Positions 1 to 34,124 of a DNA stretch of 34,124 nucleotides are shown here, in pieces. Location of the stretch: positions 1-34,124 of the forward strand of contig JAURDE010000008.1 in assembly GCA_030828105.1 (NCBI GenBank), read 5' to 3'. A program made the position numbers and the translations under genes. Every line of letters starts with the position of its first letter. Within the stretch, counting starts at the first letter, position 1. The notes under the pieces are model-generated. The model was not told where the DNA came from, did not search any database, and worked only from the letters and a program-made list of their open reading frames with translations. Source of the DNA: Bdellovibrionota bacterium (lineage in GTDB: Bacteria; Bdellovibrionota; Bacteriovoracia; Bacteriovoracales; Bacteriovoracaceae).

Positions 1-473
1 CCCATAACGGTGACAACTATGATCGCCCCATGCTTGGCTCATTTTTTAATCGTTTTGGTATCGCTCTGCCAGAAACTCCATGGATTGACTCCACTAGAGA
101 TATAGAGTTTCCTAAAACCATCGTTCAGAAATCCCTGGCGATGCTAGAGTACTCCCACGGCTTCATAAACCCATTTCCTCACCGTGCTCTAACAGATGTA
201 CTTTCTATGCTTAAAATAGCTTCAATCTACAATTTTGACAGAATGGGAGAATTGGCCCAATCACCAAAGGTCCTTTTAGTCGCTAAGCTAAAGGCACCAA
301 ATTGGAAAAATAAGGAAGAAGTAGAAGAGTTTAACAATATTAAAAATAAAGTTTCTAGGGCCAAATTCAAATGGAATCCAGATAGCAAGACTTGGTCTAA
401 AGTATACCCTAAAATCCTTTTAGATGAGAAAAAGGTTGATTTAGAGTTTGAATATACGGTTAAGCCGCTTTAG
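1..473 (+). CDS. DEDDh-family 3'-5' exonuclease, C-terminal part
   Basis: The gene runs in from the left edge: the frame is open from base 3 and the ATG at base 30 is internal. The first codons read H-N-G-D-N-Y-D, the Exo II region of DnaQ/RNase T-like nucleases, carrying the conserved Asp. HRALTD (bases 180-197) is the Exo III motif H-x4-D, which assigns the protein to the DEDDh class. These enzymes remove nucleotides from 3' ends using two metal ions. After the fold comes a basic tail with a KFKWNPDSKTW motif, like the small domain appended to some phage and plasmid exonucleases; that resemblance is from memory. Upstream residues, including the Exo I Asp-Glu, lie outside the window. The last 14 bases overlap the 3' end of the convergent response regulator. 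Confidence 0.8.
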   Translation, partial: HNGDNYDRPMLGSFFNRFGIALPETPWIDSTRDIEFPKTIVQKSLAMLEYSHGFINPFPHRALTDVLSMLKIASIYNFDRMGELAQSPKVLLVAKLKAPNWKNKEEVEEFNNIKNKVSRAKFKWNPDSKTWSKVYPKILLDEKKVDLEFEYTVKPL

Positions 474-864
474 GACTTTGTGCCGAAGTCCAATTCCATC
501 TATCAATGGCCTTTAAAGTTGCATCAATCAAGTGCTCTCTCATATCCTCTTTAGACAAAATAGCATCTGATAGATCCAAATAAATTTCTGGCAGTTCCTG
601 GTTTTCGGCCGCACTCACAAATAACACTGGCATACCATGCCCTATATATTCGCAAAGCTCTAATCCATTCATTCCAGGCATGAAAATGTCCAAAATAACT
701 GCATCAAAATGTTCACCTGAATCTATTTCTGCTTTGGCCTCAAAACCATCATGGGCCTGACAACAATCTACACCTTTTTTTTCAAAAATTTTTGTCATCA
801 AATTCAGTGTGGAGTCGTCATCGTCAACTATTAAAACTGTTTTTAACTTTGATTCACTGGTCAT
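460..864 (-). CDS. Single-domain response regulator (CheY-like receiver)
   Basis: This is a stand-alone receiver domain of 134 residues with no output domain. The acidic pocket is in DDDD (residues 14-17), the phospho-acceptor is Asp59 in VILDIFMPGMNG, the switch Ser is residue 84 and the conserved Lys is residue 105. Such proteins pass phosphate between a histidine kinase and a target protein, or act by binding a partner. No kinase gene is adjacent. A very strong Shine-Dalgarno (GGAGGAGGT) lies 6 bases before the ATG, and a TATAAT hexamer lies at 889-894 without a good -35. The protein ends in Lys-Ala-Ala, as do the membrane-anchored receiver protein and its partner near 10.4-11.3 kb, which raises the possibility of a ClpXP-type C-terminal degron. 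The family call is secure; the signalling pathway is unknown. Confidence 0.9.
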   Translation of the reverse strand: MTSESKLKTVLIVDDDDSTLNLMTKIFEKKGVDCCQAHDGFEAKAEIDSGEHFDAVILDIFMPGMNGLELCEYIGHGMPVLFVSAAENQELPEIYLDLSDAILSKEDMREHLIDATLKAIDRWNWTSAQSPKAA

Positions 865-961
865 ACAAGTACCTCCTCCATATACTTTATTATAATGCTC
901 TTAGACACCTATCTCGAAATACTTTGTTGTCAAGAATTTTAACTAGCATTAAGCTCATAGT

Positions 962-2059
962 ATGATCATATTTAAATGGCTTGTACTTATACTCATATTT
1001 GCTCTTGCAATATTCCTAGTTATTGCTTTTATTCTCTATAAGATCCAAAAAGCGAAGGAAGAAAAAGAGGATCGCTATTTACCTGATTATATAGAAAAGT
1101 TCCCTCCCCCTCAGAGCTATCAAATTATAGGGCGTTCTCCCCTTGACCCGTTAGATGGTTCAGATTGGCCACATATGATGGCAATGATCTCTAAACGTTT
1201 AATAAAACATAAGGTAACAAAAATTGTTCTCATTAATGGAACCTTTATGGGAGAAGATCCTTTTGATCTTTTTCAGGCATTTCCCTACCTGCCCGTCTTT
1301 ATAAAAAATTTTATTATAAGAGTCTCAAATTTTATAAGAGAGTTCATTTTCGCAGACGGGTCCCAATTCTCTCTAAAATACGTTCATTTACTTAAAACTT
1401 CACTAGAAGGCGTTGATGTTAGCTCTTTTACTTGGTCAAGCTCTAACCACCACATAGGGCGTCTGAGAGGGGCCTTTAAACTCCTTGAGCACTTAAGTTC
1501 TTTTGATGATAAACGAATTTTATTGATGGCCCACAGTCATGGTGGTCAATGCCTGGCCCTTCTGACTCAAATTCTGGCCGGAAGATTTGATAGTGATTCT
1601 CTTCAACGCCAAATTGTTAATAAGAAAAAGCTCGATTTTGTTACCTTGGGTATGCCTGCCCGTTATCGTTTTCAGTTAAATGAAAGGATACGACTTCTTA
1701 ATCTTATTAACCATAAAACAGCTCTTCCTTTAGCAGGGCATTTTACTGGAGTCCCTTTTACCAGAGATGGCGATTATCTTCAGCAATGGGGGGTCGAAGG
1801 GAGTGATAACCCTTCACCTATTTTAAAAGACAATCGACTCAATAAAGAGTTAAGCCTCGTCCTAGGTGCAGGAAGTGATCCTTTAAGATGGAAGAAAAAT
1901 ATAAAAAAGAGGTGTAGAGTTCCTAAAGATGGGCATACATATCTTATTGATTATGGTGATCGAGGTTTTTTTATAACAACTTTATTAGGTCACGCGATCT
2001 ATACGAGAAAAAAGGTTATGCTTAAAAACTTTAAACTACTTGTTGATTTTTTCTATTAG
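962..2059 (+). CDS. Membrane-anchored alpha/beta-hydrolase-like protein
   Basis: The N-terminus (residues 1-28) is one strongly hydrophobic segment followed by a basic and acidic stretch, so it is probably a membrane anchor with the bulk of the protein on one face. AHSHGG (about residues 190-195) is a good nucleophile elbow of the G-x-S-x-G type with Ala in the first position, preceded by the beta-strand RILLM. NGTFMGEDPF, around residue 92, could form the oxyanion side of a lipase-like fold. Candidate His residues occur in HTYLIDYGD and GHAIY near the C-terminus. I do not recognise a specific family, and the substrate is unknown; a lipase or esterase acting on lipids is an inference. No Shine-Dalgarno is evident before the ATG. 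The last 29 bases overlap the end of the convergent dnaE2. Confidence 0.6.
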   Translation: MIIFKWLVLILIFALAIFLVIAFILYKIQKAKEEKEDRYLPDYIEKFPPPQSYQIIGRSPLDPLDGSDWPHMMAMISKRLIKHKVTKIVLINGTFMGEDPFDLFQAFPYLPVFIKNFIIRVSNFIREFIFADGSQFSLKYVHLLKTSLEGVDVSSFTWSSSNHHIGRLRGAFKLLEHLSSFDDKRILLMAHSHGGQCLALLTQILAGRFDSDSLQRQIVNKKKLDFVTLGMPARYRFQLNERIRLLNLINHKTALPLAGHFTGVPFTRDGDYLQQWGVEGSDNPSPILKDNRLNKELSLVLGAGSDPLRWKKNIKKRCRVPKDGHTYLIDYGDRGFFITTLLGHAIYTRKKVMLKNFKLLVDFFY

Positions 2060-4955
2060 CAAAGAGTGGCTCTACCGTTTTTATTTTTAAAACCCTAACC
2101 TGTATCGACCCCAATGTCTCTTCTACTACACCCTTTATCAAAAAACTCGACTCCATTTGAAGAAGGTCCTGATATGAAAGATAAACTCCAGGAAAAAAAA
2201 CTGTCTCAAAAATATCAGTTTCATCACTAAAGGTACAAAACATCATTGGGCCTCCACTTGAAGTTCTTACCTTCTTTGATGTTACGTAAAGACCAAAGAG
2301 AACGACTTCTTTACCGATAAAGCATCTTAGATCTTGTGCTCTAACTCTACCTTTTATTGATAGAGCATCTCTATAAAGGGCCCATTCCGGAAAGGATACT
2401 CCTCCTCCTAATAGATCCAACTCGTAATCTATCAGCTCTTTTGGATTGTATTCTTTCATATTAGGAAGAAGTGCTTGATGTGTATTAGATATATGTCCAC
2501 GTTTTTTAGCAAAAAAAGCATATACTCTCCACATTTGATCTACATAGGTTGAGTCTTTTAAAGTAGAAAAGCATCTGGACTTCACTAATACTTTGGCATC
2601 CTCAAAACTGATATCAGTTCTTTCCAAAAGCTCTTCTAGTGATTGATAAGGACGATAGTTTAAAAGCTTTTGAAGTCCTTTTTGAGTCAGTCCTTTAACT
2701 TGGGAAAGTCCTGTTCGAATAAAATCTTTTTGGCCTACAAAATCTTCTAGGCCCTTATTTACATCAGGGGGAAGTATTTTAATATTCATCCTACGGGCCT
2801 CATCTAAATAAGCAAATGTAGAATAATAGCCTCCTCTATTTGATATAACGGCTGCCATAAACTCGGCAGGATAATTGGCCTTTAAATAACATGACTTATA
2901 TGAGACGAGAGCGTAGCTAGCTGAGTGCGCCTTGCAAAAAGAATAACCACTAAAGCTTAAAATCATATCCCAAATTTGATCCAAAATATTTTGAGAAATT
3001 CCTTTTTTAAAAGCTCCTTGATAAAATTGATATTTATAATCTTGTAGTTTTTTCTTTTCATCTTTTTTATCAAGAACTTTTCGAAGGTTATTTCCTTCGG
3101 TGCTTGAAAAATTTGCTAAGGCCATAGCAACTTGAGTGACTTGTTCTTGATAAACAATGATCCCATATGTTTCATCTAATACTGGTTTTAGTAAGGGGTG
3201 AAGATGCCTAAAAGGTTTACCGTGGAGCCTTTGGACAAACTCAAGAGAAAACTGATTGGCCGCAGGCCTTATAATAGAAGACGCGATGACAATATTTTCA
3301 AACTCAGATGTTTTCATCCTTTGTAAAAGCTGTCTCGTCGCTGGGGACTCTATGTAGAAGACACCCATCGTTTGACCTAAAATAAGAAGTTTTTTGGTTT
3401 TATCATCTTCTAGAGGATCAAGGTCCTGGTATCTATAACATTTATTATGATTTTTATTCACTGCTGTAATGGTATCCCTGATAACTGCAAGGGAACGATT
3501 GCCAAGAAGATCGATTTTTACGAGCCCTGCTTTCTCCGCTTGTCTTTTTTCCCATTGAATGACAGGAAGACCTTTAGGAGTGAGTTGAAGTGGAACATAA
3601 TGGGATATGGGGTTTGGAGTAATGACAACTCCTCCGGGGTGAACGGAGAGGGTTTTAAAAAAGCCTTGAATCCTTTGGGCGTGAATAACTACATTTTTCC
3701 AGGTTTGATTAAGTTCTACTCTAGGAAAACGATTGAGTACATAATTGATTTCTTGCTCACTTATCCCATAGACTTTAGCTACTTCTCTAATAGAAGATCG
3801 TCCTTGGAGTGTATTATGATTGGAAACCATTGCCACATGGTTTTTATACTTTTCAAAGACATAATCTAGGATGGAATCCCTTTCATCCCACGGAAAATCA
3901 ATATCAATATCAGGAGGATCTACTCTTTCAGGATTTAAAAAACGATCAAAAAAAAGGTTATGTTTAATAGGATCAACGTGGGTAATTTCTAAAAGATAGC
4001 TAACAAGGCTGGAAGCTGCTGAACCTCTCCCACAGGTTCGTGGGGAGTTTTTAACAATATCTTCGACAACAAGGAAATAGGAGCTAAAGCCTTTTTGACA
4101 AATAACAGAGAGTTCGTACTGAAGTCTTTTTTGGGACTTTTTAAAGAGTTCATTTTTATGAGTATATCTTTTTAAAAGCCCCTGTTGTGCTTTTTGATGA
4201 AGAATCATTTTGCAATCCTCTTCACTTTTCCCCTCATAAAGAGGGAAAATTATCTTTTTTGTATACCAATTATACTGGCATCTTTTAGCTACGTTTTGCG
4301 CATTTTTTAGGGCCATAGGGTATGGGGTAAACATTCTGGATAACTCTAACGGTGAGTAGAGCCTGCATTTTTTATTGTAGTAATCAAGATGGGTGCTTGA
4401 GAGAGTACTGTTTTGGTCTATTGCTCTAATCATCTGATAATAAAAATGATCAGTTTCTTTTAAATAATAACCTCTTGTAGAAGCGATAAGAGGAATATTT
4501 CGAGAGTGGGCCCAATAATAGTCTTTTTGGGTAAAAAAACCAGGACAAACTTCATAGAATAGATTTCCCTCGTTAGGAAGACTTGAAAGAATACCCTTAT
4601 CCTCACTAAAAAGGATTCCCTCTTCTAAAAATGAGTTGAGGTACTGAAGAAATGTATCTTGTGACATCTCTTCCATATGAACTTTAGTAAGAAGAATACA
4701 AAGTTTTGAATAACTATATGTTGAAGTACAAAGGCAGACTACTCTCCTTTTATTCCATATGACTTCAGAGCCTATAATGGGAGATATACCATACTCCTTA
4801 GCTGCTTCTAAAAAGAACTGCATCCCATAGAGCCCATTCGTATCTGTAAGAGCGATGGTTTCAAGGGCATTGGCCTTGGCCCATTCACAGATTTCACGGG
4901 GAGTAAGCAGCCCACCCAGGGGAGAATAAGTGGAATGAACACATAATGGAATCAC
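2031..4955 (-). CDS. dnaE2: Error-prone DNA polymerase III alpha-like subunit (DnaE2/ImuC)
   Basis: This is a C-family polymerase of 974 residues, a little short for DnaE2. The order is an N-terminal PHP domain (VHSTYSPLGG, LTDTNG), the polymerase palm with PPDIDIDF (about residues 345-352) giving the paired metal-binding Asp residues, a third catalytic Asp in KIDLLGNRSL (about residue 480), helix-hairpin-helix repeats (SQVKGLTQKGL) and a C-terminal OB fold (EVVLFGLYVTSKKVR). It follows an inactive Y-family protein and sits in the lexA operon, which points to the translesion type rather than the replicative DnaE1. The start is GTG: the preceding gene's stop and this start share one base (TAGTG), with AGGTAGGG just upstream, so translation is probably coupled. 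In this family ImuC makes the lesion-bypass primer extension and thus the induced mutations. Confidence 0.9.
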   Translation of the reverse strand: MIPLCVHSTYSPLGGLLTPREICEWAKANALETIALTDTNGLYGMQFFLEAAKEYGISPIIGSEVIWNKRRVVCLCTSTYSYSKLCILLTKVHMEEMSQDTFLQYLNSFLEEGILFSEDKGILSSLPNEGNLFYEVCPGFFTQKDYYWAHSRNIPLIASTRGYYLKETDHFYYQMIRAIDQNSTLSSTHLDYYNKKCRLYSPLELSRMFTPYPMALKNAQNVAKRCQYNWYTKKIIFPLYEGKSEEDCKMILHQKAQQGLLKRYTHKNELFKKSQKRLQYELSVICQKGFSSYFLVVEDIVKNSPRTCGRGSAASSLVSYLLEITHVDPIKHNLFFDRFLNPERVDPPDIDIDFPWDERDSILDYVFEKYKNHVAMVSNHNTLQGRSSIREVAKVYGISEQEINYVLNRFPRVELNQTWKNVVIHAQRIQGFFKTLSVHPGGVVITPNPISHYVPLQLTPKGLPVIQWEKRQAEKAGLVKIDLLGNRSLAVIRDTITAVNKNHNKCYRYQDLDPLEDDKTKKLLILGQTMGVFYIESPATRQLLQRMKTSEFENIVIASSIIRPAANQFSLEFVQRLHGKPFRHLHPLLKPVLDETYGIIVYQEQVTQVAMALANFSSTEGNNLRKVLDKKDEKKKLQDYKYQFYQGAFKKGISQNILDQIWDMILSFSGYSFCKAHSASYALVSYKSCYLKANYPAEFMAAVISNRGGYYSTFAYLDEARRMNIKILPPDVNKGLEDFVGQKDFIRTGLSQVKGLTQKGLQKLLNYRPYQSLEELLERTDISFEDAKVLVKSRCFSTLKDSTYVDQMWRVYAFFAKKRGHISNTHQALLPNMKEYNPKELIDYELDLLGGGVSFPEWALYRDALSIKGRVRAQDLRCFIGKEVVLFGLYVTSKKVRTSSGGPMMFCTFSDETDIFETVFFPGVYLSYQDLLQMESSFLIKGVVEETLGSIQVRVLKIKTVEPLFANRKNQQVV

Positions 4956-6127
4956 TACCCTACCTCATTTCCATATTTGATGAGACGCTGACCGAACTTA
5001 TTTTTTATGGAATCCATCGTACTTTCAATTTCTTTTGATCCTTGAAAGTGATCTAAAAAAGATAATTGTATTTCATTTTGAATGAGTTCTTTGAAATTTA
5101 CACTTATAAATTGAATTCTCGTTCTTCTTTTGAATAAGTCATAAAAAAGAGAGAGAACGAGAGGTGCTATTTCATAGGAATATTGGGAAGGGTTTTTAAG
5201 TTCTTTCTCTTTCGAAACAAACTTGTAATCAATATAACGAAAGGAGACTTCGATCTTTTGACAAAAAAGACCTTTTTTTCGCAATTTAAATAGGCCAGAT
5301 TCAACAAGAGTAGAAAGGACTTGTCGTAACTTGGGTAAGTCATTGGTATCCTCCTTAAGGTAAGTTTCTTCAAATAAGGCGTGTTCTTTTTTTGGTGGTA
5401 GGACTGGGCTAAAATCAATTCCTTTGGCCATAGATATAATTTCTGTACCTGTTTTCCCAAAGGCAACTTCAAGAGCGTAGGGGCTTAAAGATAAAATATC
5501 CCTAACTTTTTTAAGGTTCAAGTCTTGAAAAAGAGTGTCTTTTTTAACTTTAATAATTTGTCTTACAAGAGGAAGAACTTCAACTGGAAGAGGTGAAAGG
5601 AATTGTTTTTCTTTTCCTTCTTGAATCAAAACAATGTCATCTACCTTAGACTTAGCCGCTACTTTTGAAACAAGTTTATTAATAGAGCTTCCTACTGAAG
5701 GTATAAGACTAAAGTCATTTTTAAGATCAAGTAGTATTTTTTTACCCATATCTCCTTTTTCACCGTAGAGCTTTTCAAGGCCTGTTAGATCTAAATAAGC
5801 ATGACCTGGTTTTTCTACTTCATAGACTGGAGTAAGATTTGAAAGTAATTTGTTTTCAATTTTTCGATTCACTTGATTGACAAGGTCAGGCCTTGGTGGA
5901 AGGACAATAATGTCCTTACAAACCTTTTTGGCCTGAGCAAGGCTCATCCCCTTTTTAAGACCTTCATTTTTAGCCTCAGGCGATACTTCCCACAATAAAG
6001 ACCTTTCTGATTTAACTGGTGCCATAACTACAGGTCTGCCATTTAATGACGGTTCAAGAACCCTCTCGATAGCAATAGAAAAAGCAGTCACATTAAGGTA
6101 AAAAACCTTTCTTTCTAAGGCACACAT
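4955..6127 (-). CDS. imuB: Y-family polymerase homologue lacking catalytic acids (ImuB type)
   Basis: The protein has Y-family architecture (390 residues): palm, GMSLAQAKK finger segment, helix-hairpin-helix around KKVRDILSL, a little-finger domain and a typical DinB-like tail. All three metal ligands are replaced. The first Asp is Asn12 in YLNVTAF, and the Asp-Glu of the S-x-D-E-A-Y-L-D motif is Gly108-His109 in KPGHAYLD. It therefore should not polymerise DNA, matching ImuB, a scaffold that links the error-prone ImuC/DnaE2 to the beta clamp. A candidate clamp-binding motif, QLSFL, is at residues 354-358. It lies between the HNH-like gene (44-base gap) and dnaE2 (1-base overlap). The loss of catalytic residues is read directly; the scaffold role is inferred from the family. 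Confidence 0.88.
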   Translation of the reverse strand: MCALERKVFYLNVTAFSIAIERVLEPSLNGRPVVMAPVKSERSLLWEVSPEAKNEGLKKGMSLAQAKKVCKDIIVLPPRPDLVNQVNRKIENKLLSNLTPVYEVEKPGHAYLDLTGLEKLYGEKGDMGKKILLDLKNDFSLIPSVGSSINKLVSKVAAKSKVDDIVLIQEGKEKQFLSPLPVEVLPLVRQIIKVKKDTLFQDLNLKKVRDILSLSPYALEVAFGKTGTEIISMAKGIDFSPVLPPKKEHALFEETYLKEDTNDLPKLRQVLSTLVESGLFKLRKKGLFCQKIEVSFRYIDYKFVSKEKELKNPSQYSYEIAPLVLSLFYDLFKRRTRIQFISVNFKELIQNEIQLSFLDHFQGSKEIESTMDSIKNKFGQRLIKYGNEVG

Positions 6128-6171
6128 AGCTCATTTCTTCTCTGCAGGTGTTTAAGTTAGTCCAAGTAGGT

Positions 6172-6915
6172 CTAGGGGCTCTTTTGTGAATCCCGTTGTT
6201 TTTTTAATTCTTTAAGTTTTCTATATTGAGATTTTCTGAATTCTCTTTGCTGTTTCTTTTTTTCTTCTAGTTGATCCTTGAACTTTTCTTTCATTTCACG
6301 ACGGTACTCTTTCTGAAGCTCTCTTTGCTTTTCTTTATATGATTCATTTGGTGTTGGAACTTTTTGCTTTGGTCTAAGTTCTTTTGCCTTTTCATAGAGT
6401 TCTTTATCCCATTTTTTCTTCTCAGATGATTTGAGCTGATATAGTTCATCTTCCTTAAGGTTCTCCCTTTTTTCTCTATTCACTTGTCTTGTTTTTTCTT
6501 TTTTCTTTTTTATCTTATTAAGCTCTCTTTCTTTTTCTTCTGCAGGTCGATGCGATTCAATCGTTTTTTCTAAAAGCTCTATTGCTTCTTCAAATGATAA
6601 GCTTGGATCTATCATCACCTTTTTTTTATATTTAAAAATAAGATAATCTTTCATTTGGTTGATCATCACACTAAGGGGATCAATAGCAAATTTTTTATAA
6701 AAGCTTAGAGGCCCTATGCGATGAATGGCACTACTTCCGGTCGTATGAAAGGAGTGTTGTAAAGGCAGAACACGATAATCAGAAGGCTTTAAACCTACAC
6801 CTGAAGTATTATCATTTTCACGCACATGATGGGCCACATCCGCTTTTTTCCCCGAAACCAAACAGTTTTTGGTTTGTCGGATCCAATCTAAATATTTTTG
6901 ATTCCTATAAGTCAT
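6172..6915 (-). CDS. HNH/DUF968-like protein with long basic coiled-coil tail, in the lexA-imuB-dnaE2 operon
   Basis: Residues 1-75 resemble the DUF968/HNH nuclease core: YLDWIRQTKNCLVSGKKADVA is followed by His29-His30, a GVGLKPSDY motif, VLPLQH and His54, His57 and His65. In the usual form Cys-x2-Cys and a Cys before the final His pair bind zinc. Here the second Cys is Ser21 and another is Gln53, so the metal site is incomplete and activity is uncertain. Residues 120-247 are almost wholly Lys, Glu, Arg and Gln, predicted as a long charged coiled coil that could bind DNA or partners. The gene starts one base after the lexA stop and precedes imuB, the position ImuA holds in classical mutagenesis cassettes. 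A role as an alternative mutasome component is inference from position. The family call is moderately sure. Confidence 0.72.
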   Translation of the reverse strand: MTYRNQKYLDWIRQTKNCLVSGKKADVAHHVRENDNTSGVGLKPSDYRVLPLQHSFHTTGSSAIHRIGPLSFYKKFAIDPLSVMINQMKDYLIFKYKKKVMIDPSLSFEEAIELLEKTIESHRPAEEKERELNKIKKKKEKTRQVNREKRENLKEDELYQLKSSEKKKWDKELYEKAKELRPKQKVPTPNESYKEKQRELQKEYRREMKEKFKDQLEEKKKQQREFRKSQYRKLKELKKQRDSQKSP

Positions 6916-6916
6916 C

Positions 6917-7510
6917 CTAGTATTTCCTTACAAGGCCTGTAACTATTCCTTCAAGTGAAAAGTTACCTTTTTCAACAATAATAGGATCTAGCTCTTTATT
7001 TCTTGGATGCAACTCAACCCTATTTTTTCGATAATAATATTTCTTTACAGTGGCCCCTCCCTCTATTAAAGCAACGACTGTTTGACCATCACGGGCCTCC
7101 TTTTGAGACTTCACGACAATGACATCTCCGTCCATAATACAGTCTTCAATCATTGAGTTTCCTCTCACATAAAGAGCAAAATATTTTCCCTTTCCAATCA
7201 TATCTTGGGGAACAGAAATCAGTTCGTAGTCTTGATTAGAGTCAGTATCGAGAGGTGCACCTGCAGCGACTTCTCCTAGCAAGGGGATTTGAATCATATT
7301 CTCGGGTCTTTCAATGAGCTCAATTACGCCGGACTCGTTATTTTTAAGAAGGCCAGCATTTTTGAGATATTTCACGTAGTCTTGGATAGAGGCCTTTGAC
7401 TTAAGCCCAAAGTGGTTTTGAATCTCGCTATAACTCGGAGATCTATTATGAACGGCAAAAAAGTTTATAATGAAATCAAAAACTTCTTTTTGCTTTTTTG
7501 TTAGGGCCAT
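6917..7510 (-). CDS. lexA: LexA SOS repressor/autoprotease
   Basis: The protein has an N-terminal winged helix (LTKKQKEVFDFI to about residue 65) and a C-terminal S24 peptidase domain. Starting at ATG 7510, the cleavage dipeptide is Ala83-Gly84 (VAAGAP), the nucleophile is Ser119 (RGNSM) and the general base is Lys156 (ATVKKY). The last two have exactly the E. coli LexA numbers, which supports this start. In-frame upstream starts exist at 7525 (ATG) and 7540 (TTG), but they overlap the operator half-sites, and AAAAGGT precedes 7510 at good spacing. It heads the operon with the HNH-like gene, imuB and dnaE2, so DNA damage should relieve repression of the whole set. Autoregulation through the repeated CATAC half-sites just upstream is inferred. 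Confidence 0.96.
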   Translation of the reverse strand: MALTKKQKEVFDFIINFFAVHNRSPSYSEIQNHFGLKSKASIQDYVKYLKNAGLLKNNESGVIELIERPENMIQIPLLGEVAAGAPLDTDSNQDYELISVPQDMIGKGKYFALYVRGNSMIEDCIMDGDVIVVKSQKEARDGQTVVALIEGGATVKKYYYRKNRVELHPRNKELDPIIVEKGNFSLEGIVTGLVRKY

Positions 7511-7522
7511 AGTTACCTTTTC

Positions 7523-7570
7523 CATACGTTTTCCATACAATCAGCATACCGTATGTATTTCGTATGTAAA
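7523..7570 (-). promoter_or_regulatory. lexA promoter with five CATAC/GTATG half-sites on an 11-bp period
   Basis: On the plus strand CATAC occurs at 7523, 7534 and 7545 and GTATG at 7551 and 7562. The spacing is exactly 11 bases between like-oriented sites, and a CATAC-N-GTATG palindrome is centred on 7550. Read on the minus strand, TTTACA (7565-7570) and TATGCT (7543-7548) are 16 bases apart and form a plausible promoter with the palindrome inside it. This is the layout expected of a LexA autorepression operator. The sequence does not match the E. coli box, nor the TTAC-N3-GTAA box I recall for Bdellovibrio. The repeats are read directly; binding by LexA is inferred. Confidence 0.65.
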
Positions 7571-7654
7571 CATTTTTTTATACCAACATAGCAAAACCAC
7601 ATATTATCAATAGCTTATGACTTTAAAGCAAAAGTTACATAGAAAAAAATTTCG

Positions 7655-8086
7655 TTGAGAAGAATTAGTCTCTATGAAATACTTAGCGTCATGGAAGCGA
7701 CTTGGACAGATGGATTCTTCAAAAACACAATAAAGGCCTTTAAAAGGTATAAGCTCAAGGGTGCTCTAATACGGTTAAAAAACAGTATCGATAACCCGAG
7801 TGTTTTTTTTGATCATCTAAAATCATTAAGCAACAAACAAAAGGTCGAATATAAAGGCCTAAAAAAGGTAAAAGTTAAAGACCTCATCACTAAACAAGCA
7901 ATAACCAAAGACAGTTTTTACGGAAAAAGACTAGAAGAAGCAAAAAGATCAGGCCAAGTCCCATATTCATGCTCTCCTATAATTATAGTAGATAATATTG
8001 TACATGATGGAAATCATCGCGTGAGTATTTGTAAACAAGTCGGAATTGAAGAAGTTGAGTGCGAGTACTACATCTCAAAGCTTTAG
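7655..8086 (+). CDS. ParB/Srx-like domain protein
   Basis: The C-terminal third carries SPIIIVDNIVHDGNHRVSI with DGNHR at residues 118-122 (TTG numbering), the nucleotide-binding signature of the ParB/sulfiredoxin-like fold that is also found in many small stand-alone proteins. The N-terminal 70 residues are basic and unrecognised, and there is no ParB helix-turn-helix, so a chromosome-partition role is unlikely. The start is uncertain: TTG at 7655 gives 143 residues, ATG at 7691 gives 131, and neither has a Shine-Dalgarno. The gene is divergent from lexA and shares the 144-base region holding the CATAC repeats, so co-regulation by damage is possible but unproven. Its 3' end overlaps the acyl-CoA oxidase gene by 4 bases, tail to tail. 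Function unknown. Confidence 0.6.
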   Translation: MRRISLYEILSVMEATWTDGFFKNTIKAFKRYKLKGALIRLKNSIDNPSVFFDHLKSLSNKQKVEYKGLKKVKVKDLITKQAITKDSFYGKRLEEAKRSGQVPYSCSPIIIVDNIVHDGNHRVSICKQVGIEEVECEYYISKL

Positions 8087-9927
8087 TGAGAAATACTACT
8101 GCTCCTTAATTCATCACTTTTTTTTTCTGGTCTATTATAGACTTCACCCTGATGATCGTAACTATTAAATGCAACCCAATCTTTGGCCATTGGTGCATGT
8201 ACCAAAAATTCCGGAATATTAAATGAGTTAATAACGAGTTCTATATCAGGGGCTATTTCCTTATTAAGCTGATTTATTCTTGCACATAGTTTCCTATAAT
8301 CTCGACCTGAAAGAATTCCCTCACTCAAAAACCATGAACTAGACTCTTTAATTTTCAGTTTAGCATAAAGCTCTTTACACTTAATCAAAACCGGAAGAGA
8401 ACATTGCTTTGTTGCCCACTCAAATCTCTCTAAAACAAAACGCTGACCATAGGCCAGGGCCAAATCCTGAACAAGATCAGCACTTTCGTTTACCCATTTA
8501 TTATAAATGGCCTCGCGACCCTTAGATTTCACTCTTTGCATACGCAAGGCCAGTTCGGCCTTAAGGCTTTCTTCTCTTAACTTTAATAAGCCTAACTCTC
8601 CCCCACTAAGAAATTTTTGTAACTTACCTGGTAAAAGGTCTTTGAGTTTATTCTTTGCAAGTTCAGAAACCTTGTAACCATCAAGAAGTTCTTTTGCGAC
8701 TTTTTGCATAAGAACCCCATTATCTCCTTCGGCCGTAATACCAGCGTGAGCGCCACCAATACCTTCTCCAAACCTATTACAAGCTAAGTATCCCTGTCCT
8801 CCACTTCTTTCTCTAAGAACACTTACAGAGTTTTCACTATGCCAAGTCACCATGGCCTTAATCACACAACACTCTTTAACAACATTTTTTTTATTTTCAG
8901 CATAAAGATTTTTAACATGATTATGCCCAAAACAGAGTGCCAATGTTTCGGCCAATAATGGAACAAATGTATTTTGTTGAAACTGATAACTTATAATAGG
9001 TGCATCACTTTTACCTTGAGGGCCAACTCCTTTACGCGATTTCGAGTAGCGATAGCTCGTCAACATTCCCATTTTCGTTGCATTAAGGGTCATTGAAGCA
9101 ATACAAATCCGTCCACTAAGAAGTTGATCGGCCATTTTGAGAAAACGCGCTCTTTTTCCTTTTATTTCGCTGGAGAATAATCCCTTCTCATCGACTTGAG
9201 AAAAGGCATCTAGGAGATGCGCCCTAGGAATACGTACTTGATTAAAGCTAATTTTAGCATTATCAACTCCATTAACCCCTATTTTCATTCCCATATCATG
9301 AATTGTTACACCTTGCTTTAGATTTAAATTCTTATCTCTTACTTCCACAAGAAAACCATGAACACCATAGCTCTCTCCCTTTATGATAAGTTGGGCAAAA
9401 ACAATACACCAATGAGCGTGACAGTATCCATTTGTAATCCAGTATTTTTGCGATAGAACGCTAGGAGAATCTATTATGAATTCATCTGTACTTTCATCCC
9501 AAATTGCTGTGGTTTCCATTTCTACAGCATTATTACCGTATCCAAGCTCGGTGAGACCAAAGCAACCAACTTCTTCAAAATTATTTATTTTTTCTAGTAC
9601 TGATTGAAACCTTTCTCTATTTCCAAATTTGAGTAATGTTCCTCCAAATAGGTTAAATTGAACGGTCATTTTAGTGGCCATAGAACCATCAACGAGACCG
9701 GCCACTTCATGGGCAGCAAAAATCTTTCTAGGATCTCCTTCGAAATCAAATACACTAAAGAGGTCTTGCTCGCAAAAGTTCTTTAATCGACGGTAGGCAA
9801 GCTCTCTTTCCTCTGGAAGAGCGAGATTATATCTTGGTGTGTAGAGCGGATCTTTAAAAACATTCTTCATTTTCTCACGAAGTTCAAAATTATCATTTTC
9901 AATAAGCTCAGAAAGTTTTTTTTCCAT
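8083..9927 (-). CDS. Acyl-CoA oxidase-like flavoprotein
   Basis: The 614-residue protein has the full acyl-CoA oxidase layout: a helical N-domain, the FAD/substrate segment GCFGLTELGYGNNAVEMETT, the beta-domain (KYWITNGY, HGFLVEVRD, GVNGVDNAKI, VRIPRAHLLD), a FAD-binding helical domain with RERSGGQGY, and AEGDNGVLMQK near residue 400, which holds the probable catalytic Glu. A long C-terminal helical part follows, as in peroxisomal-type oxidases and unlike the roughly 380-residue dehydrogenases. It should oxidise acyl-CoA to enoyl-CoA in beta-oxidation, passing electrons to oxygen, unless it works as a dehydrogenase. It is a single gene with AAGGA 7 bases before the ATG and its own probable promoter. 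Lipid degradation during growth on prey is an inference. Confidence 0.88.
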   Translation of the reverse strand: MEKKLSELIENDNFELREKMKNVFKDPLYTPRYNLALPEERELAYRRLKNFCEQDLFSVFDFEGDPRKIFAAHEVAGLVDGSMATKMTVQFNLFGGTLLKFGNRERFQSVLEKINNFEEVGCFGLTELGYGNNAVEMETTAIWDESTDEFIIDSPSVLSQKYWITNGYCHAHWCIVFAQLIIKGESYGVHGFLVEVRDKNLNLKQGVTIHDMGMKIGVNGVDNAKISFNQVRIPRAHLLDAFSQVDEKGLFSSEIKGKRARFLKMADQLLSGRICIASMTLNATKMGMLTSYRYSKSRKGVGPQGKSDAPIISYQFQQNTFVPLLAETLALCFGHNHVKNLYAENKKNVVKECCVIKAMVTWHSENSVSVLRERSGGQGYLACNRFGEGIGGAHAGITAEGDNGVLMQKVAKELLDGYKVSELAKNKLKDLLPGKLQKFLSGGELGLLKLREESLKAELALRMQRVKSKGREAIYNKWVNESADLVQDLALAYGQRFVLERFEWATKQCSLPVLIKCKELYAKLKIKESSSWFLSEGILSGRDYRKLCARINQLNKEIAPDIELVINSFNIPEFLVHAPMAKDWVAFNSYDHQGEVYNRPEKKSDELRSSSISH

Positions 9928-9959
9928 AAAGATCCTTCTTAAAGACGTTAATGACTCTT

Positions 9960-9987
9960 ATTCTAATAGGATTTTGATTGAAGACAA
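9960..9987 (-). promoter_or_regulatory. Probable promoter of the acyl-CoA oxidase gene
   Basis: On the minus strand TTGTCT (9982-9987) and TAGAAT (9960-9965) are separated by 16 bases and lie about 33 bases before the ATG, leaving room for the AAGGA ribosome site. The match is four of six at -35 and five of six at -10. Confidence 0.4.
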
Positions 9988-10004
9988 AAAACAGCGCGTC
10001 AACT

Positions 10005-10370
10005 CTAGAAACTATCAGTATTAAGAAGGACGAGGGTGCAAGCTTCTTCCACAATTATATTATTATTCTGAAGTTGCTTATAAATCTCATAGTTTTCACT
10101 ACCTGGGTTAAAGATAACCCTTCTAGGATGTAATTTAATTATATCTTCTACGAGAGGGGTTGAATGAACTGCACTAACGTAGACTGTAATTGTGTCAATT
10201 TGGTCGAGTTCAGATAAACTCCTATAGCATCGCTGCTCATCAATAAGATCATACTTAGGATTAACAAGAAAAGTCTTAAATCCTTTCTCTGTAAGTAAGC
10301 TATTTGCCTTATAACTGTATCTGTGATGGTGATCTGAGGCCCCTAAAATGGCCACATTCGTTTTTTTCAT
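10005..10370 (-). CDS. CoA-binding domain protein (YccU-like)
   Basis: This is a single Rossmann-type CoA-binding domain of 121 residues. VAILGASDHHHRYSYKA is the nucleotide-binding loop. LVNPKYD, CYRSLSEL, VIFNPGSENYEIY and EEACTLVLLNTDSF follow in the order usual for the CoA_binding_2 family and match it along the full length. Members bind CoA thioesters; some regulate metabolism, and most have no known reaction. It is the third gene of a minus-strand operon and overlaps the membrane-anchored receiver gene by ATGA, so the two are probably co-translated. A link between CoA status and receiver signalling is an inference from this coupling only. Confidence 0.9.
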   Translation of the reverse strand: MKKTNVAILGASDHHHRYSYKANSLLTEKGFKTFLVNPKYDLIDEQRCYRSLSELDQIDTITVYVSAVHSTPLVEDIIKLHPRRVIFNPGSENYEIYKQLQNNNIIVEEACTLVLLNTDSF

Positions 10371-10975
10371 GCGGCCTTTTTCTCGTTCTCAATCCATTTA
10401 TTGATAGTCTTCTCAAATTCTTTTTCAAAATCGTTTCTAAATTTGCTCTTATGAATAAAACCATCAACAATATCCAGGCTGTTCCATTTGATTTGTTTAC
10501 CATCCAAAGCACTTACAAGTAAAAAAGGGTAAACGTGTCCATTCTTTTGGGAGAGCTCGACACCATTAAAATCAGGAAGTTTAAAGTCTGTAATGACAAC
10601 ATGGATCTCATGATCAAAGTCTCTATGAAGAATATCTAAGGCCTCTTGTCCGGTCATAGCAGTTATAACATCATGTCCTTTACTCTCAAGAAGTTTAGTA
10701 CTCATCTCTAAAAAGCTAGGATCATCATCAACAAGAAGTATTCTAGAGAAGGGTGATAAGAAGTGGCTTTGAGATATTTCTAGTAGGCCGTTAAATTTTT
10801 CAAGCTCATCATGCTCTTCACCTTCTTTAACTAACCAATTAAAAAACACATAGGCCGTAAAAATCAGAGGTGCCAAAATAACAAGTAATAAAGGCGTTGG
10901 TGTATTCCCTACGGAATGAACTATGGTATCCAAAGCTAATGTAATCTCATTGGCCAAGACATTCCAGGTTTCCAT
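10367..10975 (-). CDS. Membrane-anchored receiver-domain protein
   Basis: The protein has 202 residues. An N-terminal segment with one transmembrane helix (about residues 28-46) is followed by a charged linker and a complete receiver domain. The acidic pocket is Asp83-85, the phospho-acceptor Asp130 (VVITDFKLPDFNG), the switch Ser155 and the conserved Lys176. Receiver domains tethered to the membrane without an output domain are uncommon; the domain may recruit a partner to the membrane when phosphorylated. The start abuts the stop of the upstream small membrane protein (TAAATG) and the stop overlaps the next start (ATGA). It ends in Lys-Lys-Ala-Ala, close to the ends of the other receiver protein near 460 and of its upstream neighbour. 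Partner kinase not seen. Confidence 0.85.
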   Translation of the reverse strand: METWNVLANEITLALDTIVHSVGNTPTPLLLVILAPLIFTAYVFFNWLVKEGEEHDELEKFNGLLEISQSHFLSPFSRILLVDDDPSFLEMSTKLLESKGHDVITAMTGQEALDILHRDFDHEIHVVITDFKLPDFNGVELSQKNGHVYPFLLVSALDGKQIKWNSLDIVDGFIHKSKFRNDFEKEFEKTINKWIENEKKAA

Positions 10976-11353
10976 TTAGGCGGCCTTTGTTTGATGTTTT
11001 GAAAGGCTTTTGAGGACAGTTTTCATATCATCCTCAATAAGTTTTTTTCTTTGCTCGTGATTATCCATGTATTCTACATGTGGAGTTGTATCCCCAAGTG
11101 GGTAGTTGAAGTAGTCTGGTAATTTATATTGATAATATATTTCACCTTTGGCCAAGCAAAACTCTTTGGCATTTGAGCTATTGGGGTGAGAAGCGTAGTG
11201 TTCGAGAGAATCGTCATATTCTTCTTTGGCCTTGGCCATTTGACTTTTAAATTTCTCTTCCTGCTCGTGGCTCCACTGAATATAGCTTTTAAAGGCTATA
11301 ATCAATACTAACCCTAGTAATAGGTACTCAATGTAAAAGATAGAGCTCACCAT
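10976..11353 (-). CDS. Small membrane protein with cytoplasmic helical tail
   Basis: A hydrophobic segment (residues 3-22) is followed by a long charged region of about 100 residues, partly coiled-coil in character (HEQEEKFKSQMAKAKEEYDD), ending in Thr-Lys-Ala-Ala. No family was recognised. It heads the operon with the membrane-anchored receiver and the CoA-binding protein and directly abuts the receiver gene. That both are single-pass membrane proteins of one operon suggests they form a complex. The start is well fixed by GGAGGT 6 bases upstream, almost the same ribosome site as that of the receiver gene at 864. A consensus extended -10 lies about 34 bases upstream. Confidence 0.65.
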   Translation of the reverse strand: MVSSIFYIEYLLLGLVLIIAFKSYIQWSHEQEEKFKSQMAKAKEEYDDSLEHYASHPNSSNAKEFCLAKGEIYYQYKLPDYFNYPLGDTTPHVEYMDNHEQRKKLIEDDMKTVLKSLSKHQTKAA

Positions 11354-11386
11354 CCGGTACCTCCTCTATCAACTAACTAACGTACG

Positions 11387-11395
11387 ATTATATCA
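11387..11395 (-). promoter_or_regulatory. Extended -10 promoter of the receiver/CoA-binding operon
   Basis: Read on the minus strand this is TGATATAAT, a perfect extended -10 (TGn plus TATAAT). No good -35 is present at 17 bases, which is usual for extended -10 promoters. Transcription would start near 11380, leaving a short leader that contains the strong ribosome site of the first gene. Confidence 0.55.
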
Positions 11396-11477
11396 TGGAC
11401 GAAATTCTATTTAATGATATCAATAATTTATAGAAGTGAAGATTTCAGAAAACACAAAATTTATTGGAAAGTGCCAT

Positions 11478-11505
11478 GAAAAAATGGGGCCTAGAGAGGC
11501 CCCAT
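11478..11505 (-). terminator. Rho-independent terminator of the RRM gene
   Basis: A perfect 8-bp stem, ATGGGGCC with GGCCCCAT (11484-11491 and 11498-11505), and a 6-base loop are followed on the minus strand by six T (11479-11484). It lies 7 bases past the stop codon of the RRM gene. This is the clearest terminator of the window. Confidence 0.9.
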
Positions 11506-11512
11506 AATTGTA

Positions 11513-11785
11513 TTAGAATCTTCCTGGCTTATTTGTTCTTTTATCTTGAGCAATATTTACCCTGATATTTCTACCTGAAAGCTCTTTACCATCAAGGTTT
11601 TCAATACACTCTTGAGCCTGATCATCATTTTCCATTTCTACAAACCCAAATCCTTTACTTCTTCCTGTATCTCTGTCTGTGATGATTCTTGCAGACTGTA
11701 CAGTTCCGAAGTTGCCAAATGCAGCCTCAAGGTCGCTCTCAGACATTTGGTAAGATAGGTTTCCAACATAAAGCTTGTTTTTCAT
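11513..11785 (-). CDS. RRM-domain RNA-binding protein
   Basis: This is a single RNA-recognition motif of 90 residues with RNP2 at residues 5-10 (LYVGNL) and RNP1 at residues 44-51 (KGFGFVEM), plus a short basic tail. Such glycine-poor bacterial RRM proteins bind single-stranded RNA and, in cyanobacteria, are often cold-induced. The start at 11785 is set by GAGGAGAG 5 bases upstream; an upstream TTG at 11806 lies inside or before that ribosome site and is unlikely. It is a single gene ended by a strong hairpin terminator. A promoter about 130 bases upstream would give it a long leader, suggesting post-transcriptional control, but this is inferred. Confidence 0.93.
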   Translation of the reverse strand: MKNKLYVGNLSYQMSESDLEAAFGNFGTVQSARIITDRDTGRSKGFGFVEMENDDQAQECIENLDGKELSGRNIRVNIAQDKRTNKPGRF

Positions 11786-11910
11786 AAAACTCTCCTCAAA
11801 AAACAATATTAATAAACTCTAAAATTTTAAGATTACTAAAAACTAAACTTACCAGCGAAACGATTTACAAGAAGTTGAGTTAAAAGGGTTCCTAAACTTT
11901 AAGTGTGGGC

Positions 11911-11939
11911 ATTCTACAGTAACAATTTACCTCTGACTA
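11911..11939 (-). promoter_or_regulatory. Probable promoter of the RRM gene, giving a ~120-base leader
   Basis: On the minus strand TAGTCA (11934-11939) and TAGAAT (11911-11916) are 17 bases apart. Transcription would start near 11904 and leave about 119 untranslated bases before the ATG at 11785. No other -10 of similar quality was seen closer to the gene. Confidence 0.4.
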
Positions 11940-12008
11940 GTAACACCGACCACTGTAAATGCCTGATTTTACGTTACTTTTATTTTTCCACTGATTCAAA
12001 AAAGGGTG

Positions 12009-12014
12009 TAGAAT
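12009..12014 (+). promoter_or_regulatory. -10 hexamer 6 bases before the pilin ATG (leaderless start)
   Basis: TAGAAT ends 6 bases before the ATG at 12021, so transcription would begin at or next to the start codon. A weak -35 (TTTCCA, 11985-11990) lies 18 bases upstream. An AAAGGG stretch at 12001-12006 is too far from the ATG to be a normal ribosome site. Confidence 0.4.
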
Positions 12015-12020
12015 ATTAAT

Positions 12021-12206
12021 ATGAAGAAAATAAAGGAATTTTTACAATCAGAAGAGGGGCAAACATCTACCGAATATATACTTTTGGTGGCCGTGGTTGC
12101 TTTGATCGTTTTCAAGTTTAAAGATGTAGCAAGCGCCAAACTAAACGCCATAACCCAAGGTGTTTTTGGCAATGCCGAAAGCTTCGTTAACGAAATGGGT
12201 AATTAG
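12021..12206 (+). CDS. Flp/type IVb pilin-like prepilin
   Basis: The product is a 61-residue prepilin. A charged leader ends in Glu-Glu-Gly13, followed by QTSTEYILLVAVVALIVF. A prepilin peptidase would cut after Gly13 and leave Glu at mature position 5, next to Tyr, as in Flp pilins (G|xxxxEY). The hydrophobic helix that follows packs the pilus core, and a small soluble tail of about 28 residues ends the protein. No tad/flp assembly genes are in the window, so the pilin must be served from elsewhere. It is a single gene between the RRM gene and the convergent marR. Identification rests on the motif and the size. Confidence 0.85.
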   Translation: MKKIKEFLQSEEGQTSTEYILLVAVVALIVFKFKDVASAKLNAITQGVFGNAESFVNEMGN

Positions 12207-12241
12207 ATTTTCTTTTAGAATTTAAAACCACAAGTATACTT

Positions 12242-12670
12242 CTAGTAGTCTCTTAATATGTTAACAGATCTAATAAGACCCCTGAGTTCTTTTTGTCCAA
12301 GCTTATCCTCAATAATTTGGTCCAGGTGTTCAAACGTTTGGATGAGTTCGTTTGCCTTGACTGCTCCTAAGGAGGTGAGCTCTAAGCTAATCTTTCGAGC
12401 ATCCTCAGTACCCAAATTCCTTTTGATAAGTCTGGCCCCTTCTAGCTTTGATAATATTTGACTCGTTTGAGATTTTGAAAAATCCAGGGCCTCGTTTAAC
12501 TCGCCTGGGCCTATACTTTTCTTTTCAAATAATAATGTTAAGAGAACAAGACCTTCTTTAAAACTTACTTCCTGTCCTTTTAAGAGAGATAATACTTTTT
12601 GATCTAAGTTTTTTTGTAGCCCTATCAGCTGAAATAATGGACTTTCTACTAAGTAAGATTGAATTTTCAT
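12242..12670 (-). CDS. MarR-family transcriptional regulator
   Basis: This 142-residue winged-helix protein has the MarR order: an N-terminal dimer helix, a recognition helix in DFSKSQTSQILSKLEGARL, a wing with the Asp-Ala-Arg-Lys type motif (LGTEDARKISLELT), and C-terminal dimerisation helices. Family members repress promoters near their own gene and release DNA on binding a small ligand. It is divergent from bioB, and two palindromes lie exactly over its own promoter, so autoregulation is likely. Control of the biotin operon, the start of which is 70-100 bases away, is possible but inferred. It has no Shine-Dalgarno, and its -10 is 6 bases before the ATG, which suggests a leaderless transcript. 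The ligand is unknown. Confidence 0.85.
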   Translation of the reverse strand: MKIQSYLVESPLFQLIGLQKNLDQKVLSLLKGQEVSFKEGLVLLTLLFEKKSIGPGELNEALDFSKSQTSQILSKLEGARLIKRNLGTEDARKISLELTSLGAVKANELIQTFEHLDQIIEDKLGQKELRGLIRSVNILRDY

Positions 12671-12675
12671 AATTG

Positions 12676-12712
12676 GTTTATGTAATAAACTATTTAATAT
12701 GTAAAATATTAA
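12676..12712 (-). promoter_or_regulatory. Two palindromes over the marR promoter
   Basis: GTTTAT-GTA-ATAAAC (12676-12690) is a perfect 6+3+6 palindrome and TTAATAT-GTAAA-ATATTAA (12694-12712) a perfect 7+5+7 one. On the minus strand TTTACA (12700-12705) and CATAAA (12677-12682) are 17 bases apart, so one palindrome covers the -35 and the other the -10. They are natural operators for the adjacent MarR protein. The palindromes are read directly; the binding is inferred. Confidence 0.6.
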
Positions 12713-12726
12713 TGAAGAAACTTTTA

Positions 12727-12755
12727 TTTACAGCCCTCTGCTCGGTAAGCACAAT
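12727..12755 (+). promoter_or_regulatory. Probable biotin operon promoter
   Basis: TTTACA (12727-12732) and CACAAT (12750-12755) are 17 bases apart. Transcription would start near 12762 and leave about 20 bases before the bioB ATG, including the AAGGA ribosome site. No BirA-type operator or riboswitch is evident. Confidence 0.4.
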
Positions 12756-12781
12756 GTTCCAACCCCTATTCAAGGATTAAT

Positions 12782-13765
12782 ATGCACAATGTCAAGACCC
12801 GTCATAATTGGACCTACGAGGAAGTAAAAGAAATATTTGAGCTCCCTCTGCTCGAGCTAATTTACCAAGCGCAAACCGTTCATAGAAAAAATTTCGATCC
12901 AAGGAAAGTTCAAGTCTCAAGTTTAATTTCTATAAAAACCGGAGGGTGTCCTGAAGACTGCTCATACTGTCCACAGGCCGCCCGTTATCAAACAGATATA
13001 GAAAAAAATGCATTACTAGATTTAGAGACAGTTAAGTCAATGGCCCAAAAAGCTAAAGATGGTGGTGCTTCTCGAGTATGCTTAGGTGCTGCTTGGAGAG
13101 AGGTCAAAGATAATGGTGATTTTGACAATGTTTTAGAAATGGTAAAAGAAGTTACATCTATGAACCTAGAGGTCTGTTGTACTTTAGGTATGCTTAATGA
13201 GGATCAAGCAAATAAGTTAAAAGACGCAGGTCTATATGCTTATAACCATAATATTGATTCTTCTGAAGATGTTTATAAAAAGATTATCTCGACAAGAACT
13301 TACGATGATCGTCTCAACACAATTAAAAACGTGAGAAAGGCAAAGATATCAGTGTGCAGTGGAGGAATTTTAGGTTTAGGAGAAGACACAACAGATCGGA
13401 TCGAAATGCTAAGAACTTTGGCCAATATGTCTCCTCACCCAGAGAGTGTCCCCATTAATACTTTAGTGGCCGTTAAAGGGACTCCATTAGAAGAAAATAA
13501 TGAAGTGCCTATTTGGGACTGGGTTAAGGCCATCGCTACGGCCAGAATAATCATGCCTAGCTCTGTAATCAGATTATCTGCTGGACGTATAGGTAGAAAT
13601 CAAGCCGAACAGGCGCTTTGCTTTATGGCCGGAGCAAACTCAATATTCTCTGGTGAAAAACTGCTAACGACACCAAATCCAAAAGAAAATGAAGACATTA
13701 ACCTTTTTCAAACCTTAGGGCTTATACCAACTGAACCCTTTAAAGGCGCCCAAATTGGACATTGA
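12782..13765 (+). CDS. bioB: Biotin synthase
   Basis: This radical-SAM enzyme inserts sulfur into dethiobiotin, the last step of biotin synthesis. The 4Fe-4S cluster that cleaves SAM is held by Cys56, Cys60 and Cys63 ([12 protein letters not shown]). Further family signatures are [37 protein letters not shown] and VIRLSAGR, the last near the 2Fe-2S cluster that donates sulfur. The length (327) is normal. It is first in the operon, with AAGGA 6 bases upstream, and overlaps bioF by 11 bases. Confidence 0.97.
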
Positions 13766-14882
13766 AAAAAGGATACGTAAGCGTCTTGAGCAAAGACGCC
13801 AAGATGGTAATTACAGGATTCTACCAAGAACTTCTTATGGAAATGATTTCTACAGTAATGATTATCTTGGATTTGCGAAATCTCAACAGATCTATGAGCG
13901 CGTATCTGATCTCACTGCTGTTGCTTCATTAGCAGATGGTAAACTTAATGGCTCTACTGGCTCACGTTTACTTTCAGGAAATAATGTTTACGTTGAAGAG
14001 CTTGAAAAAGAGTTAACTCGGTTTTTTAAATCTGACTCTGCACTCGTCTTTAATTCAGGGTTCAACTTAAATATGGGTCTACTAAGTAATGTGGCCACAG
14101 ATGGTGATGTTATTTTACTTGATCAAAACATCCACGCATCATTAAAAGTTGGAGCAAAGTTATCTCAAGCTGAAACCTATTATTTCCATCATAATAACTT
14201 AGAACATTTAGAGAAACGTCTTATCAGCTTAAGAAAGAAAAAGGATGGTCTTTTCTTTGTTATAACTGAAGGACTATTTTCAATGGACGGAGATATCCCC
14301 GATCTTATTTCTATGCTCGAGCTGTGTGAAAAGTACGGTGCCCATCTTATAGTAGATGAGGCCCATTCAGCAGGCATATATGGTGATTATGGTGAAGGTC
14401 TTGTTGCTAAATACGGACTTGAAAAAAAGGTCTTCTGTAGAGTTATAACTTTTGGAAAGGCTTTTGGAAGTTTTGGCGCTGCTTTATTAGGCCCGAATTA
14501 TCTTAAAGAATGTTTTATTAATTTTTGTCCGTCTTTTATATACACAACCTCAATGCCACTAAACTCGGTTTTAACAACAACAACGGCCCTACAATACAGA
14601 AAGAATTCAGACCAAGAGATAAAGACCCTTTTAAATAATTGCCAATATTTTGCAGACCAGATGGATACGAATTTTATTGGCCCTATATTTAGCTTCCAAT
14701 TTAAAAGTCTTGAAATACTCAAAAAGTGTACTGAAGAATGCAAAAAGGAAAATATAAAATTACTACCTATCATGTCCCCTACAGTTCAAAAAGGAAAAGA
14801 GCGGATACGGGTTTGCATCCATAGCTTTAATACAAAAGAAGAGATGGACAAAATCATAAATATTCTAAGGAGTTATAAATGA
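13755..14882 (+). CDS. bioF: 8-amino-7-oxononanoate synthase
   Basis: This is a PLP-dependent alpha-oxoamine synthase that joins pimeloyl-ACP or pimeloyl-CoA with L-alanine. Motifs are [18 protein letters not shown], the PLP ring-binding Asp in VDEAHSAG, and the Schiff-base Lys235 in [12 protein letters not shown]. The start is TTG at 13755, inside the end of bioB, with AAAGGCG upstream at workable spacing; no ATG lies near the conserved N-terminus. At 375 residues it is of ordinary length. It overlaps bioD by ATGA. The C-terminal half is more divergent than the rest but the frame is intact. Confidence 0.95.
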
Positions 14883-15499
14883 GGCAGAATATTTTTGTCA
14901 CAGGAATTGATACTGACATTGGAAAAACAATATCCTCTTCAGTACTTGTCGAGGCCTTAGAAGCAGATTATTGGAAGCCTGTACAATGTGGGGATTTAGA
15001 AAAAAGTGATTCGATGAAGGTTTCTCAACTTGTTACAAATCAAACCTCCACCATTCACCCCGAAACACACCGTTTAAAAACTCCTGCCTCACCTCATCTG
15101 GCCGCAGAAAGAGAAGGGCTAAAAATATCATTAGAAGACTTTACTCTGCCGCAAACGAACAGAACACTTATCATTGAAGGCGCAGGTGGAATACTTGTGC
15201 CTTTAAACCAAGATAATACCATTATTGAATTGGCCAAAAAGTTTAACGCCGAAGTAGTTCTTGTCACCAAGAACTATCTAGGTTCATTAAACCATACGCT
15301 ATTGTCTATCGATTACCTTAAGAGAAATAACCTTCCGATCAAAGGAATGATTTTTAACGGTAAGGAAAATAATGAATTAGAAACCTTTCTTGTCAAAAAA
15401 ACAGGAGTGCCTATACTCGCTAACATTCCATGGTTAGATGAACTAACACCAGAAATGGTTAAGGAGATGGCCAGTCTTTGTAAAGGAAATCTAAAATGA
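14879..15499 (+). CDS. bioD: Dethiobiotin synthetase
   Basis: This ATP-dependent enzyme closes the ureido ring of dethiobiotin from diaminopelargonate and CO2. The P-loop is GIDTDIGKT with Lys16, a small variant of the usual GTDTxxGKT. KPVQCG follows for substrate binding and EGAGGILVPL is the second active-site loop. At 206 residues it is slightly shorter than the E. coli enzyme. AAGGAG lies 7 bases before the ATG, which overlaps the bioF stop; its own stop overlaps bioA. Confidence 0.95.
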   Translation: MRQNIFVTGIDTDIGKTISSSVLVEALEADYWKPVQCGDLEKSDSMKVSQLVTNQTSTIHPETHRLKTPASPHLAAEREGLKISLEDFTLPQTNRTLIIEGAGGILVPLNQDNTIIELAKKFNAEVVLVTKNYLGSLNHTLLSIDYLKRNNLPIKGMIFNGKENNELETFLVKKTGVPILANIPWLDELTPEMVKEMASLCKGNLK

Positions 15500-16761
15500 A
15501 AGAGACAATATGGAGACCTTATACCCAAGAAAAAACCGCAGCAAATCCCATAAAAATTAAAAAGGCCAAAGGCTGTTATTATATTGACGAAGAAGGTAAT
15601 AGAATATTTGATGGAATATCTAGCTGGTGGGTGAATATTCATGGACATAGCCACCCCTACCTTGCCAAAAAGCTTAGCGAACAAATGGAGCTCGTCCAGC
15701 AAATAATCTTTGCAGGTCATACCCATGAACAGGGAGAGACGTTAGCACAAAGAATTGTTGAGCTATTGGATAACCAGTATCCAAAGGTTTTTTTCTCTGA
15801 CAATGGTTCTACTGCTGTTGAAGTAGGGCTTAAAATGGCCCTTCAATATTGGAGTAATCATCATTTAAAAAAGAATAGAATTGTTGCGTTTAAAAATGGT
15901 TATCATGGCGATACTTTTGGTGCCAGAGCTGTCACTGACGCCATTAAAGAACCTACAGGTTTATCAGAAAATATGACGGATGTTCATTTTATTACAGCTC
16001 CATTGGCCAATGATCCTATTTCCCAGGAAAGCTCCATTAAAGAATTAAAAGATCTACTCTCTCGCTTTAATGATATTGGTGCCTTTATATTTGAACCAAT
16101 GGTTCAAGGTGTTGCTGGAATGAAAATGCAGGATCCTTCAACACTAAATAAACTTCTCAAATTGGCCCATGAGCATCAAGTAATTACAATTGCTGATGAG
16201 GTTATGACTGGCTTCTACCGAACAGGAAAAAGGTTTGCCATTGATTACCTTAAAGAGAAACCAAATATTATTTGCTTGGCCAAGGCCTTAACAGGAGGAA
16301 TTCTTCCCCTATCCCTTACTCTATGTCAGCAAAAAATATATGAGGCCTTTTACTCCGACGACAAAACTAAGGCCTTATTACATGGGCACTCTTTTACTGG
16401 TAATGCTCTAGGGTGTGCAGTGGCAAATGCAAGTCTAGACTTACTAGAGACTGCTGAAACCAAAACTAATATTAAAAACATCGAAAACTTGCATAAGAAT
16501 TTCATGAAAGAAATCGAAGGTGATAATAAATACGAAATTAGGGTAATGGGAACGATCCTTGCTATTGAATTCAAGAATCAGGAAAAGGCCGGTTACTTTA
16601 ACTCATTAAGTGAAACACTTTCTCAATTCTTTATTTCAAAAAATATGCTTTTACGTCCCCTCGGTAATATTATTTATCTTATTCCACCATATTGCACGAC
16701 AGAAGAAGATCTTTTACCCGTTTATCAGGCCTTAAAGGATTTCATTAGGATTCATATATGA
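15496..16761 (+). CDS. bioA: Adenosylmethionine-8-amino-7-oxononanoate aminotransferase
   Basis: This class-III aminotransferase makes 7,8-diaminopelargonate using SAM as amino donor. The N-terminal IWRPYTQ is the BioA hallmark, followed by DGISSWWVNIHGHSHP, FFSDNGSTAVEVGLKMA, YHGDTFGARAVT, the PLP Asp in IADEVMTGFYRTG and the Schiff-base Lys263 in LAKALTGG. The length of 421 is typical. It overlaps bioD by ATGA and its stop overlaps the start of the di-iron protein in the same way, so all five proteins should be made together. Confidence 0.96.
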   Translation: MKETIWRPYTQEKTAANPIKIKKAKGCYYIDEEGNRIFDGISSWWVNIHGHSHPYLAKKLSEQMELVQQIIFAGHTHEQGETLAQRIVELLDNQYPKVFFSDNGSTAVEVGLKMALQYWSNHHLKKNRIVAFKNGYHGDTFGARAVTDAIKEPTGLSENMTDVHFITAPLANDPISQESSIKELKDLLSRFNDIGAFIFEPMVQGVAGMKMQDPSTLNKLLKLAHEHQVITIADEVMTGFYRTGKRFAIDYLKEKPNIICLAKALTGGILPLSLTLCQQKIYEAFYSDDKTKALLHGHSFTGNALGCAVANASLDLLETAETKTNIKNIENLHKNFMKEIEGDNKYEIRVMGTILAIEFKNQEKAGYFNSLSETLSQFFISKNMLLRPLGNIIYLIPPYCTTEEDLLPVYQALKDFIRIHI

Positions 16762-17465
16762 AAAACAATTTCTACTCCACTTGGCACCCAACCGTTGATT
16801 ATGATGATATGAGCATGATCTTATACAAAATCTTAAAGGATAAAGATGCTCATCATCGTTGGTTATTTACTTTAAGTTATTTAGAGAATTGCGGTGCACG
16901 TAAAATTAAACAAATGGAATCCTCTCTATTTCCAAGTTTACTTATTCTAAAACATGGTGCCGAGGAGGCCAGACACGCCTATTTTTTTAGAAGACAAATT
17001 TTAAAACTAGGTAAGGATCCTGATGAGATTATGCCATTTCTTGGAGGGGCCAAAGGTAAAAACTACCTTAACCTCCTTGATGTTAAAATTAGTAAAAATG
17101 TTAAAAGATTATTAAAGCTAGAAGCTTCTGAACTCAAACTCGCAACCTATCTTTTAACAACCTACTGCGTTGAAGTTCGAGCAGAATGGCTCTTTTCTAT
17201 TTACCAAAACCTACTCAATAAACTTGATATAAGTATTAACCTTGCCACTATTCTCAAAGAAGAAGAGAATCACCTTGAGGAAATGATTTTAGAAATTGAA
17301 AAAAATGAAAAAGTTCAAAAACTTATCCCACTTTGCCTTGAAATTGAGGGAGAATTATTTTTCAATCTCTTTGAAAGCATTAGAAAGGAACTTAAATGGA
17401 AGAACTCTGTGGTCAAGTTGAGAGAATCACATTCAGAAATGAAGAATCAGGTTACTCTGTCTTAA
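16758..17465 (+). CDS. Ferritin-like di-iron protein in the biotin operon
   Basis: This all-helical protein of 235 residues has the four-helix di-iron carboxylate pattern. A Glu is in helix 1 (Glu43, SYLENCG), E-x-x-H in helix 2 (Glu70, His73, EEARHAYFF), Glu139 or Glu143 in helix 3 (VEVRAEW) and a second E-x-x-H in helix 4 (Glu169, His172, EEENHLEEM). Such proteins activate oxygen for hydroxylation, desaturation or C-C cleavage. It overlaps bioA by ATGA. bioC and bioH are not in this cluster, so an oxidative step that supplies the pimeloyl moiety, in the manner of the P450 BioI, is a reasonable but untested inference. I do not recognise a named biotin gene. The last 70 bases overlap recD2 in another frame. 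Confidence 0.75.
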   Translation: MKNNFYSTWHPTVDYDDMSMILYKILKDKDAHHRWLFTLSYLENCGARKIKQMESSLFPSLLILKHGAEEARHAYFFRRQILKLGKDPDEIMPFLGGAKGKNYLNLLDVKISKNVKRLLKLEASELKLATYLLTTYCVEVRAEWLFSIYQNLLNKLDISINLATILKEEENHLEEMILEIEKNEKVQKLIPLCLEIEGELFFNLFESIRKELKWKNSVVKLRESHSEMKNQVTLS

Positions 17466-19771
17466 AAATCAAGGCCGATGGACACGGCTTTGATAGAATA
17501 ACTGTCACAGTAAGCTCCCCTCAAATAGTCCCTGGCTCAGAAATGATCTTTAAAGGCACATGGGAATTTCACGATCAGTTTGGACGACAATTTAAGGCCA
17601 TAGACTCAAGTGAAATTTTACCAACAACATTAGAGGGTATGAAAAGGTTTTTAGGCTCTGGTTTAATAAAAGGAATTGGCCCTCAGACAGCAAAAAAAAT
17701 AGTACAGAAATTTGGTGATCAAACATTTCATATTCTCGAACAAGAACCTCAGAAACTTCTTTGCCTTAGAGGAATTACAGAAAAAAAGCTTAAAGGAATC
17801 GAAAGGTCTTGGCAAAAGTACCAAGGAACAAAGCTCGTTTTATCCTTTCTTAAAGAGCACCACCTTCCAACTGGACTTGCCTTAAGGCTCGTAGAAAGCT
17901 TTGGTCATAAAGCTGTTGATATACTCAAAGAGAATCCGTACCAACTCATACGAAAAATAAGAGGACTAGGATTTATCAGCGTAGATCAGATTGCTGAAAA
18001 CCTTGGTTTTCGAAAAGACTGTCATGAAAGAATCATGGCCGGAATTCTTGAAACTCTTTACCAGTCAAAAAATGATGGACATCTTTATTTAACAAAAGAG
18101 CAGTTACTTGAGAGATGCTCCCAACTGCTTGAGCTTGATTTAGAAAAAGAAGTGTTAAATCTAATTAACCAGCTTATCAAAGACGATAAAATAATTTTAG
18201 AAGATCAATGTTACTACTCTAAATCCTCCTATGAAGCAGAATGTAGAGTGGCAAGCAAAATCATCTCACTCAAAGAAAGCACTATCGAAGACCAAAGGTC
18301 TCTATGCCAAGAATGGATAGATGTTTATTGTAAAAAAGAAGAAATAAAATTAAGTCAGCAACAGGCCAAGGCAATAATAGGTATTATTCATCAAGGCTTT
18401 TCTGTGCTCACAGGAGGGCCCGGTGTTGGTAAAACCACCACGACTAAGGTGCTTTTTTATCTTATAAAAGCAATGAAGCTTAATACCGTACTCGCGGCCC
18501 CTACTGGCAGAGCAGCGCAAAGAATGAGTGAGGTTATAGGTGCAGAAGCAAAAACAATTCACCGTTTGCTAAACTTTAATCCTAAGAGAGGACATTTTGA
18601 TCTTAATGAACACAATCCAATAGACTGTGATTTTCTTATAGTTGATGAGTGCTCTATGCTTGATAATGCTCTCACAGATGCCCTTCTTAAAGCTTGTGCC
18701 TCCGATACTCAAGTCCTTTTCATTGGAGACCCAGACCAATTACCAAGTGTTGGTCCAGGAAACATTCTTCATGATATTTTACAATCTAAAATGGTAGCAA
18801 CCTTCAAACTGACAGAGGTTTTCCGACAAGGAAAAGGTTCAAAAATCATAGAAAATGCTCACTCAATTAATAAGGGGAATTACCCTCAAATTAATAGCCC
18901 TTTTGAAAACCCTCAAATATGGAAAGAGCAATATTTTGAAGATGCCATGTTTTTAGAAAGTGAAGAGTTCACAAAAGAACAACAAGAAATCATCCAAAGA
19001 GTCAAGGCCAATAATAATGAGCTTGACTTGCCTGATAAATTTAAACATCTCAACCAAAGCTTTATTAGAAAAGAAGATGATAAAACCCAGTTACTTAAAC
19101 TTCTACAAAAAAAGATTCCTCCCTATAGTTCTTTAAACTTTAATCTTTCGGCCACACAGCTAATCCAAAAACTCTATTTAGAGATTATTCCAAAATATTT
19201 AAAAAATGTAGAAATACAGATTTTAGCTCCCATGAAAACCGGTCCTCTCGGAACAATATCATTAAACAAAATGATACAAAATGCGATCAATCCTCTTCGT
19301 GGAGTAGAATATAAAGGCTTCCGTCCTCATGATCGAATTATACAAACAAGAAACAATTATGATCTCGGTGTTTTCAACGGCGACATAGGTAAAATTATCA
19401 ACATAAATGAAGAAGATGAATTTCTAGAAATCGACTTCTCCACAAAAACGGACAAAGACAAAATAATTACCTATCCTCTTGAAGACATTTTAGACCTAGA
19501 CTTGGCCTATGCTATTACGATACATAAATCTCAAGGGAGTGAGTTTGATGTTGTTTTATTACCGATTACAATGAGCCACTTCACCATGCTCTACCGAAAC
19601 CTAATATACACAGGGCTTACGAGAGCAAAAAAATTGGCCCTTTTTATAGGTAATAAAAGAGCAATGCTTATGGGTATTAAAAACCTCAACCCCACTCAAC
19701 GGCAAACGAAGCTCTCCACCAGACTCAGCTCCAATTTATTAAAATCAGAACAAAAAGGACCCCAAAGCTAA
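17396..19771 (+). CDS. recD2: RecD2-type 5'-3' DNA helicase
   Basis: This 791-residue SF1B helicase is of the type found without RecBC. The order is an N-terminal OB-like domain (GQVERITFRNEESGYSV), helix-hairpin-helix repeats (GLIKGIGPQTAKKIV, RKIRGLGFISVDQIA), Walker A GGPGVGKTTT (about residues 340-349), Walker B LIVDECSM (about 415), GDPDQLPSVGPG, and C-terminal motif VI region AITIHKSQGSEFDVVLL with YTGLTRAKK. It unwinds DNA 5' to 3' in repair. The start fits the family N-terminus and has AAAGGAAC 5 bases upstream, so the 70-base overlap with the di-iron gene is real. Position at the end of the biotin operon suggests at least partial read-through; no internal promoter was identified. Confidence 0.95.
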   Translation: MEELCGQVERITFRNEESGYSVLKIKADGHGFDRITVTVSSPQIVPGSEMIFKGTWEFHDQFGRQFKAIDSSEILPTTLEGMKRFLGSGLIKGIGPQTAKKIVQKFGDQTFHILEQEPQKLLCLRGITEKKLKGIERSWQKYQGTKLVLSFLKEHHLPTGLALRLVESFGHKAVDILKENPYQLIRKIRGLGFISVDQIAENLGFRKDCHERIMAGILETLYQSKNDGHLYLTKEQLLERCSQLLELDLEKEVLNLINQLIKDDKIILEDQCYYSKSSYEAECRVASKIISLKESTIEDQRSLCQEWIDVYCKKEEIKLSQQQAKAIIGIIHQGFSVLTGGPGVGKTTTTKVLFYLIKAMKLNTVLAAPTGRAAQRMSEVIGAEAKTIHRLLNFNPKRGHFDLNEHNPIDCDFLIVDECSMLDNALTDALLKACASDTQVLFIGDPDQLPSVGPGNILHDILQSKMVATFKLTEVFRQGKGSKIIENAHSINKGNYPQINSPFENPQIWKEQYFEDAMFLESEEFTKEQQEIIQRVKANNNELDLPDKFKHLNQSFIRKEDDKTQLLKLLQKKIPPYSSLNFNLSATQLIQKLYLEIIPKYLKNVEIQILAPMKTGPLGTISLNKMIQNAINPLRGVEYKGFRPHDRIIQTRNNYDLGVFNGDIGKIININEEDEFLEIDFSTKTDKDKIITYPLEDILDLDLAYAITIHKSQGSEFDVVLLPITMSHFTMLYRNLIYTGLTRAKKLALFIGNKRAMLMGIKNLNPTQRQTKLSTRLSSNLLKSEQKGPQS

Positions 19772-19916
19772 ATATAGCGAATAAATCTAAGTGTTCTCGA
19801 AAAAATCTCATAGATCACCTCCATTTTATAATTAACCACGAATTAATTCTTTGTGCCATTAAGTTGGTGCTATGCTAATGATATTGTTATTTTTGGTGTC
19901 AATTTGACCATAATTA

Positions 19917-19945
19917 TTGCCTCACCCCATAAATAACGATATAAA
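19917..19945 (+). promoter_or_regulatory. Promoter with -10 6 bases before the ATG
   Basis: TTGCCT (19917-19922) and TATAAA (19940-19945) are 17 bases apart. The -10 ends 6 bases before the ATG at 19952, so the message is probably leaderless. The rest of the 180-base gap after recD2 holds a short palindrome, GTCAA-T-TTGAC (19898-19908), and nothing else I can identify. Confidence 0.45.
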
Positions 19946-19951
19946 TAGAGA

Positions 19952-20650
19952 ATGATTTCACATGACAAAGATTCACCCAAAGATGCCTTATCCAATATTC
20001 TATTTAATATTGTTATACCTGTTTTCATCCTTTCAAAGGGAAGTAATGAACAATACTTAGGTCCTCTCTGGGGACTTATTGTGGCCCTAATATTCCCTCT
20101 AAGTTACGGAATATGGGATCTTGTAAAAAAGAAAAAGTGGAACTTTATTGCTATATTAGGTCTCATTAGTGTTCTACTAACTGGTGGTCTTGCTCTTTTT
20201 AAACTTTCAAGCTTTTGGTTTGCTGTGAAAGAAGCCGCTATTCCTTTGGTCATTGGTATCTTTGTCTTTTTCACCAATAAAACGGAATACAATTTAGTAA
20301 AAATGATCATCCTTAACCCCAAAGTTTTAGAGTTAGAAAAGATTGAGGAACTTGTTGAAAAACATCAAAAGGAATCAGAGTTCGAAAAAATTATTACCAA
20401 CAGTACTTACCTTTTAGTTGCTTCATTTGCTTTAAGTGCGTTGCTTAATTTTTTACTGGCCATCATCATTTTAAAAAGTCCTACTGGCACTGAAGCTTTT
20501 AACCAGGAGCTTGGTAGAATGACGGCCCTTTCTTTTCCAGTAATCATGGTACCATCTACTATTATTTTGGCCATTTCATTATGGTATCTACTGAGGGGAA
20601 TATCTAAGCTTACTGGCGTCCATATCAACGATTTTTTAAAAAATCACTAA
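19952..20650 (+). CDS. VC0807-like integral membrane protein
   Basis: The 232-residue protein has about six predicted membrane helices, near residues 15-28, 36-55, 64-85, 88-106, 150-172 and 193-213. LGPLWGLIVALIFPLSYG, FIAILGLISVLLTGGLAL and WFAVKEAAIPLVIG match what I recall of the VC0807 family. The function of that family is not established. Between helices four and five is a charged loop (residues 110-147). It is a single gene with no Shine-Dalgarno; the promoter places the transcript start at the ATG. Its last 4 bases overlap the convergent ferredoxin/metallo-beta-lactamase gene. Confidence 0.75.
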   Translation: MISHDKDSPKDALSNILFNIVIPVFILSKGSNEQYLGPLWGLIVALIFPLSYGIWDLVKKKKWNFIAILGLISVLLTGGLALFKLSSFWFAVKEAAIPLVIGIFVFFTNKTEYNLVKMIILNPKVLELEKIEELVEKHQKESEFEKIITNSTYLLVASFALSALLNFLLAIIILKSPTGTEAFNQELGRMTALSFPVIMVPSTIILAISLWYLLRGISKLTGVHINDFLKNH

Positions 20651-21525
20651 GCAACTGAATGCATCCATTCAACGGCCTTTTTTATGATGTCTGGGAACTC
20701 ACCTTTCTGGACTTGTCCTCGAGAACCATGTCCTGGAAGAACCCATTCAACATTTTTAAAATCCTGAAGAAGCTCAATAGATTTTATCTGAGTGGTCCAG
20801 TCATACCAACAGGCCTTTCGAAATGAAGCAAAATGTCCTAACCTTCGAATAAATGCAAAATGATCCCCTGTAAAAAGATACTTTCCTTTCCATATAAGGC
20901 ATTGACTACCTTTTGTGTGGCCTGGTGTATGTACAATCACTGCAGAATTTATTTCAGTCCTCTTTTGGTCTAGAATAATTTCAGCATCGCTCACTTTTTG
21001 GGAGTCATAAATTTGTATAATCCTTTTGGCGCCAAAGTACTTAGCAAACTTTTCGGAGTCTCCTATATCATCTTGATGAGATAGAAAAATGTATGAAAGC
21101 CCTCCCATTGCTTCAATTTTATTTACAAGTTTTCTCGTAAACCGAGGGGAGTCAATAAGCCAGTTCCCTTCATTATCTTTTACAAAATATGAATCGGCCC
21201 CAAAAGTCTTACGATGGTTAAAGCCATTTATATAAACATCGCCGTCAATTTGGAGGGGAAATTGATCTCGTGCTTGAAGAAGAATATTTTTATGCTTTGA
21301 TTTTGGCCCAAAACCAATAGCTCCAACAGGGCAACTGAGCAATGCCATCGCACAGTCTAGATATTCTTGTTCGTTAGATGGCTGTTTATTAACGTAAGAA
21401 AACTCTGGATGAACAGCAAAATTAGGTGGAGAAAATCTTCTACAAGCATCGCAATTTATACAAGTTTCATCGACAAAGAGGTCTCCAGCAACATTTTCAT
21501 TAATTGATTTTTTTATATTTGCCAT
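20647..21525 (-). CDS. Ferredoxin-domain / metallo-beta-lactamase fold fusion protein
   Basis: Residues 15-70 form a ferredoxin-like module with Cys22, Cys25, Cys28 and Cys65 (CINCDAC then CPVGAIGF), enough for one 4Fe-4S cluster. Residues 75-290 are a metallo-beta-lactamase fold. The first metal motif is SHQDDIGD rather than H-x-H-x-D-H, followed by HTPGHTKGS, FTGDH and VLPGHGSRG, so the histidine set is altered but largely present. Related fusions occur in cyanobacteria and plants; their reaction is not known to me. The combination suggests a redox-linked hydrolase or oxidoreductase. It has no clear Shine-Dalgarno; CATAAT 6 bases before the ATG suggests a leaderless message. Confidence 0.82.
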   Translation of the reverse strand: MANIKKSINENVAGDLFVDETCINCDACRRFSPPNFAVHPEFSYVNKQPSNEQEYLDCAMALLSCPVGAIGFGPKSKHKNILLQARDQFPLQIDGDVYINGFNHRKTFGADSYFVKDNEGNWLIDSPRFTRKLVNKIEAMGGLSYIFLSHQDDIGDSEKFAKYFGAKRIIQIYDSQKVSDAEIILDQKRTEINSAVIVHTPGHTKGSQCLIWKGKYLFTGDHFAFIRRLGHFASFRKACWYDWTTQIKSIELLQDFKNVEWVLPGHGSRGQVQKGEFPDIIKKAVEWMHSVA

Positions 21526-21531
21526 GGGCCT

Positions 21532-21537
21532 ATTATG
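21532..21537 (-). promoter_or_regulatory. -10-like hexamer 6 bases before the ferredoxin/MBL start
   Basis: On the minus strand CATAAT (five of six matches) is followed by AGGCCC and the ATG at 21525. The -35 region is poor. Together with the lack of a ribosome site it suggests a leaderless transcript. Confidence 0.35.
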
Positions 21538-21551
21538 GCAAATATAACTCC

Positions 21552-22424
21552 CTAATTCCAGCTAAGAGGCTTAGTTTTAGATACACTTTTGGGCCCTCCA
21601 CTGATTCTGTAGAGTTCTGCCTCCATTTTATGATTAAGGACTTGGTATTGCTTTGCGTTTCTGCGGACTTTATTTAATTCTTGCTCAAGACTTTCTGCAA
21701 AAAGCTTAGATTTCTGAAGTTCTTTTTCGAGTTTTTCTTTCTCAGAGATTAATGTTTTAAGCCTGTCCTGAAGGCTTGAAGCAAGAGAGTTATTATTTTC
21801 TAAAATTGACTCTTTTTCCGAATTCCAAGAGTCCTTTTCAAAAAGGTGTTGGTCTTCCATTTCTCTTATTTTAGAATCTAGTTCCTTAGTTTGAGCATCA
21901 GAAATCTTTTTCAACTGACTCATCTCAGAGTCTTTATCTTGAATTATTTTAATCATATTCCTTTGATCATTTTGAAAAGCATCAACCTTTCTTTTTAAGT
22001 CCTTTATTTCTGCTAATCTTTCAGCATCGCGAATTTTTAGATCTTCAATATAAGGCTTTGATCTTTTTAGGAGCTCTAACATTCTTTCTAGTTCTTTTTC
22101 TTTTTTATGTATATTTTGCTTAAGTCCATCAATGATATATATAGAAGTTTCTTCGTCTTTATGGAGATTTCTAATAATCTCTTCTTGCTCATTCAAACGA
22201 CCATTTATCCTTTCATTTTCATCACTAAGATTTTTTAATTCAGACTGCTCTTTAGTTGTTTTATCTTCTAGGGCATGAACTTTTTCTTTTAATTCATCAA
22301 CTTCTCCCTGGCGTGCATCCCAAATAGCTTTAAGCAAACCGTCTCTATCCTTATCTTTAAGAAGTTCAAAGACTGATCTGTTATGCTCCATCATATGAGA
22401 AAAACTTTCGTATATCTTGACCAT
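21552..22424 (-). CDS. Long coiled-coil protein, function unknown
   Basis: The product has 290 residues. A short N-terminal part (MVKIYESFSHMMEHNR, FELLKDKDRDGLLKAIWDAR) is followed from about residue 45 to 265 by an almost unbroken heptad-rich coiled coil with many Glu, Lys and Leu, and a short tail with Lys-Pro-Leu-Ser-Trp-Asn at the end. The start at 22424 is preferred because GGAGAG lies 6 bases upstream; an in-frame TTG at 22439 lies before that site. No signal peptide, so cytoplasmic. It follows the secreted DUF4360-like gene on the same strand but is separated from it by a hairpin. A structural or cell-polarity role would be a guess. Confidence 0.7.
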   Translation of the reverse strand: MVKIYESFSHMMEHNRSVFELLKDKDRDGLLKAIWDARQGEVDELKEKVHALEDKTTKEQSELKNLSDENERINGRLNEQEEIIRNLHKDEETSIYIIDGLKQNIHKKEKELERMLELLKRSKPYIEDLKIRDAERLAEIKDLKRKVDAFQNDQRNMIKIIQDKDSEMSQLKKISDAQTKELDSKIREMEDQHLFEKDSWNSEKESILENNNSLASSLQDRLKTLISEKEKLEKELQKSKLFAESLEQELNKVRRNAKQYQVLNHKMEAELYRISGGPKSVSKTKPLSWN

Positions 22425-22512
22425 TTCACTCTCCAGCAAATGAGTTTCTTTATTTAATTATAGTTGCTACCTGAAAAATTTGCTAGAAAAGCTCACGATA
22501 TTATAACAGAGT

Positions 22513-22536
22513 AAAGGGGGTGGTTATACCCCCTTT
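22513..22536 (-). terminator. Hairpin terminator after the DUF4360-like gene
   Basis: AAAGGGGG and CCCCCTTT form a perfect 8-bp stem with an 8-base loop, starting 2 bases past the stop codon at 22539. The T-run after the stem is short on the minus strand (CCCCCTTTAC) and better on the plus strand, so its strength as a minus-strand terminator is uncertain. Confidence 0.6.
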
Positions 22537-22538
22537 TA

Positions 22539-23132
22539 TTAATGACAACGTCTCCACTTCAGATGATAAACCAAGCCAGCATTCATATCTACTGAATCTA
22601 ACGCTGCCAAGGCCTCCTTTTTAGACTTTAGAAAGAGACTTGTGTTAACCCTCAAATTGACATCTTCGCCACAAGCAGACCAAACAAGAGAACTCATTGC
22701 TAAAGAAGCAGAAAGTAAAAAATCTTTTTCAACTTTCCCTTTAAACAACTTTCTTAGAATTGGGCCTTTTGAGCCTGCAAAAAAATACTCTGACTTAATA
22801 CGTGCAAATGATCTCGATGGTAGAGATACGAAACCACGATAATCTATATCAATAATCGAGACACTAAGGCCTTGAGGTACATGAACTGGTATAGCAAGAT
22901 TGCAAGATTTACGATCTATAGGTTTTCTTCTATTTGTTTCGGTAATAAATTCATCAAAAATAATGCTTAATGACTTAGCGTCTGGAGATAAGGTCACAGA
23001 TGCAGAGCCCGCTGGACATCCATTTCCTCCGTAACCAGGAACTCCTAAAAATATATCATCTGCATAGACCGCAAAAGACAAAAATAAAAGAAGTATAATT
23101 AACTTCGTTGCGTTTCCTAAAGACTTATCCAT
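22539..23132 (-). CDS. Secreted DUF4360-like protein A
   Basis: A signal peptide (basic start, LIILLLFLSFAVYA, cut probably after Ala24) is followed by a mature domain of about 173 residues. The motifs GCPAGSASV, LSPDAKSLSIIFDEF, KSCNLAI, VPQGLSVSI and IDYRGFVSL are those of the DUF4360 family of small secreted proteins of unknown function. Conserved Cys residues suggest disulfides, which fits an extracytoplasmic place. A paralogue lies divergently at 23338; both share GCP, SPD, SIIFD, KSC and DYRGFVS in the same order. The start has AAGGAGGGA upstream, and a 9-bp hairpin lies immediately before that ribosome site. Confidence 0.8.
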   Translation of the reverse strand: MDKSLGNATKLIILLLFLSFAVYADDIFLGVPGYGGNGCPAGSASVTLSPDAKSLSIIFDEFITETNRRKPIDRKSCNLAIPVHVPQGLSVSIIDIDYRGFVSLPSRSFARIKSEYFFAGSKGPILRKLFKGKVEKDFLLSASLAMSSLVWSACGEDVNLRVNTSLFLKSKKEALAALDSVDMNAGLVYHLKWRRCH

Positions 23133-23145
23133 AAAATCCCTCCTT

Positions 23146-23167
23146 AGACTCCAATCTTTTGGAGTCT
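23146..23167 (-). promoter_or_regulatory. Perfect hairpin just before the ribosome site of DUF4360-like gene A
   Basis: AGACTCCAA and TTGGAGTCT pair perfectly around a 4-base loop. On the minus strand the stem ends directly before AAGGAGGGATTTTATG. It could stabilise the 5' end of the message or control access to the ribosome site. The rest of the 205-base divergent gap holds overlapping weak inverted repeats near 23223-23272 (TGACC with GGTCA; GGTGTAT with ATGCACC). Confidence 0.55.
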
Positions 23168-23337
23168 CTATGAATATTGTGAACTCTAGACCATTAAATC
23201 TTTAAACTAAGTTAAAAAGATAATGACCATATGGTGTATTTCGAAAGGTCATGCACCAGGTGGCGCACAATTATCATCAAATCTTGTTCCTTTAGCGATT
23301 TAGGAATAGAACTAAATTCAGGTAAAAAGGAGAATAT

Positions 23338-24090
23338 ATGAAGCCTTTAACATTTATTTTTGCATTTCTCATGGCCACATCTACAATTAAGGCCGACACA
23401 AACTTTCGTTTCAAAGATATTAATCTTCTCGGTAAAGGCTGCCCTGATGGTACTTTTTCAGTTGTGAAAAGCCCTGATGATCAAACGGTGTCCATTATAT
23501 TTGACCAATTTTCAGTTGAGGTTCCTCAAGAAAATAAACTCATCGATAGCAAATCCTGTGATATCCATATCTCTAGTATTTTAAAAAATAATGAAAGGGT
23601 AACATCTATAGATATAGATGTTGATTATAGAGGATTTGTCTCAATCGAAGGAAATGCTATCGCCAAGTTACAAACCTATCTTCTTAGTTGGAGTGGCCCA
23701 CAAAAAGGGAAATTAAAGCGTAAAAACCTTGCCATCGATAAGAATTGGTCAAAAGGGGCCATGGATGATTGGTACCTCAAAAAGACAGTATCAGTACCTA
23801 TAAATAGTAATTGCTCTAGGCATGGTGATGACCAGGCTTCTTTTAGACTTAAAAATATCCTGCTGGCATCGATTCCTTCAAGATCATTCACAGCAGATTC
23901 AAATGCCTTATTAACTTTTGATAGTTCTGATTTGAAGGGTGTATTTAAACTAAAATTACACACAAAAACTTGTGGTAACAGCGGAAATATTAATAGAGGT
24001 CATAACCGTAGACCTTCGCCACGCTACTCAAGAAGAAACAATTCAAACTCAAGATATCGTGGTTTTAGAAGATACAGAGGAAGGTATTAG
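23338..24090 (+). CDS. Secreted DUF4360-like protein B with Arg/Asn/Tyr-rich tail
   Basis: A signal peptide (FIFAFLMATSTIKA, cut probably after Ala19) precedes a DUF4360-like domain with GCPDGTFSV, SPDDQTVSIIFDQF, KSCDIHI and VDYRGFVSI. It is a divergent paralogue of the gene at 22539-23132. It differs by about 35 residues added at the C-terminus that are rich in Arg, Asn, Ser, Tyr and Gly (HNRRPSPRYSRRNN, FRRYRGRY). That tail is strongly basic and may bind an acidic polymer such as nucleic acid, capsule or cell wall; this is inference. AAAAAGGAG 6 bases before the ATG fixes the start. A weak hairpin lies at the stop codon. Function unknown. Confidence 0.78.
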   Translation: MKPLTFIFAFLMATSTIKADTNFRFKDINLLGKGCPDGTFSVVKSPDDQTVSIIFDQFSVEVPQENKLIDSKSCDIHISSILKNNERVTSIDIDVDYRGFVSIEGNAIAKLQTYLLSWSGPQKGKLKRKNLAIDKNWSKGAMDDWYLKKTVSVPINSNCSRHGDDQASFRLKNILLASIPSRSFTADSNALLTFDSSDLKGVFKLKLHTKTCGNSGNINRGHNRRPSPRYSRRNNSNSRYRGFRRYRGRY

Positions 24091-24114
24091 GGTCAAGTTG
24101 GCCCTACACCTTTT
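24088..24114 (+). terminator. Weak hairpin terminator after DUF4360-like gene B
   Basis: TAGGGTC and GGCCCTA pair over 7 bp (one G-T pair) around AAGTT, and the stem includes the stop codon. CACCTTTT follows. The short stem and interrupted T-run make this a modest candidate. Confidence 0.4.
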
Positions 24115-24224
24115 AAAATAATATTACATTTAACCAGTTTTCAGTATATTGAAGAAAATTTCAATGGGCAGTCCCAAAAAATGTTTTTAAATAAGATATA
24201 GGGATGATCAAGGAGATAAGGCCC

Positions 24225-24989
24225 ATGACAGTTTGTGGACAACTTAAAGAAATGGTAAACAATTATTTAGAATCACACCCCAATATAAGTATCAATGGAT
24301 TGGCAAAAAGATCTGGTGTTGGGGCAACTACTATAAGAAGGATAATCAATGGTTCAATCAAAAGTGAACCTGCACCACACACAATCCTAAACCTTGTTAG
24401 TGTAATAACAAAAGAAAAAAGACTGGCCATAATTTTAGAAAGAAGTGAAGGCCCGATAAAAAATATCCTCCAGATGACCTTCGGGATATATGCTACAGAA
24501 TCAATGCCTCACACTTATGATAAAAACCTTGATAGGGCCTTATCACATCCACAAAAGTTTATCATATATAAATTGGCCGCAAACCGCGTTGGTACATCTA
24601 AAGACGAAATAAGAGAGAATTTCGGTAATAATGGTTTACACTTTCTTGAGCAACTTTTGGAATATGGACTATTAGAAGAGGTAAATGAGAGGATTCATGC
24701 CGTGAAAAAGGATTTTGCATTAGACCCAGATGTTCTCGTAAGAAATATACCAGAACTATTAAAGTTTTATAAATCTCATGAGATTGATAAAGGCCAAAAC
24801 TTTCTATTTTCTATGTCAGAGTCACTAAATTTTGAGGCCATAAAAAAAATTAAAGATATTCAAAAAGATGCACTTAAGAAAATTTATAATATTGTTAATT
24901 CACCTTACTATGAAGGTGAAATCCCATTTTTTTTGGTCTCTTGCCAAGACACTTTAAGTGGGAACACTTCGCATGGAGTATACCAATGA
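24225..24989 (+). CDS. HTH regulator, TIGR02147/DUF4423-like
   Basis: The N-terminal 60 residues contain a helix-turn-helix of the XRE type (ISINGLAKRSGVGATTIRRIING). The rest is helical, with a winged-helix-like stretch (GTSKDEIRENFGNNGLHFLEQLLEYGLLEE) and a C-terminal part that resembles the TIGR02147/DUF4423 regulators typical of Fibrobacteres and Bdellovibrionota; that similarity is from memory and moderate. ATG 24225 is preferred because AAGGAG lies 9 bases upstream; ATG 24204 (seven residues longer) remains possible. Its stop overlaps the start of a small secreted protein by ATGA, so the two are co-translated and probably functionally linked. It lies next to two secreted DUF4360-like genes, possible targets. 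Confidence 0.65.
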   Translation: MTVCGQLKEMVNNYLESHPNISINGLAKRSGVGATTIRRIINGSIKSEPAPHTILNLVSVITKEKRLAIILERSEGPIKNILQMTFGIYATESMPHTYDKNLDRALSHPQKFIIYKLAANRVGTSKDEIRENFGNNGLHFLEQLLEYGLLEEVNERIHAVKKDFALDPDVLVRNIPELLKFYKSHEIDKGQNFLFSMSESLNFEAIKKIKDIQKDALKKIYNIVNSPYYEGEIPFFLVSCQDTLSGNTSHGVYQ

Positions 24990-25324
24990 AAATATTTTTC
25001 ACTACACTAATTTTTCTATTTTCAACAGCTCTTATGTCACAAAATTTAGACAGTGTTTTGCGAAATCATGACACTAGTGTTTATGATATTAGCAACCAAG
25101 GTTTAAAGGTTCTAGATGGAGAATGGACTTGGGTTGGTAAAAATCTCAGTACAGACAAATTAAGAATGGTTGTTACAAAAGACAAAGAACTTATTAAAAT
25201 TGAAGATGTAGTAGAAATAGAGTTTAAAAAGAGTCGAAAAAATAATATTGAAGATATTAAAGACTTGGTATTGAGGAGTAGATTAGTCCCTCAAAAGGAT
25301 TTTAGGGCCATCATAATCAGGTAA
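24986..25324 (+). CDS. Small secreted protein coupled to the HTH regulator
   Basis: The protein has 112 residues with a clear signal peptide (MKIFFTTLIFLFSTALMSQ, cut near residue 19). The mature part of about 93 residues is charged and has no motif I recognise; IEDVVEIEFKKSR is its most helical part. The start at 24986 is chosen because it gives the signal peptide, overlaps the regulator stop (ATGA) and has GGAG 7 bases upstream. An in-frame ATG at 24941 would bury the signal peptide. It ends one base before the convergent lysine-rich gene. Coupling to a regulator suggests a signal, sensor or controlled effector, which is only inference. Confidence 0.65.
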   Translation: MKIFFTTLIFLFSTALMSQNLDSVLRNHDTSVYDISNQGLKVLDGEWTWVGKNLSTDKLRMVVTKDKELIKIEDVVEIEFKKSRKNNIEDIKDLVLRSRLVPQKDFRAIIIR

Positions 25325-25325
25325 T

Positions 25326-25652
25326 TTAATCTAGATCAGAAAAGTAATCTTTTGAAACTTTTTTAAGTTTTAACTTGAGCTCTGAAGAAATACCTCTTTT
25401 CTTATTTTCTTCGAGCTCTTGCTGTTTTTTTACTTTTTTTTGCTTATCTTTATCTGTCATTTCATTTTTCTTAAAATCTTTAGCAATAGTTTTCTTGGGA
25501 CTAGGACGCTTAGAAATAAGATCAAGGAGGTCCTCTTCTCTTTCAAAATCTTTCCACGGTCTTTTTTTATTTATAGTATCTACACCGGAATCGGACTTCT
25601 TTTTGGTAAAAGTCTTTTTTTGTTTATTTATGTCTTCTAAATTAAGGGCCAT
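25326..25652 (-). CDS. Small lysine-rich protein, unknown
   Basis: The product has 108 residues, about a quarter of them Lys, with no Cys and no hydrophobic segment; probably cytoplasmic and largely disordered or helical. The segment RPWKDFEREEDLLDLISKRP is the most structured-looking part. No family recognised. There is no Shine-Dalgarno before the ATG; TATAAT on the minus strand at 25670-25675 could be the -10. Hydrophobic frames opposite to it on the plus strand are best explained as mirror images of the Lys codons. It ends one base from the convergent secreted-protein gene. Confidence 0.5.
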   Translation of the reverse strand: MALNLEDINKQKKTFTKKKSDSGVDTINKKRPWKDFEREEDLLDLISKRPSPKKTIAKDFKKNEMTDKDKQKKVKKQQELEENKKRGISSELKLKLKKVSKDYFSDLD

Positions 25653-25702
25653 AAGCGTTAAAATAAATATATTATAGGTGTAAATTCTAAAGGAGATTCA
25701 AG

Positions 25703-26320
25703 ATCATATCAAGTTTTATCAATATATATGATAACCTAAGAGATATATGGGAGGATAAAAAAAGAGGGATTAAAACGACGACCTTCATTGATACCTACCA
25801 AATAAAGTCCCCTTCTCCTCAATTAATGGATGCTAAACCTTGCCAAGCAACCCATTATAGAATCCTGGATCTCATATTTAAGAAAGGCCTTAACATTGCT
25901 TATTCAGAGATAAACTTTATTGACGTTGGTTGTGGACTTGGAAGAGTGGTTCACTATGCTTCTGACTACCCTTTTAAAAGAATCATTGGCCTTGATATTG
26001 GTGAAAATATCATTGAATTGGCCGAAAAGAATATAAAAAATAGGGATATAACCCTTCTAACCCAGGACGTATTAGATTATGTCCCTCCTACGGGTAAAAA
26101 TATTTATTTTTTATATAACCCATTTAATGCTCGGGTACTTGAACAGTTTCTTCAATCTGACCATCAAAAAGATGAGGATTTATTTATCTATGTCAATCCA
26201 CTAAGAGGTTATATTTTCGATGAATATGGATATCAAAAACATGTTCTCTACAATCCTGCTAATCACAATCGAATCATCCATCTCTACAGCAAAGCAGGCA
26301 ACTTTTACCTGCCTAGGTAA
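25703..26320 (+). CDS. SAM-dependent methyltransferase, probable non-ATG start
   Basis: This is a class-I methyltransferase with motif I INFIDVGCGLGRVVHYA, motif post-I IIGLDIG (acidic ribose-binding residue Asp), and YNPFNARVLEQFL for the later strand. The first ATG (25826) would remove a segment (IWEDKKRGIKTTTFIDTY) that resembles the N-terminus of related methyltransferases. The frame stays open to a stop at 25688-25690. AAAGGAG (25689-25695) lies 7 bases before an ATC codon at 25703, so translation probably begins there, at a rare start; the N-terminus is therefore inferred. Length 205. The substrate is unknown. The 3' end can fold into two mutually exclusive hairpins (26296-26322). Confidence 0.7.
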   Translation: MISSFINIYDNLRDIWEDKKRGIKTTTFIDTYQIKSPSPQLMDAKPCQATHYRILDLIFKKGLNIAYSEINFIDVGCGLGRVVHYASDYPFKRIIGLDIGENIIELAEKNIKNRDITLLTQDVLDYVPPTGKNIYFLYNPFNARVLEQFLQSDHQKDEDLFIYVNPLRGYIFDEYGYQKHVLYNPANHNRIIHLYSKAGNFYLPR

Positions 26321-26405
26321 AATTGAACTATGATTCAAAGCATCAAAAGGTGGTGTACAATAAAGAGGGTATTTTTGAATATCATTAAAAGTATGAGGCC
26401 TAAAT

Positions 26406-27506
26406 ATGGATGTATCAAATTATAATGTTGCTCTAGCCAAGAACAGAAAGAATTATCAAGATAACCTTGATAAATCAAAATCAGATTATAAAAATGATCT
26501 AGAAGAACAAAATCAAAAGTCTGACGCCAATTTTAACCAACTAAAACAAGAGAAGATAAGACAGAACCGTGATCTTCAACAAGACTATATTGTTAAGTTA
26601 ACAAATGATCAAAAAAAAATGAATCAAGAAATCGATAAACAGACTAATATCTTAACAAAACAAATTCAAGATAGAGAGTTCCAACATGGTAAAGAAAGAC
26701 AGGTAGATAAAGGCGTACATAATCGTGAGCTAGATAAAATTAGACAAATCTATGAAAAAGATCAACAAAAGGTTCCAAAAGAAAAACTGGATCAGGCCAA
26801 TAGAAATACAAAACATAGTGATAAATACTATTCTGAAAAAATCGAAGAAATAAACAACAGAAATGCAGCACAAGTTGATTTGTTACAAAGAGACCTTATA
26901 CAAGAAAAAGAGCAGTTAGTTAAAGAGACTGGAAATGCTTTAGAACAACAGGCCGATATTTTAAAAGATGATTACAACAAAAAAACCGAAGACATTATTG
27001 AAAACTACGAAACGAGAATTAGAAATAAAGATAGAGAAATTGAAAATCTTAGACTCCGTATAAATACAATGAGTAAAAAAATAAATGAAAGATATACAAG
27101 AGAGTTAGAGGAAAGATTAAAAATGAAAGAAGATCATCTCAATCAAGAAAGAGAAGAAATGAAAAAGATTATTAAAGAAAGAGATGTAAATTCACAAGTA
27201 AAGCTAAATAATCAAAGAAGAAATTTTGAGGCCCAACTTCATGAAATAAGCACAAGAAACCAACAACAAGTTGATAATATTATAAAGCGACATGGCCAAG
27301 AGGTTGAGACTATAAATACAGACCATAAAAATGAATATAATACAAAAGTTAGAGAACTAGAAACTCTAAATAGAAATCAAAAGATATCACACCAGTTAGA
27401 GTTAGATGCTACTAAAGAATATTATGATCAACGCTTAAGAGAGTTTCAAGATAAACTAGATGAACAAGATGCTGACAGCATTGGTGTCAGAGTAGTATCC
27501 AGCTAG
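26406..27506 (+). CDS. Long polar coiled-coil protein, unknown
   Basis: The 366-residue protein is almost wholly predicted helix and coiled coil, very rich in Asn, Gln, Lys, Glu and Asp and almost without Cys or Trp. Residues about 20-130 and 155-355 form two long coiled segments, separated by a Pro-containing stretch (KVPKEKLDQANRN). Weak internal repetition is visible in recurring EIxxRNQQQVDxL-like and NQRRNFE-like elements. No signal peptide. GAGG lies 8 bases before the ATG. Cytoskeletal or filament-forming proteins look like this, but no family was recognised. It ends one base from the convergent aapP. Confidence 0.7.
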   Translation: MDVSNYNVALAKNRKNYQDNLDKSKSDYKNDLEEQNQKSDANFNQLKQEKIRQNRDLQQDYIVKLTNDQKKMNQEIDKQTNILTKQIQDREFQHGKERQVDKGVHNRELDKIRQIYEKDQQKVPKEKLDQANRNTKHSDKYYSEKIEEINNRNAAQVDLLQRDLIQEKEQLVKETGNALEQQADILKDDYNKKTEDIIENYETRIRNKDREIENLRLRINTMSKKINERYTRELEERLKMKEDHLNQEREEMKKIIKERDVNSQVKLNNQRRNFEAQLHEISTRNQQQVDNIIKRHGQEVETINTDHKNEYNTKVRELETLNRNQKISHQLELDATKEYYDQRLREFQDKLDEQDADSIGVRVVSS

Positions 27507-27507
27507 T

Positions 27508-28245
27508 CTAGTGTAGGATTTGACCTAGAAACTCTTTGGTTCTTTCATGTTGCGGATTACTAAAAAAATCCTCAGGGTTATTTTCCTCTACAATTGTCCC
27601 TACATCCATAAAAATAACCCTATCTGCTACAGATCTTGCGAAACCCATTTCATGAGTCACACAAAGCATCGTCATCCCCTCTTCAGCGAGAGAAACCATA
27701 ACATCAAGTACTTCTTTAACCATCTCTGGATCTAGAGCAGAAGTAGGCTCATCAAAGAGCATAATTTTTGGTTTCATACAAAGAGAGCGAGCTATGGCCA
27801 CACGTTGTTGTTGACCACCAGATAGCTGCCCAGGGTATTTGTGTGCCTGTTCTGAAATCTGGACTCTCTCAAGATAATGCATGGCCAAATCTATGGCATG
27901 TTTTTTACTCATTTTACGTACCCATCGAGGGGCCAATGTAAGGTTTTCAAGAATAGTAAGGTGAGGAAATAAGTTGAAATGCTGAAATACCATTCCTACT
28001 TCCCTTCTTACGATCTGCAATTTTTTTACGTCATCAGTTAATTCAATTCCATCAACACTTAAACTTCCCTGCTGATGTACTTCTAGCCTATTAATACATC
28101 TTATTAGCGTCGACTTTCCCGAACCTGAAGGTCCACAAATAACGATCTTTTCAGATTTTTTTACTTCAAGATTTACATCCTTTAGCACATGAAAATCACC
28201 GTACCATTTATTTAAGTTTTCAATTTTTATAATAGGCCCTGACAT
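27508..28245 (-). CDS. aapP: Polar amino-acid ABC transporter ATPase
   Basis: This is the ATP-binding subunit of a polar/general amino-acid importer (245 residues). It has Walker [11 protein letters not shown]-loop [10 protein letters not shown], signature [14 protein letters not shown], Walker [14 protein letters not shown] and H-loop VTHEMGFAR, all intact and closest to the GlnQ/AapP type. It binds the two membrane subunits inside the cytoplasm and drives uptake. It is the last gene of the operon, starting 2 bases after aapM, with GGAG in the aapM end as ribosome site. Confidence 0.94.
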
Positions 28246-28247
28246 TT

Positions 28248-29294
28248 CTAATGCTCCTGTCTTGATTTAATATCGGCCTCAAGTCGTTGACTGAACCGAG
28301 ACATAGAAAAACAAAAAATAAAGTATATACAGGCCACAAATACGTAGGCCTCTAAAGTAAATCCTAACCAATTGGGATCTTGTAAGGATGCTTTTGTCGT
28401 ATACATCAAATCAAAAAGAGCAATGATAATGACAAGAGAAGTATCCTTAAACATTCCGATGGCCGTATTAACAGTTGGTGGAATAACGATTCTAAGCGCC
28501 TGAGGAAGAATAATTTTAACCATGGACTGCCAATAACCTAAACCTAAAGCCTGGGCCGCTTCATATTGACCTTTAGGGATGGCCTGGAGTCCACCTCGAA
28601 CAACTTCTGCCATGTATGCAGAAACGAACATTATGATCGCCACTTGCGCTCGCAATACTTTATTGATCACCATTCCTTCCGGTAAAAATAAAGGGAAAAC
28701 AACTGAAGACATAAAAAGAACAGAAATAAGAGGGACCCCACGGATGATTTCTATATAAATTACGCTAAATGTTTTAATTATGGGCATTTTAGAACGCCTA
28801 CCAAGGGCCAAGAATATTCCAAGAGGATAACTAAAGATAAGCCCCACAGTTGCAAGTATAAGGGTTAAAGGCAAACCACCCCATTTTTCGGAATCTACTT
28901 GAGTAAGACCAAAGACTCCCCCTCTAAGTAAGATGGCCATTATTACAAAGCTTATCAACCAACTATAAATAAGCTTTTTACTCCAAAACTTTTTATTCAT
29001 AGATAAAAACAGTAGTAAACAAAACAGTAAAACTGCCGTAACCGGACGCCATATAAATTCTCTTGGATAAAAACCAAAAAGAAGAAAAAGAAACTTCTCT
29101 TTAATAAAAACTAAACAAGCGCCATCTGCTTGACGACAGGTTTGAGAAGTTCCTTCCCAAACACTATCAATAAAAAGCCATTGGATTAGTCCACCACCAA
29201 ATTTAACGACGATATATAAGCAAACAACGGTTAAGGCAGAGTTAAACCAACCATTAAACAAGTTCTTTTTTAACCAATTCATAGAGTTAATCAT
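28248..29294 (-). CDS. aapM: General amino-acid ABC transporter permease
   Basis: This is a membrane subunit with about seven or eight helices (348 residues). The C-terminal two-thirds hold the transporter permease domain. The EAA loop that docks the ATPase is [25 protein letters not shown], and [11 protein letters not shown] and FKDTSLVII are family motifs. The N-terminal extension of about 90 residues is typical of the AapM type, as opposed to the shorter GlnP type. It overlaps the aapQ stop by ATGA. The pair of permeases makes the channel. Confidence 0.92.
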
Positions 29295-30448
29295 CTTTCA
29301 ACCAAAGCAACCTTTTTATTATACCAATTCATAAACAAAGAAGAGATTAAACTAAAACTTAAATAAACTATAATGACGAGACTTATGATCTCTATGGCCT
29401 GGCCAGTTTGATTAAGAGCAGTATTTGATACATTCAAAAAGTCTGGATAAGCAATGGCCACAGCTAATGAGCTATTTTTAGTTAGATTAAGAACTTGAGA
29501 TGTAAGAGGAGGAATAATCACTCTTAAGGCTTGAGGGAGAACAATTAGACTCAAAGTAAGTCTAGGTTTTAACCCTAAGGCCTTGGCCGCTTCTACTTGT
29601 CCTTTCTTAACCGAGTTAATACCAGAACGAACAATTTCGGCATTGAAAGCTGATGTATATAGGACAAGCCCTACGAGTAATGAACTAAACTCGGGGCTGA
29701 TCGTGATTCCACCAGAAAAATTAAAACCAGTTAATTGTGGTATGTCCCAAGTTAGAGGAAAACCGTAGCCGGCCCAAACCAAAATAGGTGGTATAAAAAT
29801 TAAAAGTAAAGATGGAAAAAAGCGTGCCTTCATTTCACCAGTAAGTTCAAATATTTTTTTACATTTCCTAAACCAAAAATAAGAGCCTACTAGACCAATA
29901 AGGTGAGCAAGAATAATCCAATTATTTGCTGGATGGTCTGAAACAGATGGCAGTACAACACCTCTATTTGAAAAATAAAATCCATATAAAGGATTGAGTG
30001 CCTGTCTAACACTTGGAAAAACATCTACAAAAATGGCATATACAAAATATAATTGTAAAAGAAGAGGGATATTTCTTATTATTTCAATATAACCTTTAGA
30101 AAGCTTAGAAATTAACCAATTAGGAGAAAGTCTCATCACACCGATAATAATACCTAATAAAATAGCAAAGATATTACCTATTAAACTAACCTTAACAGTA
30201 TTAAGGGCACCAACAAAAAGGGCCTTGAGATAAGAGTCTTGAGAACCATAACTAATCAGTGACTCTGCTATTTCAAATCCTGCTTCTTTTGAAAAGAAAC
30301 CAAAACCGCTTGCAATATTTTGTCTTTCAAGATTGGCACTAACATTTGAGTAAAGAAAGTTTCCAATAAAAAATATCACAGCAATAGCGATGACTTGAAA
30401 AAATATGGCCCTATTACGAGCATCTCTCAAAAATGAAATATTCAACAT
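29291..30448 (-). CDS. aapQ: General amino-acid ABC transporter permease
   Basis: This is the partner membrane subunit (385 residues) with RNIPLLLQLYFVY, an EAA loop AEIVRSGINSVKKGQVEAAKALGL and NLTKNSSLAVAIAYPDF, all characteristic of AapQ. A large insertion between helices (about residues 145-235) is usual in this family. I start at ATG 30448; the TTG just before it (30451) is less likely, with AGGA close upstream. It is separated from aapJ by only a few bases. Confidence 0.92.
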   Translation of the reverse strand: MLNISFLRDARNRAIFFQVIAIAVIFFIGNFLYSNVSANLERQNIASGFGFFSKEAGFEIAESLISYGSQDSYLKALFVGALNTVKVSLIGNIFAILLGIIIGVMRLSPNWLISKLSKGYIEIIRNIPLLLQLYFVYAIFVDVFPSVRQALNPLYGFYFSNRGVVLPSVSDHPANNWIILAHLIGLVGSYFWFRKCKKIFELTGEMKARFFPSLLLIFIPPILVWAGYGFPLTWDIPQLTGFNFSGGITISPEFSSLLVGLVLYTSAFNAEIVRSGINSVKKGQVEAAKALGLKPRLTLSLIVLPQALRVIIPPLTSQVLNLTKNSSLAVAIAYPDFLNVSNTALNQTGQAIEIISLVIIVYLSFSLISSLFMNWYNKKVALVER

Positions 30449-30456
30449 CAATCCTA

Positions 30457-31485
30457 TTATTTAAAAGGTGGTGAGTAGTGGAGTCCCCCATTTTTCCAAG
30501 AAGCATTTAATCCTCTCTCTAATTTTAAGGGACTATCTTTACCGACATTCCTTCTAAAGATTTCAGCGTAATTACCTACCTCTTTAATGATATTATGGGA
30601 CCACTTTTCATCAAGTCCCAAGGCCGCACCATTACCAGGTGTTATACCTAAAAATCTCCTTACTTTAGGATTCGTGGAATTGAGAAAGGTTTTAATATTT
30701 TTTGAGTTTATTCCAAGCTCTTCAGCTTCATATAAAGCGTAAACTGAGTATGAAACAATATCAAGCCACTGATCATCTCCGTGACGAACAGCAGGACCAA
30801 GGGGCTCTTTTGAAATAATTTCAGGAAGAATAATGTAGTCATTGGGGTTTTTAACTTTGGATCTTTCCGAGGCCAGACCAGAAGAGTCCGTGGAATAAAC
30901 ATCACAACGCCCTTTTAAAAAAGCCTGCGTAACCTCGTCATTACTTTCAAAAACAACTGGCTTAAATTTCATTTTATTTGCTCTGAAAAAATCTGCTACA
31001 TTAAGCTCCGTGGTCGTACCCTGTTGAGTACAAACCGAAGCACCACTTAACTCATGAACACTTTTAATTCCATCACTTTTGCGAACCATAAACCCCTGCC
31101 CGTCATAATAAGTGATTGGCGCAAAATTTAATCCTAGCGATGTATCTCTACTTAAAGTCTGAGTTGTAACCCTCGATAAAATATCTATCTCACCAGATTG
31201 AAGAGCAACAAACCTTTGCTGGGCCGATAAGGGAGTAAACTTAACTTTTTTACTGTCCCCAAATATAGCTACTGCTACAGCACGGCAAACATCAACATCA
31301 AGGCCCTGCCAGTTACCTTTGCTATCGATTGAACTAAAACCAGCAAGTCCTGAGCTAACACCACATTGAACGAACCCCTTCTTTTTAACGGCATCTAATG
31401 TATTAAGAGAAGATGACTTTACTTTGACTTGACTGAATGCGCTGTAAGCTGCAAATATTAACAAAAAAGAAACGAGGCTTCTCAT
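30457..31485 (-). CDS. aapJ: Periplasmic general amino-acid binding protein
   Basis: The protein has 342 residues. A signal peptide (MRSLVSFLLIFAAYSAFS) is followed by a solute-binding fold with VQCGVSSGLAGFS, GLDVDVCRAVA, LQSGEIDIL, YYDGQGFMV, CTQQGTTTELNVADFF, GRCDVYSTDSSGLAS, GPAVRHGDDQW and the conserved C-terminal WKNGGLHYSPPFK of the AapJ type. It captures many L-amino acids and delivers them to AapQM. The start at 31485 gives the signal peptide and has AAAGGA 8 bases upstream; an in-frame start at 31557 would add 24 residues ahead of it. Probable use: uptake of prey-derived amino acids. Confidence 0.95.
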   Translation of the reverse strand: MRSLVSFLLIFAAYSAFSQVKVKSSSLNTLDAVKKKGFVQCGVSSGLAGFSSIDSKGNWQGLDVDVCRAVAVAIFGDSKKVKFTPLSAQQRFVALQSGEIDILSRVTTQTLSRDTSLGLNFAPITYYDGQGFMVRKSDGIKSVHELSGASVCTQQGTTTELNVADFFRANKMKFKPVVFESNDEVTQAFLKGRCDVYSTDSSGLASERSKVKNPNDYIILPEIISKEPLGPAVRHGDDQWLDIVSYSVYALYEAEELGINSKNIKTFLNSTNPKVRRFLGITPGNGAALGLDEKWSHNIIKEVGNYAEIFRRNVGKDSPLKLERGLNASWKNGGLHYSPPFK

Positions 31486-31517
31486 ATAAGGGTCCTTTAT
31501 ATTTATTAGTTTAAAAT

Positions 31518-31565
31518 AGTGTAATTTCAATAATCTGGAACGTAAACCTTTGACCAAAGGTTGAC
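31518..31565 (-). promoter_or_regulatory. aap operon promoter with 24-bp palindrome
   Basis: AACCTTTG-AC-CAAAGGTT (31545-31562) is a perfect palindrome, and GT and AC two bases further out extend it to 24 bp (31542-31565) with one mismatch. On the minus strand TTTACG (31541-31546) and TACACT (31518-31523) are 17 bases apart. The palindrome therefore covers the -35, as expected of a repressor site. It is about 60 bases from aapJ and 82 from hpf, so it could also affect the divergent hpf. Confidence 0.55.
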
Positions 31566-31646
31566 TAAAATCATTGTATTTCCTGTTTTTTTTACTATTC
31601 TATGCTAGTTTTAGCGCGTAAATTCTAATCAAAAAGGAGTGATCGT

Positions 31647-31943
31647 ATGAATATCAACATTTCATTCAGACATATGGAATCAAGCCCTGCCATTGAAGAG
31701 AAGATTCATGAAAAATGTGGCCGTTTAAATAAATTCTTTAATGGTGATGCGTCAATTGAATGGGTTTGTTCCGTTGAAAAGGATAACCATATCTCTGAAG
31801 TTAATGCCAAGGTTGCCCATCATAACTTTCATGCTCATTCAGAGCTAGATAGTCTGTATAAAACTATCGATGAAGCTGTGGAAAAGCTAGAACGACAAAT
31901 GGAAAAGGAAGACGATAAGCAAAAGGAAAAAATCCACCGCTAA
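31647..31943 (+). CDS. hpf: Ribosome hibernation promoting factor, short form
   Basis: The 98-residue protein has the S30AE/YfiA fold: ISFRHMESSPAIEEKIHEKCGRL, IEWVCSVEKDNHISEVNAKV and HSELDSLYKTIDEAVEKLERQM match HPF/RaiA proteins. Short HPF binds the 30S subunit across the mRNA and tRNA sites and helps form inactive ribosome dimers in stationary phase. It lacks the C-terminal dimerisation domain of long HPF. AAAGGAG lies 8 bases before the ATG. It is divergent from the aap operon. A role during non-growing attack phase is plausible. Confidence 0.92.
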   Translation: MNINISFRHMESSPAIEEKIHEKCGRLNKFFNGDASIEWVCSVEKDNHISEVNAKVAHHNFHAHSELDSLYKTIDEAVEKLERQMEKEDDKQKEKIHR

Positions 31944-32037
31944 TCGCAGACTTTCATGGTCGGTCTTACAGAATTTGTTTCCTCTAATTCTTTTTACATA
32001 CTTTAAATTGTTAAAATAAAAAGATTAGAGGGAACAA

Positions 32038-32799
32038 ATGGTTTTAATCCTTTGCTTTTTAATTTTTCAAACTTCACCAATTAATGCCTCTGAAGTTGAT
32101 CAATCCTTTTTTTATAATCATTTTCCCCAACCGAAAAACTCTAATATTTTTAAACCCCTTACTCAAGTACGTCCTTATAACTGGCAAACATGGTATAAAG
32201 ATTTTTTCAGCAACGATGAAAAAGGAATCTTGTTAAAAGTTAAAAACCAAATCATTGAATGGAATGAAAAAGAAAAATACGTCAAGCAGTGGAATTTAGA
32301 ATCCACTGGTCAAATACCTCTGGCGAGTGAGCGTGAAAAAAAGACATTTATTTTTAGACATTTTTTGAAGTATGGCGATTACAAATTAACTCAGGCAGCA
32401 AAAGAGTCTGAAGAAGGCTCAGGCATAAGAAAAGTGGCAAAAATGAGAGAAACACTAAGACCAAGCAAAAGCTTTACTATTGCACCTAAAGTTAAATTTA
32501 AAATAAATGCAAGAGTTCTCGAGGGTTATTTGACTGCAAAACTTATTAATCCATATTTAAATAATGAAATTTATTATGATAGATATGGCAACCTCAACGT
32601 ATTTGCATCGAAAACATTTGATTTTTTAGAAACAAGTTTAATATATGAAGTCAAAAATAATAAATGGTCCTTTCAAATAAATCGGGCCATTTTTAATAAC
32701 CTTAAAGCGAGTCTTATTTCCAAGCAACCAATGTCCCAGCTTATATTTTCCAGCGAATCGGATAAAATGATACAGTTTTATTATAACTATATATACTAA
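32038..32799 (+). CDS. Secreted or periplasmic protein, unknown
   Basis: The protein has 253 residues with a signal peptide (MVLILCFLIFQTSPINA, cut near residue 17). The middle is charged; the C-terminal third has alternating hydrophobic and polar residues with Phe/Tyr ends (FKINARVLEGYLTAKLI, WSFQINRAIFNNLKASLIS), which suggests beta-strands, perhaps a small outer-membrane barrel. No family recognised. GAGGGA lies 5 bases before the ATG, and the next gene (DedA) begins 5 bases after the stop, so the two probably form an operon with the EEP gene. Confidence 0.68.
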   Translation: MVLILCFLIFQTSPINASEVDQSFFYNHFPQPKNSNIFKPLTQVRPYNWQTWYKDFFSNDEKGILLKVKNQIIEWNEKEKYVKQWNLESTGQIPLASEREKKTFIFRHFLKYGDYKLTQAAKESEEGSGIRKVAKMRETLRPSKSFTIAPKVKFKINARVLEGYLTAKLINPYLNNEIYYDRYGNLNVFASKTFDFLETSLIYEVKNNKWSFQINRAIFNNLKASLISKQPMSQLIFSSESDKMIQFYYNYIY

Positions 32800-32804
32800 T
32801 AATA

Positions 32805-33407
32805 ATGACAACAACGATACTTGATTTTTTTAGAGAGATTGATGACAAATGGTTATACCTTTTATCAGGAGTCTTTTCATATCTTGAAAATATCATACCT
32901 CCTTTACCTAGTGATGCCATTGTAGCATTTTGTAGTTTTAACCTAAAAAAAGAGTCTTCTCTTAGCTTAGCTTTACTTTTACTAATCAATGTCACCGGAG
33001 GCACTCTTGGCTTCTGGACTATTTATTACTTCGGCTCAAAATTAAAAAAGAAAGTTATTAACTTGCCTTTTTTTCATGAACGTCATCTCGAAAAAGCGCA
33101 TCTATGGTTTCAAAAAGTAGGATATTATCTCATTACTCTAAACCGCTTCTTTCCCGGAGTAAGGTCTATAATCGGAATATATGCCGGTATCATGGGGCTT
33201 GATAGAAATAGTGTCTATTTTTTATCCTTTCTTAGTTCACTCGTTTGGAATATTGGACTCATATTTTTGGGCCAAGTTCTCGCAAAAAATAGAAATCAAC
33301 TGATTACAAATATTGGTACATATACATTGATTGGTCTAATTATTGCTATTGTTTGGGTAATTGCCATAAGCTATTTAAAGAATAAAAATGAAAATAAAAG
33401 TACTTAG
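32805..33407 (+). CDS. DedA-family membrane protein
   Basis: The protein has 200 residues with about five membrane segments. The DedA/SNARE-associated signature is present: YLENIIPPLPSD at the first re-entrant region and the membrane Arg-rich motif LNRFFPGVRS followed by GIYAGIMGL. DedA proteins move phospholipid carriers (for example undecaprenyl phosphate in some groups) or affect membrane-potential stability. Which applies here cannot be told. It starts 5 bases after the previous stop and overlaps the next gene by 20 bases, consistent with an operon in envelope lipid metabolism. Confidence 0.9.
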   Translation: MTTTILDFFREIDDKWLYLLSGVFSYLENIIPPLPSDAIVAFCSFNLKKESSLSLALLLLINVTGGTLGFWTIYYFGSKLKKKVINLPFFHERHLEKAHLWFQKVGYYLITLNRFFPGVRSIIGIYAGIMGLDRNSVYFLSFLSSLVWNIGLIFLGQVLAKNRNQLITNIGTYTLIGLIIAIVWVIAISYLKNKNENKST

Positions 33408-34124
33408 TTTTAACATTCACAAAGGTCTTTCTCCCTTTAATAGATTATTTTCTTTAGAGGAAATTAAAAGTGTTATCATATCAGAAAGTCCTGACCTAGT
33501 TTTTCTTCAAGAAGTAACAGGTGAAAATATTAAACATGAAAAAAAATTTGATAACTGGCCAACAGAAAAACACTATGAATTTTTAGCTGATTCCATTTGG
33601 ACCTACTACTCCTATGCACACAATGCTGTGTACCCCCATGGTCACCATGGAAACCTTGTTCTATCGAAATATCCTATATCTCATTGGGCCAATTATGACA
33701 TTTCTACCAATTTTTTGGAAAGCAGAGGACTGCTCATGGCAGAAATCGAGGTTATAATATCACCTGAGCGAAAACTCACTCTCAATACATTTAATACTCA
33801 TTTAAATCTACTTCAAATAGGAAGAAATAAGCAGTTTCAAAGAATTAAAGATGAAATTAAAAAACTAAATGACCCCAATGCTCCTCTAATATTAGCTGGA
33901 GATTTTAATGACTGGAATTCAAAGGCCATAACATATTTTGAAAAAAACCTGCAAATCAAGGAGGTCTTTCAAGAACTTGAAGGAAAAGTACCCAAAACCT
34001 TTCCTTCTCCATTTCCCCTAATCTCTTTGGATAGAATTTTTTATAGGAATTTAAAACTACAAAATTGTTATCTACTAAAATCTGAAGGCGCAAAAAGAAT
34101 GTCAGACCATCTTGGAATTATTGC
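33388..34124 (+). CDS. Endonuclease/exonuclease/phosphatase family protein, 3' end missing
   Basis: The gene is cut by the right edge after 245 codons. Motifs are in order: LSFNIHKG, FLQEVTG (metal Glu), NLVLSKYPI, NTHLNLLQIGRNKQFQRI (His near the active site), LAGDFNDWN (catalytic Asp-x-Asn), LDRIFYR and SDHLGII (final Asp-His). This is the complete EEP set, so the protein is nearly whole. Family members hydrolyse phosphodiesters in nucleic acids or phospholipids. Adjacency to DedA, and the known habit of such genes to sit with phospholipase-D-type cardiolipin synthases, favours a lipid role, which is inferred. The ATG at 33388 lies inside dedA (20-base overlap) with only AAAG upstream. Confidence 0.85.
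   Translation, partial: MKIKVLSFNIHKGLSPFNRLFSLEEIKSVIISESPDLVFLQEVTGENIKHEKKFDNWPTEKHYEFLADSIWTYYSYAHNAVYPHGHHGNLVLSKYPISHWANYDISTNFLESRGLLMAEIEVIISPERKLTLNTFNTHLNLLQIGRNKQFQRIKDEIKKLNDPNAPLILAGDFNDWNSKAITYFEKNLQIKEVFQELEGKVPKTFPSPFPLISLDRIFYRNLKLQNCYLLKSEGAKRMSDHLGII

Follow-up and report, generated by a model that had tools for sequence, protein, structure and literature searches.

A DUF968/HNH-like gene lies between lexA and an imuA-less imuB-dnaE2 cassette in a Bacteriovorax-like bacterium

SOS-regulated mutagenesis cassettes such as the Pseudomonas putida lexA2 operon (PMC3901139) are arranged as lexA-imuA-imuB-dnaE2, and combine their own lexA with genes for a dead Y-family protein and DnaE2. 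The window analyzed here, a 34,124-nt stretch of DNA from a Bacteriovorax-like bacterium, contains a similar, probably SOS-regulated operon, but without imuA and without the ImuB-C domain; the second position is occupied by a gene for an HNH-like protein, giving the order lexA-HNH-imuB-dnaE2, all on the minus strand. What is an HNH gene doing in such a cassette? A preliminary description of the window, which had the gene order right, proposed that the HNH protein replaces ImuA as a subunit of the mutasome. Here, we describe the operon, the distribution of its genes among relatives, and the features of the HNH protein. Our best guess is that the HNH gene is not a stand-in for ImuA but a damage-response gene in its own right, which became joined to lexA.

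The features of the locus are listed in Table 1. The gap between lexA and the HNH gene is 1 base, that between the HNH gene and imuB is 44 bases, and the imuB stop and dnaE2 start codons overlap by one base. The lexA ORF stays open up to 7540. The cassette LexA belongs to one clade with the LexAs of genomes G006, G051, G008, G053 and G039 and two others, while the LexA of the lexA-dinB locus in the same genome (G000:C230) falls outside this clade. The replicative DnaE is likewise encoded elsewhere in the genome (G000:C21; 32% identity).

Table 1. Features of the lexA-HNH-imuB-dnaE2 locus, in the order of transcription (positions are those of the window)
Feature	Position	Strand	Details
Predicted LexA operator TACGAAATACATACG (TACG-N7-TACG)	7550..7564	-	Also found before other lexA genes and iPolY-dnaE2 operons of the family
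Second, imperfect predicted operator TATGGAAAACGTATG	7523..7537	-	Each half with one mismatch
lexA, second (cassette-type) LexA of the genome	6917..7510	-	197 aa from the ATG at 7510; TIGR00498, 165.7 bits
DUF968/HNH-like protein, 247 aa	6172..6915	-	Pfam DUF968, 28.9 bits; phrog_96 HNH endonuclease, 2.5e-6
HNH-type domain, residues 1-99	6619..6915	-	Alignments; structural model (pLDDT 87.5) similar to those of phage DUF968 and Ref-annotated proteins
K/R/E-rich C-terminal tail, mostly helical (predicted), net positive	6175..6618	-	
iPolY ("ImuB"), inactive Y-family polymerase, 390 aa	4955..6127	-	IMS, 101.2 bits; IMS_C, 50.7 bits
QLSFL, probable beta-clamp-binding motif of iPolY	5054..5068	-	All 11 homologues have Q354 and L355
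RecA-NT-like C-terminus of iPolY, SKEIESTMDSIKNKFGQRLIKYG	4970..5038	-	Weak best profile-profile match to the family's own RecA N-terminus
dnaE2, second C-family polymerase alpha subunit, 974 aa	2031..4955	-	

The third gene had been described as a polymerase-dead ImuB. The loss of catalytic motifs is clear: LNVTAF and GHAYLD stand where active relatives have HIDLDSF/HIDMDAF and DEGYLD/DEAYLD, and the catalytic acids are lost in all 11 iPolY proteins of the family. The name ImuB fits less well, since the protein ends ~35 residues past IMS_C, without the ImuB-C domain of canonical ImuB. The best hhalign match between the iPolY tail and the RecA N-terminus falls in the expected place and is statistically weak (P 0.16). 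The same place is top-scoring in 7 of 11 iPolY tails; in the case of the window protein, 27 of 500 shuffles do equally well. The tail probably binds RecA. ImuA-less cassettes are already known, and RecA itself is thought to serve in them (PMC6511836, PMC12926913). With an inactive Y-family polymerase, DnaE2, and no imuA, the operon resembles the DnaE2-iPolY-RecA type (PMC12926913; ImuA-less variants, PMC6511836), with which it shares dnaE2 next to the inactive polymerase gene, the clamp motif, the probable RecA-NT tail, and the lexA often present in that type. It differs in its Bdellovibrionota lineage and in having an HNH gene within the operon in two genera. Motifs and published models suggest that lexA2-iPolY-dnaE2 is an ImuA-less cassette in which iPolY would bridge the beta clamp, RecA, and DnaE2, so that RecA would do the job of ImuA.

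An imuA gene was sought elsewhere in the same genome, which is 93% complete, and was not found; the ImuA model matches only RecA itself, and one candidate (G000:C210) proved to be RecA. The HNH protein is matched by no RecA or ImuA model, in agreement with its earlier description as DUF968/HNH-like and not ImuA. Across the 11 iPolY genomes, with or without the HNH gene, no imuA match exceeded the cut-off; the matches that were read are RecA, and three incomplete genomes gave no match of any kind. In a survey of ~84 genomes of the family, the HNH gene occurs in 18 and the imuB-dnaE2 pair in 11. The two occur together in four genomes where 2.4 are expected (p=0.24), i.e., at chance. The HNH gene adjoins lexA in 3 of its 18 genomes, lies between lexA and imuB in only two, and is solo in the other 15, where its loci have no consistent partner or antitoxin gene. 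Fourteen HNH genomes have neither this imuB nor this dnaE2; conversely, seven imuB-dnaE2 genomes lack both the HNH gene and a detectable imuA. The sister genome G006 retains lexA-HNH without imuB and dnaE2. Thus, the association with imuB and dnaE2 in relatives, on which the preliminary description had staked its proposal, is largely absent, and the HNH gene shows no linkage to the loss of imuA.

The HNH protein is a member of DUF968 (PF06147), matching over residues 2-58 with 28.9 bits (the curated cut-off is 27.8); its homologues reach 41.3 bits and phage relatives 49 bits, and phiNM1 Gp16 also scores over the cut-off. His29, His30, Asn36, His57, and His65 are invariant in all 18 family members, and H30 and H57 are present in 27 of 27 sequences once phage members are added. 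The conserved His/Asn residues lie on a beta-beta-alpha fold (model strands 27-30 and 49-52, helix 54-59), as expected of an HNH active site and in line with the nuclease activity considered earlier. The positions of the zinc ligands hold Cys18, Ser21, Gln53, and Phe56 in place of a CxxC/CxxH arrangement. The first two replacements of Cys, Ser21 and Gln53, had been recognized before; Phe56 is a third lost position, leaving only Cys18 of the four ligands. The loss is not a degradation peculiar to this protein, as had been supposed, because it is common to the whole branch, nearest phage relatives included, and the zinc-less phage relatives show the same His pattern. The gene is under purifying selection, with a dN/dS of 0.16 (G051 vs G006), and 0.10 within the HNH domain. 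The protein keeps a nuclease-type active site and is predicted to cleave DNA, although catalysis is not assured, since three of the four zinc ligands are lost and the function of Gp16 is abolished by mutating its zinc-site residues C148, C181, and H184 (PMC12817073). The charged C-terminal stretch noted previously contains 51 K/R and 34 D/E in 158 residues, with long helices predicted at high confidence. Every HNH family member has such a long charged tail, often with repeated FYEKAKELKR-like units.

In fold, the domain resembles phage proteins. Its model matches those of phage DUF968 proteins (E values, 7e-5 and 2e-4); a further match, to a phage protein that carries the annotation RecA-dependent nuclease, has an E value of 3.2e-4 (TM 0.67) and indicates a Ref-like fold. 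The protein has no sequence match to the Ref Pfam family (RecA_dep_nuc, PF16786) at E up to 1, and a PDB profile search returned nothing at E up to 10. Against solved structures in the PDB, the domain model gave weak HNH matches only, none significant, and in the fold search with the full-length model the helices swamped the result, leaving nothing significant. Phage DUF968 genes neighbor Orf/NinB, YqaJ, Erf/Rad52, RusA, or SSB; no HNH relatives were found on plasmids. Compared with the phage DUF968/Orf-HNH nucleases, including phiNM1 Gp16 (PMC12817073, PMC4118853), the protein shares the DUF968 HNH domain and the active-site His, but it has no Orf/NinB-like N-terminal domain, has lost the zinc ligands, carries a long basic helical C-terminal tail, and is chromosomal and lexA-linked. 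Like P1 Ref, it combines a small HNH domain with a charged basic segment, which Ref relies on for DNA binding (PMC4330346); Ref has a disordered segment at its N-terminus, whereas the one here is C-terminal and predicted to be helical. An HNH-domain tree supports a single lexA-linked clade (99/98), with most other branches unresolved and some phage branches long.

Induction of the HNH gene by damage along with the rest of the operon, as anticipated in the preliminary description, is probable, given the operator-like repeat upstream of lexA, to which LexA is predicted to bind. TACG-N7-TACG is found upstream of 30 of the 34 lexA genes in the family, both lexA genes of this genome included, against a background frequency of 0.024 per kb. 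It is exact before five of the seven imuB-dnaE2 operons that are not behind lexA, and a sixth has one mismatch. The genome's own recA carries it at -152, and a second repeat comparable to the imperfect site is also present in G051 and G006. The evidence for the operator is this recurrence at lexA and imuB promoters, not a genome-wide count: a tighter pattern, TACGNAAWNNNTACG, has two sites in the genome vs three for the reversed control, meaning that the pattern by itself is no reliable basis for predicting the regulon genome-wide. None of the 15 stand-alone HNH genes has the repeat, suggesting that the HNH gene is damage-induced probably only in the lexA-linked lineage. We found no description of this family-wide direct-repeat operator in the open-access literature searched.

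We tentatively favor, at a little short of an even chance, the view that the HNH protein is a captured phage recombination nuclease, similar to Ref or Gp16, that was made SOS-inducible beside an ImuA-less mutagenesis cassette. One SOS operon would then carry two separate things, the mutagenesis cassette and the HNH gene. The latter would be a DUF968 phage-type recombination nuclease and an independent resident gene of this bacterial family, which came under LexA control when it was placed behind lexA in one lineage. Upon damage, LexA would be cleaved and the operon read, and the HNH protein would be made along with iPolY and DnaE2. Its basic helical tail probably binds RecA-covered or branched DNA. 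The zinc-free His/Asn site would then nick the DNA, as P1 Ref and phiNM1 Gp16, the latter a RecA-dependent nickase (PMC12817073), do with RecA, with the effect that recombination intermediates at stalled forks are opened or cleared. Dependence of the HNH protein on RecA is presumed by analogy with these proteins.

Other readings of the locus fit parts of the evidence. One is that the HNH protein stands in for ImuA and serves the ImuB-DnaE2 mutasome as an accessory subunit. In its favor are the position between lexA and imuB in two genera, the probable co-regulation of the genes, and the fact that imuA was not found; we consider this reading very improbable, given the seven iPolY-dnaE2 genomes that do without either gene, the 14 HNH genomes without a mutasome, the lexA-HNH pair alone in G006, and the probable RecA-NT tail of iPolY, which offers RecA itself instead of ImuA. 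A chance insertion, tied to the SOS response by shared transcription only, is the most improbable reading. In most family members the gene is indeed elsewhere and without an operator, but lexA adjacency is kept in two genera under purifying selection, and even in G006, where imuB-dnaE2 is absent.

Two further alternatives concern the activity of the HNH protein. The HNH fold may be nuclease-dead and the protein a damage-induced DNA-binding or nucleoid-bridging factor that acts mainly via its basic helical tail. We regard this as unlikely, though with an appreciable chance: the zinc ligands are gone and every member has the long charged tail, yet the catalytic His/Asn are invariant while the ligands drift, with the His pattern retained in zinc-less phage relatives too. 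Alternatively, the protein could be a toxic or anti-phage nuclease triggered by the SOS response, which would stop growth or destroy DNA once damage or phage infection activates RecA, the linkage to lexA serving only as its switch. Precedents are its relative Gp16, which acts through RecA to halt growth (PMC12817073), and Ref, which raises the ciprofloxacin sensitivity of P1 lysogens (PMC4713147). The solo loci, with neither a consistent partner or antitoxin gene nor an SOS operator, argue against this, and we judge it highly unlikely.

In the open-access literature searched, accounts of SOS mutagenesis cassettes name polymerases and RecA-like subunits and no nuclease. If a phage recombination nuclease became SOS-inducible through its link to lexA, it would clearly exemplify domestication, and it offers a ready test of a link between incision and mutagenic synthesis. 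The branch is also of use as a naturally occurring variant of HNH enzymes, one in which structural zinc has been consistently lost and the active site retained. Through the direct-repeat operator, SOS regulation in the Bacteriovorax group becomes accessible to study at the level of the regulon. A more ambitious reading, which we think quite unlikely, is that the zinc-free, phage-captured HNH protein is an SOS-induced, RecA-guided nickase that works with iPolY-DnaE2-RecA, so that strand incision at RecA filaments would be coupled with the error-prone filling of gaps. If true, this would be a damage-induced mutagenesis module equipped with its own nuclease.

The order lexA-HNH-imuB-dnaE2 was described correctly in the preliminary description, as judged by coordinates, gaps and family matches. 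The genes are separated by 1 base (lexA/HNH), 44 bases (HNH/imuB) and −1 base (imuB/dnaE2). The replicative DnaE is encoded by a separate gene in the same genome and has 32% identity to the dnaE2 product.

Features of the cassette region and their supporting matches
Feature	Position	Strand	Basis
dnaE2	2031-4955	minus	C-family polymerase
imuB-like gene (iPolY)	4955-6127	minus	IMS + IMS_C
HNH-like gene	6172-6915	minus	DUF968, 28.9 bits, barely above cut-off
lexA	6917-7510	minus	TIGR00498, 165.7 bits
Predicted LexA operator, TACGAAATACATACG	7550-7564		Upstream of lexA; TACG-N7-TACG direct repeat
ORF divergent from lexA	7655-8086		ParB-like DGNHR motif; near predicted operator

Across 143 relatives, ~84 of them assigned by inference to the same family, the HNH gene tracks lexA, not imuB. 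The window's type of imuB, encoding an inactive Y-family polymerase (iPolY), occurs in 11 genomes, all from this family; weaker matches to the imuB model are catalytic DinB wherever the sequence or neighborhood was read. HNH was detected in 18 of the ~84 genomes from the same family; the other families sampled yielded no copy. The two genes co-occur in four genomes; 2.4 would be expected by chance, and Fisher's test gives p=0.24 across genomes and p=0.36 by genus. The gene arrangements are lexA-HNH-imuB-dnaE2 in two genomes (the window's and G051), lexA-imuB-dnaE2 without HNH in two (G008 and G053), imuB-dnaE2 with neither lexA nor HNH adjoining in five, imuB-dnaE2 and HNH at unrelated places in G009 and G072, and lexA-HNH in G006, which lacks imuB and a DnaE2 of the window's type. 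Two HNH genomes (G007 and G020) carry an additional DnaE-like gene (~30% identity).

The HNH protein had been proposed to stand in for ImuA. In the window's genome, the ImuA model matches RecA alone and no imuA was found. The substitution itself is not upheld: no imuA was found in any of the 11 imuB genomes, whether or not they have HNH, and HNH overlaps with imuB at chance level. None of the 11 has imuA adjoining imuB or an ImuA-model match above cut-off; sub-threshold matches are RecA, judging by their N-termini, and three incomplete genomes gave no match of any kind. Most relatives are draft assemblies, in which absence is not proof. The lack of ImuA is not attributable to HNH, being the same across the family. 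In the two genomes where HNH sits between lexA and imuB, the protein might, with low probability, be a mutasome subunit; nothing beyond this position suggests it.

All 11 iPolY proteins have lost the catalytic acids kept by DinB controls and retain a QL-containing clamp motif near the C-terminus. They stop ~35 residues past the little-finger domain and therefore lack the ImuB-C domain of canonical ImuB. The iPolY tail, SKEIESTMDSIKNKFGQRLIKYG, resembles the N-terminus of RecA from the same genome, TKALDMALSNIEKQFGKGAIMKF. Profile-profile comparison of full-length iPolY with the RecA family gave exactly these two ends as the best match, with weak statistics (P 0.16), and for 7 of the 11 proteins a RecA N-terminal profile scored highest at the very C-terminal end, modestly relative to shuffles. 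The cassette agrees with published ImuA-less DnaE2-iPolY-RecA systems, for which the proposed model has RecA, instead of ImuA, binding the tail of the Y-family protein (PMC6511836, PMC12926913). G053, which has an iPolY-dnaE2 cassette, encodes a second, shorter RecA-like protein (L106, contig C10; 325 aa) in addition to its RecA.

Of the 34 lexA genes inspected in the family, 30 have the TACG-N7-TACG repeat upstream, often in two copies, against a background of 0.024 per kb (~208 kb of family sequence). Besides the window site, the repeat was seen in upstream regions L050, L051, L068-L075 and L153-L157. It precedes five of seven iPolY-dnaE2 operons not behind lexA; a sixth has one mismatch, and the G013 operon has no such repeat upstream. 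In the window's genome it also occurs at −152 of recA and before a second lexA (G000:C230:11815-12435; L153 1316-1942), where it reads TACGCATAACTTACG; a catalytic dinB follows that lexA. Cassette LexAs, including the window's, form a clade separate from the lexA-dinB LexA. Exact repeats are absent within 300 bases of all 15 stand-alone HNH genes, one of which has a one-mismatch repeat at about −206, and lexA-linked HNH proteins form a single clade (support 99/98). A tighter operator pattern is not enriched genome-wide, so the pattern alone is unfit for calling a regulon. From these sequences, we infer that the whole operon is probably under LexA control and that HNH would have become SOS-regulated in the lexA-linked lineage only. 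The papers found in open-access PMC contain no description of this family-wide, LexA-operator-like repeat.

The HNH protein comprises a DUF968 HNH domain and a basic, mostly helical tail of ~150 residues. Relatives' tails frequently carry an FYEKAKELKR-like unit, with copy number differing between species; homologs L012, L013 and L017 have several ~35-residue units around FYEKAKELKRxRDKELRxKLK. The window protein has lost three of its four zinc ligands, and a broken zinc site is common to all family members and their nearest phage relatives; more distant members, from Caulobacter, Bradyrhizobium and Sphingopyxis phages, have intact ligands. Catalytic-center His/Asn residues are invariant in the family. 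Between G051 and G006, dN/dS is 0.16 for the whole gene and 0.10 for the HNH domain, a pairwise value averaging both lineages; selection is purifying even though G006 lacks iPolY and DnaE2.

Phage DUF968 genes neighbor NinB, YqaJ and ERF, or elsewhere RusA with a recombinase or Rad52; in metagenomic phages they lie beside SSB-like or Erf-like genes, identified from sequence. DUF968 has been described as an Orf-like domain joined to HNH, and maybe a recombination-linked nuclease (PMC4118853). The modeled HNH domain matches phage DUF968 models and one Ref-annotated model; PDB searches with the HNH protein gave no significant match. The RecA-dependent nickase Gp16 of phiNM1 (PMC12817073) scores 29.1 bits against the DUF968 model, and by analogy the HNH protein may be guided by RecA and may nick DNA. 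Because zinc ligands are essential in Gp16 (PMC12817073), whereas the window's branch has lost them, either the fold is stabilized without zinc or the protein was converted to a DNA-binding factor. We favor a zinc-free, stabilized fold, as the conserved catalytic residues suggest. The best-supported reading is that a phage recombination nuclease has been domesticated and is now carried in an SOS operon that also encodes an ImuA-less mutasome.
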